From Tabrizicola sp. (lineage in GTDB: Bacteria; Pseudomonadota; Alphaproteobacteria; Rhodobacterales; Rhodobacteraceae): a DNA stretch of 45,800 nt. Below are positions 1 through 45,800 of the stretch, piece after piece (the stretch's first letter is position 1; every line of letters starts with the position of its first letter). Where the stretch lies: positions 1-45,800 of the forward strand of contig NZ_JAEULP010000030.1 of assembly GCF_016792905.1 (NCBI RefSeq). The letters run 5' to 3'. A program made the position numbers and the translations under genes. The notes below the pieces were generated by a model. The model was given only the letters and a program-made list of their open reading frames with translations, was not told where the DNA came from and searched no databases.

Positions 1-148
1 ATACCCGCCCCCGCGACAGCTCGCGACAGATCGTGCTGGCGGACCGGCCCAGAAGCCGCGCGATCTCCCGCTGGCTCGTGCCCCGGCGATGCTCCGCAAA
101 GATCACCGCACGCTCGCATGCGTCCAGATGCCGCCCCCGCCCCTCCAT
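1..148 (-). CDS. IS30-family transposase, N-terminal part (runs off the window)
   Basis: The minus strand from 148 encodes about 49 residues beginning MEGRGRHLDACERA and continuing with a helix-turn-helix of the form RGTSQREIARLLGRSAST followed by ICRELSRG. This is the recognisable DNA-binding start of IS30-family transposases. A strong Shine-Dalgarno (GGAGGGGGG on the minus strand) lies about 6 nt upstream, which supports the start. The catalytic DDE part lies beyond the left edge, so whether the gene is intact cannot be judged. One end of the element should lie shortly upstream of the start, around 165-195. Confidence 0.8.
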   Translation of the reverse strand, partial: MEGRGRHLDACERAVIFAEHRRGTSQREIARLLGRSASTICRELSRGRV

Positions 149-368
149 CGCAACCCCCCTCCAAACCTCAGGTGTTGCGTTCCTTTCTAGAGGCTAAGTG
201 GTGTTAAGGGGTGGGGTGACGCCTGGCCTTTTGATCCCACGGTTTGATGGTGTGATCCATATGCGCGTGTGGGAAGAGCACCCTGGGACAGGTTCGTCCT
301 GGCAGCGCCATGACCACGCATGGCGTCGGAGCAGCAAGACCGCGAACGCTAGCGTCGCGTGCGCAGGG
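149..368. other. Non-coding or degenerate stretch beside the IS30 gene
   Basis: No convincing gene is seen. The first 40-50 bp probably contain the terminal repeat of the IS30-type element. The rest looks like degenerate insertion-sequence flank leading into the transposase remnant that begins near 369. Short reading frames exist on both strands but none resembles a protein family. Confidence 0.4.
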
Positions 369-536
369 AACCGGAAGCGGGGCATCGACTGGAAGACGGT
401 GGTGAAGTGGCTCAAGCGCGACAAGGTCGAGGATATGAAGAGAGGGCGGACGGAGCCGCGATCCACCGTCCTGACGGAGGCCGCGGCGGCGATGGTCGTG
501 GCCGTCCGAAGGCATATCCTGTTGCCGCCGGATGAC
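369..536 (+). pseudogene. IS481-type transposase remnant
   Basis: The frame reads GIDWKTVVKWLKRDKVEDM and then EPRSTVLTEAAAA...RRHILLPPDD. This matches the N-terminal helix-turn-helix and linker seen in IS481-type transposases, where a typical version reads GINPKTVAKWKKR...PRSTVLSVEEE...FRRHTLLPLDD. Only about 56 residues remain. The frame has no credible start and leaves the homology at about 536, so this is a fragment of a deleted element. The family assignment is from memory of the motif and no search was run. Confidence 0.6.
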
Positions 537-556
537 CCTGCTTGCATGCGCTGCTC

Positions 557-799
557 GCGGCCGTCTGGCGAGGCAAACCGAAGACCAAGGTGATGATCCA
601 CTCCGCCCAAGGATCGCCGTTCACCGGCCGCGCGTGGCAGGTGTTCCTCGGCCTGCACAATCTGTACGCAAGCATGAGCCGCCGCGGCAAGTGCCAGGAT
701 CAAGCCATGGGCGCCATTGGTTCAAGCCCAATGGTGAGGGCTGTCGCGGACAGCTTCTTCCAACTGCTGAAGCGCGAACGCATTTGCCGCCGCACATTT
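557..799 (+). pseudogene. IS3-family (IS150-like) transposase OrfB remnant with an internal 36-bp insertion
   Basis: The frame contains KPKTKVMIHSAQGSPFTGR, an integrase-core piece in which the usual SDQGSQFT has become SAQGSPFT, so the catalytic Asp is lost. It continues with MSRRGKCQDQA and ends in SFFQLLKRERICRRTF. Between QA and VADSFF, where the family normally reads directly ...DNAVAESFF, there are 12 extra codons that contain a 7-bp hairpin (714-734). The protein is therefore a dead C-terminal fragment. It directly follows the IS481-like remnant, suggesting nested insertions and deletions. Confidence 0.7.
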
Positions 800-816
800 C
801 CCATAGGAGCCCCCTT

Positions 817-945
817 ATGGGTATCGCGATCATCGGCCAGCAAGCCTTCGGCAATGCCGTCCTTGAAGCTTTCCTTTCCCGTGGCACCGGTGTTGCCGCC
901 GTTCTCTGCGCGTCGGCACAGCCCGGTGCGAAGCCCGTCCCATAG
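817..945 (+). pseudogene. Formyltransferase-like (Fmt/FDH hydrolase domain) N-terminal fragment
   Basis: An ATG at 817 behind an AGGAGC ribosome site opens MGIAIIGQQAFGNAVLEAFL followed by SRGTGVAAVLCASAQPGAKP. This resembles the Rossmann-type N-terminus of methionyl-tRNA formyltransferase and 10-formyl-THF dehydrogenase relatives. Homology stops after about 40 residues and the frame closes at 945, whereas the full domain needs about 200 or more. The missing remainder must have been deleted. Only the 5' end of an ancestral gene survives. Confidence 0.55.
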
Positions 946-1476
946 CGGGAACTGATACCCCTCTCGCTTCTGCCAAAGCATCGTGGCCCGTCGGCGATCA
1001 ACTGGCCCGTTGCCCTTGGCGCGACAGAAACAAACAACGCCGACGGGTTGTTCTCAATCGCGGTATGAGGTCGGTGACGATTGCAACCCTTTTTCCAGGC
1101 GGCGAAGGCGCGACCATCAGCTACTCCACCCCCGCAGGTGGCCTGACCGACGACGGGAAACCTGTCGCCCGTGTCCCCGCAGCCGACGATGTCGCAGTCG
1201 CACCGATCCTGACGGTCAGTACGGGGGCGACGAATCCCCCGCTGCCATGAGGACCCGGGCTGCACTGGTGCAAAAGCTTTGTTTCCTTCGGTCTGCTGGC
1301 AGTTGAGCCGTGAAAGTGGTCTACAGCTTTGTTGCAAAGGGGCCATACGGATCAGGCCAGTTTGGGTGCAATTGCGCTCTGTCCCGGAATCGTGGGGGAG
1401 CGAGCCGGCATCGGCACATTCTTCGGCAGGACGAGGCGGGCCGTGGTGACGACGGCCCACCCTTCGGGTTAGGCGC
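946..1476. other. Intergenic debris with possible IS ends
   Basis: No intact gene is seen. The minus strand around 1030-1090 encodes a short piece reading NRHRPHTAIENNPSALF, reminiscent of the C-terminal YNxxRPHxALxxxTP motif of IS3/IS481-type transposases, but too short to assign. At 1326-1338 the sequence GCTTTGTTGCAAA resembles the terminal repeat of IS6- or IS5-type elements. A 61-codon plus-strand frame at 1065-1250 shows no recognisable family. The stretch is best read as the remains of several insertions and deletions. Confidence 0.35.
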
Positions 1477-2080
1477 GTGAGCGGGATGGTAATGCTGCTG
1501 CGTCTGTCGGGGGCGGTTGTGCTTCTGCCTTTTGCGACTCGCATGGTCCGGACCGGGGTTGAACGGGTGGGCGGGCTGGCGCTGCGGCGCCATCTGCAAC
1601 GGGTACTGGCCAATACTGCCGTGTGGATGAAGCCGCATCCCGGTGGATGCAGGAACTGATCGCGGCCTGCATCGCGCTGGAGCACGTCGGCGATGTCGCC
1701 AGCGGCAACATGGTGGCGCATGTCAGGCGCAAGCATGACCGGGGGCTGTCGTTCAGCCCGGAAGGCTGGCAGGGGCTGGTCGAGCGGCACGACCTGTTGC
1801 TGACGGATGCCCGGTTGCCCTTCAACGGCATCGTGTCGCGCGACCAGAACACGGCGCTGGCGCTGGTCCGGGCCAAGGAACGGTTCCGCGAGGCGGAGCG
1901 TCGCGCCACGGCCCAGCATTTCGGCCGACTCAAGGATCGCGGCATCCACAGCATCGATACCTTGTCGCTGCACCTCGACACGATCTGCGACCTCAAGCAG
2001 ATCAACTCGCTTCTCGCGACACTGGCCTACCCCATCCTGGAAGAACAGGGACTTCTGGCCAGTTCCCGTCTGTGTGTGTC
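1477..2080 (+). pseudogene. Na/Pi cotransporter (NptA-like), middle deleted
   Basis: The first part (GTG at 1477 to about 1625) reads LLRLSGAVVLLPFATRMVRTG, the start of the first transmembrane region of Na+/phosphate cotransporter family II proteins. A second part in another frame (about 1640-2076) reads ALEHVGDVASGNM...FSPEGWQGL...SLHLDTICDLKQINSL...AYPILEE. This is the cytoplasmic PhoU-like C-terminal domain of the same family. Nearly all membrane segments between them, roughly 300 residues, are missing and the reading frame shifts at the join. This is a clear deletion pseudogene. Confidence 0.7.
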
Positions 2081-2085
2081 CGACA

Positions 2086-2496
2086 GCGGCACCGCTTGTC
2101 GCACGCCGGGCACTCGCCTCTTCGGGGATGGTGAACGTCTTCACCTGGGACGACTATTTCCAGCCCAACATCGTCGACGCCTTCCAGAAGGCGACCGGCA
2201 TCACCATCAACATCTCGACCCATGGCTCGAACGGGGTAGCTGCCAGCAAGCTTCGCGCGGCGGGCGGCAAGGGGTTCGACCTGATCTTCCCCTAGGTCGA
2301 CACCCGTCCGAACCATGACGAGGGCGATCTATCCGGACGCAACGGGCGAGCTGGCGTCGAACCGCGCGATGGACCTTTACAAGCCCGAGGAAAACACCCG
2401 CCGCATCTTCGACGGCTGCGTGGCATTTGGCTGCTGTTCACGCCCTGGTTCAGCCAGGTGCGCGAGGAATATGTCGAGAAGCTGACCAACGCCTGA
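2086..2496 (+). pseudogene. Polyamine-type ABC transporter substrate-binding protein (PotD-like), degraded
   Basis: After a possible signal-peptide remnant (LVARRALASSG) the frame reads VNVFTWDDYFQPNIVDAFQK and SKLRAAGGKGFDLIFP, the mature N-terminus of PotD/SpuD-type periplasmic binding proteins. A TAG follows at about 2293. Further on, in another frame, AIYPD and YKPEENTRRIFD resemble the C-terminal region, ending VREEYVEKLTNA with a TGA at 2494-2496. Only about 130 of the usual 350 residues remain. It heads a dead operon with the ATPase and permease pseudogenes that follow. Confidence 0.7.
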
Positions 2497-2549
2497 TGAT
2501 CCCCCAGCGGGCCCACGGGGCCCCGCAGCCCTCTCCTTACTCAGGACGG

Positions 2550-3420
2550 ATGCTTCCCATGTTGGACCAGACAACCGGCAAGGCAATCGAATTTGACCGG
2601 GCCTCGGTAGGATACGGCCAGTTCCAGGCCGTGCAACCGACGGACCTGCGGATCGAGGCGGGCGAGTTCATCTCGATTCTCATCCCCTCCGGCTGCGGCA
2701 AGACCACGCTTTTGCGGCTTTTGGCGGGGTTTCTTGACCCGACTGAAGGCGATGTCCGGATCGGCGGTCAGTCGATGGTGGGCATCGACCCCTCGATCCG
2801 GCCGACGGCGCTGATCTTCCAGGACCTGGCGCTGTTTCCCCTGATACCGATCTGGGAAAACGTTGCCTTCGGGCTGGAAATGCGCGGCTGGTCCAAGGGC
2901 AAGCGGCGCGACCGCGCGCATGAGCTTCTGGCCACCGACGCGCCGAGCGACCACGCCTAAAAGTTGCCCGCCCAGTTGTCCGGCGGGCAGTAGCAGCGCG
3001 TTGCCATTGCCCGGGCGCTGGCGGTGGAGGCGTCAGTGCTCTTGCTCGACGAGCCGCTCTCGGCCCTGGACCTGAAGTTGCGTCGGCACATGCGCGCCGA
3101 ATTGAAACAAATCCAGGCCCGCACCGGCATCACCTTTCTCTACATCACCCACGACCAAGGCGAGGTTCTGGCCATGTCCGACCGCGTGGCGGTGATGAAC
3201 CGGGGGCCGGATCATGCAAGTCTGCTCGCGGGACGAGGTCTATGACCGGCCCGATAACGCGTTCGTCGCCACCGTCGTCGGCGAGATGAACGCGCTCGAC
3301 TGCCGCATCACCGCCAGCGCCGATGGCTTCGCGCAAGTGGATACCCCGCTCGGCGCCGTTCAGCCCCCAATCCGAAGGGGCTGCGGACGGGCAAGACGGC
3401 CGAGACCGGATCCGGTGCCC
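2550..3420 (+). pseudogene. Polyamine-type ABC transporter ATPase (PotA-like), inactivated
   Basis: The frame begins MLPMLDQTTGKAIEF and contains a near-normal Walker A (PSGCGKTTLL), a Q-loop (IFQDLALFP), the signature LSGGQ, Walker B ([12 protein letters not shown]) and the H-loop (YITHDQ). Reading is broken by TAA at 2958, by TAG within LSGGQ(stop)QRVAIARAL, and by a frameshift near 3207. A TOBE-like tail (VGEMNALDCRITAS) follows. Because the motifs are still legible, the inactivation is probably recent compared with the neighbouring fragments. The surviving order ATPase-permease-permease is typical of spermidine/putrescine or related importers. Confidence 0.85.
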
Positions 3421-3596
3421 TTCCCGGAAAGCGGCAGCGGCGTCTTCATCGCCATGGTCTACGCCTATATCCTGCTCGTGGTCTTCCCGCTCTACAACGT
3501 GCTGGAGACGCTGGACATGAACCAGGTCGAAGCGACGCGCGACCTTTGCGCCTCGACCTGGAACCTCCACCTCCGCGTGGTGATCCCGCACGCCCG
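3421..3596 (+). pseudogene. ABC permease (PotB-like), 5' part before the IS insertion
   Basis: The frame reads VFIAMVYAYILLVVFPLYNV and then LETLDMNQVEATRDL, with RVVIPHAR at the end. This is the conserved EAA-loop region of PotB-type permeases. The N-terminal membrane segments are missing: homology begins just after the ATPase remnant, so a deletion fused the two. The gene is then interrupted at 3597 by an IS element, and the sequence resumes after 6343. Confidence 0.8.
3589..3596 (+). repeat. Target-site duplication, left copy
   Basis: CACGCCCG immediately precedes the left inverted repeat of the IS1-family element. The identical octamer occurs at 6336-6343 directly after the right inverted repeat. 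An 8-bp duplication fits IS1-family transposition and fixes both ends of the element. Confidence 0.9.
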
Positions 3597-3615
3597 GGTA
3601 GTGTCTCACTTTGAA
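3597..3615 (+). repeat. Left terminal inverted repeat
   Basis: GGTAGTGTCTCACTTTGAA. It matches the complement of 6317-6335 at 18 of 19 positions, the mismatch being C versus G at position 13. Confidence 0.9.
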
Positions 3616-3807
3616 ATTTGGGGACCTTGACGTTGCACTGGAACCCGACCATCAACTGGACGTTAACGATGGCGTGGGCAAATGTGACCCGGTGGGCCTA
3701 CTTTCGCCGCGCTGCCGCCCTATGTAAAGGCTATAGCCAAATCACCCAACCCCGTGGCACCATCGGCCCAGCGCCGGGTGACACGGCGGGGCGTAAGGAG
3801 GTTGAGA

Positions 3808-4026
3808 ATGCCGAAAGGACCAAACGGGCAGACTCGCCCTGCGGACGTGATCGGCAACGCGGTGCATATCGCGAGGATCGCGACCGGAGAGATCGAAGAG
3901 ACGGCGTTGAAGCAACCAGCCAAGCGCGCGAGCGGTCTGGCGGGTGCGAAGGCACGTCAAGAGAACACCACAGAGGCCCAGCGCCGCGAGATCGCGGAGC
4001 GCGCCGCAGCGGCACGGTGGGGATGA
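3808..4026 (+). CDS. Small basic protein, first gene of the Panacea cassette
   Basis: A 72-residue product beginning MPKGPNGQTRPADVIGNAVH and ending EIAERAAAARWG. An AAGGAG ribosome site at 3795-3800 supports the start. The central IARIATGEIEE and the Ala/Lys/Arg-rich tail (AKRASGLAGAKARQE...RREIAERAAAARW) resemble small hypothetical proteins common in alphaproteobacteria whose tails look histone- or nucleic-acid-binding-like. No catalytic motif is visible. The stop overlaps the start of the next gene (ATGA at 4023-4026), so the two are translationally coupled. The function is unknown; a DNA-binding regulator of the cassette is one possibility. Confidence 0.8.
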   Translation: MPKGPNGQTRPADVIGNAVHIARIATGEIEETALKQPAKRASGLAGAKARQENTTEAQRREIAERAAAARWG

Positions 4027-4514
4027 TGGCACATTCATCTCTTGTCATTGCAAACGAGTTCATCCGTCGCTCTTTGCAGTCGGGTTGCCCGATAACCCAG
4101 ATGCAGGTGCAGAAGCTCGTTTATTTCGCGCACGGCTGGTATCTGGCTGTCACTGGAAACCGGCTGGTTGAGGACCAGGTTCAGGCTTGGGATTTTGGGC
4201 CTGTTTTCCCGACTCTTTACAGCGCGCTGAGAAAATTCGGACGGAACCCAATCGACCGTGTGCTACGGTGGGGCGAGGATACTCCGTTCAATTTCGATGA
4301 TGCTGGAGAGGCGATAGAAGTAATGGCGCCAGAAGAGAGCGCGATCATTGATCAGGTTTGGAACGCTTATGGAAGGTTCCCGGCGTTCAAGCTATCTGCG
4401 CTAACTCACGAACCTGGCACGCCTTGGGAGGCCGCATTTGAGGGCGGTAAAAATCGGCCCATCGCAGACGCTGACATCAAGAGTTACTTTTACAACCTGA
4501 TGCAGGCCGCGTGA
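4023..4514 (+). CDS. Panacea-domain (DUF4065, SocA/GepA-like) protein
   Basis: A 163-residue product. Residues about 20-70 read ITQMQVQKLVYFAHGWYLAV...VEDQVQAWDFGPVFPTLYSAL, the signature of the Panacea domain (formerly DUF4065). This domain is found in the proteolysis-adaptor antitoxin SocA and in many PanA antitoxins that neutralise unrelated toxins, often membrane-active ones. The gene is coupled by 4-nt overlaps both to the preceding small gene (ATGA) and to the following membrane-protein gene (GTGA at 4511-4514). By analogy it is the antitoxin or immunity component of the cassette. Start 4026 is equally possible, giving one residue less. Partner assignment is inference from neighbourhood. 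Confidence 0.88.
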   Translation: MMAHSSLVIANEFIRRSLQSGCPITQMQVQKLVYFAHGWYLAVTGNRLVEDQVQAWDFGPVFPTLYSALRKFGRNPIDRVLRWGEDTPFNFDDAGEAIEVMAPEESAIIDQVWNAYGRFPAFKLSALTHEPGTPWEAAFEGGKNRPIADADIKSYFYNLMQAA

Positions 4515-4903
4515 CAGTAGACGAAGAAGCACTTCGTAAGAGGCTCCGGGAGGCAATCAACCGGAGCCTCACTGGCGTTCAGCAAAAGGCGCAACCCGAC
4601 GACAAGGATAAGCGGGAGGCGCTGGCAGCAGAGAAGAAGCAAAACGCCGAAACACAAAGCATCGTTGAGTCTAATCTTGATCGTCGCGTCAACCGGAGAC
4701 TGCGATGGAAGTATGCCCGATGGGTCTTTTGCTATCTTGTGTGTTACTCCATCTTCGTGGGCGGCGTTCTGATCATTTCTGGCTTTGGAATTTGCGGTTT
4801 TGTGCTTTCTGAGACGGTTCTGTCAACGCTTGTTGGCTCAACAGCTGTCAGCGCCATTGGTCTTGTGTTGGCAGTAACAACAGGGTTGTTCAAACCTATT
4901 TAA
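4511..4903 (+). CDS. Two-TM membrane protein, candidate toxin or effector partner of the Panacea protein
   Basis: A 130-residue product with a GTG start overlapping the Panacea stop by 4 nt. The N-terminal half (1-65) is charged and predicted helical or coiled (KRLREAINRSLTGVQQKAQ, EALAAEKKQNAE). The C-terminal half contains two hydrophobic segments, about residues 69-92 (WVFCYLVCYSIFVGGVLIIS) and 102-126 (VLSTLVGSTAVSAIGLVLAV). No enzymatic motif is visible. Small proteins with a coiled N-terminus and paired C-terminal membrane helices occur as membrane-acting effectors in toxin-antitoxin and abortive-infection loci. That role is proposed here only from the operon with a Panacea gene. GC content is clearly below that of the flanking genome. 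Confidence 0.75.
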   Translation: MTVDEEALRKRLREAINRSLTGVQQKAQPDDKDKREALAAEKKQNAETQSIVESNLDRRVNRRLRWKYARWVFCYLVCYSIFVGGVLIISGFGICGFVLSETVLSTLVGSTAVSAIGLVLAVTTGLFKPI

Positions 4904-4934
4904 AGTGAACTTTTTGCTTGCTAAACGATCTGCG

Positions 4935-4952
4935 GCCCTCTAGATTGAGGGC
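4935..4952 (+). promoter_or_regulatory. Hairpin overlapping the transposase ribosome-binding site
   Basis: GCCCTC-TAGATT-GAGGGC is a perfect 6-bp stem with a 6-nt loop ending immediately before the ATG at 4953. The 3' arm contains the only Shine-Dalgarno-like GAGGG. Folding would hide the ribosome site, a known way for insertion sequences to keep transposase synthesis low. The structure is seen in the sequence; its function is inferred. Confidence 0.55.
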
Positions 4953-5834
4953 ATGAACAAGCTCGACATCAAAACCCGCGTCACCATCCTCAACATGCTC
5001 GTTGAGGGGTCGTCCATGCGTTCGATCAGCCGGATCACCGGGGTTTCCATCAACACCGTGACCAAGCTGCTTGAGGATGCGGGGCGGGCTTGTGCCGACT
5101 ATCACGATGTGACTGTGCGCAACGTGAAGGCGCAACAGGTCCAGTGCGATGAAATCTGGTCTTTCGTCTACGCCAAGGAAAAGAACGTGGCAGACGCCCG
5201 CTCTGCCCCGGACGGCGCTGGCGATGTGTGGACGTGGACCGCGATTGACCGCGACAGCAAGATGATCCTGGCCTTTGAAGTTGGCGACCGTTCGGCAGAA
5301 ACCGCGCGTGAATTCATGTTCGATCTGGCCGACCGTCTGGCAAACCGTGTGCAGCTGACCACGGACGGCCACGGGGCCTATCTCAAGGCCGTGGGTGACG
5401 CCTTCGCCGCCGAAATCGACTATGCGATGCTGGTCAAGATTTACGGAGATGGCGAAGGTGGCAAGGGCCACGAGCGCAAGTATAGCCCCGCCGAATGCAC
5501 GGCCATCAGGAAAGTCCCTGTATTCGGTGAGCCGGTCAAGGAAATGGTCAGCACGTCACACGTTGAGCGCCAGAACCTCTCGATGCGCATGGGAATGCGG
5601 CGCTTCACGCGCCTGACCAATGGGTTCAGCAAGAAGGTGGAAAACCACCTGCACATGCTGTCGCTCTACTTCGTGCATTACAACTTCGTGCGGATGCACA
5701 AGACGCTCAAGATGACCCCGGCCATGGCCGCAGGCGTGACAGATACCCTGCGCGACATGTCTTGGTTGGCGGACATGATCGACGCCAGCTTGCCCAAGCC
5801 GGGACCGCGCGGGCCTTACAAGAAGAAAGTTTGA
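4953..5834 (+). CDS. IS1-family transposase
   Basis: A 293-residue single-frame transposase beginning MNKLDIKTRVTILNMLVEGS. Residues 10-40 form a helix-turn-helix (SMRSISRITGVSINTVTKLL). The catalytic domain shows VQCDEIWSFVY (first Asp/Glu region), WTWTAIDRDSKMILAF, QLTTDGHGAYL (second Asp) and the distal HVERQNLSMRMGMRRFTRLT region with the Glu. It ends with HKTLKMTPAMAAGV and a basic tail. This matches the undivided IS1-like transposases, which do not use the InsA/InsB frameshift. No lesion is visible and the element's ends are intact, so it may still be mobile. The ribosome site is masked by a hairpin just upstream. Confidence 0.93.
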   Translation: MNKLDIKTRVTILNMLVEGSSMRSISRITGVSINTVTKLLEDAGRACADYHDVTVRNVKAQQVQCDEIWSFVYAKEKNVADARSAPDGAGDVWTWTAIDRDSKMILAFEVGDRSAETAREFMFDLADRLANRVQLTTDGHGAYLKAVGDAFAAEIDYAMLVKIYGDGEGGKGHERKYSPAECTAIRKVPVFGEPVKEMVSTSHVERQNLSMRMGMRRFTRLTNGFSKKVENHLHMLSLYFVHYNFVRMHKTLKMTPAMAAGVTDTLRDMSWLADMIDASLPKPGPRGPYKKKV

Positions 5835-5874
5835 GGTATTGAAATACCTCAAGGTGTGAGGTAAGCTGATACCT
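5834..5874 (+). promoter_or_regulatory. Two operator-like palindromes AGGTA-N6-TACCT
   Basis: AGGTATTGAAATACCT at 5834-5849 and AGGTAAGCTGATACCT at 5859-5874 share identical half-sites with 6-nt spacers, and their starts are 25 bp apart. The first is the core of a longer perfect repeat: 10-bp arms, TTGAGGTATT and its complement, around a GA centre at 5831-5852. The second abuts the ATG at 5875. Two identical dyads just before a small gene suggest cooperative binding by a dimeric repressor. The first could alternatively act as a hairpin at the transposase 3' end. Confidence 0.55.
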
Positions 5875-5997
5875 ATGAGTGACCAAGAGATCAGATTTCG
5901 GCTGGCCGAAGCGGTCGCCAAAACAACCACCTCGGCTGCGGAGGCTCGGGGGATTGTTGAGGCGCTGTATCGCTTTGTGACCGAGGCGAAAGCCTAA
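5875..5997 (+). CDS. Small protein of 40 residues behind the tandem palindromes
   Basis: ATG at 5875, stop TAA at 5995-5997. The product begins MSDQEIRFRLAEAVAKTTTS and ends IVEALYRFVTEAKA, and is predicted almost entirely helical and amphipathic. There is no Shine-Dalgarno because the palindrome occupies the position; translation may be leaderless or coupled. Codon use is ordinary for the region and the frame ends precisely at the element's convergent minus-strand gene. It resembles short conserved hypotheticals of phage-like and mobile regions, but no function can be named. It could be a small antitoxin or regulator. Confidence 0.5.
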   Translation: MSDQEIRFRLAEAVAKTTTSAAEARGIVEALYRFVTEAKA

Positions 5998-6191
5998 CCG
6001 TACTTGCGGAAGCCCTTCACGGCGTGAAGGCACTCGGCGTAGGTGTCGAGCAGCCACTTTTTGTCTGGCACATTCTTCCCGTGAGAGAAGAGGTCGCGCC
6101 CTTCCATGGACGCCAGCTGATGCACCAACTTTAGCGCCACCTGTTCAGGCGAATTCTCTCCAATGTGGACCACGGTGTTAGTGTCGGCCAT
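5994..6191 (-). CDS. Small conserved hypothetical protein at the 3' end of the IS1 element
   Basis: A 65-residue product starting MADTNTVVHIGENSPEQVAL. This start is chosen over an in-frame ATG three codons upstream because GAGGAG lies 8 nt before it, whereas the upstream ATG abuts the GAGGAG. The C-terminal part reads KNVPDKKWLLDTYAECLHAV followed by KGFRKYG. Similar short proteins with an IGENSPEQVALKL core and a TYAxC motif are, as I recall, widespread in proteobacteria beside phage or mobile genes, with no known role. The gene converges on the 40-residue gene, overlapping it by 4 nt, and is the last gene within the right inverted repeat. Confidence 0.7.
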   Translation of the reverse strand: MADTNTVVHIGENSPEQVALKLVHQLASMEGRDLFSHGKNVPDKKWLLDTYAECLHAVKGFRKYG

Positions 6192-6316
6192 TCGAAACAT
6201 CTCCTCTCAAAAACGAACAGGCAGGCTGTCACCTCGTCCGCGATTCTGCAACGGTAGGGATGGGTGTGGCTTCCGCCATCGCGGCGGCACCCATACCGCT
6301 CTCAAAAAAAAGATAA

Positions 6317-6335
6317 TTCAAACTGAGACACTACC
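6317..6335 (+). repeat. Right terminal inverted repeat
   Basis: TTCAAACTGAGACACTACC, the complement of the left end with a single mismatch. It marks the right boundary of the IS1-family element. Confidence 0.9.
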
Positions 6336-6343
6336 CACGCCCG
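6336..6343 (+). repeat. Target-site duplication, right copy
   Basis: CACGCCCG, identical to 3589-3596. Confidence 0.9.
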
Positions 6344-6590
6344 GCCCGGCATTGCCGTCGGCTGCGTCATGACCTTCATGCTGTCCGCCGGGTCCTATGC
6401 CGTGCCCCACATCATGACACGCGGCACCGCCTCGTCCTGATTCACCCAGCTGATCTACAACCACTTCGTCGAGGCGACCAACTGAAACGTCGGCGCGGCC
6501 TATGCGCTGAGCCTGGTGGTGGTCTGCACGCTGTTCATCTTCGCCATGATGCGGCTTCTGAAAGTCAGCCTGAAGGACATCGCCAAATGA
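6344..6590 (+). pseudogene. ABC permease (PotB-like), 3' part after the IS insertion
   Basis: The permease frame interrupted at 3596 resumes here as GIAVGCVMTFMLSAGSYAVP followed by HIMTRGTASS, with ...QLIYNHFVEATN... and a last membrane helix (LSLVVVCTLFIFAMMRLLKV) ending SLKDIAK and TGA. Two in-frame TGA codons replace expected Trp codons (after TASS and after EATN). The gene was therefore probably already dead, or decayed after insertion. Its stop overlaps the next permease start (ATGA at 6587-6590), the remnant of translational coupling. Confidence 0.85.
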
Positions 6591-7190
6591 AGCCTGCCGG
6601 CATGGGCAGCACGCTGGCGCTGCGGCTCTTGCATGGGCCTGTCGGGCGCGCTTCTCTTGTCGCAGCTTGGCAAACGCTCGGCCGGGCTGCTTTATACAGT
6701 CATGGTTTCACCGCTTCTGACCCCGGGAATCATCATCGGCATCTCGACCGTCATCCTCTGGCGAAACTTCGGCACCACGGCGGGCCTCGTCGCCGCCATT
6801 CTGGCGCAGTCGGCCTTCATCGCCTCCCATGCCATGCTGATGTTCATGGCGCAGCTGCAACGGCAGGACCACACGCTGGAGGAAGCGGCGCTCGACCTCG
6901 GAGCGACCCGGGCGCACGCCTTCCGCCGGATCACCCTGCCGTTCCTGAAGCCGACCATCGTCACAACGGCGGCCATCGCCTTCCAGCAAAGCTTCGAGAA
7001 CTATAGCACCACGATCTTCTCGATCGGCGGCGAGCATGCCCTTGTCACCGAAATCGGTGCCCGGATGCGGTTCGCCATCGACCCGATGATCAACGCGATC
7101 GGTATCCTGTTCATCGCGGTCACGGTGATCTGTGCCGTCGCCTGCTCGCTTCTGCGTCGGCACGAACGGTGGCGCGAGGCCGCAGCATGA
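6587..7190 (+). pseudogene. ABC permease (PotC-like), N-terminus deleted and frameshifted
   Basis: The start MKPAGMGSTLALRLL is followed by a frameshift at about 6630. The second frame then reads the membrane-embedded part of a PotC-type permease (SAGLLYTVMVSPLLTPGIII) with the EAA loop LEEAALDLGATRAHAFRRIT and C-terminal helices ending HERWREAAA. About 200 codons remain, against about 260-280 normally, so the first one or two helices are missing. Despite the long open second frame the protein would lack its start. It overlaps the next gene by ATGA, preserving the old operon arrangement. Confidence 0.8.
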
Positions 7191-8218
7191 CCCTGCCGCA
7201 GTCCTTTGGCGCGGGCGGCTGGCGGGCGCGGATTGCAGCGCTTGAGGCGGATGAGGCCGCCAAGCTTGCCCATCGCGCCCGCACGGCGCCGCTCTTTGCC
7301 CATGCCTACGCCTTCCACCTGAACTTCCGCTTCGGCGGCATGCTTCCTTCCGATCTGCTGGCCCATGCGGCCGCGCACGGGCTGAGCGGGGTTCAGATCC
7401 ATGTCGAGGATGGCGAAGCCGCCAGCCTTGCCGCGATGACCCCGCCCGAGCTTGCCGCCTTCGGCGCCGAAGCGCGTCGGCTGGGGCTGGCGGTCCATGT
7501 GGAAACCTCCTCGACCGAGGCCTGGGATCTGGAGCGGGCCGTCGCCATCGCCCATGCGGTGGGCGCGGTCGCCATGCGCTGCTATCCGCGCCACGAAGGC
7601 CGGGTGTCGACGGTGATCGCCCACGCCATCGAAAACCTGCGCGGTCTGGAGACGCTCGACCCCCAGCGCAGGTTGCGATTCACCCTGGAACAGCATGAGG
7701 ATCTGACCTCGACCGAGTTGGTCGGCATTCTGAAGGCGGTGGACAATCCGCGCCTGGGCCTGCTGTTCGACTTCGGCAACATGGTGAATGCGGGCGAGAC
7801 GCCGTTGCAGGCGCTGCAAACCCAGGCGCCCTGGCTGCGTGAGGCCCATGTCAAGGATTGCCACGTCCTGCCCGACCGCGGCGGCTGGGCGCATCGTGCC
7901 TGCCGAAGCGGCGAGGGCGATCTGCCGATGCAGGCGCTGCTGGTCGAGCTTCTGCTGCTGGGCGCCGAGAAGCCGCAGATCGAGGCTTTCGGGCTGGAGG
8001 AAGAGGAAGACTACTATGCCCCCGCCCTGCGCTTTCCGGATGGAGAGCCCGACCCGCTTATCCCGGCCCGCACTGCCAGTTTCACCGATCCGGGCGCGGG
8101 CGAACTACCCGAGCGGCTGCGACGCGAGCGCGAAGCTGCCCTGCGCCAGCTTCACGTCGTGAGCGCCATGCTGGACGACATCGCCACCACCGCCGAACGC
8201 CAGAGGCCCGCGCCATGA
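7187..8218 (+). CDS. Sugar phosphate isomerase/epimerase (AP-endonuclease-2-like TIM barrel)
   Basis: A 343-residue intact product. Motifs of the xylose-isomerase-like TIM-barrel superfamily are present: GLSGVQIHVEDGE on an early strand, LGLAVHVETSS, MRCYPRHEGR, RFTLEQHEDLTS, LGLLFDFGN and REAHVKDCHVL. The Glu, Asp and His residues on strand ends are those used to hold a divalent metal in this fold. The start overlaps the dead permease stop (ATGA). It is the only undamaged gene in the decayed transporter operon, and the following phosphatase gene is truncated, so it is either still useful or not yet inactivated. The substrate cannot be deduced. Confidence 0.8.
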   Translation: MTLPQSFGAGGWRARIAALEADEAAKLAHRARTAPLFAHAYAFHLNFRFGGMLPSDLLAHAAAHGLSGVQIHVEDGEAASLAAMTPPELAAFGAEARRLGLAVHVETSSTEAWDLERAVAIAHAVGAVAMRCYPRHEGRVSTVIAHAIENLRGLETLDPQRRLRFTLEQHEDLTSTELVGILKAVDNPRLGLLFDFGNMVNAGETPLQALQTQAPWLREAHVKDCHVLPDRGGWAHRACRSGEGDLPMQALLVELLLLGAEKPQIEAFGLEEEEDYYAPALRFPDGEPDPLIPARTASFTDPGAGELPERLRREREAALRQLHVVSAMLDDIATTAERQRPAP

Positions 8219-8529
8219 CCGACCCCAAGACCCCCTGAGTGCCCGGCCGAAATGGTCGCGCTTGCGCAGGCCAGGCCCGTTTCACCCGTGCCTCGCATGA
8301 TTGCTATGCGGCCGGGCTTCTGGCGCTTGGCACGGTGGACCTGCTGCTGGTAGGCAATGTCCACGACTACGACATCCTGCCGCAACTGCCGATCATTCAG
8401 GGCGCAGGCGGCATCGTGACCGACTGGGACGGGCAGCCGCTGGCCGATGCGGCGCGTTTCGACACGGTGCTGATGGCCGCGAACGCGACGGTCCATGCGG
8501 TGGCGCTGAAGGCCCTGCGCGACGCTTGA
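8215..8529 (+). pseudogene. Inositol-monophosphatase-family protein, C-terminal fragment
   Basis: An ATG at 8215 (ATGA overlap with the previous stop) encodes only MTDPKTP before a stop. The next frame resumes with SHDCYAAGLLALGTVDLLLVGN, then YDILPQLPIIQGAGGIVTDW and ends at 8529. The second half matches the last third of IMPase-like phosphatases (motif YDxxxxxPIIxxAGGxVTDW). The metal-binding DPLDGT region and everything between are deleted, so it cannot be active. It probably ended the same ancestral operon. Confidence 0.75.
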
Positions 8530-8583
8530 GCGCCTGCCGCCAGCGGCCAAGATGCGCTGGCGCAAGCCGCTCGACGGGGGGGC

Positions 8584-9415
8584 ATGGCCAAGCGAAAATC
8601 CGGCGCCCTTCTGACGCGGATCGTGATCGACCGTGACAGCCGGGTGCCGCTGTTCCGCCAGTTCGAGGACCAGCTGCGCGGCGCGATTCTTGCCGGGTCG
8701 CTTTCCGGAGCAACCCGCCTGCCGGCCATCCGGGCCCTTGCCGTCGATCTGGGTGTGTCGCGGACGACCGTGGTGCAGGTGCTGGAAAGCCTTGCCGCCA
8801 AAGGGTTCCTGGACCTTCGCCGCGGTTCGGGCACCTTTGTCGCACCCACGTTCCTGCTGCATGTGCCGCAGCGTGTTGAGCCCGTGACGGAACCCGGACA
8901 AGCCTTTGCAGCCGCGCCGAGCGTGCCCGGACTGGGCAGCCGCTTTGGCGCGGCAGAGGTCGATCTCATCCCGCTGGAAAACCGGCCCTTCCTGCCGAAC
9001 GCACCGGCCTATGACCAGTTTCCCTTCGCGCTTTGGCCGAAGAATGTGAACCGGCAGACCCGACAGGCTGGCGCGACAACATGGGCTACGGCGATCCGGC
9101 GGGCCATGCGCCCCTGCGCCAGGTCATCGCCGATTGTCTGGCATTGCATCGCAGCGATACCTGTCATCCCGACCAGATTTTCGTCACGCCCCGGCGGTCA
9201 TGCGGCCTTCGTGGTGGCGGCCCTGCTGTTGACCGACCCCGGCGGTGGGAATCTGTTCGAAAATCCTGGGCCCCTGATCGCTCGCAATCTCTTTGAATCG
9301 CTCGGCCGAAGGCTGGTCCATGTTCCGGTGGACGAGGACGGCATGGATTTCGAACCCGCCTTGGCCCTGACGCGGGTGCAGGCGCGGGTCGATCAGGCCC
9401 GTGCCAGAGGGAAAC
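8584..9415 (+). pseudogene. MocR/PdxR-type GntR-aminotransferase regulator, frameshifted and truncated
   Basis: ATG at 8584. The N-terminal winged helix is well preserved (VPLFRQFEDQLRGAILAGSL, LPAIRALAVDLGVSRTTVVQ, GFLDLRRGSGTFV). The linker leads into the aminotransferase-like domain (FPFALWPK), then a frameshift near 9033 (GYGDPAGHAPLRQVIADCLA) and another back near 9190 (AAFVVAALLLTDPGG). Homology ends near 9405-9415, where the tail-to-tail oxidoreductase gene begins. About half of the PLP domain, including the Lys, is gone. It was probably the regulator of the dead upstream operon. The truncation point marks a deletion join. Confidence 0.85.
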
Positions 9416-11101
9416 CTACGCTCGAACTTGCCGCACCGGTTTGCCGCTGCGCTGCGTCACGCCAACGCCGGGCGCGACGCCGACGGCTGCGTTCGACGGC
9501 GGCAAGAGGGGCCGACCGCGCACCATGTCGGCGGCGCGTTCGGCCAGCATGATCGTCGGCGCGTTCAGGTTCGCGTTGGGCTCGCTGGGGAAGACCGAGC
9601 TGTCGATCACCCGCAGCCCTTCGAGGCCGCGCACCTTCAACTGGCTGTCCACCACCGCCATCGCGTCCTCGCCCATCCGGCAGGAGCCGCAGGGGTGGTA
9701 GGTGCTTTCCATCGTCTCGCGCACCCAGGCGTCGATCTCGTCGTCCTTTTGCACATCCTTGCCGGGCGCCATTTCCTCGCCCCGGAAGCGGTCGAAGGCG
9801 GGCTGGGCGATGATCTCGCGCGTGAGGCGCAGGCAGCGGCGGAAGCCCTCGCGGTCCTCCTCGCGGTCAAGGTAGTTGAACAGGATGTCGGGTTGTTCGA
9901 ACGGGTCGGCCGAGCGCATGCGGACATGGCCGCGGCTTTTCGGCTTGTTCGGCCCTGTCAGCACCATGAAGCCGTGGCCGTCCAGCGGCTTCTTGCCGTC
10001 ATAGCGCATGGCGGCGGGTAGGAAGTGGAACTGAATGTCGGGCGAGGCCAAAGACGCATCCGAGCGGATGAAGCCGCCGCTTTCGAAATGGTTCGTGACC
10101 GACAGCCCGCGCTTGAACAGCACCCATTCCGCGCCGATCAGGAAGCGGCTGAAGAGACCCATCTTGCCGTTGAGCGTGATTGGCTCCTTGCAGGCATACT
10201 GGATGTAGACTTCGGAATGGTCCTGCAGGTTCTCACCCACCCCCGGCAGATCGTGCAACACCGGCACGCCCGCCTTCTGCAGCACCGCCCCCGGGCCGAT
10301 GCCGGAGCGTTGCAGGAGGTGCGGCGCGGCGATCGGCCCGGCTGAAATCAGCACCTCGCGGCGGGCTTTGGCGACATGGCGCTGACCCTGATGCTCGTAT
10401 TCGACGCCGACGGCGCGTTTGCCTTCCAGCAGCACCCGGCGCGTCATGGCATGGGTGATCACCGTCAGGTTCGGGCGGCCCATCGCGGGCTTCAGATAGG
10501 CATTGGCAGTCGACCAGCGCACGCCGTCCTTGACCGTCATGTGCATCGGGCCGAAGCCCTCCTGCATGAAGCCGTTGGGGTCTTCGGTGGTGATGTAGCC
10601 CGCCTCATGCCCGGCCTCGACAAAGGCGCGGTAAAGCGGGTTCTTCATCTCGTTCCCGGCATTGGTCGACAAGGGCCCCTTTGCCCCGCGATACTCGTCG
10701 GCCCCGCCCTTCCAGCTTTCGGCGCGCTGGAAATAGGGCAGGCAGTTGGCATAGCCCCAATTGCGCGCGCCCAGGCTCTCCCACTCGTCGAAATCGCTGG
10801 CATGGCCGCGCATGTAGACAAGGCCGTTGATCGAGGACGACCCGCCCAGCACCTTGCCGCGCGGGCAATGCACTTGCCGCCCGTTCAGCCCCGGTTCGGG
10901 CAGGGTCATGTATTTCCAGTTGTACTTGGTGCCGTTCATCGGGATCGACAGCGCGGTCGGCATCTGGATGAAGATCGACTTGTCGCTGCCGCCATATTCC
11001 AGCACCAGCACGCGGGTCGCGGGATCCTCGCTCAGCCGGTTGGCCAGAACGCAACCGGCAGAACCGGCACCGATGATGATGTAGTCGAAGTCCTGAGACA
11101 T
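9416..11101 (-). CDS. GMC-family oxidoreductase (choline dehydrogenase BetA-like)
   Basis: A 561-residue flavoprotein. The FAD-binding start is [20 protein letters not shown], with the ribose-contact acidic residue in LVLEYGG, and the GMC signature is [17 protein letters not shown]. The catalytic His lies in [12 protein letters not shown] (about residue 469) and a second active-site Asn in NLNAPT (about 513). GMC enzymes of this branch oxidise choline or other primary alcohols to aldehydes at the membrane side. Here it is the last gene of a catabolic operon without betB or betI, so choline may not be the substrate. The C-terminal 20 residues ([20 protein letters not shown]) extend past the usual end, close to a deletion join, and may be acquired sequence. 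Confidence 0.85.
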
Positions 11102-11176
11102 GGGGGCCTCCCGGTGATGGATCGAGGAAAGGTGGCGGGGATGCTTCGACCCCCGCCAGTCAAGCGGCCGGAAGGG

Positions 11177-12634
11177 TCAGCCGCGCGGATAGTTGCCCCA
11201 GCCACGGCCCCTGGCGAAGATCCGGGTCAGGACATAGTGCACCAGCCCGGCCGCAAAGCACGACGGCAGCGAGGCGGTGAGGTATTTGAACGCGGGCGCG
11301 CTTTCCAAGGTCTGCGGGTTGAAGACCGCGATGTAGACGACAAAGCCCACCACCAGCGCCACGATCCCGATCGGGTTGAATCCGCCGGCGAAGCGATAGG
11401 CCGAAGTGGCGGGGTCGCCATGCAGCGCGCGCAGGTCAAGCTTCTGCCGACGCAGGAAGAAGTAGTCGGCAATGCCGATCCCGGCCAGCGCCGAGTTCAG
11501 CGCCGAGGTCCAGACGAGGAAGATGAAGAAGCCATCATACATCGTCGGGTAGAAGATCACGAGGATCAGCGGAACGATGCAGAACAGGAACAACAGCACG
11601 TCCCAGCGCAGCCCGCGAATGGCGCTGGTGCCTATCTGGCGCAGGCCCACGACCGAGGTATAAAGGATGTTCGCCATCGAGGTGACATTGGCGAAGGCCA
11701 CGAACCCCAGCGCGATCACCCCAACCGTCACGCCGCCGACCTGCGCCATCCAGATCGTCGGATCGCTGTTGCCAAGTGCGACCGAGCCCAGCAGACCCAC
11801 GACCTCGCCCAGGGCCGCCGCGCCGAAGATGCCGACGATGTTGGGCCAGAAGGCGGTGCGTTCGTTCTTCGTAAGCCGCCCGAGGTTGCCGATGTAGGGC
11901 CACCAGGAGAAGCCCGCGGCCAGGTTGACCTCGACCGCGATGATGAAGTTCAGCGTGTTGTCCTCGAACGGCGGGGCCAGCGCCTTCATCCCCATCAGCT
12001 CGCCGAAGGAATGGTGGCTGAGGATCAGGTACATCATCCAACCCATCAAGAGGACCAGCGCGGGCGAGATGACCATGTTGAAGAACTTGATCGAGGTCGG
12101 CCCCTTGGCGACGATGAACCAGGTCAGGAGAATCGCCCCGATCGCTGCGACCATGACCTTCGGCCCCAAGGGCGCAGCCTCGCCGCCCGAAACCAGGGCG
12201 GTCAACCCGTCGATGGAGCGGCCGAACATCATGCTGAGGACGGCAAGCCAGCCCATGGTCAGGAACACGACCGCAAGGAAATAGACCAGCCGGCTGCCGT
12301 TTGGCCCGAACTGGCTGCGCAGCATGGTGAACTGCTCGACCCCGTATTTCCCGGCCGGAACACAGGTCGGCAGCGCGGTAAGGATGACGCCGATGATGTT
12401 GCCGATGACGATGGCCGCGATGCCTTCGCGCGGGCCGACGAAGAGGCCGACCGCCCCGCCGATCAGGAAGGCCCAGGTGGCGATGGCCAGGGCCGAATTG
12501 GCATAGGTGAATTCCCAGAAGCCCCAGAGCCGTTCGCGCGGCAGCAGGGGCAGGTCGCCGCGCTCGGCGGCCTCGATGTATTCCAGGCTGCCGCTGGTCT
12601 CATGCCCGGTGTAGGTGGTATCCGCGTTTGCCAT
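11177..12634 (-). CDS. NCS1-family permease (purine-cytosine/allantoin/hydantoin type)
   Basis: A 485-residue membrane protein with about 12 hydrophobic segments. The N-terminal LPLLPRERLWGFWEFTYANS, followed by the glycine-rich VGPREGIAAIVIGNIIG and CVPAGKYGVEQFTMLRSQFG, is characteristic of the NCS1 nucleobase-cation symporters. KNERTAFWPNIVGIFGAAAL in the middle is also typical. It should import a nitrogenous heterocycle or a related small solute across the inner membrane. It sits two bases from the stop of a 56-residue membrane protein and between a deacetylase-like hydrolase and a GMC oxidase, so its substrate is probably the one degraded by this operon. The substrate cannot be read from sequence. 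Confidence 0.85.
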   Translation of the reverse strand: MANADTTYTGHETSGSLEYIEAAERGDLPLLPRERLWGFWEFTYANSALAIATWAFLIGGAVGLFVGPREGIAAIVIGNIIGVILTALPTCVPAGKYGVEQFTMLRSQFGPNGSRLVYFLAVVFLTMGWLAVLSMMFGRSIDGLTALVSGGEAAPLGPKVMVAAIGAILLTWFIVAKGPTSIKFFNMVISPALVLLMGWMMYLILSHHSFGELMGMKALAPPFEDNTLNFIIAVEVNLAAGFSWWPYIGNLGRLTKNERTAFWPNIVGIFGAAALGEVVGLLGSVALGNSDPTIWMAQVGGVTVGVIALGFVAFANVTSMANILYTSVVGLRQIGTSAIRGLRWDVLLFLFCIVPLILVIFYPTMYDGFFIFLVWTSALNSALAGIGIADYFFLRRQKLDLRALHGDPATSAYRFAGGFNPIGIVALVVGFVVYIAVFNPQTLESAPAFKYLTASLPSCFAAGLVHYVLTRIFARGRGWGNYPRG

Positions 12635-12635
12635 C

Positions 12636-12806
12636 TCAGACCCCCCAGATCCAGAAACCGGCGACCAAGAGGGCCGTCAGCCCCAGGAGGCCGAGGTAAT
12701 GCGCGGCGGTCATCCGGCCCTGCCAGCTGTCCTGCGCCTCGATCTCGTCGTAGATCTTGATGCGGCGCTCGAGCTCCCGCGCCCAGGGTTTGTCATTCTC
12801 GGTCAT
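12636..12806 (-). CDS. Small single-TM protein preceding the NCS1 permease
   Basis: A 56-residue product starting MTENDKPWARELERRIKIYD, chosen because GGGGGAGAG lies just before this ATG; a longer start exists 14 codons upstream. The N-terminal half is charged and helical, and residues about 35-54 (YLGLLGLTALLVAGFWIWGV) form one membrane helix. The stop is separated from the permease start by one base, so the two are likely made together. Small one-helix partners are known for several secondary transporters, and an accessory subunit role is inferred here. Confidence 0.7.
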   Translation of the reverse strand: MTENDKPWARELERRIKIYDEIEAQDSWQGRMTAAHYLGLLGLTALLVAGFWIWGV

Positions 12807-12872
12807 CTCTCTCCCCCTTCTGACCCGCCTCCCGCGGGTGTCTGACATGGGCCTCCCCGGCCCGGTTGTCGT

Positions 12873-13763
12873 TCAGCCCACCCGCACCGGGGTGGCGTAA
12901 TAGGGCAGCCGGTCGATGCGGGGCTGCCAGGCGCCACTGGCGACCAGCCGCTGCACATGGGCCGCGATCTCTTCCATCGGCGCGAACCAGACATCGCCGC
13001 GCGCCACTGCGGTTTCGAGGAAGCGATGCCAGTGATGCCAGCGCGCCAGCCGTCCGGTGGCGAAGGGATGCACCACCGGCACCCAGAGCCCGCCATGCGT
13101 GTAAGAAGCCTCGAACTCCTGCATGAAGGGCAAAAGCCCCTGTTCCGGCGCGCGGATCGGCATCATGTAGTCGAGGTCCATCGACTGCACATATTGCGGC
13201 CAGTCATCGAGGCCCCAGTGCGAGGGCAGCTCCACCAGCCGCCCCCCGGCACAGTCCAGCAGGTAGGGCTGGTCATCGCCCATCAGCGAGGCGTCGTAAG
13301 TGAAGCCGCGATCTGCCAGAAGGTCGGCGGAGCGGTGCGAGAAGTTGTAAAGCGGCGCCCGCCAGCCACGCGGGCGTTGGCCGGTGGCCTTGACGATCAC
13401 CTCGATGCCACGGTCGAGCCAGTGGGCCTCGTCATCGTCGCTGAGTTCGCGGGGGTGTTCGTGCAGGAAGCCGTGATGGGCGATCTCGTGGCCGCCGTTC
13501 AGGATGGTTTCGACCGCTTCGGGGTAGGTCTCGATGCACCAGGCGGGGATGAAGAAGGTCTGCTTGATGCCAAGCTGGCGATAGCTTTCGACAATGCGCG
13601 GGATGGCGACACGCGGGCCGTATTGCAGCATGGAAATCGCCGAGACGCGGCTGTGGCCGTCCTGCGGATGGGCGATGTGGACCAGACTGTCGGCATCCAT
13701 GTCGAAGGTGACTGAGGCCGCGCATTTCGCGCCGTTCGGCCAGGGGATCGGGTTCAGGATCAT
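12873..13763 (-). CDS. Polysaccharide deacetylase-family hydrolase (PuuE/allantoinase-like)
   Basis: A 296-residue product of the NodB/carbohydrate-esterase-4 fold. The metal motif is present as SVTFDMDAD (about 18-25) and HHGFLHEHP (H97, H101). The downstream RGWRAPLYNFSHRSADLLAD and DYMMPIRAPEQGLLPFMQEF also match. Members of this branch include PuuE allantoinase and related amide/deacetylase enzymes that act on small nitrogen compounds rather than cell wall. The neighbours (NCS1 permease, ureohydrolase) favour such a small-molecule C-N hydrolase. The start at 13763 overlaps the SDR stop by 4 nt (13760-13763). There is no signal peptide, so it is cytoplasmic. Confidence 0.85.
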   Translation of the reverse strand: MILNPIPWPNGAKCAASVTFDMDADSLVHIAHPQDGHSRVSAISMLQYGPRVAIPRIVESYRQLGIKQTFFIPAWCIETYPEAVETILNGGHEIAHHGFLHEHPRELSDDDEAHWLDRGIEVIVKATGQRPRGWRAPLYNFSHRSADLLADRGFTYDASLMGDDQPYLLDCAGGRLVELPSHWGLDDWPQYVQSMDLDYMMPIRAPEQGLLPFMQEFEASYTHGGLWVPVVHPFATGRLARWHHWHRFLETAVARGDVWFAPMEEIAAHVQRLVASGAWQPRIDRLPYYATPVRVG

Positions 13764-14497
13764 GGCATGACGCTCCCGCCGTTGGGGCCGATGCCTTGGC
13801 CAGTGAAATAGCGCCCGCCGTCGCCGCCAAGGAACAGCGCGAGGGCCGCGATTTCCTGCGGCTGGCCAAAGCGGGCGAGGGGGATCGCCAGCTCCTTCGC
13901 GCGCCAATCCGCGCTCATGTTCGCGGCGCCCAGCATCTCGGTGTCGATCGGGCCGGGGCAGATGGCGTTGACCAGGATGCGGGGGGCGAATTCCTTGGCC
14001 CAGCTGCGGACAAGGCCGAGGACGCCGTGCTTTGACGCGACATAGGGCGAGAACGTCTCGCGCCCGTAATAGGCCATGTCCGAGGCGATCAGGATGGCGC
14101 GGGCGGGGGCGTCTGCGCTGCCCTGCATCAGGCCGATGGCGGTCTTGCCGACAAGGAAACTGCCGCGCAGATTGATGGCGATCACCCGGTCGAAATCGGC
14201 GACGGGCGTTTCCAGAAGCGGCGCTTCGTGGATGATACCGGCGCAATGGACCAGAATGTCCAGCCCGCCGAAAGCCTCACCGACCGCCCGGCCCATGGTT
14301 GCCACCGCGCCCTCGTCGGACACGTCGCAGGCAAGGCTCAGAACCTCTTCGGCCCCCGCGGCGCGGGCTGCGGCGGCGGTTTCCTGCGGCGGGCGGATGT
14401 CGGCCAGCGCCACCCGGTCGCCCGAACGGGCAAAGGCCAGCGCGCAGGCAGCGCCGATGCCGCGATGGGCGCCAGTGATCAGGACGCGCCGCGTCAT
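13760..14497 (-). CDS. Short-chain dehydrogenase/reductase
   Basis: A 245-residue classical SDR. The NAD(P) motif is VLITGAHRGIGAACALAFA, DIRPP follows the second strand (an Asp favouring NAD), LVHCAGI takes the place of NNAG, and the catalytic pair is YVASK with a preceding Ser in ILIASDM. The C-terminal NAICPGPIDTEML is typical. Translational coupling by 4-nt overlaps on both sides (ATGA-type) places it firmly in the operon. A role as alcohol or aldehyde oxidoreductase in the pathway is inferred. The substrate is unknown. Confidence 0.9.
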   Translation of the reverse strand: MTRRVLITGAHRGIGAACALAFARSGDRVALADIRPPQETAAAARAAGAEEVLSLACDVSDEGAVATMGRAVGEAFGGLDILVHCAGIIHEAPLLETPVADFDRVIAINLRGSFLVGKTAIGLMQGSADAPARAILIASDMAYYGRETFSPYVASKHGVLGLVRSWAKEFAPRILVNAICPGPIDTEMLGAANMSADWRAKELAIPLARFGQPQEIAALALFLGGDGGRYFTGQGIGPNGGSVMP

Positions 14498-15273
14498 GCC
14501 ATCACCTCGCCCCGATCCAGCATCAGCGCCTGCCCGGTCATGTCCTTGGCGCCGTCCGAGGCAAGCCACAGGTAGGGCGCAGCAAGGTCGTCCGGCTCCA
14601 AGAGCCCCGGCAGCACCTGGGCGCCGACGATCTCGGCCAGAAGGTCGTCCTCCGACCGCCCCGTCCGTTTCGACATGTTCTGCAAGGACAGCATCGCCGC
14701 CTCGGTCCTGACCCAGCCGGGGCAGACGGCGTTGACGCGGATGCCACGCGGGCCAAGTTCTTTCGCCATCACCCGCATGAAGCCAAGGTTGGCGTGTTTC
14801 GAGGTGATGTAGGCCGAAAACTCCGGCACCGCGACCCGGCTCCAGATCGAGGCAGTCAGGATGATCCGGCCACCCTGTGCCAGCTTCGGAAGCGCATGGC
14901 GGGTGACGTAGAAGGTGCCGTTGGTGTTGATATCGGTGATGCGGCGGAAGGTATCCTCCACCGCGTCCGGGCCATCGACGGGGGTGATCCGCTCGAGCCC
15001 GGCGTTGTTGACCAGCACGTCGATGCGGCCCATCCCCGACAGCGCCGCCTTGACCGCCGCGCTGTCAGTGATGTCGCATTCCAGTGCACGGGCCTTGCGC
15101 CCGGTCGCGTCGGAAATCGCCTGCGCCGCCGCATGGATGCCCGCGCCCGAGGACAGCACCGTCACTTCGGCCCCCGCCAGGGCAAAGGCGCGCGCCACGG
15201 CAAAGCCGATGCCCCGGCTCGCCCCGGTCACCAGAACGCTTTCGCCCGCATAGTCGTAGCGCAGCGACCCCAT
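14494..15273 (-). CDS. Short-chain dehydrogenase/reductase (second in operon)
   Basis: A 259-residue classical SDR with VLVTGASRGIGFAVARAFAL, ECDITD, VLVNNAGLERI, ILTASIWSR (catalytic Ser) and YITSK (Tyr/Lys). It ends GQALMLDRGEVMA. It follows the ureohydrolase gene by only a few bases and overlaps the next SDR by 4 nt. The two SDRs are not close duplicates, so they probably act on different intermediates or on opposite stereochemistry. Confidence 0.9.
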   Translation of the reverse strand: MGSLRYDYAGESVLVTGASRGIGFAVARAFALAGAEVTVLSSGAGIHAAAQAISDATGRKARALECDITDSAAVKAALSGMGRIDVLVNNAGLERITPVDGPDAVEDTFRRITDINTNGTFYVTRHALPKLAQGGRIILTASIWSRVAVPEFSAYITSKHANLGFMRVMAKELGPRGIRVNAVCPGWVRTEAAMLSLQNMSKRTGRSEDDLLAEIVGAQVLPGLLEPDDLAAPYLWLASDGAKDMTGQALMLDRGEVMA

Positions 15274-15276
15274 GGC

Positions 15277-16248
15277 TCAGGCGCCCTTCGCGTGGATGAT
15301 CCGGCCGATCAGGTTCATCAGCACCTGCGCCGCAAGGATCGTCGTCGTGCCGGTATGGTCATAGTCGGGCGCGACCTCGACCAGATCGACGCCGACCACG
15401 GTGCCGCGCTGGCAGAGGCCGGCCAGCAGTTCCAGCACCTCGTAGTAGATGAAGCCGCCGTGCGAGGGCGTGCCGGTGCCGGGCGCGATGGAGGGATCGA
15501 AACCGTCGATGTCGATGGTGACGTAATACCGCGCGCCCTGCGGCACCCGCGCCAGCACCGCCTCTACACCCAGTTTGCGGATCTGGCGGACCGACAGGAT
15601 GTCGGACCCCATCTTGCGCGCATCCTCATAGCCGTCGCGCGCGGTCGAGGAGACGTTGCGGATGCCCAGTTGCGACAGGCCCGAGACGTAGGGCTTTTCT
15701 GCTGCCCGCCGCATCGGGCTGCCGTGGCCATTGCGCACGCCATGGCGGACGTCGACGAAGTCCAGATGTGCATCGATCTGCACGACGTGGATCGGACCCT
15801 TCTGGGCGCAGTCCTCATCGAAGGCGTTGATGCAGGGGATGTTGACCGAATGGTCGCCGCCGATCACCACCGGCAGGGCGCCCGCCTTCAGGATCCTGCG
15901 CACGCCGAATTCGATGTTGGCATGGCTGCGCTCGGTGTCGGTGTGGATGATGTCGGCATCGCCCAGATCGACGATGCGCACCTTGTCAGCGGGCAGGTAG
16001 GTGACGTCATCCTCATGGTCATAGGCGCCGCCGTGGCCGAAGGAGAACAGGGTCGAGGCCTCGCGCACGCCACGCGGCCCGAAGCGGGCGCCCGATCGCC
16101 ACTGGGTGCCAAAGTCGAAGGGTGCGCCAAGGATGGCGACATCGGCGTCGATGGCGTCCCAGTCGGGCTGGTAGGGCGACTTGCCGAAGGTGCAGATGCC
16201 GACGAAAGGCAGGTTCAACCGCCCGGTGTCATAGGAATTCCCCGCCAT
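15277..16248 (-). CDS. Agmatinase/guanidino-hydrolase family ureohydrolase
   Basis: A 323-residue product. All manganese ligands of the arginase superfamily are visible: GGDHS (H133), DAHLD (D159, H161, D163) and DIDGFDP (D246, D248), plus the conserved Glu in VEVAPDYD (E291). The SRSGARFGP-type substrate-loop region appears as QWRSGARFGPRGVREAS. The family hydrolyses guanidino groups to an amine and urea (agmatine, guanidinobutyrate, guanidinopropionate and others). It is the first gene of the minus-strand operon and lies divergent to a LysR regulator. The operon lacks putrescine-degradation genes, so guanidino compounds other than agmatine should be considered. Confidence 0.88.
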   Translation of the reverse strand: MAGNSYDTGRLNLPFVGICTFGKSPYQPDWDAIDADVAILGAPFDFGTQWRSGARFGPRGVREASTLFSFGHGGAYDHEDDVTYLPADKVRIVDLGDADIIHTDTERSHANIEFGVRRILKAGALPVVIGGDHSVNIPCINAFDEDCAQKGPIHVVQIDAHLDFVDVRHGVRNGHGSPMRRAAEKPYVSGLSQLGIRNVSSTARDGYEDARKMGSDILSVRQIRKLGVEAVLARVPQGARYYVTIDIDGFDPSIAPGTGTPSHGGFIYYEVLELLAGLCQRGTVVGVDLVEVAPDYDHTGTTTILAAQVLMNLIGRIIHAKGA

Positions 16249-16341
16249 GTCGGCCCCCCTTGTGCATCTGCCAAGAAGGCCATCGGCATTCGTTTCATGA
16301 AATATCTATGTTTCCATGTTCACTTTCCATATTATCAATGT
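16249..16341. promoter_or_regulatory. Divergent promoter region with repeated TTTC(C)AT elements
   Basis: This 93-bp gap between the ureohydrolase and LysR starts is markedly AT-rich over 16290-16340. It contains the perfect palindrome TTTCATGAAA (16293-16302) and two copies of TTTCCAT (16311-16317 and 16324-16330) in the same orientation, 13 bp apart. LysR proteins usually bind dyads (T-N11-A) in such divergent gaps to control both genes. The sites are therefore candidate operators. Confidence 0.5.
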
Positions 16342-17271
16342 ATGAACGCTGCCACCCGCCACGCCCCCGACCGTCTTCCCGTCAGCGACGTCGATCTGCG
16401 GCTGCTGCGGGTGTTCTCGACCATCGTTGCCTGCAACGGGTTTTCCGCAGCGCAGGACAGCCTGGGGATGACGCAGGCCACCATCTCCACCCATATGCGC
16501 CATCTTGAGGAACGGCTGCGCGTCCGGCTCTGCGAACGTGGCCGCGGGGGGTTCTTCCTGACGGACGAGGGGCGGCAGGTGCATGAGGCCTGCCTCGACC
16601 TTTTCGGGTCGATCGACCATTTCCAGACCGCCCTCGGCGATGTGGTGGGCGAGCTTTCCGGCACGCTGACCTTCGGCACGGTGGACGCAATGGTCACGAA
16701 CCCCTCGCTGAACCTGCACCGCGCCATCGCTGCCTTCCACCGGCGCGCGCCGCGGGTGACGCTGGAGTTCGACGTTGCCGCGCCGCAGGTCCTGTCACAG
16801 GGCCTGCTCAGCGGCGCCTACCAGGTCGTCCTCATGCCCGCCCCGTCCCGCCCGGTGAACACGCGGGCGCAGCTTCTGTTTCACGAGACGCAGAAACTCT
16901 ACTGCGGCCAGGACCATCCGCTGTTCGGCGTACCGGACTTCGAACTGACCCCGGACCTGCTGGCCCGCCAGTCCTTTGCCGGGCGAACCTACATGCCGCG
17001 CCTGCCGATCTGCGGCATCGATTTCGACTGGCGCGCAGCCACGCCGCACATGGAAGGGACGCTGATCCTCCTGTTGTCCGGGGCCTATATCGGCTTTCTG
17101 CCGGAGCACTACGCCGCGACCGAGGTGCAGGCTGGCCGCCTTCGGGGGCTTGCCGGTGATCGGCTTTCCTTCGATGACCCTTTCCAGATCGCCTACGCCC
17201 GACAGTCGCCCTCCCGTGCCGCGCTCGCGCTGACGCGTGCCATCGTCGAGTGCTGCGTCGCACCCGGCTAG
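16342..17271 (+). CDS. LysR-family transcriptional regulator
   Basis: A 309-residue product. The start at 16342 gives MNAATRHAPDRLPVSDVDLR and an N-terminal winged helix (LRLLRVFSTIVACNGFSAAQ, LGMTQATISTHMRHLEERL, LTDEGRQVHEACL). The effector domain covers about 100-305. It is transcribed divergently from the ureohydrolase operon over a 93-bp gap, which makes it the likely activator of that operon responding to its substrate or an intermediate. The DNA-binding helix and dimer linker look complete. Confidence 0.9.
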   Translation: MNAATRHAPDRLPVSDVDLRLLRVFSTIVACNGFSAAQDSLGMTQATISTHMRHLEERLRVRLCERGRGGFFLTDEGRQVHEACLDLFGSIDHFQTALGDVVGELSGTLTFGTVDAMVTNPSLNLHRAIAAFHRRAPRVTLEFDVAAPQVLSQGLLSGAYQVVLMPAPSRPVNTRAQLLFHETQKLYCGQDHPLFGVPDFELTPDLLARQSFAGRTYMPRLPICGIDFDWRAATPHMEGTLILLLSGAYIGFLPEHYAATEVQAGRLRGLAGDRLSFDDPFQIAYARQSPSRAALALTRAIVECCVAPG

Positions 17272-17393
17272 GTACTGACCGCGCAGCAAGGAATGTGCAC
17301 CCTGAACGCCGCCTCCGGCCCCAGAGCCTCCGTTTTCTGATGCCGATTTCCGAAGTGCGACCCGCCTCGGCTGACTGGATCCAGTCTTCGCGA

Positions 17394-18386
17394 TCAGCCT
17401 CCGGCGGTGCGCAGCGTGTCGCGCGGCGACAGGCCGTATCGTGCGCGGTACAGTTCCGAAAACCGGCCGAAATGGGTAAAGCCCCAGCGCAACGCCACTT
17501 CGGTCACGGTGGTGCCGGGGCTGGCGGCGCGCAGATCGTCATGGGCCCGCGCCAACCGCACGTCGCGCCAGAACCCCAGTGGCGTGGTATCACGATGCTG
17601 GCGGAACACCAGTTGCAGCCCACGCGGGGAAATGCCTGCTGCCTCGGCCACGTCCCGCAAGGTCAGCGGTTGGTCGAGGTTTGCCTCGATATAGCTTTCG
17701 GCAAGGCGCAAATGACGCGGGCGGGGCGCAGCCTTGTGGCGGGCCAGCGCGCCGAAATGGTCATGCGCCGCCGCCTCTATCAGTCCCGACAGGACGGCGT
17801 GCTCGATCTGGCGCGCCATCAGCCCCGCGCCGATCGGCGGGCTGCCCGCATCGGACTCGGCCACCAGCCACAGCACCAGCCGACGCAGCGCAGCCCCCGG
17901 TCCGGTGGTCAGATCCAGCGGGCCCTGAAAGGTCAGCGGCCGGTCGGATGGACCGCCGAGTTCGGTCGCAAGGTGGCCCTGCATCGCGCGCCGGTCGATT
18001 TGCACCAGAACCTGCCGGGCGCCGGCCTCCCACACCATGCGGGTGGGCAGATGCGGGTTCAACACCGCCGCTTGCGCCGGTGTCGACAGATAGCGGCTGG
18101 TGCCATTGGTTATTTCGGCTCCGCCTTCCAGTGGAATCTGCAAGAGATAGAAGCCCTGCAACTCGCCCGGCGCGATCAGCGTGCGCGCGCCATATTCGAT
18201 ATAGTTCAGCGACAGGCTCTGCCCCGGCAGATGGTGGTGGCGCGCATCGAACCGCGCCTCGGTCCCCAGGGTTTCCAGCCGATGAGGACAGAAGACCGCC
18301 GCCACCCGTTCCCGCGCCTCGTCCAGATCGGACGAGCGGAACAGGGCGTGTGCCGAAAGCGGGGCTTTCACGCGAGGGGCAGTCAT
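17394..18386 (-). CDS. AraC-family regulator (IifR/AntR-like)
   Basis: A 330-residue product with a cupin-like N-terminal sensor region (LPGQSLSLNYIEYGARTLI, LQGFYLLQIPLEGGAEI) and a C-terminal AraC DNA-binding domain with two helix-turn-helices (LRDVAEAAGISPRGLQLVFR, VTEVALRWGFTHFGRFSELY). The N-terminal pattern resembles regulators of aromatic oxygenase operons. The gene is divergent from the SDR/monooxygenase genes over a 178-bp gap, so it probably controls them. Confidence 0.88.
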   Translation of the reverse strand: MTAPRVKAPLSAHALFRSSDLDEARERVAAVFCPHRLETLGTEARFDARHHHLPGQSLSLNYIEYGARTLIAPGELQGFYLLQIPLEGGAEITNGTSRYLSTPAQAAVLNPHLPTRMVWEAGARQVLVQIDRRAMQGHLATELGGPSDRPLTFQGPLDLTTGPGAALRRLVLWLVAESDAGSPPIGAGLMARQIEHAVLSGLIEAAAHDHFGALARHKAAPRPRHLRLAESYIEANLDQPLTLRDVAEAAGISPRGLQLVFRQHRDTTPLGFWRDVRLARAHDDLRAASPGTTVTEVALRWGFTHFGRFSELYRARYGLSPRDTLRTAGG

Positions 18387-18564
18387 CGAACCTGTCCGGG
18401 CCTTTCCTGATCTGACGACGCAAGCCTAGCACGACGCGGCCACAACCGATCCGTCCGATACACGATTTTTTCGTTTTCCGGATAACGAGCGCGCCTGGCG
18501 GATAGCGCGAGGGAACCGGCTGCCGAAATCTGTTTCAAACTCAAAATACCCAGGAGGGAACCGG
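18387..18564. promoter_or_regulatory. Divergent control region between the AraC regulator and the oxygenase operon
   Basis: 178 bp without a gene. It contains an AT-rich tract (ACGATTTTTTCGTTTTCCGG, about 18462-18481) unusual for this genome and a good ribosome site (CAGGAGGGA) before the SDR start at 18565. No clear sigma-70 promoter could be fixed by eye. AraC binding sites are expected here. Confidence 0.4.
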
Positions 18565-19347
18565 ATGCGTGGATTGCAGGGCAAGGTGGCGATCGTGCCG
18601 GGCGGCGCCACCAAGATCGGCCGGGCCGTGGTCGCGGGGTTCCGCGCCGCCGGAACGCGGGTGATGGTGGCGGATATCGTCGAACCGGCGGGCGATCTGG
18701 CGGGCGATCTGGGCGAAGGGGTCGGCTTTTGCCGCTGCGACCTGCGCGACGATGGCCAGATTGCCGCCCTGGTGGCCGAGACCACCCGGCGCTTTGGCCG
18801 GATCGACTTTCTGGTCAATGTCGCCTGCACCTATCTGGACAATGGCGCCGCCTCGACCCGCGCCGAATGGCTTGAGGCGCTGGACGTGAACCTTGTCGGC
18901 TCGGTCATGCTGATGCAGGCGGCGCGGGCGGAACTGGCGAAGAACCGGGGAGCCATCGTCAACTTCGGCTCAATTTCCTCGCGCGTGGCGCAGACCGGGC
19001 GCTGGCTTTATCCGGTGTCCAAGGCGGCGATCCTGCAACTGACGCGCAATCAGGCGATGGACCTCGCGCCCGAGGGCATCCGCGTCAACGCCGTCAGCCC
19101 CGGCTGGACCTGGTCGAACATCATGGACCAGCTGACCCACGGCAACCGCGCCAAGACCGACGGGGTGGCCGCGCCGTTCCACCTGCTTGGCCGCGTGGCC
19201 GACCCCGAAGAGGTGGCGGCCACGGTGCTGTTCCTGTGTTCGGACGAGGCGAGCTTCATCACCGGCACCGATATCTGCGTGGATGGCGGCTACACCGCCA
19301 TGGGACCGGAACGGGCGGAACCGGCCATTCCGAAGCTGATGGACTGA
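18565..19347 (+). CDS. Short-chain dehydrogenase/reductase of the oxygenase cluster (IifB-like)
   Basis: A 260-residue SDR with [20 protein letters not shown] at the nucleotide site, where Pro replaces the usual Thr of TGxxx[12 protein letters not shown] carries an acidic residue that favours [15 protein letters not shown] takes the place of NNAG, and [10 protein letters not shown] and YPVSKAAI supply the catalytic Ser, Tyr and Lys. The GATKIG form and the tail [20 protein letters not shown] are reminiscent of the SDR encoded in indole-oxidation (iif) clusters. It lies 24 bp before the flavin monooxygenase and is probably co-transcribed. In iif clusters the SDR acts after the initial oxygenation of indole. 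The exact substrate here is unknown. Confidence 0.85.
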
Positions 19348-19371
19348 ACCGGACAGAACAGGGAGAGAGAG

Positions 19372-20604
19372 ATGAGAAAGATCACCATCATCGGCGGCGG
19401 GCAAGCGGGGCTGCAACTGGGCATCGGCCTCTTGCAAAAGGGCTACCGCGTGCGCATCGTGCAGAACCGCACGGCAGAAGACATCGCCACCGGTCGCGTG
19501 CTGTCCAGCCAGTGCATGTTCTCGAACGCGCTGGCTCATGAAGCCGCCCTTGGCATCGACTTCTGGGCCAAGGACTGCCCGCCGGTGCAGGGCATCAACT
19601 TCATCGTGCCGAACCCGGATGGATCGGGCACGCGGCTGATCGACTGGGCCGCGCGGCTGGACCGCGACGCCCTGTCGGTGGACCAGCGCGTGAAGGTGCC
19701 CCGCTGGATGGCCGAGTTCGGCCGGCTGGGCGGCGAGATGGTGATCGCCGATGCCGGGATTGCCGAGATCGACGCCTATGCCGCCGAGGATGACCTGGTG
19801 ATCGTTGCCTCGGGCAAGGGCGAGGTCGGCCGCATGTTCGCCCGCGATGCGGAGAAATCGGCCTATGACAAGCCGATGCGCGCCCTTGCCCTGACCTATG
19901 TGACCGGCATGACGCCGCGCCAGCCACATTCCGCGGTGGAGTTCAACCTGATCCCCGGCGTGGGTGAATACTTCGTCTTTCCTGCCCTGACCAGCACCGG
20001 CCCCTGCGAGATCATGGTATTCGAGGGCATCCCCGGCGGGCCGATGGATTGCTGGGCCGATGTGACGACGCCCGAGGCCCACCTGGCAAAATCGCTGGAG
20101 ATCCTGACGACCTTCCTGCCCTGGGAATACGAACGGTCGAAGAATTGCCAGTTGACCGATGCCAACGGCATCCTGGCCGGGCGCTTTGCCCCGACGATAC
20201 GCCACCCGGTCGCCACCCTGCCCTCGGGGCGCAAGGTGCTGGGCCTGGGCGATGCGGTCTGCCTGAACGATCCGATCACCGGGCAGGGGTCGAACAACGC
20301 GGCAAAGGCGGCGGCGGTCTATCTCGACCGCATCCTCGCCCATGGCGAGGCGCCCTTTGACGAAGCGTTCATGCAAGGCACCTTCGATGCCTTCTGGGCC
20401 TATGCGCAATGGGTGGTGCGCTGGACCAACATGCTGCTCTTGCCGCCGCCGCCCTTCATCCTGGACATCATGGGGGCGGCCTGCGGCGAGCCGCGGCTGG
20501 CGCACCGGATGGCGAACGGCTTCGACGACCCGCGCGACTTCTTCCCGTGGTTCGCCGATCCGGCCGCCGCCGGTGCCTATCTGGCCCAGCTGAAGGCGGC
20601 CTGA
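19372..20604 (+). CDS. StyA-like FAD-dependent monooxygenase (styrene/indole oxygenase family)
   Basis: A 410-residue product close to the StyA length of about 415. It begins with the dinucleotide motif ITIIGGGQAGLQLGIGLL. RVLSSQCMFSNALAHEAALG, the later VLGLGDAVCLNDPITGQGSN and a Trp-rich C-terminus (FWAYAQWVVRWTNMLL) match group E flavoprotein monooxygenases, which use reduced FAD delivered by a separate reductase to epoxidise styrene or indole. A flavin reductase gene follows after one base. A ribosome site (GGGAGAGAG) precedes the start. The SDR, reductase and AraC regulator around it favour an indole-type (iifC/indA) enzyme over styrene catabolism, since no StyC/StyD genes are present. 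Confidence 0.88.
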   Translation: MRKITIIGGGQAGLQLGIGLLQKGYRVRIVQNRTAEDIATGRVLSSQCMFSNALAHEAALGIDFWAKDCPPVQGINFIVPNPDGSGTRLIDWAARLDRDALSVDQRVKVPRWMAEFGRLGGEMVIADAGIAEIDAYAAEDDLVIVASGKGEVGRMFARDAEKSAYDKPMRALALTYVTGMTPRQPHSAVEFNLIPGVGEYFVFPALTSTGPCEIMVFEGIPGGPMDCWADVTTPEAHLAKSLEILTTFLPWEYERSKNCQLTDANGILAGRFAPTIRHPVATLPSGRKVLGLGDAVCLNDPITGQGSNNAAKAAAVYLDRILAHGEAPFDEAFMQGTFDAFWAYAQWVVRWTNMLLLPPPPFILDIMGAACGEPRLAHRMANGFDDPRDFFPWFADPAAAGAYLAQLKAA

Positions 20605-20605
20605 G

Positions 20606-21100
20606 TTGGGCAGCCCCGTCGATCGCGACAGCTTTCGCACGGCCATGGCGCGGTTTCCCGGCGCGGTCACTATCGTGACCAGCCGGGCCGGACCCGAACG
20701 GCGCGGCATCACCGCCACCGCGGTCTGCTCGGTCAGCGCCGATCCGCCAAGCCTGCTGGTCTGCCTGAACCGCAAGACCGGCACCTGCGCCATGGTGCGT
20801 GAAACCGGGCGATTCAACGTCAGCCTGCTGGCGGGCGAGGCGCAGGCCATCGCGCTGCGCTTTGCCGGGGCGGACGGTGCCACCGGCGAGGGCAAGTTTA
20901 GCGAGGGCCGCTGGCACGAGGACGGGCATGGCCTGCCGGTTCTGGCCGATGCGGTGGCCAATTTCTCGTGCGAGGTGGCCGAGATGACCGATGCGGGTTC
21001 GCATACCGTGTTCATCGGCCATATCGCCGAGATCGATCTGGGCGAGGGGCCGGCGCTGGTCTACGAACAGTCGCGCTTTCACCGGCTGCAGGCGCTCTAG
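20606..21100 (+). CDS. Flavin reductase (StyB/IifD-like)
   Basis: A 164-residue product with a TTG start at 20606, one base after the monooxygenase stop. No ATG or GTG gives the full domain. It has the flavin-reductase-like split-barrel motifs FRTAMARFPGAVTIVTS, GITATAVCSVSADPPSLLVC and FNVSLLAGEA, and ends with the family's HTVFIGHI...YEQSRFHRL. It would reduce FAD or FMN with NAD(P)H for the adjacent two-component oxygenase. The domain is complete (usual length about 160-180). The tight spacing indicates translational coupling. Confidence 0.88.
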   Translation: MGSPVDRDSFRTAMARFPGAVTIVTSRAGPERRGITATAVCSVSADPPSLLVCLNRKTGTCAMVRETGRFNVSLLAGEAQAIALRFAGADGATGEGKFSEGRWHEDGHGLPVLADAVANFSCEVAEMTDAGSHTVFIGHIAEIDLGEGPALVYEQSRFHRLQAL

Positions 21101-21271
21101 GCTCCAGCGTCCAGGCTCATTGATCGTCAGAACCAGTCGCCGGGCTCGGACGGTGTCTCTGGTCAAGTTCGGTGCTTGATCGGTGCGCCAAGTTGACGCA
21201 GGGTAGCCCGGTGGTAGCGGACCGTCTGGTGAGACGCCTTGAGCCAGGATCTGCGGGTGTGGGATCTGAAA

Positions 21272-22024
21272 ATGTCTTTCAAGCCTGTGTCTCTGGCGAT
21301 CATCTTCACCATCGCTTTCCTCACGGGCGCGCCCACGAAGGCCGAGGTAAGCCAGGAGGCCGAGCTGGATCTGGCTCTTCGCCTTGCGGTCCTGCTGCAA
21401 TCGGCCCGTGCCGTCATCGGGGCAGAGCAGGCGCTGATCAATGATCCCGCAATCGGCGACAAGGGATTGACGGGCAAAGAGGTTCTGGCCCGCGCCACCA
21501 AGGCATTCGTGGAAAAGACCGGCGCGCCGCCCCTGAGTGACGGCATGGACGCGCGCGAGGCCGACCTTATCTCGGCCCTGATGGCCTCGATCACCGAGGT
21601 GATGGATGCCAACGCCGCGTCGATCAACCGTGAAGGCATCGCGTTCAAGGGTTTCGTGCCGGCGGTCTTTGGTCGCCTCGTGAACGAAACCTTCCTGAGC
21701 AAGGCCGGGGACCGAGCCGAAATCAAGGTCACCGCGCCAATGAGCCTCGTGCGCAACCGGAAGTCCCGACCCGACGCCTGGGAGGATCAGGTCATCACCG
21801 AATACCTGCTTTCTCCCGAATGGCAGAAGGGAGCCGTCTACTCCAGCCTGACCGAGACCGGAGATCGCGAAGCCTTTCGCGTCATGGTTCCCGAATACTA
21901 CACCGAGGGCTGTCTGGCCTGTCATGGTTCGCCGGCGGGCGAAGTCGATGTCACGGGCTATCCCAAGGAAGGCGGCGCGCTTGGCGATCTGGGTGGCGTG
22001 ATCAGCATCACCCTCTACCCGTAA
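21272..22024 (+). CDS. Periplasmic c-type heme protein, Tll0287-like/DUF3365 sensor
   Basis: A 250-residue product. The ATG at 21272 gives a signal peptide ([18 protein letters not shown]); a TTG 11 codons upstream is possible. The mature part is helical ([20 protein letters not shown]), followed by the region [18 protein letters not shown] single c-type heme site CLACHG has C214, C217 and H218. Tll0287-like domains bind heme c in a PAS-like fold and occur alone or at the sensor end of kinases. The gene ends 8 bp before a histidine kinase, so it probably serves as that kinase's separate periplasmic redox or gas sensor. The start has only a weak ribosome site. Confidence 0.85.
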
Positions 22025-22032
22025 GGCCGCGA

Positions 22033-24828
22033 ATGGCGCGGTTGGATCGAGTGGCCAATATGCTGGGGCGAGTGTCGATCTTCGCGCGACTGGCGTTTCT
22101 GGCCATCGTCCTGCTGGCGGCCCTGATCGGATCGAACGCCTATCTCGGACAGCGCCTTTCGCGCAATGCCGAGGCGATCGCGCAAGAGGTGGCGCGGGTC
22201 GGCGAACTGCGCCTGGCCTATTCTGCGGCGGCCCGCTTCGGCGAATTGAAATACTGGCTTTCGGATCTTGCCGTCAGCCTGCTCATGCGGTCCGAGAGCA
22301 ATGCCAACGCCGCCCATGATGCGCTGATGGCCGATCTTGACGCGCTTGAGCCGATGGCGCCCGACAGTGTCGCGCGGATCCGCAAGGAAGTGGCCGCCTT
22401 GCGGGAGCAGGCCTTCCTGGCGGTCGATGCCTACAGCCAAGATCAGCGTGTTCTCGGCAACTCGCTGGTGGCGCAAGGCCAGTCGCACATCCTGAATGTC
22501 GACGCGGAACTTGGCGCATTGGTAGACCGGCTGGAGGCGCAGGCAGTCACGACTGGGCAGGACGCGCTTACCTCGGCAAATTCGGCCGTCACTCGCGCCA
22601 CGCAGATCTCGGTTGTGGCGGCGGTCCTTGGGCTTTTGCTGACGCTTGGGATCATCGCCACGATCACCAATCCCCTGCGTCGCGTGATGTCTGCGATGAC
22701 GGAAATTACAGGCGGGAATCTCTCGACGCCGATCCCGGATGCCGGTCGCGACGAGATCGGCGTGATGAGTCGCACCCTGGGCCTCTTCCGCGACAGCCTG
22801 CGAGAGCGCGAGGCGCTGGCGGCGAAACAGCGCGAACTCGTCACGAGCCTTGCCGAAGCCCGGGACGAGGCGATGCGTGCCACCACGGCCAAAAGCCAGT
22901 TCCTCGCCAGCATGAGCCATGAAATCCGCACGCCCATGAACGGCATCATCGGGATGAGCAATCTATTGCTCGATACTGACCTCCCACCTGAACAGGCGGA
23001 ATTTGCACGCACCATCAACGACAGCGCCGAAAGCCTGCTGACGATCCTGAACGATATCCTGGATTTCTCGAAGGTCGAGGCGGGCAAGCTGGATCTGGAG
23101 CGCGTGGCGTTCGACTTGCGCGAATGCATCGAAGGGGCGCTTGACCTTGTGGCAATGGCCGCGGGCAAGAAGGGTCTGGACCTTGCCTATGTGATCGAAA
23201 CCGAGGTTCCGCAGAGGATCGTCTCGGATCCGACCCGGTTGCGGCAGGTCCTCCTCAACCTTTTGAACAACGCGATAAAGTTCACCGAAAAGGGCGAGGT
23301 CGTCCTGACCGTCGGACGCGAAGGCGGTGCGGCGGCGGAGGTCGACGACTGCACCCTGCGCATGACCGTCCAGGATACCGGGATCGGCATCCCGCCCGAC
23401 CGGATCGGCCGGCTTTTCCAATCCTTCACGCAGGCAGATGCCTCGACCACGCGCCGCTTTGGCGGAACAGGCCTTGGACTTGCCATCAGCCAGCGGTTGG
23501 TATCCTTGATGGGCGGAGAGATCGGGGTGACAAGCGAACCCGGAAAGGGCTCCAGCTTCAGCTTCACGATCAGGGCGCCGGTGGCCGAACAGATACGAGC
23601 GGTCCGCATCAACGAGGCGCGTCCCGATCTTGAAGGCAGGCGCGTGCTGATCGTCGATGACAATACCACGAACGGCCAGATCCTGACGCGCCAGTGCGAA
23701 ATCTGGTCGATGAAGCCGACATATGCAACGGGACCTGCCGAGGCGCTGGTGCTGCTGCGTGATGGCCAGCGATTCGACATCGCAATTCTTGACATGCATA
23801 TGCCCGACATGGACGGCTTCGGCCTTGCCCAGGCGATCCGCGACCTGCCCGATCCCCAGCCGATGCCACTGATCCTGCTCAGCTCTCTCGGCCATGCGGG
23901 TGATCATGATGCCGGGGCGCTGAAAACCGCTGGTTTTGCCGAGGTCATGGCCAAGCCGATAAAGCCCTCGACGCTGCTCAACGCGCTTCTGACCATCGCG
24001 CTTGGTGAGCCCGCACGGGTTCTTCCCCACCGGCGCATGGACCGCCCTCGCATCGACGACCAGCTTGCGGCAGAACTGCCGGCCCGGATCCTGCTGGCCG
24101 ACGACCATCCAACCAACCAGAAGCTCGGCGGGATGATCCTGAAGCGGCTGGGCTATCGCGCCGATGTCGCTGGCAACGGGTTGGAGGTGCTGGAGGCGCT
24201 GGAGCGCCAGCCCTACGACCTGATCCTGATGGACATCGAGATGCCCGAGATGGACGGGGTCGAGACAACGCGTCGGATCATCGCGACGTATCCGGAAGGC
24301 AAGCGGCCGAAGATCGTCGCGGTGACGGCCAACGCGATGGAGGGAGACCGCGAGCGCTTCATCGCGGCCGGAATGAGCGACTATGTGAGCAAGCCCATCC
24401 GTGTCGAAGCATTGGTGCGGGCCCTGAGAGCCTGCCTTGATGGCGGCCTGGAAACGATGGGGGAACCAATGTCCGCACCCGAAGGCGAACTGGACCCCAA
24501 GGCCCTTGCACAGCTTCTCGATGTGATCGGCGGCGACCATGCTGCCTTCAGGGAACTGGTCCAGAGCTTTCTTGATGACGGCCCCGGGCTGGTGAATGGC
24601 CTTGCTGCGGCGGTTGAAGCGAATGACGCCGACGCCCTGCGCCGTGCCGCCCACACCCTCAAGGGCAGCGCGACGGATTTCGGGGCCGTTGCCCTGGAGG
24701 CACTCTGCCGCGAAATCGAGGCGATCGGGCGGGAGGGCGAGGTCGCCGCCGCCGCCTCCCGGGTCGATGCGGTAATGCGGGAATACAAGACTGTGGAAAT
24801 GGGCCTGAAAGGCCTGCTGGTGGCCTGA
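22033..24828 (+). CDS. Hybrid sensor histidine kinase (HAMP-HisKA-HATPase-REC-REC-HPt)
   Basis: A 931-residue inner-membrane kinase. TM1 is at about 18-38 ([20 protein letters not shown]), followed by a periplasmic helical domain of about 155 residues, TM2 at about 195-215 ([20 protein letters not shown]) and HAMP ([16 protein letters not shown]). The kinase core has [13 protein letters not shown] (H296), the N box [24 protein letters not shown] and [10 protein letters not shown]. Receiver 1 has its phospho-acceptor D587 in [11 protein letters not shown] and receiver 2 has D734 in [11 protein letters not shown]. The C-terminal HPt has H874 in [13 protein letters not shown]. This full phosphorelay can pass phosphate to an external receiver, and the next gene encodes one. 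Confidence 0.92.
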
Positions 24829-24840
24829 AACGGCAGGACG

Positions 24841-26382
24841 ATGGGGAGAATGGCAATGGCGGGGTTCCGCGGCAGGGTTCTTGTGGTCGACGACCACAAG
24901 CAGACCCGCCTGAAAATGACACTGGCGGTCCGCAATCTTGGCCACGATGTCGAGGAAGCGCCGGATGGTGCAGCGGCTCTCGGGCGCCTTGCCCAGGGCG
25001 GCATCGACATGGTCGTGCTCGACATCGTCATGCCGGGAATGGACGGCTTTCAGGTCTTGCAGGCGATGAAGGCCGACACTGCCTTGCGCGACGTGCCAGT
25101 CATCGTGATCTCCTCGCTTGAGGAAATGGACGATGTCGTCAAGGCCATCGAACTGGGGGCCGAGGATTTCCTGACCAAGTCCTTCGACATCGTCCTTTTG
25201 CGGGCGCGCATCAACGCGGGGCTGGAACGCAAGCGCCTGCGCGACAAGGAGCTGGAGTATCTGCGCCAGGTCGACCGGCTGGCAAGCGCATCGCGTATGG
25301 TCGAGGGCAAGGGTTTCGATCCGTCACGGCTTGGGCTGGACGACATTTCGCGCCGCGACGACGCGCTGGGCAACCTCAGCCGCGTCTTCGTGACCATGGC
25401 GAGCGAGGTCTACCGCCGGGAACAGAACCTGCGCAGGACGATCAGCCTCCTCAAGGGCGGGTTCCTGCTGCTGCTGATCGGCGCGCTGTGGGGGGTGATC
25501 CCGTCCCTGTCGCGCATCGTCATGCAAGAGGGCCTCAGCCCGTTCGGTGTCATATTCTGGACGCTCTGGTGCAGCGCCACGATCATGATCTTCCTCTCGA
25601 TCGTGTCCGGGCAGTACCCGGGCCGAAGCCGTGCCGACCTCGCGCGATATGGCCTGATCGGCCTGATCGGCGGGGCGCTTCCACAGATGACGTTGTTCTG
25701 GGTCGCCGAAAACCTGCCGGCCATGGTGATCTCGATCATCCTGGCGGTCGAGAGCTTCATCGTGTTCGCTGTGGCTGCACTGATCGGGCTGGAGGCCCCC
25801 AGTCTTAAGCGGTTCATCGGACTGAGCCTCGGCCTTGTCTGTGTTCTGATGATCATCCTGCCCGGCGGCGGCGCAATTGGGTCCCACGGCTGGATCTGGA
25901 TTCTGGCGGCGCTCCTGGTTCCCGCTTTTTACGCGGCCGAAGGCCTTATGATCGCCTCTTTGCCCGAGACGGCCTCCGGCGCGATCGGCACAACGACCGG
26001 CATCGTCGTTGCATCGGCGCTGATTGCCACTCCCATCTCGGTGCTGAGTGGCTCGTTCATCCCCGTGAACGAAGTCATCAACGGCGTTGGCTGGGCCTTT
26101 CTCCTCATCGCCGCAATGAGCGCGACGAGCATGGTGCTGTCGGTGATCGCGGTCCGCACCACCGGGGCCGTCTTTACCAGCCAGGTCGGCTATGCCGCGA
26201 CCGGCGGAGGCATCATCTGGAGCATCATCCTTCTGGGCGAACATATGACGGGTTGGATCGCCGCCGCGATTGCCTGCCTGATTTCGGGCGTGGCGCTGGT
26301 CATGCCCAAAGCATACGGGGACGATGACGAGGAGCACGTTTTTCTCGCAGATCCCGCGCCCGACACCCGCGCAGCGAAATAG
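24841..26382 (+). CDS. Receiver domain fused to an EamA/DMT-family transporter
   Basis: A 513-residue protein with two unrelated parts. Residues about 10-130 form a CheY-like receiver with RVLVVDDHKQT (acid pair), the phosphoacceptor D61 in VVLDIVMPGMDG, VIVISSLEE (Ser/Thr switch) and K113 in FLTKSFD. A linker of about 80 residues, charged and helical, follows. Residues about 205-490 form ten hydrophobic segments of the drug/metabolite transporter type (LLLIGALWGVIPSLSRIVMQ, GALPQMTLFWVAENLPA, MSATSMVLSVIAVRTTGAVF). It lies 12 bp after the hybrid kinase. The obvious reading is a transporter whose activity is set directly by phosphorylation rather than through transcription. Start 24856, with GGGGAG seven bases upstream, is an alternative. 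Confidence 0.9.
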   Translation: MGRMAMAGFRGRVLVVDDHKQTRLKMTLAVRNLGHDVEEAPDGAAALGRLAQGGIDMVVLDIVMPGMDGFQVLQAMKADTALRDVPVIVISSLEEMDDVVKAIELGAEDFLTKSFDIVLLRARINAGLERKRLRDKELEYLRQVDRLASASRMVEGKGFDPSRLGLDDISRRDDALGNLSRVFVTMASEVYRREQNLRRTISLLKGGFLLLLIGALWGVIPSLSRIVMQEGLSPFGVIFWTLWCSATIMIFLSIVSGQYPGRSRADLARYGLIGLIGGALPQMTLFWVAENLPAMVISIILAVESFIVFAVAALIGLEAPSLKRFIGLSLGLVCVLMIILPGGGAIGSHGWIWILAALLVPAFYAAEGLMIASLPETASGAIGTTTGIVVASALIATPISVLSGSFIPVNEVINGVGWAFLLIAAMSATSMVLSVIAVRTTGAVFTSQVGYAATGGGIIWSIILLGEHMTGWIAAAIACLISGVALVMPKAYGDDDEEHVFLADPAPDTRAAK

Positions 26383-26713
26383 GCGTCGGCCAGACGCGTG
26401 TCGGGGCAAACCCGACGGTGGGCGACATGCCCGCCGTTCAGGTGGTGGGAAGATCCCGTGGCGTCTTGGCGACACCAAGGGCAGCGACGAACCAATGCGG
26501 TTTTCCGTCGCCGCCCTGCCAGGAGCCACTGCGACTGGTTTCCCAAGGTCTTCCTCTCTGCCATCGCCCTCGCTGCAACCGACATGCTCTGGTCGTGATG
26601 CAAGAACGGGTCCTGACCCTTGGGCGTGGGACGGTGTCCGATCTTCCTGGTCGCGACGGGAGTCGGGCAGAACCCTGACCTGCGATGGGGGCGCGGGGTG
26701 GAGGTGGGCCCTG
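26383..26713. other. Intergenic region upstream of rpsD
   Basis: There is no gene with recognisable homology. A stem GTCGGG-GCAAA-CCCGAC lies at 26400-26416, shortly after the transporter stop, and may help end that operon although no T-run follows. The remainder contains only short frames without family resemblance. The stretch is GC-rich and lacks repeats. Confidence 0.4.
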
Positions 26714-26741
26714 TTGACTCCCCCGGTTTTGCCTCTATAAG
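26714..26741 (+). promoter_or_regulatory. Sigma-70-type promoter of rpsD
   Basis: TTGACT (26714-26719) and TATAAG (26736-26741) are separated by 16 bp, close to the housekeeping consensus and the best promoter-like pair in this gap. Transcription would begin near 26748, giving an rpsD leader of about 115 nt that contains the hairpins described separately. Confidence 0.65.
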
Positions 26742-26750
26742 CCCAACCGT

Positions 26751-26774
26751 CCCGGAAGCGATTCCGGGGCTTTT
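26751..26774 (+). terminator. Terminator-like hairpin in the rpsD leader
   Basis: CCCGGAA-GCGA-TTCCGGG forms a 7-bp stem followed by GCTTTT. It may simply end transcription from upstream. Because the best promoter lies before it, it may instead be an attenuator within the rpsD leader. A second small hairpin CCCC-GCAA-GGGG (26791-26802) with a GNRA loop follows. Confidence 0.55.
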
Positions 26775-26864
26775 CATTGGTGTTGGTGGCCCCCGCAAGG
26801 GGATGCCTGTCGGGCCGCAAGGTCAGAGGACAACGCCCTTCGACAACATAGAAGGAGATCAGCG

Positions 26865-27485
26865 GTGACCAAACGCACCTCTGCCAAGTACAAGATCGAC
26901 CGCCGCATGGGCGAGAACATCTGGGGCCGTCCGAAGTCCCCGATCAACAAGCGCGAGTACGGTCCGGGCCAGCACGGCCAGCGCCGGAAGAACAAGCTGT
27001 CGGACTTCGGGACGCAGCTGCGCGCCAAGCAGAAGCTGAAAGGCTACTACGGCGACCTGACCGAAAAGCAGTTCCGCAAGATCTATGGCGAAGCCGAGCG
27101 TGTGCGCGGCGACACCGGCGAGATGCTGATCGGCCTGCTGGAGCGCCGCCTGGACGCGGTGGTCTACCGCGCCAAGTTCGTCCCGACGATCTTCGCTGCC
27201 CGCCAGTTCGTGAACCACGGGCATGTCCTGGTGAACGGCAAGCGGGTGAACATCGCGTCCTACCGTGTGTCGGAAGGCGACGTGATTTCCGTCCGCGAAA
27301 AGTCGCGCCAGATGGCGGCCATCGTCGAGGCGATTGCCCTGACCGAGCGGGACGTGCCTGACTATCTGGAAGTCGACACCCACAAGCTGACCGCGAAGTT
27401 CGTCCGCACCCCGGGCCTGGGCGACGTGCCCTATCCGGTGCAGATGGAACCGAACCTGGTCGTCGAATACTACGCCAAGAACTGA
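26865..27485 (+). CDS. rpsD: 30S ribosomal protein S4
   Basis: A 206-residue product with a GTG start and GAAGGAGA ribosome site. The N-terminus is [20 protein letters not shown], and the body has the S4 signature ([20 protein letters not shown]) and the S4 RNA-binding domain ([20 protein letters not shown]). It binds 16S rRNA early in 30S assembly. In enterobacteria S4 also represses its own operon. Here it is a single gene with its own promoter and a strong terminator after it, the usual arrangement in alphaproteobacteria. Confidence 0.98.
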
Positions 27486-27510
27486 TCCCTGCCCCTTGTC
27501 GGCAGAGCAG

Positions 27511-27538
27511 GGGCCCGCCACATCCGGCGGGCCCTTTT
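27511..27538 (+). terminator. Rho-independent terminator after rpsD
   Basis: GGGCCCGCC-ACATCC-GGCGGGCCC is a perfect 9-bp stem followed by TTTT. It ends 17 bp before the next start. Confidence 0.9.
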
Positions 27539-27555
27539 CATTTCCGGAGCCCGAT

Positions 27556-28089
27556 ATGCCAGAAAGACCCTCGATCGAGACCCGCTTCGAACAGGGGCTC
27601 TTTGCCAGCCGCTGGTTGATGGCGCCGATGTATCTGGGGCTGGCGGTGACGCTCGGGATGCTGACGGTGATCTTCGTCAAGGAGCTGGTCCACTACCTGC
27701 CGCAGGTGCTGGAGCTGACGGCGGAGAAGATGATCCTGGTCGCGCTGACCATGATCGACCTGACGCTGGCGGCGAACCTTTTGCTGATCGTCATGTTCTC
27801 GGGCTACGAAAGCTTTGTCTCGAAGTTCGACATTGACGTGGGCGAGGACCGGCCGGGCTGGATGGGCAAGGTCGATTTCGGCGGGTTGAAGATGAAGCTG
27901 ATCGCTTCGATCGTTGCGATTTCGGGGATCCACCTGCTGAAGCGGTTCATGGAGATCAGCGACCTGGAGACCGCGACGACCTTTGGCGAGACCGAGATGT
28001 TCTGGCTGGTGGTGATCCATCTGACCTTCGTCGCCTCGGGCGTGCTGATGGCGCTGATGGACTGGTTGCAGGCCCGGTCGTTGAAATAG
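27556..28089 (+). CDS. UPF0114/YqhA-family membrane protein
   Basis: A 177-residue inner-membrane protein with four hydrophobic segments. The family pattern is seen in FASRWLMAPMYLGLAVTLGM, EKMILVALTMIDLTLAANLL, MFSGYESFVSKFDI and KLIASIVAISGIHLLKRFME. The family is widespread in proteobacteria and its molecular role is not established. It precedes homospermidine synthase by 10 bp and is likely co-transcribed with it. Confidence 0.88.
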   Translation: MPERPSIETRFEQGLFASRWLMAPMYLGLAVTLGMLTVIFVKELVHYLPQVLELTAEKMILVALTMIDLTLAANLLLIVMFSGYESFVSKFDIDVGEDRPGWMGKVDFGGLKMKLIASIVAISGIHLLKRFMEISDLETATTFGETEMFWLVVIHLTFVASGVLMALMDWLQARSLK

Positions 28090-28099
28090 GGAGACAGCG

Positions 28100-29515
28100 A
28101 TGACCCATACCGTCCACGCCCGCATCGCGGGCGCGCTGGTGATGATCGGCTTCGGGTCGATCGGCCGGGGGACGTTGCCGCTGATCGAACGGCACATCGG
28201 TTTCGACCGGGGGCAGTTCACGGTGATCGAACCGTCGGATGAGTTTGCGCATCTCCTGCACCAGCGGGACATCCGGCATCTGCAGGTGGCGCTGACCGCG
28301 GAGAACTTTGCCGAGGTTCTCCGGCCGCTGTTCCCTGAGGGGCGGGGAATGATCGTCAACCTGTCGGTGGACGTGGATTCGATCGAGCTGATGAAATTGG
28401 CGCAGGAGATCGGGGTCCAGTACATCGACACGGTGGTGGAGCCCTGGCCGGGGTTCTACTTCGGCTCGACCCTGCCGAATGCCGAGCGGACGAACTATCC
28501 GCTGCGGGAACGGGTGCGGGATTTGGGCAAGGCCTATGTCGGCGGGCCGACGGCGGTGTCCTGCTGCGGGGCCAATCCGGGGATGGTGTCGTGGCTGCTG
28601 AAGGAGGCGCTTCTGCGGCTGGCGGCGGATACCGGGGTGGCGGCTGATCCACGGACGCGCGAGGGCTGGGCTGGGCTGATGCAGGGGCTGGGGGTCAAGG
28701 GCATCCATATCGCCGAGCGTGACACGCAGGTGTCGGCGCGGCCCAAGCCCGCCGGGGTCTTCGTAAACACCTGGTCGGTGGATGGCCTCTTGTCCGAAGG
28801 CTACCAGCCCGCCGAACTGGGCTGGGGCACGCATGAGAAGTCGCTGCCGCCGCAAGGTCATGCCTTCGAGCACGGGCCGGGCTATGCGATCTGGATCGAC
28901 CGCCCCGGCGCGGATACAAGGGTGCGCAGCTGGTGCCCGGATGTCGGCCAGCAATACGGGCTGGTCATTACCCACAACGAGGCATTGTCGATCCCGGACT
29001 ATTATACGGTCTGGGATGGCGCTGACGCGCTTTATCGCCCGACCTGCCACTACGCCTATCACCCCAGCAATGACGCGATCCTCAGCCTCTATGAGATGAA
29101 CGGGGCCGGACAACGCCAGCCGGAGAGCCATATCCTGACGGTCGAGGAAATCACCGCCGGGGGCGATGATCTGGGCGTGTTCCTTTATGGCCATGCGAAA
29201 GGCGCGATGTGGTATGGCTCGCGGCTGTCCTGCGAGGAGGCTCGGCGGCTGGCCCCCTGGCAGAACGCGACGGGGATGCAGGTGACATCCGCCGTGCTGG
29301 CGGCGATGGTCTGGGCGGCGGAGAACCCGAAGGAAGGCTTTGTCGAGGCGGACGAGATGGACCATGTCCGCTGCCTTGAGGTCCAGCGCCCCTACCTGGG
29401 CCGGATCGAATGCCACTACACCGACTGGACGCCCTTGCAAAACCGGATCAACCGCTTTGCCGAGGATCGGGACGAGGACGACCCTTGGCAGTTCACCAAC
29501 TTCCTTGCGGTCTGA
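28100..29515 (+). CDS. hss: Homospermidine synthase
   Basis: A 471-residue NAD-dependent enzyme that makes sym-homospermidine from putrescine. ALVMIGFGSIGRGTLPLIER is the dinucleotide-binding start, and QYIDTVVEPWPGFYFGS, GPTAVSCCGANPGMVSWLLK and SHILTVEEITAGGDDLGVFL are strongly conserved in bacterial Hss. It is full length (about 470-480 in relatives). A GGGAGA ribosome site precedes the ATG. Alphaproteobacteria commonly use homospermidine as their main triamine. Its presence is notable beside a dead polyamine-type importer elsewhere in the window. Confidence 0.95.
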   Translation: MTHTVHARIAGALVMIGFGSIGRGTLPLIERHIGFDRGQFTVIEPSDEFAHLLHQRDIRHLQVALTAENFAEVLRPLFPEGRGMIVNLSVDVDSIELMKLAQEIGVQYIDTVVEPWPGFYFGSTLPNAERTNYPLRERVRDLGKAYVGGPTAVSCCGANPGMVSWLLKEALLRLAADTGVAADPRTREGWAGLMQGLGVKGIHIAERDTQVSARPKPAGVFVNTWSVDGLLSEGYQPAELGWGTHEKSLPPQGHAFEHGPGYAIWIDRPGADTRVRSWCPDVGQQYGLVITHNEALSIPDYYTVWDGADALYRPTCHYAYHPSNDAILSLYEMNGAGQRQPESHILTVEEITAGGDDLGVFLYGHAKGAMWYGSRLSCEEARRLAPWQNATGMQVTSAVLAAMVWAAENPKEGFVEADEMDHVRCLEVQRPYLGRIECHYTDWTPLQNRINRFAEDRDEDDPWQFTNFLAV

Positions 29516-29605
29516 TCCGGGGCGGTGTCACGGTCGCAGCACCGGACGGAACCCTCTGGCCATGTGCGCTTCAGGCGGGTAAACGGGGCCTGCACCCCGG
29601 GGGCC

Positions 29606-30694
29606 ATGATGAACGACCAGATCAAGCCGCAGCCAGGCATCCTTGACATCGCTCTTTACGAGGGCGGCAAGGCACATGTGGCGGGCGTGGCCAATGTGGT
29701 GAAACTTTCGTCGAACGAAAACCCGTTCGGGCCCTCGGACAAGAGCAAGGAAGCCTTTGCCCGCACGGTCCACAGCCTGCACCGCTATCCCGTCACCGAC
29801 CACGCCGACCTGCGCGCCGCGATTGCCGAGGTGCACGGGCTGGACGCGGCCCGCATCATCTGCGGGGCGGGCTCGGACGAGATCATCACCTTCCTCTGCC
29901 AGGCCTATGCCGGGCCGCGCGACGAAGTGGTGTTCACCGAGCACGGCTTCCTGATGTACCGCATCTCGACGATGGCCGTGGGTGCGACTCCGGTCGAGGT
30001 GCAGGAGCGCGAGCGGACGGCGGATGTGGATGCGATCCTGGCCGCCTGCAACCGGCGCACGAAGCTGGTGTTCATCGCCAACCCGAACAACCCGACCGGC
30101 ACCATGATTTCCGCAGCCGAAATCGCCCGGCTGGCCGAGAACCTGCCGCCGCAAGCGCTTTTGGTGCTGGACGGGGCCTACGCCGAGTTTGTCGAGGGTT
30201 ACGACGGCGGCGCGGGGCTGGTCGATGCGCGCGACAATGTGGTGATGACGCGGACCTTCTCGAAGATATATGGCCTTGGCGGGTTGCGGATCGGCTGGGG
30301 CTACGGGCCAAAACATGTGATCGACGTGCTGAACCGGATCCGGGGGCCGTTCAACCTGTCGACGACCCAGCTTGAGACTGCCGAGGCTGCCGTTCGTGAC
30401 CAGGACTATGTCGCGAAGTGCCGCAGCGAGAACACACGGATGCGCAGCTGGCTGGCGAATGCGCTGGCCGAGATCGGCGTGCCTTCGGATACCTCGATGG
30501 CCAACTTCATTCTCGCCCGCTTCGCCAGCCAGGACGAGGCCGAGGCCTGCGATGCCTTCCTGCAGAAGCAGGGCCTGATCGTGCGGCGGGTGGCGGGCTA
30601 CAAGCTCCCGCATTGCCTGCGGATCACCATCGGGGACGAAGCCTCGTGCCGCCAGGTGGCGCATGCGGTGGCGCAGTTCAAGGGTGTCCGGTGA
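29606..30694 (+). CDS. hisC: Histidinol-phosphate/aromatic aminotransferase (HisC2-type)
   Basis: A 362-residue fold-type-I PLP enzyme. ATG at 29606 or 29609. [47 protein letters not shown] and the Lys-containing [20 protein letters not shown] are diagnostic. It is joined by a 4-nt overlap (GTGA, 30691-30694) to a prephenate/arogenate dehydrogenase gene, so its working substrate is probably prephenate or an aromatic keto acid as well as imidazole-acetol phosphate. This pairing is common in Rhodobacterales. An additional hisC elsewhere in the genome is possible. Confidence 0.93.
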
Positions 30695-31623
30695 AGGGTC
30701 AGGTGATCTATCCGCGCGTCGCCCTGATCGGGCTGGGGCTGATCGCCTCGTCGATGGCCCATGCGATGCGGGCGGGCGGATTGGCCGGTGAGATCGTCGG
30801 TTACGCCAAATCGGCTGAGACGCGGGCGGTGGCGAAGACGCTGTTCTGCGACCGCGTGACCGACAGCGCCGCCGAGGCGGTGCAGGGCGCCGATCTGGTG
30901 GTGCTGGCGGTTCCGGTCGGCGTGATGGGCGAGATCGCCGCCGAGATCGCGCCGCACCTGAAGCCGGGCGCGACCGTGACCGACGTTGGGTCGGTCAAGC
31001 AGGCGGTGGTCGATGCGGTGTCGCCGCACCTGCCCGAAGGGGTGCATTTCATCCCCGGGCATCCGATGGCGGGGACGGAATATTCCGGCCCTCGCTCCGG
31101 CTTTGCCACGCTGTTCCAGAACCGCTGGTGGCTGATGACCCCGCCCGAAGGCTGCGACCCGGAGGCGCTGGCGCGGTTGCGGGCGCTGATCGAAGGCATG
31201 GGAGCCAAGGTGGACACGATGGATGTGGCGCACCATGACCTTGTGGTCGCGGTCGTGAGCCATGTACCCCACGCCATCGCCTACACGATGGTGGGCGTTG
31301 CGGACCACATGCGCCGGGTTTCGCAGTCCGAGGTCATCAAGTATTCCGCCGCCGGTTTCCGCGATTTTACCCGGATCGCGGCCAGCGACCCGGTGATGTG
31401 GCGTGACGTGTTCCTGACCAACAAGGACGCGGTGCTGGATATCCTTGGCCGCTTTGCCGAGGAGCTGTTCGTGTTGCAGCGCGCGATCCGGATGGGCGAC
31501 GGCGAGCATCTGCACGCCTATTTCACCCGCACCCGCGCGATCCGGCGCGGGATCATCGAGGCCGGACAGGACACCGCCGCGCCGGATTTCGGGCGAGGCG
31601 TGCCGCCTGCGAACGAGGGCTGA
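30691..31623 (+). CDS. tyrC: Prephenate/arogenate dehydrogenase
   Basis: A 310-residue enzyme with a GTG start overlapping hisC. Its Rossmann start is [20 protein letters not shown], and [20 protein letters not shown] holds the substrate-binding His, as in the PDH family. [16 protein letters not shown] and [20 protein letters not shown] are also typical. It oxidatively decarboxylates prephenate or arogenate on the way to tyrosine. The symbol tyrC reflects the cyclohexadienyl/arogenate type and is a family-level choice; tyrA is equally used. Confidence 0.92.
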
Positions 31624-31627
31624 GCCG

Positions 31628-32512
31628 GTGCGGCGCGGATTTCTGGCGCTGTGCCTCTGCCTGGGGCAGGGGGCCTTTGCGCAAGAGATCAACCGCTCGC
31701 CGTTGCCGCCGCCAAACCCGCGCCTGACCGTTGTCTCTGCCGCAGAAGCGCCAGCCGTCGAGGCGACCGTCGCGGCCGATGCTGCCGTCGCCCCGGAAGC
31801 CGCACTGTCGGACAGCGTTCTGGCCAGCTCCCTGCGCCCTGTGCCGCGACCCAGGGCCCTGACCGAGGGGCTGGCGGCCCTGAAGGCCGCCTCCAACGCG
31901 CCGGGGCTGGACCTGTCCGGGAAAGTGCCGGACGACGAGATCGACCTGGCGTCGATGCCGCCGCCCTCGAAGAAGGAAGAGCGGAAGAAGAAGCGTGAGG
32001 CTGCCTCGAAGAAGGGGTCGGTCTGCGGCATAGCCTCGATCAAGGGTGAGGAGATTGCGCCGATCAAGTCGAAGGTAAAGGGCTGCGGGGTCGAGGACCC
32101 GGTGGCGATCACCTCGGTCGCGGGGGTCCGGCTCAGCCAGACGGCGACGGTCGACTGCTCCATCGCCAAGGCGCTGGACCGCTGGGTGGACGAGGTCGCG
32201 CAACCGGCCTTCAACGGCAACCTCGTCGAGATGCGGGTGGCTGCGCATTACAGCTGCCGCAGCCGCAACAACATAAAGGGCGCGAAGATCAGCGAGCACG
32301 GCAAGGGCCGCGCCATCGACATCGCGGCTTTCGTCTTGTCGAACGGCAAGGTGCTGACGGTCGCCCAGAACTACAACAAGCTGCTCCGCCGCATCTACAA
32401 GGCGGGCTGCGGCTATTTCATGACCACGCTCGGCCCGGGGTCCGATGGGTACCACGAGGACCATTTCCACTTCGACGCCTCGGCCCGGAAGGGCGGGGCT
32501 TACTGCCGCTAG
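31628..32512 (+). CDS. Extensin-like family protein (secreted, probable peptidoglycan-associated)
   Basis: A 294-residue product with a GTG start 4 bp after the dehydrogenase. It has a signal peptide (RRGFLALCLCLGQGAFAQ), a low-complexity Ala/Pro-rich region to about 130 with a Lys-rich patch (KKEERKKKREAASKKG), then the extensin-like domain: VCGIASIKGEEIAPI, CSIAKALDRWVDEVAQP, HYSCRSRNNIKGAKISEHGK and YHEDHFHFDAS. The SEHGxGxAxDI and HxDHFH pattern resembles metal-dependent DD/LD-peptidases of the M15/MepA kind. Its 3' end overlaps the convergent gene by 4 nt. Confidence 0.85.
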   Translation: MRRGFLALCLCLGQGAFAQEINRSPLPPPNPRLTVVSAAEAPAVEATVAADAAVAPEAALSDSVLASSLRPVPRPRALTEGLAALKAASNAPGLDLSGKVPDDEIDLASMPPPSKKEERKKKREAASKKGSVCGIASIKGEEIAPIKSKVKGCGVEDPVAITSVAGVRLSQTATVDCSIAKALDRWVDEVAQPAFNGNLVEMRVAAHYSCRSRNNIKGAKISEHGKGRAIDIAAFVLSNGKVLTVAQNYNKLLRRIYKAGCGYFMTTLGPGSDGYHEDHFHFDASARKGGAYCR

Positions 32513-33552
32513 CCGGTCGGCGGCACCATCCGGGGCGCAGGGCCGAGCGGGAAGGGGCCGAAGCTCATCTGGCCGTCGGTGAGTTTCAAGGTCAGCGAGA
32601 GGACCGAAAGATCGGGCGACTGGGATGCCAGCGCCTGCATTCCGCGCGCGATGGTCGGGGCCATTTCGGGTTTGACCAGCCCTGCGGCGACAAGGATCGC
32701 GGGGAGCCGGTCCCAGTTGGTGATCTCGACCGTGATCTCTCCGGCGGCGAAGCCCTGGTCGTCGGCCTCGACCAGACCCTTGGCGGTGGCGGCGAGCTGG
32801 CCCCAGGCGAAGTTGAGCTGGTTGACCTCGATCCGCGTGAGATAGGGTTTCGTCTTGCGCGCATGACGGTCAAGGGGCGCGGAGAGGGTCACGAAGATGC
32901 TGCCGATCACCCGGTCCATCGTCTGGGGCAGGTCCGAGGGCGGCAGGCCCGGGATCGCCACCGCCTTGACCCTTGCGAGGAATGCGGGGTCCGGCGTCAC
33001 GTCGGCCATGTCCAGTGACAGGACATAGGTGTTTAGGGCGTCGCCCGCGCCGGGCACGTCCTCGTCAGCGCTGATCGAGGCGACGCTGCGCCCCGCCCCG
33101 ACCGTCCAGCCCGCTGTCGAACTTGCCGTCAGGCGGTTGGTTTCCAGGATTACGGCGGCAAGCGGCAGGTCCAGGGCGGGCTTGGCCCGAAAGCTCGCGC
33201 GCATGCCTTCGGAGGCCAGGGTCACCACCTGATCCGGCAGGGCCACCTCTTGGTCCGGCGGGAAGGCGGCGATGATGTGCCAGGGCTTCCAGGTCATCGC
33301 AAAGACCTGCACGAAGGGGGCGGTCCAGCCGACGGCGGCGTCGGGGTCGGCCAGGTGCAGGCCCTCGACCGTCAGATCCCAGCGGTTCGGGTAGCCTGCG
33401 ACCGTCACCCCGGTATTTTCGGCGACCAGGCCCTGACCTGCGGCATCCGCGAACCAGCTGTTCACCCCGTCGCGCACCGCGCTCCGGCCGACGTACCAGT
33501 AGCCCGACCAGAGCGCCACCAGCACCACCGAGAAGAACAGAAGCTTGCGCAT
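32509..33552 (-). CDS. DUF2125-family secreted or membrane-anchored protein
   Basis: A 347-residue product with an N-terminal signal or anchor (KLLFFSVVLVALWSGYWYVG) and then the DUF2125 pattern (GYPNRWDLTVEGLHLADP, FPPDQEVALPDQVVTL, INWDRLP-like TNWDRLPAILVAAG). DUF2125 proteins are typical of alphaproteobacteria and have an AsmA-like beta-rich look. Their role is not known. The start at 33552 is supported by the anchor position. It is convergent with the extensin-like gene and divergent from chaC. Confidence 0.85.
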   Translation of the reverse strand: MRKLLFFSVVLVALWSGYWYVGRSAVRDGVNSWFADAAGQGLVAENTGVTVAGYPNRWDLTVEGLHLADPDAAVGWTAPFVQVFAMTWKPWHIIAAFPPDQEVALPDQVVTLASEGMRASFRAKPALDLPLAAVILETNRLTASSTAGWTVGAGRSVASISADEDVPGAGDALNTYVLSLDMADVTPDPAFLARVKAVAIPGLPPSDLPQTMDRVIGSIFVTLSAPLDRHARKTKPYLTRIEVNQLNFAWGQLAATAKGLVEADDQGFAAGEITVEITNWDRLPAILVAAGLVKPEMAPTIARGMQALASQSPDLSVLSLTLKLTDGQMSFGPFPLGPAPRMVPPTG

Positions 33553-33615
33553 CTTGCGGCCCTTTTCATTGCCCGTCCGCCGGTGTTTACAGGGCGGATC
33601 GCAACAGGGCCAGTC

Positions 33616-34143
33616 ATGCAGGAACCTCTCTGGGTCTTCGGCTACGGATCGCTGATCTGGGACCCCGGCTTTCCGGTGGCCGAGCGGCGCATCGCGCGGC
33701 TTGACGGCTGGCACCGCAGCTTCTGCATGCGGTCGATCCACCATCGCGGTACGGTAGAGCATCCGGGGCTGGTGCTGGCGCTGGACCGGGCAGACGGTGC
33801 AAGCTGCACCGGGATTGCCTTCCGGGTCGATCCGGGGGCCGAGGCTGCCACGCTCTTCACCCTGCGCGAACGCGAGCTTGTCTCCTCGGCCTATCTGGAG
33901 ATGACCTTGGCCCTCGCCACCGATGCCGGGTCCTTGCAGGCGCTGGCCTATGTCATCGACCCCGATCACGTCCAATATTGCCACCTTGATCGCGAGGAAC
34001 AGGCCCGGATCATCGCCACCGCCACCGGCGGTCGGGGCCGGAACTGCGACTACCTCTGGTCCACCGCCGCCCATCTGGCCGATCTCGGCATCCGCGATCC
34101 TGACCTCGACTGGCTGGCCGAAAGGGTCCGTGCGCTGACCTGA
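33616..34143 (+). CDS. chaC: Gamma-glutamylcyclotransferase, ChaC-like
   Basis: A 175-residue product, the usual length. It begins MQEPLWVFGYGSLIWDPGFP with the YGSL substrate-binding motif and has the catalytic Glu in LRERELVSSAYLEM. The remaining ALAYVIDPDH and GGRGRNCDYLWSTAAHLADL match ChaC. It cleaves glutathione to 5-oxoproline and Cys-Gly in the cytoplasm. Confidence 0.92.
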   Translation: MQEPLWVFGYGSLIWDPGFPVAERRIARLDGWHRSFCMRSIHHRGTVEHPGLVLALDRADGASCTGIAFRVDPGAEAATLFTLRERELVSSAYLEMTLALATDAGSLQALAYVIDPDHVQYCHLDREEQARIIATATGGRGRNCDYLWSTAAHLADLGIRDPDLDWLAERVRALT

Positions 34144-34208
34144 CCTTTTGCTTGGCACCCTGCCGCATCCTGCTAGACTCCGCGCCAGGCAGGACACCAG
34201 AGGGCAGC

Positions 34209-35381
34209 ATGTCCCAGACAGACACCCGGGCGGCCGAGGTCACGACGACTTTCTCGCAGCCGATCCGTGCCATCACCACCATGCTGCTGGTCTGCATCCT
34301 GGTGGGCGCCGGGGCCTGGCTGATCTACGGCACCGTGCTGAACATCCTGCACACCAACCCGATCCTGAACGGCCTGATCGGGCTGGTCTTCCTGTTCGGG
34401 GTGCTGTCCTGCTTCTGGCAGGTCTGGATTCTGGCGCAGTCGGTCTACTGGATCGAGAACTTCGTTCGCGGCGCATCCGAGGCCGAAACCGAAACGCCGC
34501 CCCGTCTGCTGGCGCCCCTTGCCGCGCTTCTGCGCTCGCGTTCCGCGCGGATGTCGATCTCGTCCTCCTCCTCGCGGTCGATCCAGGATTCGGTCGTCCA
34601 GCGGATCGACGAGGCGCGCGACATCACCCGCTATCTGATCAACCTTCTGGTCTTCCTTGGCCTTCTTGGCACGTTCTGGGGGCTGGCCACCACCGTCCCC
34701 GCCGTGGTCGAGACGATCCGCTCGCTGGCCCCGCAGGAAGGCGAAAGCGGGCTCGACGTCTTCGGCAAGCTGATGGGGGGGCTGGAGAGCCAGCTTGGCG
34801 GGATGGGCACGGCCTTCTCCTCCTCGCTCTTGGGTCTGGCCGGATCGCTGGTGCTGGGCCTGCTGGAACTGTTCGCTGGCCACGGCCAGAACCGCTTCAT
34901 CCGCGAGCTGGAGGAATGGCTCTCCTCGATCACTCGTCTCGGCTTTGCTGGCGACGGGGAAGGATCGGACCAGAACGCGCTTGGGCTTCTGGTCGACCAC
35001 ATGGCGCAGCAGATGGAGGAGTTGCAGGCCCTCCAGACCCAGACCGAGGCGAACCGCTATGCGTCGGAGGCGAAGATTTCCGAACTGGTCACGGTGATGA
35101 CTCGGCTGACCGAGAAGATTGACGCCGAGAAAGGGCAGCCCGCGCTGCTGCGCCGGATCGCCGAGGGGCAGGAGAAGCTTCTGGCGGTGCTGGAGGCCAC
35201 CGAAGGCGGCACCGCAGACCCGGAAAGCCGGATGCGGCTGCGGTCGATCGACGTGCAGCTTCTGCGCATCCTGGAAGAGATGTCGGCCGGGCGGCAGGAG
35301 ACGCTGACCGACCTTCGGACCGACATTTCCCAGCTGACCGCCGCGATCCGGCAACTGGGCCGCGGCGCCGGGCGGGGCTGA
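34209..35381 (+). CDS. MotA/TolQ/ExbB-type proton channel family protein
   Basis: A 390-residue product with membrane segments at about 20-42 (ITTMLLVCILVGAGAWLIYG), 52-76, 140-165 (YLINLLVFLGLLGTFWGLAT) and 195-220 (MGTAFSSSLLGLAGSLVLGL). The GTFWGL and the Gly-rich MGTAFSSSLLGL segments match the pore-forming helices of MotA/TolQ/ExbB. The C-terminal 150 residues are cytoplasmic and helical. It is coupled to an OmpA/MotB-like partner starting two bases after its stop, so the pair should form a proton-driven stator-like complex acting on the cell wall. No TolR/ExbD is nearby. Confidence 0.85.
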   Translation: MSQTDTRAAEVTTTFSQPIRAITTMLLVCILVGAGAWLIYGTVLNILHTNPILNGLIGLVFLFGVLSCFWQVWILAQSVYWIENFVRGASEAETETPPRLLAPLAALLRSRSARMSISSSSSRSIQDSVVQRIDEARDITRYLINLLVFLGLLGTFWGLATTVPAVVETIRSLAPQEGESGLDVFGKLMGGLESQLGGMGTAFSSSLLGLAGSLVLGLLELFAGHGQNRFIRELEEWLSSITRLGFAGDGEGSDQNALGLLVDHMAQQMEELQALQTQTEANRYASEAKISELVTVMTRLTEKIDAEKGQPALLRRIAEGQEKLLAVLEATEGGTADPESRMRLRSIDVQLLRILEEMSAGRQETLTDLRTDISQLTAAIRQLGRGAGRG

Positions 35382-35382
35382 G

Positions 35383-36990
35383 ATGGCCACGCGCACCCGC
35401 CGCCGTGACAGTAGTCTGATCTGGCCGGGCTTCGTCGACGCGGTGACGACGCTGCTGATGGTGCTGATGTTCGTCCTGACCATCTTCACCGTCATGCAAT
35501 CGGTCCTGCGCGACACGATCACCACGCAGGACAGCGAGTTGTCCTCGCTGACCGCGCAGGTTGCGCAGCTGGCCGATGCGCTGGGGCTGGAACAGGCGAA
35601 GGCGACGGACCTGGAGACACAGGTTGCGCAGTTGAAGGCTGGGCTGGCCACGGCACAGGCCGAGGGAGACCGGCAGGCCGGAGTGATCGCCACGCTCACC
35701 GCCGATCTGACGGCGCGCGAGGGGGAACTGGCGACGGCGAAATCGCGGATCACCGATTTCGAGGCGCAGGTCGCCGCCCTGCTGGTCGAACGCGACAAGG
35801 CGCGGGGCGATGCGGAGCGGCTGACTGCCTCGGTGGCCGATCTGGAGGCGGCGAAGTCGAAGCTGGTCAGCGAGGCCGAGGCGATGACGCTGGCTCTGGC
35901 CAAGGCGCGCGAGGAGGTAGACGCGAACGCCGAGGCCGCCCGGCTTGCCGCCGCCCGTCGCGAGGCGCTCGAGGCCTTGCTTGCGCAAGAGAGGGACAAG
36001 GGGGCGGCCAGCACGGCCGCGCTGGAGGCCGCCAAGAGCCAAATCACCGAAGCCGAAACCGCCCGGCTGGCCGATGCGGCGGCGCTGCAGGCCCTGCGTG
36101 ACAAGTTGGCCAATTCGGATACCGAGCTGACGGCGATGACGCTGGCGTTGGAGGCGGAGCGGAAGAAGGCGGAGGAGACCCTGACCCTGCTGGCGGCGGC
36201 CCGGACCGAGGCCGCGAAGGGCGCGACCGAGAAGGACGCGGCCTTGTCGGCAGCCGAGACTGCGCTGCTGGCCGAGCAGGAGAAGGTGCTGGCGGCGGCG
36301 CGGGAGGTGGAGCTGCTGAACCAGCAGGTCGCGGCGCTGCGCAGCCAGCTTGGCAGCCTGCAATCGCTGCTCGATGAGTCCAAGGCGCGGGACGAGGCGG
36401 CAAAGGTGCAACTCGACTCGCTGGGCAAGGACCTGAACACGGCGCTGGCCCAGGTGGCCGCCGAACAGCGCAAGCGGGCGGAACTGGAGGCAGCGGAGGC
36501 CGCGCGGCTGGAGGCCGAGAACAAGGACCTGGCCCGGTTCCGGTCGGAATTCTTCGGGCAGCTTTCCACCCTTCTGCAAGGGCGCGAGGGCGTGCGGGTG
36601 GTGGGCGACCGTTTCGTCTTTTCCTCCGAGGTGCTGTTCAACCCCGGTTCCGCCGATCTGGCCCCGGAAGGCCGGGCACAGATTGCCGGGGTGGTGCGCA
36701 TCCTGGACGACGTGCGGGCCGAAATCCCGCCGGGGATCGACTGGATCATCCGGGTCGACGGCCATACCGACAACGTCCCCATCGCCCCCGGCGCCGCCTT
36801 CGCGGACAACTGGGAACTGAGCCAGGCCCGGGCGTTGTCGGTCGTCCGCTACATGCAGGACGAGCTGGGTTTTCCGCCGGACCGGATGGCCGCGACGGGT
36901 TTTGGGGAATACCGCCCGGTCGCGGCGGGCGACAGCGAGGAGGCGCGGGCGCAGAACCGGCGGATCGAGCTGAAGCTGACCGAAAGGTGA
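35383..36990 (+). CDS. MotB-like protein with long coiled coil and OmpA peptidoglycan-binding domain
   Basis: A 535-residue product. A single membrane helix near the N-terminus (WPGFVDAVTTLLMVLMFVLT) carries an Asp at residue 19, where MotB/TolR-like proteins have their proton-carrying Asp. About 340 residues of Ala/Glu/Lys-rich heptad repeats then form an unusually long periplasmic coiled coil. The C-terminal OmpA-like domain has FNPGSADLAPEGRAQIAGVV, VDGHTDNVPI, NWELSQARALSVVRYMQDE and GFGEYRPVA...NRRIELKL. Together with the ExbB-like partner it would connect a proton channel to peptidoglycan across the periplasm. Confidence 0.88.
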   Translation: MATRTRRRDSSLIWPGFVDAVTTLLMVLMFVLTIFTVMQSVLRDTITTQDSELSSLTAQVAQLADALGLEQAKATDLETQVAQLKAGLATAQAEGDRQAGVIATLTADLTAREGELATAKSRITDFEAQVAALLVERDKARGDAERLTASVADLEAAKSKLVSEAEAMTLALAKAREEVDANAEAARLAAARREALEALLAQERDKGAASTAALEAAKSQITEAETARLADAAALQALRDKLANSDTELTAMTLALEAERKKAEETLTLLAAARTEAAKGATEKDAALSAAETALLAEQEKVLAAAREVELLNQQVAALRSQLGSLQSLLDESKARDEAAKVQLDSLGKDLNTALAQVAAEQRKRAELEAAEAARLEAENKDLARFRSEFFGQLSTLLQGREGVRVVGDRFVFSSEVLFNPGSADLAPEGRAQIAGVVRILDDVRAEIPPGIDWIIRVDGHTDNVPIAPGAAFADNWELSQARALSVVRYMQDELGFPPDRMAATGFGEYRPVAAGDSEEARAQNRRIELKLTER

Positions 36991-37123
36991 TCCGCACCAT
37001 TCCGTGACTGCGCTGACCGCCAAATCGTGCTAGGCTTCGTCAGGAGAAGTGCTTGCAGTCGATGCCATTGGGACGCCCCACGGCTAGACAAGTCAGGGCG
37101 CCCCCCGAGCGGGAGGAAGCCTG

Positions 37124-37972
37124 ATGCCGAAGACGATCGGAAATCCCCTTTCCTGGACCATGGGCGCGCTGGGCTCCGCCGCCGGATATGCGACCGTCGT
37201 CGCGACCCCGGCGCGCGAGCAGGCCACGCCGGTGACGCGACGGTTGACGATGGCCGACCTGCGCACCGCGCTGCGGAAGGGCTGGGACGACCTGGCGGCC
37301 ATGCGGTCCGACGTGATCTTCGCCTGCATGCTGTATCCGGCGGTCGGCGCGGTGCTGCTGGCGATGGCGGCACAGGGGAACCTGACGCATCTCCTGTTCC
37401 CGGTGCTGTCCGGTTTTGCGCTGGTCGGGCCGGTGGCGGCGCTGGGGCTCTATGAACTCAGCCGTCGGCGGGAGGCGGGGATGGAGGTCGGCTGGGGCGC
37501 AATGTTCGAGGTGCTGCGCTCGCCCCGGTTTCCGCGGATCGTGATGCTCGCGCTGTTCAACGGGGTGATCTTCATGGCCTGGCTTCTGATCGCCGACGCG
37601 ATCCACGCCGCGACCCTAGGACCGGAACGGCCTGCCAGCCTGATGGCGCTGCTGACTGCGGCCGTGACGACCCCGGCCGGCTGGGCGATGACGATCATCG
37701 GGACCGGGCTCGGCTTCCTGCTGGCGGTCGCCGTGCTGGCGGTGTCGGTGGTGTCCTTCCCGTTGCTTCTGGACCGGGACGTGAGCCTGCCCGTGGCGGT
37801 GACGACCTCGGTCCGCGTGGCGCGTGAGAACCCGATGGTGATCGCGACCTGGGGGCTGATCGTCGCGGCAGGTCTTGTGGTCGGCATCCTGCCTGCGTTA
37901 CTTGGGCTGGTCGTGGTGCTTCCGCTGCTGGGGCATGCAACCTGGCATCTTTACCGGGCGGCGGTGGCCTGA
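37124..37972 (+). CDS. DUF2189-family membrane protein
   Basis: A 282-residue inner-membrane protein with about six hydrophobic segments. A GGGAGGAAG ribosome site precedes the ATG. The family core is recognisable as LRTALRKGWDDLAAMRSDVI, YPAVGAVLLAMA, FPVLSGFALVGPVAALGLYE, SVVSFPLLLDRDVSLPVAVT and a C-terminal GLVVVLPLLGHATWHLYRA. DUF2189 proteins are often near respiratory genes in alphaproteobacteria but have no proven function. Confidence 0.85.
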   Translation: MPKTIGNPLSWTMGALGSAAGYATVVATPAREQATPVTRRLTMADLRTALRKGWDDLAAMRSDVIFACMLYPAVGAVLLAMAAQGNLTHLLFPVLSGFALVGPVAALGLYELSRRREAGMEVGWGAMFEVLRSPRFPRIVMLALFNGVIFMAWLLIADAIHAATLGPERPASLMALLTAAVTTPAGWAMTIIGTGLGFLLAVAVLAVSVVSFPLLLDRDVSLPVAVTTSVRVARENPMVIATWGLIVAAGLVVGILPALLGLVVVLPLLGHATWHLYRAAVA

Positions 37973-38238
37973 TCTGTCCACCGTGGACAAACGTGAAATA
38001 GTGAAGGAACACAACGTCTTGCTTGCGGGCATTCAGGAATTCTTAACGTTTTCAGATGACTTCGCGTGCAACGACGTCTTTCCACCGCGGTGTAGTCAGG
38101 CATGACGACGCCATCGCCGCACGACCCCCAGTCAGCCATTCGGCCGACCCCCAACCCCTGCACCTCGGCCAGAGGAAGTGGGGTGGTGCGTCTTTGGGTG
38201 GCAGGACCTTGTGCGTGAAGTGAAGCAGGAGTGACGTC
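37973..38238. other. Intergenic region before the HAD hydrolase
   Basis: No gene is convincingly present. GTCCAC-C-GTGGAC at 37976-37988 is a perfect 13-bp palindrome right after the DUF2189 stop. An AT-richer stretch (about 37995-38060) with TTAACG and TTTTCAG may hold the promoter for the downstream genes. A 38-codon frame at 38102-38218 is Pro/Ser-rich and looks like chance. Confidence 0.4.
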
Positions 38239-39129
38239 TTGACCGAGATCATCCAGTCTCTTGTCGGCCTCTCGGGCCGCTACGACGCCGTCTTCTGCGA
38301 CCTCTGGGGCTGCCTGCACAACGGCAAGGCGGCGTTTCCGGCTGCCGTCGCCGCGCTGCAAGGCTTCCGCTCAGCTGGTGGCAAGGTCGTTCTCCTGACC
38401 AATGCACCCCGACCGGACTCGAGTGTCATCAGGCAGTTGGACGGCCTCGGCGTGCCCCGTGACGCATGGGATATCGTCGTGACTTCGGGCGATGCCGCCC
38501 AGATGGGGATGCTTTCGGGTGCTGTCGGTCGCCGCGTCCACCACATCGGGGCGCCCAAGGATGAACCCTTCTTCACCGATTTCGCCGAAGATCTGGCAGC
38601 CTATGCGAAAACCCAGCCGCCGATCCTCCGCGTCCCCCTGAAAGAGGCCGAGGGCATCGTCTGCACCGGCCTGCGCGATGACCTGACGGAAACCCCCGCA
38701 GACTATCGCGCGGCGCTTCTGCTTGGGAAAACTCTCGGCTTGCCAATGCTCTGCGCCAACCCGGACATAGTGGTCGACATGGGTGACAAGCGGCTTTATT
38801 GCGCAGGCGCTCTGGCGCAGGCCTACGAAACGATGGGCGGCACTGCGCTTTACTTCGGCAAGCCACATCCCCCGATCTACGACCTCGCCCGGCGTCGGCT
38901 GTCCGAGGCCGGGGCGCCGTCCGATCCGCAGATCCTGTGCATCGGCGACGGGATTCACACGGATATTCAGGGCGGTATCGGTGAAGGGCTGGATACGCTT
39001 TTCATCACTGGCGGGCTGGAGGCCGAGCGGTTCGGCCCCGACGTCGAAAACCCGAACCGGCGCCTCCTCGACGACTGGTTTGACGTGCGCGAGCTGTCGC
39101 CCACTTACGCCATGGGTCGCCTGCGATAG
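38239..39129 (+). CDS. HAD-superfamily hydrolase, TIGR01459 (NagD-like) family
   Basis: A 296-residue product with a TTG start behind CAGGAG, spaced 5 nt; no ATG fits the domain. The nucleophile motif is DAVFCDLWGCLHNG, motif II is KVVLLTNAPRP, FGKPHPPIYDLA supplies the motif III Lys, and ILCIGDGIHTDIQGGIGEGL is motif IV. The family is the alphaproteobacterial sugar-phosphatase-like group with unknown substrate. It heads a run of co-oriented housekeeping genes. Confidence 0.88.
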   Translation: MTEIIQSLVGLSGRYDAVFCDLWGCLHNGKAAFPAAVAALQGFRSAGGKVVLLTNAPRPDSSVIRQLDGLGVPRDAWDIVVTSGDAAQMGMLSGAVGRRVHHIGAPKDEPFFTDFAEDLAAYAKTQPPILRVPLKEAEGIVCTGLRDDLTETPADYRAALLLGKTLGLPMLCANPDIVVDMGDKRLYCAGALAQAYETMGGTALYFGKPHPPIYDLARRRLSEAGAPSDPQILCIGDGIHTDIQGGIGEGLDTLFITGGLEAERFGPDVENPNRRLLDDWFDVRELSPTYAMGRLR

Positions 39130-39250
39130 CAACGACGCGGTAACTTTCGTTCACAGACTTTCGTCTTGGTGAACATTTATTGCGCAGGCGATTGTTCTGC
39201 GCCGCAGCATATGCTACGGTTCCCGCATGACTGGTAGGGATTCGGAACCC

Positions 39251-39694
39251 ATGCTCGACAACATGCCCCGCGGCACAATCTGCATCGAGGACATCGAAAT
39301 CGGCATGTCCCGCCACCTGATGAAGGTCGTCACCGACCGGGATATCGAGCTTTTCGCCGAAGTCTCTACCGACCGGAACCCGGTCCATCTGGATGAACAG
39401 TACGCCCAGGACACCATCTTCGAAGGCCGGATCGCCCATGGCATGCTCACAGCAGGCCTGATCTCTGCCGTCATCGGCGAACAGCTTCCGGGTCATGGCA
39501 CCGTCTATCTGGGGCAAAGCCTGAAGTTCATGGCCCCCGTCCGCCCCGGCGACATGGTCCGCGCTGAAGTGACCGTGACCGGCATCGACCACGCAAAGCG
39601 CCGAGTCACCCTTGAAACCCTCGCCTCGGTGGGTAAAACCGTTGTTCTGAAGGGCGAAGCGCTGGTTCTGGCGCCCAGCCGCAAGTTCGACTGA
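39251..39694 (+). CDS. MaoC-family dehydratase (R-specific enoyl-CoA hydratase-like)
   Basis: A 147-residue hot-dog-fold enzyme beginning MLDNMPRGTICIEDIEIGMS. An in-frame ATG eight codons upstream (39227) is an alternative, but the chosen one matches the family start. The hydratase motif FAEVSTDRNPVHLDEQYA holds the catalytic Asp and His, though the usual G of GDxNPxH is T. GRIAHGMLTAGLISAVIGEQ and YLGQSLKFMAPVRPGD are typical of PhaJ-like proteins. It would hydrate trans-2-enoyl-CoA to (R)-3-hydroxyacyl-CoA, possibly feeding polyhydroxyalkanoate synthesis. Confidence 0.9.
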   Translation: MLDNMPRGTICIEDIEIGMSRHLMKVVTDRDIELFAEVSTDRNPVHLDEQYAQDTIFEGRIAHGMLTAGLISAVIGEQLPGHGTVYLGQSLKFMAPVRPGDMVRAEVTVTGIDHAKRRVTLETLASVGKTVVLKGEALVLAPSRKFD

Positions 39695-39721
39695 CGGGGC
39701 CATCGCCCCAAAAGGGCGCGG

Positions 39722-40645
39722 ATGCAGATTCATCAGGACTTTCAGTGGCTTGACCCGAACGCCCGGGGTGCCTCCGTCGCCATGGGCAATTTCGACGGCG
39801 TGCATCTTGGCCACCGCTCGGTGATCGACCTTGCCCGGGGCCACGGCCCCTTGGGCATCATCACGTTTGAGCCGCACCCCCGCCAGTTCTTCGCTCCCCA
39901 TGCCGCGCCCTTCCGCCTGATGAACGCCGAAGCCCGCGCCAACCGACTGGCGAAGCTTGGGGTCGAGCATCTGTTCCAACTGCCGTTCAACCGGGCGCTC
40001 GCGGCCCTGACGCCCGAAGAGTTTGCCGGGAAGGTGCTCGCCGGAGGGCTTGGCATCGGCCACATCGTCGTCGGCGCTGACTTCTGCTTCGGCAGGGGCC
40101 GCACGGGCACCGCCGACGATCTGCGGACCCTTGGCGACCGCTTCGGCTTTGCCACCACCATTGCGCCACTCGTCGAAATCGCCGGGCGCGAGGTTTCCTC
40201 CACCGCGATCCGGCAGGCCCTGACCGACGGTCGCCCGAGGGACGCCGCCGACATGCTGGGCCACCTGCACCGGATCGAGGGCGAGGTGATCCACGGCGAA
40301 AAGCGGGGACGCGAGCTGGGTTTCCCGACCGCGAACATGGAACTGTCCGGCCTGCATCTGCCGCGCTTCGGGGTCTATGCGGTCAAGGTCGATGTTCTGA
40401 CCGGCCCCCATGCCGGAAGCTATATGGGCGCCTCCAGCCTGGGTGTGCGTCCGATGTTCGACGGCGAAGTGCCGAACATCGAGACCTTCCTCTTCGACTT
40501 CAAGGGCGACCTTTACGGCCATCACCTGTCGATCGCGCTGGTCGATTTCTTGCGGCCGGAGATGAAATTCGACGGGCTCGCCGCGCTGATCACCCAGATG
40601 GACGCCGACTGCGCCAAGGCGCGGGAGATTCTGTCAGCGCTCTGA
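39722..40645 (+). CDS. ribF: Bifunctional riboflavin kinase/FAD synthetase
   Basis: A 307-residue enzyme with an N-terminal adenylyltransferase domain (GNFDGVHLGHRSVIDLA, IITFEPHPRQFF, VGADFCFGRGRTG, SSTAIRQALTDG) and a C-terminal flavokinase domain (GEVIHGEKRGRELGFPTANM, GVYAVKVDV, MGASSLGVRPMFDG, IETFLFDFKGDLYG). It converts riboflavin to FMN and then FAD. It is the full family length and follows the MaoC gene by 27 bp. Its 3' end overlaps a convergent small gene by 12 nt. Confidence 0.96.
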   Translation: MQIHQDFQWLDPNARGASVAMGNFDGVHLGHRSVIDLARGHGPLGIITFEPHPRQFFAPHAAPFRLMNAEARANRLAKLGVEHLFQLPFNRALAALTPEEFAGKVLAGGLGIGHIVVGADFCFGRGRTGTADDLRTLGDRFGFATTIAPLVEIAGREVSSTAIRQALTDGRPRDAADMLGHLHRIEGEVIHGEKRGRELGFPTANMELSGLHLPRFGVYAVKVDVLTGPHAGSYMGASSLGVRPMFDGEVPNIETFLFDFKGDLYGHHLSIALVDFLRPEMKFDGLAALITQMDADCAKAREILSAL

Positions 40646-40864
40646 AGGTCCTTCATACTGGCCGCCCTGTGCGTCGCCCAGTGCGATCAGCAGCAGTATC
40701 GCAAGCGGGGGCGAGCCGACAATGCTGATCAGAACCCAGACGCCGGGGCTGCGCCCGCGCTCGGCAGCCATGTTTGCGGGCAGGATGAAGATGATCCAGA
40801 TCGTGAAAGTCATCACGAAAACCATGAAGCAAATCGCAAGCAGGATACCGAACGGCTCAGGCAC
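40634..40864 (-). CDS. Small two-TM membrane protein
   Basis: A 76-residue product. The second of two adjacent GTG codons is chosen because GGAGG lies 6 nt upstream. Hydrophobic segments are at about 6-32 (LLAICFMVFVMTFTIWIIFI) and 47-68 (GVWVLISIVGSPPLAILLLI), with a polar tail ending QYEGPSER. No family function can be named. It converges on ribF with a 12-nt overlap. Confidence 0.65.
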   Translation of the reverse strand: MPEPFGILLAICFMVFVMTFTIWIIFILPANMAAERGRSPGVWVLISIVGSPPLAILLLIALGDAQGGQYEGPSER

Positions 40865-40980
40865 CACTTTCCTCCGGCACAAGTCAATCCTGCCACTACC
40901 TATTCACTCCTGCGCGGGATTGAAGGGCCAGAGCGTCACAGCCCCTTCCCTTTTCCGCCCCGCCGCCGCACTTTGCGCCC

Positions 40981-41433
40981 ATGACCAACCTGCGCCCCCG
41001 CTTCTGGGAAACCATTCCCCTGAACAAGCTCACCCAACAGGAATGGGAGGCTTTGTGCGACGGCTGCGGCAAGTGCTGCCTGAACAAGCTGGAGTATGAG
41101 GACACCGGCGAGGTTGCCTACACCCGCATCGCCTGCCGCCTGTTCGATGGCGCCACCTGCCAGTGCCGCGACTACCCGAACCGGAAGATGCATGTCCCGG
41201 AATGCGTGGTGCTGACACCGAAGACCCTGCCGAAGATCGCCTACTGGATGCCGTCGACCTGCGCCTACAAGCTTTTGTTCCAGAAGAAGCGGTTGCCGGA
41301 CTGGCACCCGCTTCTGACCGGCGACCCGGACAGCACCCACAAGGCCGGTCAGTCGATCAAGGGGATCACTCTGTCCGAGACAGATATCCCCGAGGACGAC
41401 TGGGAAGACTACCTGATCGAGGAAACCCCCTGA
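40981..41433 (+). CDS. YcgN/UPF0260-family cysteine-cluster protein
   Basis: A 150-residue product with the CDGCGKCCLNKLE motif, a further cysteine run (ATCQCRDY), VPECVVL and STCAYKLL, as in the zinc- or iron-sulfur-type CxxCxxCC proteins of the UPF0260 family. Full length. The biochemical role is unknown. Its stop shares one base with the threonine aldolase start (41433), so the two genes are translationally coupled. Confidence 0.92.
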   Translation: MTNLRPRFWETIPLNKLTQQEWEALCDGCGKCCLNKLEYEDTGEVAYTRIACRLFDGATCQCRDYPNRKMHVPECVVLTPKTLPKIAYWMPSTCAYKLLFQKKRLPDWHPLLTGDPDSTHKAGQSIKGITLSETDIPEDDWEDYLIEETP

Positions 41434-42449
41434 TGCGTTTTGCCTCCGACAACACCTCCGGCGCGGCGCCCGAGATTATGGCTGCAATCCTGAGGGCAAA
41501 CGAGGGCTACGAACGCAGCTACGGCGCCGACGCCGCAATGGAGCGGGTGACGGCCCTTGTCCGCGACATCTTCGAGGCGCCACAAGCCGTGGTCTATCTG
41601 GTCGCCACCGGCACCGCCGCGAACGCCCTTGCCATCGCCACCCACTGCCAGCCCTGGGGCGCGGTCTTCTGCCACCGCCACGCCCATATCGCCGAGGACG
41701 AATGCAACGCGCCGGAGTTCTACTCCGGGGCCAAGCTGGTGCTTGTCCCGGGGGATGAGGGCAAGATCACGCCCGACGGCCTGACCGCCGCGCTGGCGTC
41801 CACCGGCGAAAGCGGTGTCCATGGCGTCCAGCGCGGGATGCTCAGCCTCACCAATGTCACCGAGGCCGGGACCGCCTATACCCCGGCCGAGATCGCTGCC
41901 CTGACCGCGCTGGCGAAGGCGAAGGGCATCCCCTGCCACCTCGATGGCGCGCGCTTTGCCAATGCGCTGGTGGCCACCGGAGCCAGTCCGGCAGAGATGA
42001 CCTGGCAGTCGGGCATCAACGTCCTCTCGCTGGGCGGCACCAAGAACGGCTGCCTGGGCGTGGAGGCGGTTGTCCTGTTCGACCCGGCGAAGGCCTGGGA
42101 GTTCGAGCTGCGTCGCAAGCGGGGCGGGCATCTCTTCTCCAAGCACCGCTTCCTCTCGGCGCAGATGGAGGCCTACCTGACCGGCGGCCTCTGGCTGCGC
42201 CTCGCCGCACAGGCGAATGCGATGGGGCAGCGGCTGGTGCAGGGCCTGCGCGACCGGCAGGCGCAGGTGCCCGAGGCCCCCGCCAACATGCTCTTCCCGG
42301 AATGGGCGGCAGGCAAGCACGAGAAACTTGAAGCCGCAGGCGCCGTCTACTACCGCTTCCCTGCGCCAGAGGGCCGCGAGCGCGCGCGCCTGGTCGCCAG
42401 CTGGTCCACCACCGAAGCCGACGTGGACGCCTTCCTCCGCGCCTTCTGA
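41433..42449 (+). CDS. ltaE: Low-specificity L-threonine aldolase
   Basis: A 338-residue PLP enzyme that cleaves threonine or allo-threonine to glycine and acetaldehyde. It starts MRFASDNTSGAAPEIMAAIL, has YLVATGTAANALAI for cofactor phosphate binding, CHLDGARFANALV (D171) and the Schiff-base Lys K204 in LSLGGTKNG. The C-terminal ARLVASWSTTEADVDAFL is typical. It is the usual length. Confidence 0.92.
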   Translation: MRFASDNTSGAAPEIMAAILRANEGYERSYGADAAMERVTALVRDIFEAPQAVVYLVATGTAANALAIATHCQPWGAVFCHRHAHIAEDECNAPEFYSGAKLVLVPGDEGKITPDGLTAALASTGESGVHGVQRGMLSLTNVTEAGTAYTPAEIAALTALAKAKGIPCHLDGARFANALVATGASPAEMTWQSGINVLSLGGTKNGCLGVEAVVLFDPAKAWEFELRRKRGGHLFSKHRFLSAQMEAYLTGGLWLRLAAQANAMGQRLVQGLRDRQAQVPEAPANMLFPEWAAGKHEKLEAAGAVYYRFPAPEGRERARLVASWSTTEADVDAFLRAF

Positions 42450-42549
42450 CCCCGGCTTTTTCGCACCGTTAGCGGTCGCGCCGGTTTGCATCCCGGAATC
42501 GGGATGATAAGCGGTGCGCACACCCCGAATCCGCTGCCCGGAGACCCCC

Positions 42550-43569
42550 ATGCCCGCCGTCACCGAACCGAAGCTCATCGCCGGAAACGCCAACCAGCCT
42601 CTGGCGAAATCCATCGCCCGGCGGATGTCGATGCACCGGGGGATGAGCGTGAACCTGGTGGATGCGCGGGTCGAACGCTTCAACGACCAGGAAATCTTCG
42701 TCGAGGTGTTCGAGAATGTCCGGGGCGAGGACATGTATGTCATCCAGCCGACCTCGAACCCGGCGAACGACAACCTGATGGAACTTCTGATCATGACCGA
42801 CGCCCTGCGTCGGTCTTCTGCTTCCCGGATCACCGCCGTGATCCCCTATTTCGGCTATGCCCGCCAGGACCGCCGCGCCAAGGCCCGCACCCCTATCACC
42901 GCCAAGCTGGTGGCGAACATGATCGAGACCGCGGGCATCGACCGCGTTCTGACGCTTGACCTGCACGCCGCGCAGATCCAGGGCTTCTTCGACATCCCGG
43001 TCGACAACCTTTACGCCAGCCCGGTCTTCGCCCTGGACATCGAGCACCATTTCAAGGGCCAGATGGATGATCTGATGGTCGTCTCGCCCGATGTGGGCGG
43101 TGTGGCCCGCGCCCGGGAACTTGCCAAGCGGATCAACGCCCCCCTCTCGATCGTCGACAAGCGGCGTGAAAAGGCGGGCGAAATCGCAGGCATGACCGTG
43201 ATCGGCGACGTGAAGGGCCGCAAGTGCATCATCGTCGACGACATCTGCGATACCGCCGGCACGCTCTGCAAGGCCGCCGAGACACTGATGGAGGCGGGCG
43301 CAACCGAGGTTCACAGCTACATCACCCACGGTGTCCTGTCCGGCCCGGCGGTCGAGCGGGTGTCGAACTCGGTAATGAAATCGCTGGTGATCACCGATTC
43401 CATCGAACAGGGCGACAAGGTGCTGGGCGCGAAGAACATCCGCGTGGTGCCGACCGCGCCGATGTTCGCGCAAGCCATCCTGAACATCTGGGGCGGCATG
43501 TCGGTGTCCTCGCTGTTCGAGACTGATACGCTGGTCCCGATCTACGAGGGGCTTTACCAGCGCAACTGA
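42550..43569 (+). CDS. prs: Ribose-phosphate pyrophosphokinase
   Basis: A 339-residue enzyme making PRPP from ribose 5-phosphate and ATP. The ATG at 42550 follows [64 protein letters not shown] (flexible loop), [20 protein letters not shown] and the PRPP-binding signature [20 protein letters not shown] are all intact. It stands alone between the aldolase and the PAP2 gene. Confidence 0.97.
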
Positions 43570-43667
43570 CGCGAAACGGCGCAGGTTGCGCCCAATTTTC
43601 ATCACAATTCCCATGGATTGCTTCAACTGTCGCGGCATGAAGAACAGCCCGGCGAAAGGAGCGCCTG

Positions 43668-44621
43668 GTGGAGATAGTGAGTTCCGAGCGCCGGGCATGG
43701 CGCGACCTGTTCGACCTGACATCCGCCGAGAAGGTGCTGCTGGGCTTTGCGATCGGCGCCGAGGTCGCGGCCTTCCTCTTGGCCGAAGCACTCGACCGCA
43801 TCGTGGACTGGGCACCGTTTCTGAGCGGCTATCTGGCGGCGCTCGGATTCGTGCTGATCGGAGTCTACATCCGGCGCGTCAAGGCCAAGCCGCGTATCGC
43901 CATGGCGCTACAGGGCATCGGCTTCTTCATGGCTTTCACCTCGGCCTGTGCGGTGCTGATCTATACCCTGTTGCCGCTGCCTTTCCCGATGGTCGACCCG
44001 TATCTCACGCAGACAGGACATTGGGTCGGCTACGACTGGCGGGAATTCGTGAGCACCATGATTGCCTACCCGGCAGTCTCTCGCGCGCTTGGATATGTGT
44101 ATCACAGCGCCATCCCGCAAATGCTGCTGACGATCTGCCTTCTTTCGATCTACGGGCGCTCGCTGGAACTGTACCGATTTCTGTTCGTCGGGATGGTCAC
44201 CTTGGTCATCGCGGTGGCGATCTGGTGGCGTTGGCCAAGCGTCGGCTATGTGGGCGTGCTTCCGTATCCGCCCGAAGTCATGGCTGAAAACGGCTTCCGG
44301 TTCAAAGTCAACTACGGTGAACTTCTGACCCGGCTGTTGCAGGAAGGCCCGGGTCGCATCACTCCGGCCGTCATTACTGGTGTTGTCGGTTTCCCCTCGT
44401 ATCACACGGTCATGGCACTGATGGTCACCTGGTATTGCCGGCGAACCATATTGTTCGTGCCGATACTTCTGGTGAACCTCGCGATGATCCCCGCGACACT
44501 GCTGCACGGCGGACACCATTTGATCGACCTCGTTGGGGGGTTGGTCGTCTTCAGCATCGGTGTCCAAATCGCCAATCGGCTGATCAAACCCGACGGTCAC
44601 GCAGTCGGCGGACCAGCCTAG
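43668..44621 (+). CDS. PAP2-superfamily membrane phosphatase (AUR1/inositolphosphorylceramide-synthase-like)
   Basis: A 317-residue inner-membrane protein with a GTG start 8 nt after AAGGAG. It has about six to seven hydrophobic segments. The phosphatase motifs are in the C-terminal part: GFPSYHTVMALMVTWYC (the PSxxH of motif 2) and LHGGHHLIDLVGG (motif 3, His and Asp). Motif 1 (KxxxxxxRP) is not obvious, as in the AUR1-like branch. The active site would face the periplasm and act on a lipid phosphate. The substrate is unknown. Confidence 0.82.
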   Translation: MEIVSSERRAWRDLFDLTSAEKVLLGFAIGAEVAAFLLAEALDRIVDWAPFLSGYLAALGFVLIGVYIRRVKAKPRIAMALQGIGFFMAFTSACAVLIYTLLPLPFPMVDPYLTQTGHWVGYDWREFVSTMIAYPAVSRALGYVYHSAIPQMLLTICLLSIYGRSLELYRFLFVGMVTLVIAVAIWWRWPSVGYVGVLPYPPEVMAENGFRFKVNYGELLTRLLQEGPGRITPAVITGVVGFPSYHTVMALMVTWYCRRTILFVPILLVNLAMIPATLLHGGHHLIDLVGGLVVFSIGVQIANRLIKPDGHAVGGPA

Positions 44622-44965
44622 GCCACGTCCCAGTCATCCTCGTCACGGGCCTGACCGATTGCCATCCAGTCAGCCCTGATCCGCGCGATCCTGGTGTCGG
44701 CCCAGGTGCGGAAGACGATCTCGAACCCGTTCTCCGTCACATTCTCGGCGGAGATATCGACGCGAGAATTCGTCGCGTGGTCGATGTCCCACATCGAGAT
44801 GCCAAGCTTGACCACTGGCGGTTCGGCGAAGGCTTCGCGGAAGGTCTCCTGGTGGCGTACCTCGCGCGGGCCGGACCCCGTCCACATTGCTCCATCATGT
44901 GCGAAATCGGAAAACAGGACCTTGGTGCCCTGTTCAATGCCAATTGGACCGCTGAACCGCTTCAT
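44618..44965 (-). CDS. H-type lectin domain protein
   Basis: A 115-residue product. The middle portion reads REVRHQETFREAFAEPPVVK followed by LGISMWDIDHATNSRVDISA and FRTWADTRIARIRADWMAIG, the compact H-type lectin fold known from the Helix pomatia agglutinin and discoidin C-terminus. There is no signal peptide, so it is likely cytoplasmic or exported by another route. The N-terminal FSGPIGIEQGTKVLFSDFA is the usual lead-in. It converges on the PAP2 gene with a 4-nt overlap. Short H-lectin genes recur in Rhodobacteraceae with no known ligand. Confidence 0.85.
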   Translation of the reverse strand: MKRFSGPIGIEQGTKVLFSDFAHDGAMWTGSGPREVRHQETFREAFAEPPVVKLGISMWDIDHATNSRVDISAENVTENGFEIVFRTWADTRIARIRADWMAIGQARDEDDWDVA

Positions 44966-45030
44966 TACAATTCCAGAACCCTAACCCGATGCTGATCATG
45001 CCGGATTCTTCGGCAGGAGTCATGAGAAAC

Positions 45031-45062
45031 GCACTGGCCCCGGGCAAAGCCGGGGCCAGTGC
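45031..45062 (-). terminator. Terminator of the atp operon
   Basis: GCACTGGCCCCGG-GCAAAG-CCGGGGCCAGTGC is a perfect 13-bp stem with a 6-nt loop, placed just beyond the atpC stop on the minus strand. The bases after it on that strand read GTTTCTC, a weak T-run. The stem's strength makes a terminator or RNA-stabilising end very likely. Confidence 0.85.
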
Positions 45063-45085
45063 ATTCCTGAAGCCTGTACGGGGGA

Positions 45086-45478
45086 TCAGATCCCTGCGGC
45101 TGCCCGCATCGCGTAAAGATCGGCCACTGCCTTGTCGGCTGCGTCCTTGTCCGAGTTGACGGCTGCTGCCTCACAGGCATCGGCCACCAGCGCATCCAGA
45201 GCCGCCGGGGTCAGCTCGTTCAGCGGCACCGCCTGTTCCGCCAGGACCGAAACGCCCGTGGCGCTGATCTCGGCAAAGCCGCCGGTCACGACATAGGCTT
45301 TCATCCCGTCGGCAGCAGACACGCGCAACACGCCCGGCCGCAGCGAGGTGATGGTGGCCGCGTGGCCCTCCATCGCCGTCAGATCGCCCATCGCACCGGG
45401 GATCTGGACCTCGGTCGCCGGGAACGACGCGAGGCGGCGCTCCGGGCTGACCAGGTCGAATTGAACCGTGCTGGCCAT
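45086..45478 (-). CDS. atpC: F1F0 ATP synthase epsilon subunit
   Basis: A 130-residue product, the normal length for the short alphaproteobacterial epsilon. It starts [20 protein letters not shown] and has the beta-sandwich core [40 protein letters not shown] and a helical C-terminus ending [28 protein letters not shown] ribosome region precedes it. It sits 9 bp after a reading frame that ends with the C-terminus of AtpD, as usual in atpAGDC operons, but that frame is chimeric (see the next entry). Confidence 0.95.
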
Positions 45479-45487
45479 GTCGCCCCC

Positions 45488-45800
45488 TTACGCCGCAGCT
45501 GCCGCGAGTTTGGCAGCCTTGGCTTTCACTTCCTCGATGTCGCCGACCATGTAGAAGGCGGCTTCCGGCAGATGGTCATACTCGCCGTTCACCACCGCCT
45601 TGTCGGCGGCGTCCTTGTCCGAATTGACCGCCGCCGCCTCGCAGGCATCGGCCACCAGCGCGTCCAGCGCCGTCGGGGTCAGCTCGTCCAGCGGCACCGC
45701 CTGTTCGGCCAGGACCGAAACGCCCGTCGCGCTGATCTCGGCAAAGCCGCCGGTGACGATATAGGATTTGACCCCATCGGCACCCGTCACCCGCAGAACG
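45488..45800 (-). CDS. Chimeric frame: atpC fragment joined to the AtpD C-terminus (duplication product, partial)
   Basis: Reading inward from the right edge, the minus strand encodes [20 protein letters not shown] and so on through DKDAADKAV (45593-45800), a second copy of the epsilon middle region. It then continues in the same frame as [20 protein letters not shown] and ends [12 protein letters not shown] (45488-45592), which is the C-terminal 34 residues of the ATP synthase beta subunit. The join falls at a KAV shared by both genes ([10 protein letters not shown] is usual in beta). By hand count about 25 of 208 bases differ from the intact atpC, mostly at synonymous positions. The N-terminus lies outside the window. 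Confidence 0.8.

Follow-up and report, generated by a model that had tools for sequence, protein, structure and literature searches.

Within the 45,800-nt stretch of Tabrizicola sp. DNA analysed here (hereafter the window), a single open reading frame encodes a protein in which a CheY-like receiver domain is joined, through a linker that is probably HAMP-like, to an EamA/DMT transporter. This arrangement is real and belongs to one protein, and in the window it is preceded by genes for a periplasmic sensor and a hybrid histidine kinase with its own Hpt domain. Judged from domains, key residues and gene order, these genes probably form a self-contained His-Asp phosphorelay with the transporter as its terminal output. 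The fuller proposal is that we are dealing with a new class of response-regulator output, borne on a widespread mobile cassette, in which the relay ends on Asp61 and a HAMP-like lever into the first transmembrane helix (TM1) gates DMT transport on a scale of seconds and free of transcription; we lean towards it, with considerable reservation. The features of the system, all on the forward strand, are:

21272..22024 (+): Tll0287-like (DUF3365) periplasmic c-heme sensor gene; frame opens at 21239, likely start ATG at 21272; Pfam PF11845, E 1.1e-15; motif CLACH
22060..24828 (+): hybrid histidine kinase, HAMP-HisKA-HATPase-REC-REC-Hpt (Pfam); frame opens at 21820; H-box HEIRTP at ORF residue 367
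24484..24822 (+): Hpt domain of the kinase; Pfam E 1.8e-16; putative phosphoacceptor H945 (ORF numbering)
24841..26382 (+): fusion of receiver, HAMP-like linker and EamA/DMT transporter, 513 aa; Pfam, AlphaFold2, Foldseek and comparison with relatives
24871..25236 (+): receiver domain, residues 11-132; Pfam E 2e-26; D17, D18, D61, S91, K113
25213..25452 (+): probable HAMP-like linker, residues 125-204; helix, connector and helix continuous with TM1; AlphaFold2 helices 115-153 and 173-227 (model numbering)
25453..26325 (+): ten-helix EamA/DMT transporter domain, residues 205-495; Pfam E 8.6e-15; AlphaFold2; Foldseek

The frame at 24841-26382 has zero internal stops, and on its product Pfam finds Response_reg (residues 13-124) and EamA (two stretches, the best at 205-339), with nothing else in the chain. 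Both domains had been called earlier in a reading of the letters alone (the sequence-only reading), which had also named a stop or frameshift between residues 130 and 205, or homologues always occurring as two genes, as signs of an assembly error. The frame is open throughout that stretch, and when a linker-plus-transporter profile (built from 12 of 17 sequences) was used to scan genome contigs and the best 80 of 273 relatives were taken as loci, HMMs built here placed receiver, linker and transporter in one ORF in 50 of the 80. Compared with its nearest relative, the fusion of locus L078 (83% identical), the window protein has a dN/dS of ~0.12 overall, with ~0.09 for the receiver, ~0.05 for the linker (95% identical) and ~0.13 for the transporter. 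Since 50 loci from other assemblies encode the same one-ORF fusion, it is neither a chance product nor an assembly error; together with the open and constrained linker, these loci rule out a merger of two genes by assembly or frame error, the chance of which we put at practically nil. Two-gene homologues as the rule are likewise rejected, broken or split copies being confined to single loci: in L031 a fusion copy lacks the N-terminal part and has a 388-aa ORF, present twice in the locus, directly upstream, and the copy in L086 and a third copy in L047 are each split across two ORFs.

Structure prediction, which had been suggested as a check, gave for the wild-type chain (AlphaFold2, alignment of 51 sequences) a mean pLDDT of 85 and a pTM of 0.67. 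The model proceeds from an alpha/beta receiver through helix 115-153 and two short helices to helix 173-227, which enters TM1, and on to the remaining transmembrane helices, ten in total by our own count. In a Foldseek-type search with the whole chain, the best 50 of 1311 matches all contained receivers, and for this reason the transporter part was also modelled alone.

The receiver carries D17, D18, D61, S91 and K113, so that the complete CheY-like active site previously read from the sequence is present, and it is conserved in the family: among 55 fusion ORFs, D61 is kept in 54 (one gap), K113 in all 55, and D17 and D18 in 52 each (three gaps). The hallmarks of a receiver, a Pfam match with the conserved DD, D, S/T and K, are found together in the fusion, with family gaps in up to 3 ORFs. 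Among solved structures, the nearest to the receiver profile are PleD and other receivers.

The transporter part modelled alone reached a pLDDT of 87.4 and a pTM of 0.86, and the best Foldseek matches to this model were DMT-type proteins: TPT, a triose-phosphate translocator (5y78, E 1.9e-6), LicB, which imports choline (7b0k, TM-score 0.85 over the target), and transporters of nucleotide sugars. A sequence search for a solved DMT relative at E<=1 returned none, and NarQ alone was found, through the linker. Two EamA repeats and a ten-helix DMT fold, the features expected of an EamA/DMT transporter, are both there by prediction. The same fold is found in YddG (presumably structure entry 5i20), LicB and TPT, which differ from the fusion in having no receiver or linker.

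For the linker of about 80 residues, described at first as a charged, helical segment that could transmit the signal, the transmitting role gains support from weak HAMP matches and its description is refined. A Pfam HAMP match (E<=1, best 6.4e-6) occurs in 29 of 50 family linkers, an earlier set having given matches in 6 of 17 at E<=10, and the best match of the linker profile among solved structures is NarQ, weak (E 0.09) and in a sensible register, over a stretch that we take to be the NarQ HAMP domain. We therefore read the segment as probably a degenerate or diverged HAMP-like signal converter whose second helix runs into TM1, more than a charged helix alone. The window's own linker has 0 Pfam HAMP matches, and both this and the weakness of the NarQ match are to be counted against the relay-to-transporter reading.

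Upstream of the fusion, the window encodes the remaining parts of a relay, a wider system than the sequence-only reading had covered. The neighbour gene at 21272..22024 combines a Pfam DUF3365 match with a CxxCH motif, as defines Tll0287-like proteins; its motif, CLACH, is present in one copy, and CxxCH occurs in 9/9 loci of this TLL type, the window included. By our own reading of the sequence, translation likely starts at ATG 21272, with a signal peptide. For the kinase, the probable start is ATG 22060 rather than 21820, which falls within the sensor gene, as the L078 kinase ORF starts 37 nt past its TLL gene. The kinase stop and the fusion start are separated by 12 nt, and the sensor-kinase-fusion order is the same in all 8 other TLL-type loci. 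All the parts of a relay, namely a hybrid kinase with H-box, two receivers, an Hpt domain with H945 and a terminal receiver with D61, can be named in the window. Tll0287/DUF3365 proteins have recently been described as Cache-family members that bind heme, show properties of NO sensors if fused to signalling modules and likely have a redox function when stand-alone (PMC12889525). The signal in the window may be redox state or NO; since the Tll0287-like protein is encoded by a gene of its own here, redox sensing is no less likely than NO sensing.

Downstream of the fusion lies rpsD, at 26865. In six same-genus genomes, tblastn (E<=1e-20, >40% of the query) found no sensor, kinase or fusion match in the ~4 to 13 kb upstream of rpsD, and five sampled same-genus genomes gave no fusion match at E<=1e-60. 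For this reason the cassette, with a G+C of 0.63-0.64 against 0.65 for the window, looks like an accessory insertion in this genome. The monooxygenase genes further upstream were considered as part of the system and rejected, as SmoA-like and flavin-reductase queries had no match in the 8 other TLL-type loci; an SDR query gave one match across these loci (35% identity, L076).

Genome searches at E<=1e-60 found fusion matches in 7/295 genomes of the family, 13/390 of the order and 1/385 of the class, while a profile search of the phylum (E<=1e-80) matched 3/398 genomes; these genome sets overlap and each count includes the window's own genome. Going by record titles, the hosts of the 50 fusion loci (among the best 80 of 273 relatives) are mostly Alphaproteobacteria, chiefly Rhodobacterales and Hyphomicrobiales, with Ruegeria marina and species of Mesorhizobium and Devosia among the named ones. 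One fusion (L067) has a Pseudomonas host, and L052 comes from a bin called Rhodothermales, yet stands among alphaproteobacterial sequences in the tree. The fusion is also present on three Mesorhizobium plasmid records, and RefSeq names two of these copies 'response regulator'. There is no NCBIfam model for the fusion among the best 25 of 97 matches to the window protein or 25 of 118 families matched by members, all of which are two-component models.

In a tree of 84 transporter sequences, from which parts shorter than 250 residues (L086) were left out, a branch with support 100/99 sets apart all 54 fusions together with the receiver-less L064, which looks like a case of secondary receiver loss. 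The simplest reading of this tree is a single origin of the fusion followed by transfer between lineages, and the cassette seems to travel and diversify as a whole, with sensors that can be swapped.

The suggestion that such fusions might neighbour hybrid kinases is borne out across the family. Within the 50 fusion loci (again among the best 80 of 273 relatives), a hybrid histidine kinase turns up in 47 and an Hpt in 48, against a kinase in 0/30 fusion-free loci within the 4.1-18.9 kb stretches scanned. The three loci without a kinase, L065, L075 (which has an Hpt) and L079, lie on contigs of 3.3-5.7 kb. Among the 47 kinase loci, 38 have a separate Hpt gene and 8 have the Hpt within the kinase, as in the window. 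The remaining one is L081 (Gemmobacter), where receiver, linker, transporter, kinase and two receivers form one ORF of 1353 aa next to a separate Hpt gene. Kinase and fusion share a strand in 45/47 loci, and in 10/50 the fusion ORF shares 4 nt with the Hpt ORF.

The residues of the relay are also kept. With the window included, the HisKA motif is found in 48/48 kinase cores and the acceptor Asp in 48/48 first and 47/47 second kinase receivers, while the Hpt histidine is kept in 49/49 family Hpt domains. The conserved Lys of the first kinase receivers could be placed in 18 of 48 rows and fell in a gap in 30, and in one such receiver V and N replace the acid pair. Pairwise distances over 41 loci (leaving out two-fusion loci, loci without kinase or Hpt, and L040, L079, L085 and L086) correlated between transporter and kinase core at r 0.85, the largest of 500 permutations being 0.13, and between receiver and transporter at r 0.90, also far beyond 500 permutations; such a correlation is also expected from shared inheritance alone.

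The input side of the cassette is more variable. A sensor-type gene lies within 600 nt of 34/47 kinases and encodes a family-3 or family-3-like solute-binding protein in 18 loci (both HMMs), a TRAP-type DctP protein in 8 and a Tll0287-like protein in 8. Three members of the commonest sensor HMM, 'C4', were scanned and none matched Pfam; this class is called family-3-like because of weak cross-hits (44-53 bits) to the SBP3 HMM. In 13/47 kinase loci no recognised sensor gene is present, which, like the missing Pfam match of 'C4', is a further point against the relay-to-transporter reading; some kinases of these loci have GAF domains (L035), and the kinases scanned carry HAMP, PAS, GAF or periplasmic sensor parts of their own. 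When neighbours were clustered over 51 loci, the kinase (46), the stand-alone Hpt (28) and the sensors were the most frequent, ahead of two common kinds of gene, one for an ABC ATPase (in 6 loci) and one for a short-chain dehydrogenase (in 5). No consistent hint at a substrate was found among the neighbouring genes of these fusion loci.

Few loci offer another output. Counting the window, 42/51 fusion loci have no receiver protein beyond kinase and fusion. In L043 and L047 the additional receiver stems from a kinase or fusion ORF that is broken. L058 and L087 hold a receiver-guanylate cyclase (Pfam), L050 and L060 an OmpR-type regulator next to a second kinase, L055 a sigma-54-type regulator, L085 a receiver on its own and L075 a partial receiver ORF; the extra receivers in these 7/51 loci are counted against the relay-to-transporter reading. 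DNA-binding response regulators were found in 3/51 loci, namely L055 and the two with a second kinase (L050, L060). Among neighbour clusters spanning at least three loci, two are regulators that matched no receiver: a GerE-type protein in L056, L058 and L087 and a Trans_reg_C-TPR protein in L057, L063 and L072, each assigned by cluster with one member scanned. Transcriptional regulators are thus no regular constituent of the cassette, but a second output, transcription included, is possible in some loci.

Based on these data, the following course of events can be proposed. The periplasmic Tll0287-like c-heme protein would detect a redox, NO or solute signal and, as gene order suggests, act on the membrane kinase; the relatives would instead use a solute-binding protein or kinase GAF domains as detector. 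The kinase would autophosphorylate, and phosphate could then pass from His to Asp on its own receivers, to His on the Hpt and finally to Asp61 of the fusion, all of these residues being present. Phosphorylation would repack the receiver, and in the predicted fold its alpha5 helix and the HAMP-like linker would shift the helix that runs unbroken into TM1. This shift may open, close or bias the DMT transporter within seconds, without a transcription step.

The strongest rival to this proposal reverses the direction of signalling: the transporter domain would be a sensor (transceptor), with solute binding setting the phosphorylation or dephosphorylation of the receiver or kinase, and the true output would be elsewhere. 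It owes this rank to KsAmt5, the SLC5/STAC kinases and the domain order of L081. According to the parts of the two sources available, the SLC5/STAC kinases (CbrA, CrbS, RpuS) are known transporter-kinase fusions with a sensing function (PMC9100948) and KsAmt5 does not efficiently translocate ammonium (PMC8534201); like the window fusion, both join a transporter and a two-component domain in one chain. L081 brings transporter and kinase into one chain as well, and there the transporter is N-terminal to the kinase, an order also known where transporters act as sensors, which counts against an output reading. In SLC5/STAC kinases and KsAmt5, however, the transporter is the input of a kinase, whereas in the window it is attached to the terminal receiver, in the output position, with the kinase core in a different chain. 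With the exception of L081, what the 50 loci fuse to the transporter is a phospho-acceptor rather than a kinase. Further, the kinases scanned already have sensor parts and most adjoin a sensor-type gene, and the 42 loci lacking another receiver protein offer no alternative output, which could lie elsewhere in the genome. On balance we hold a sensory role of the transporter to be unlikely.

Two other readings keep the receiver as the end of the relay or detach it from the neighbouring kinase. If the EamA part were a mere membrane anchor, the protein would serve as a sink for phosphate or as a receiver held at the membrane to bind a partner. The transporter does diverge faster than the receiver (mean identity across the family 0.41 vs 0.59), and of the 52 columns conserved in 29 non-fused relatives 33 are lost and 19 kept in 54 fusions (the pattern motifs of the scan bias their own conservation in fusion-free loci and account for some of the conservation shared by both groups), a count that also weighs against the relay-to-transporter reading. 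Yet an anchor needs no ten conserved helices, and the protein has a complete ten-helix DMT fold, modelled with good confidence; its EamA part is under purifying selection (dN 0.117 and dS 0.926 for window vs L078), and G214, G218, R324, G327, G331 and W353 are conserved in the transporter at positions that the motifs of the scan do not cover. With a full fold under purifying selection, an anchor is a poor fit and we give it a small chance. Regulation of the receiver-transporter by protein partners or acetyl phosphate, independently of the neighbouring kinase, could be imagined since, among the non-family matches opened, the most similar receivers belong to receiver-cyclases, possibly read by other kinases. 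Against it stand the kinase and Hpt found in nearly every fusion locus, mostly on the same strand, and the one single-chain case, and we regard it as very improbable. The reading that we prefer over these is still a relay that ends on the transporter.

The output of a two-component system is, as a rule, DNA binding, an enzymatic activity or a protein contact. In phosphorelays of the TorT-TorS type, which have a sensory binding protein, the TorR-type output is DNA binding. Some family loci resemble this type in having a solute-binding protein gene beside the hybrid kinase and Hpt, and one family kinase has a weak match to the TorS sensor domain (E 1.2e-5, below the Pfam cut-off); unlike TorR-type outputs, DNA-binding response regulators are the exception in the family loci. 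The phosphorelay itself is of a known kind, while a transporter output class is one that we could not find described. No paper recognisable as dealing with a receiver-EamA protein came up in searches of the open-licence PubMed Central literature, including the available portions of a signalling census (PMC1183210) and an archaeal census (PMC5847659), which fits the earlier statement that no characterised example was known. Within the parts accessible, a marine-bloom paper (PMC12487129) gives EamA and receivers as separate units, and EamA is absent from an Azospirillum regulator survey (PMC4618731) and a marine two-component survey (PMC6365647).

A close parallel is LacS. According to a 2023 review, as far as its available text goes, no other bacterial transporter is regulated by direct phosphorylation, in contrast with eukaryotes (PMC10710835); the same portion of the review does not contain the terms 'response regulator', 'two-component' or 'receiver'. 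Like the window fusion, LacS is a transporter (a lactose permease) with a fused phospho-acceptor domain that modulates transport. Unlike it, LacS is not a DMT protein and receives phosphate from the PTS protein HPr onto an EIIA-Glc-like domain, whereas the acceptor in the window is CheY-like and encoded beside a kinase and Hpt; no EIIA-type PTS domain was matched in the window fusion by Pfam at E<=0.01. As LacS is the sole reported case, control through a His-Asp relay would add a new kind of output to those of response regulators. If the proposal is true, the fusion would be the first transporter known under a His-Asp phosphorelay and, after LacS, the second bacterial transporter regulated by its own phosphorylation, and HAMP-like modules would be seen in a new function, as drivers of a transporter from its cytoplasmic face. 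The conserved sensor-relay-transporter cassette makes phospho-control of transport directly testable, through named host strains, D61 as the one residue to change, several kinds of sensor and the single-chain L081.

With PleD and receiver-class III cyclases the fusion shares an N-terminal receiver of the same type; PleD-type regulators have an enzymatic output, where the fusion has an integral-membrane transporter reached through the HAMP-like linker. Among the non-family matches opened, receiver-cyclases have the most similar receivers, and two rhizobial receiver-only loci encode what we take, from sequence motifs, to be receiver-class III cyclases in which a similar helix follows the receiver. 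An origin of the fusion by swapping a cyclase output for a transporter is plausible from this likeness.

The features considered here lie in the window and in loci (L) from other genomes, for which coordinates are given per locus:

L081, 8608-12669: receiver, linker, transporter, kinase, receiver and receiver in one 1353-aa ORF (Gemmobacter straminiformis)
L058, 6944-8002, (-): receiver-guanylate cyclase gene (Pfam)
L087, 5481-6536, (-): receiver-guanylate cyclase gene (Pfam)
L047, 8332-17015: receiver-transporter multicopy locus (Brevirhabdus)
L031, 7759-10490: receiver-transporter copy without its N-terminal part
L064, 8356-9879: transporter without receiver (Alloyangia mangrovi)
L032, 9795-11345: receiver reading frame with an odd 5' end (Jannaschia pagri)
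Window, 18565-21100: genes for an SDR, a styrene-monooxygenase-like FAD protein and a flavin reductase, immediately upstream of the cassette
L017, 9950-19802: cassette on Mesorhizobium loti plasmid pML2037
L054, 3382-4191: phage-integrase-family gene near the cassette

The single-chain protein of G. straminiformis, whose gene is followed by a separate Hpt, represents an attractive object for tests. In L058 and L087, the receiver-guanylate cyclase gene resides within the cassette and adjoins the receiver-transporter gene, and the relay may feed two outputs in these loci.

In Brevirhabdus, the receiver-transporter gene occurs three times around one kinase, twice intact and once divided between two ORFs, and two copies each were also present in L046, L051 and L054. 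The N-terminally incomplete copy in L031 adjoins a 388-aa ORF, which is present twice in this locus and may be part of an insertion element. The A. mangrovi transporter branches inside the fusion clade, while neither a receiver nor a kinase was found in its locus, likely reflecting secondary loss. In J. pagri, whose contig matches that of L085 in length and is taken to be identical to it, the receiver frame extends upstream of the first ATG, GTG or TTG, with either an unusual start codon or a damaged start.

For the FAD protein and the flavin reductase upstream of the cassette in the window, no match was found in the eight other cassettes with a Tll0287-like sensor gene. On pML2037, the cassette has relaxase and TraG genes nearby, and a 2-hydroxyacid dehydrogenase gene comes after it. 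The sequence cluster that contains the phage-integrase-family gene of L054 also has members in L061 and L063, in line with a mobile cassette.
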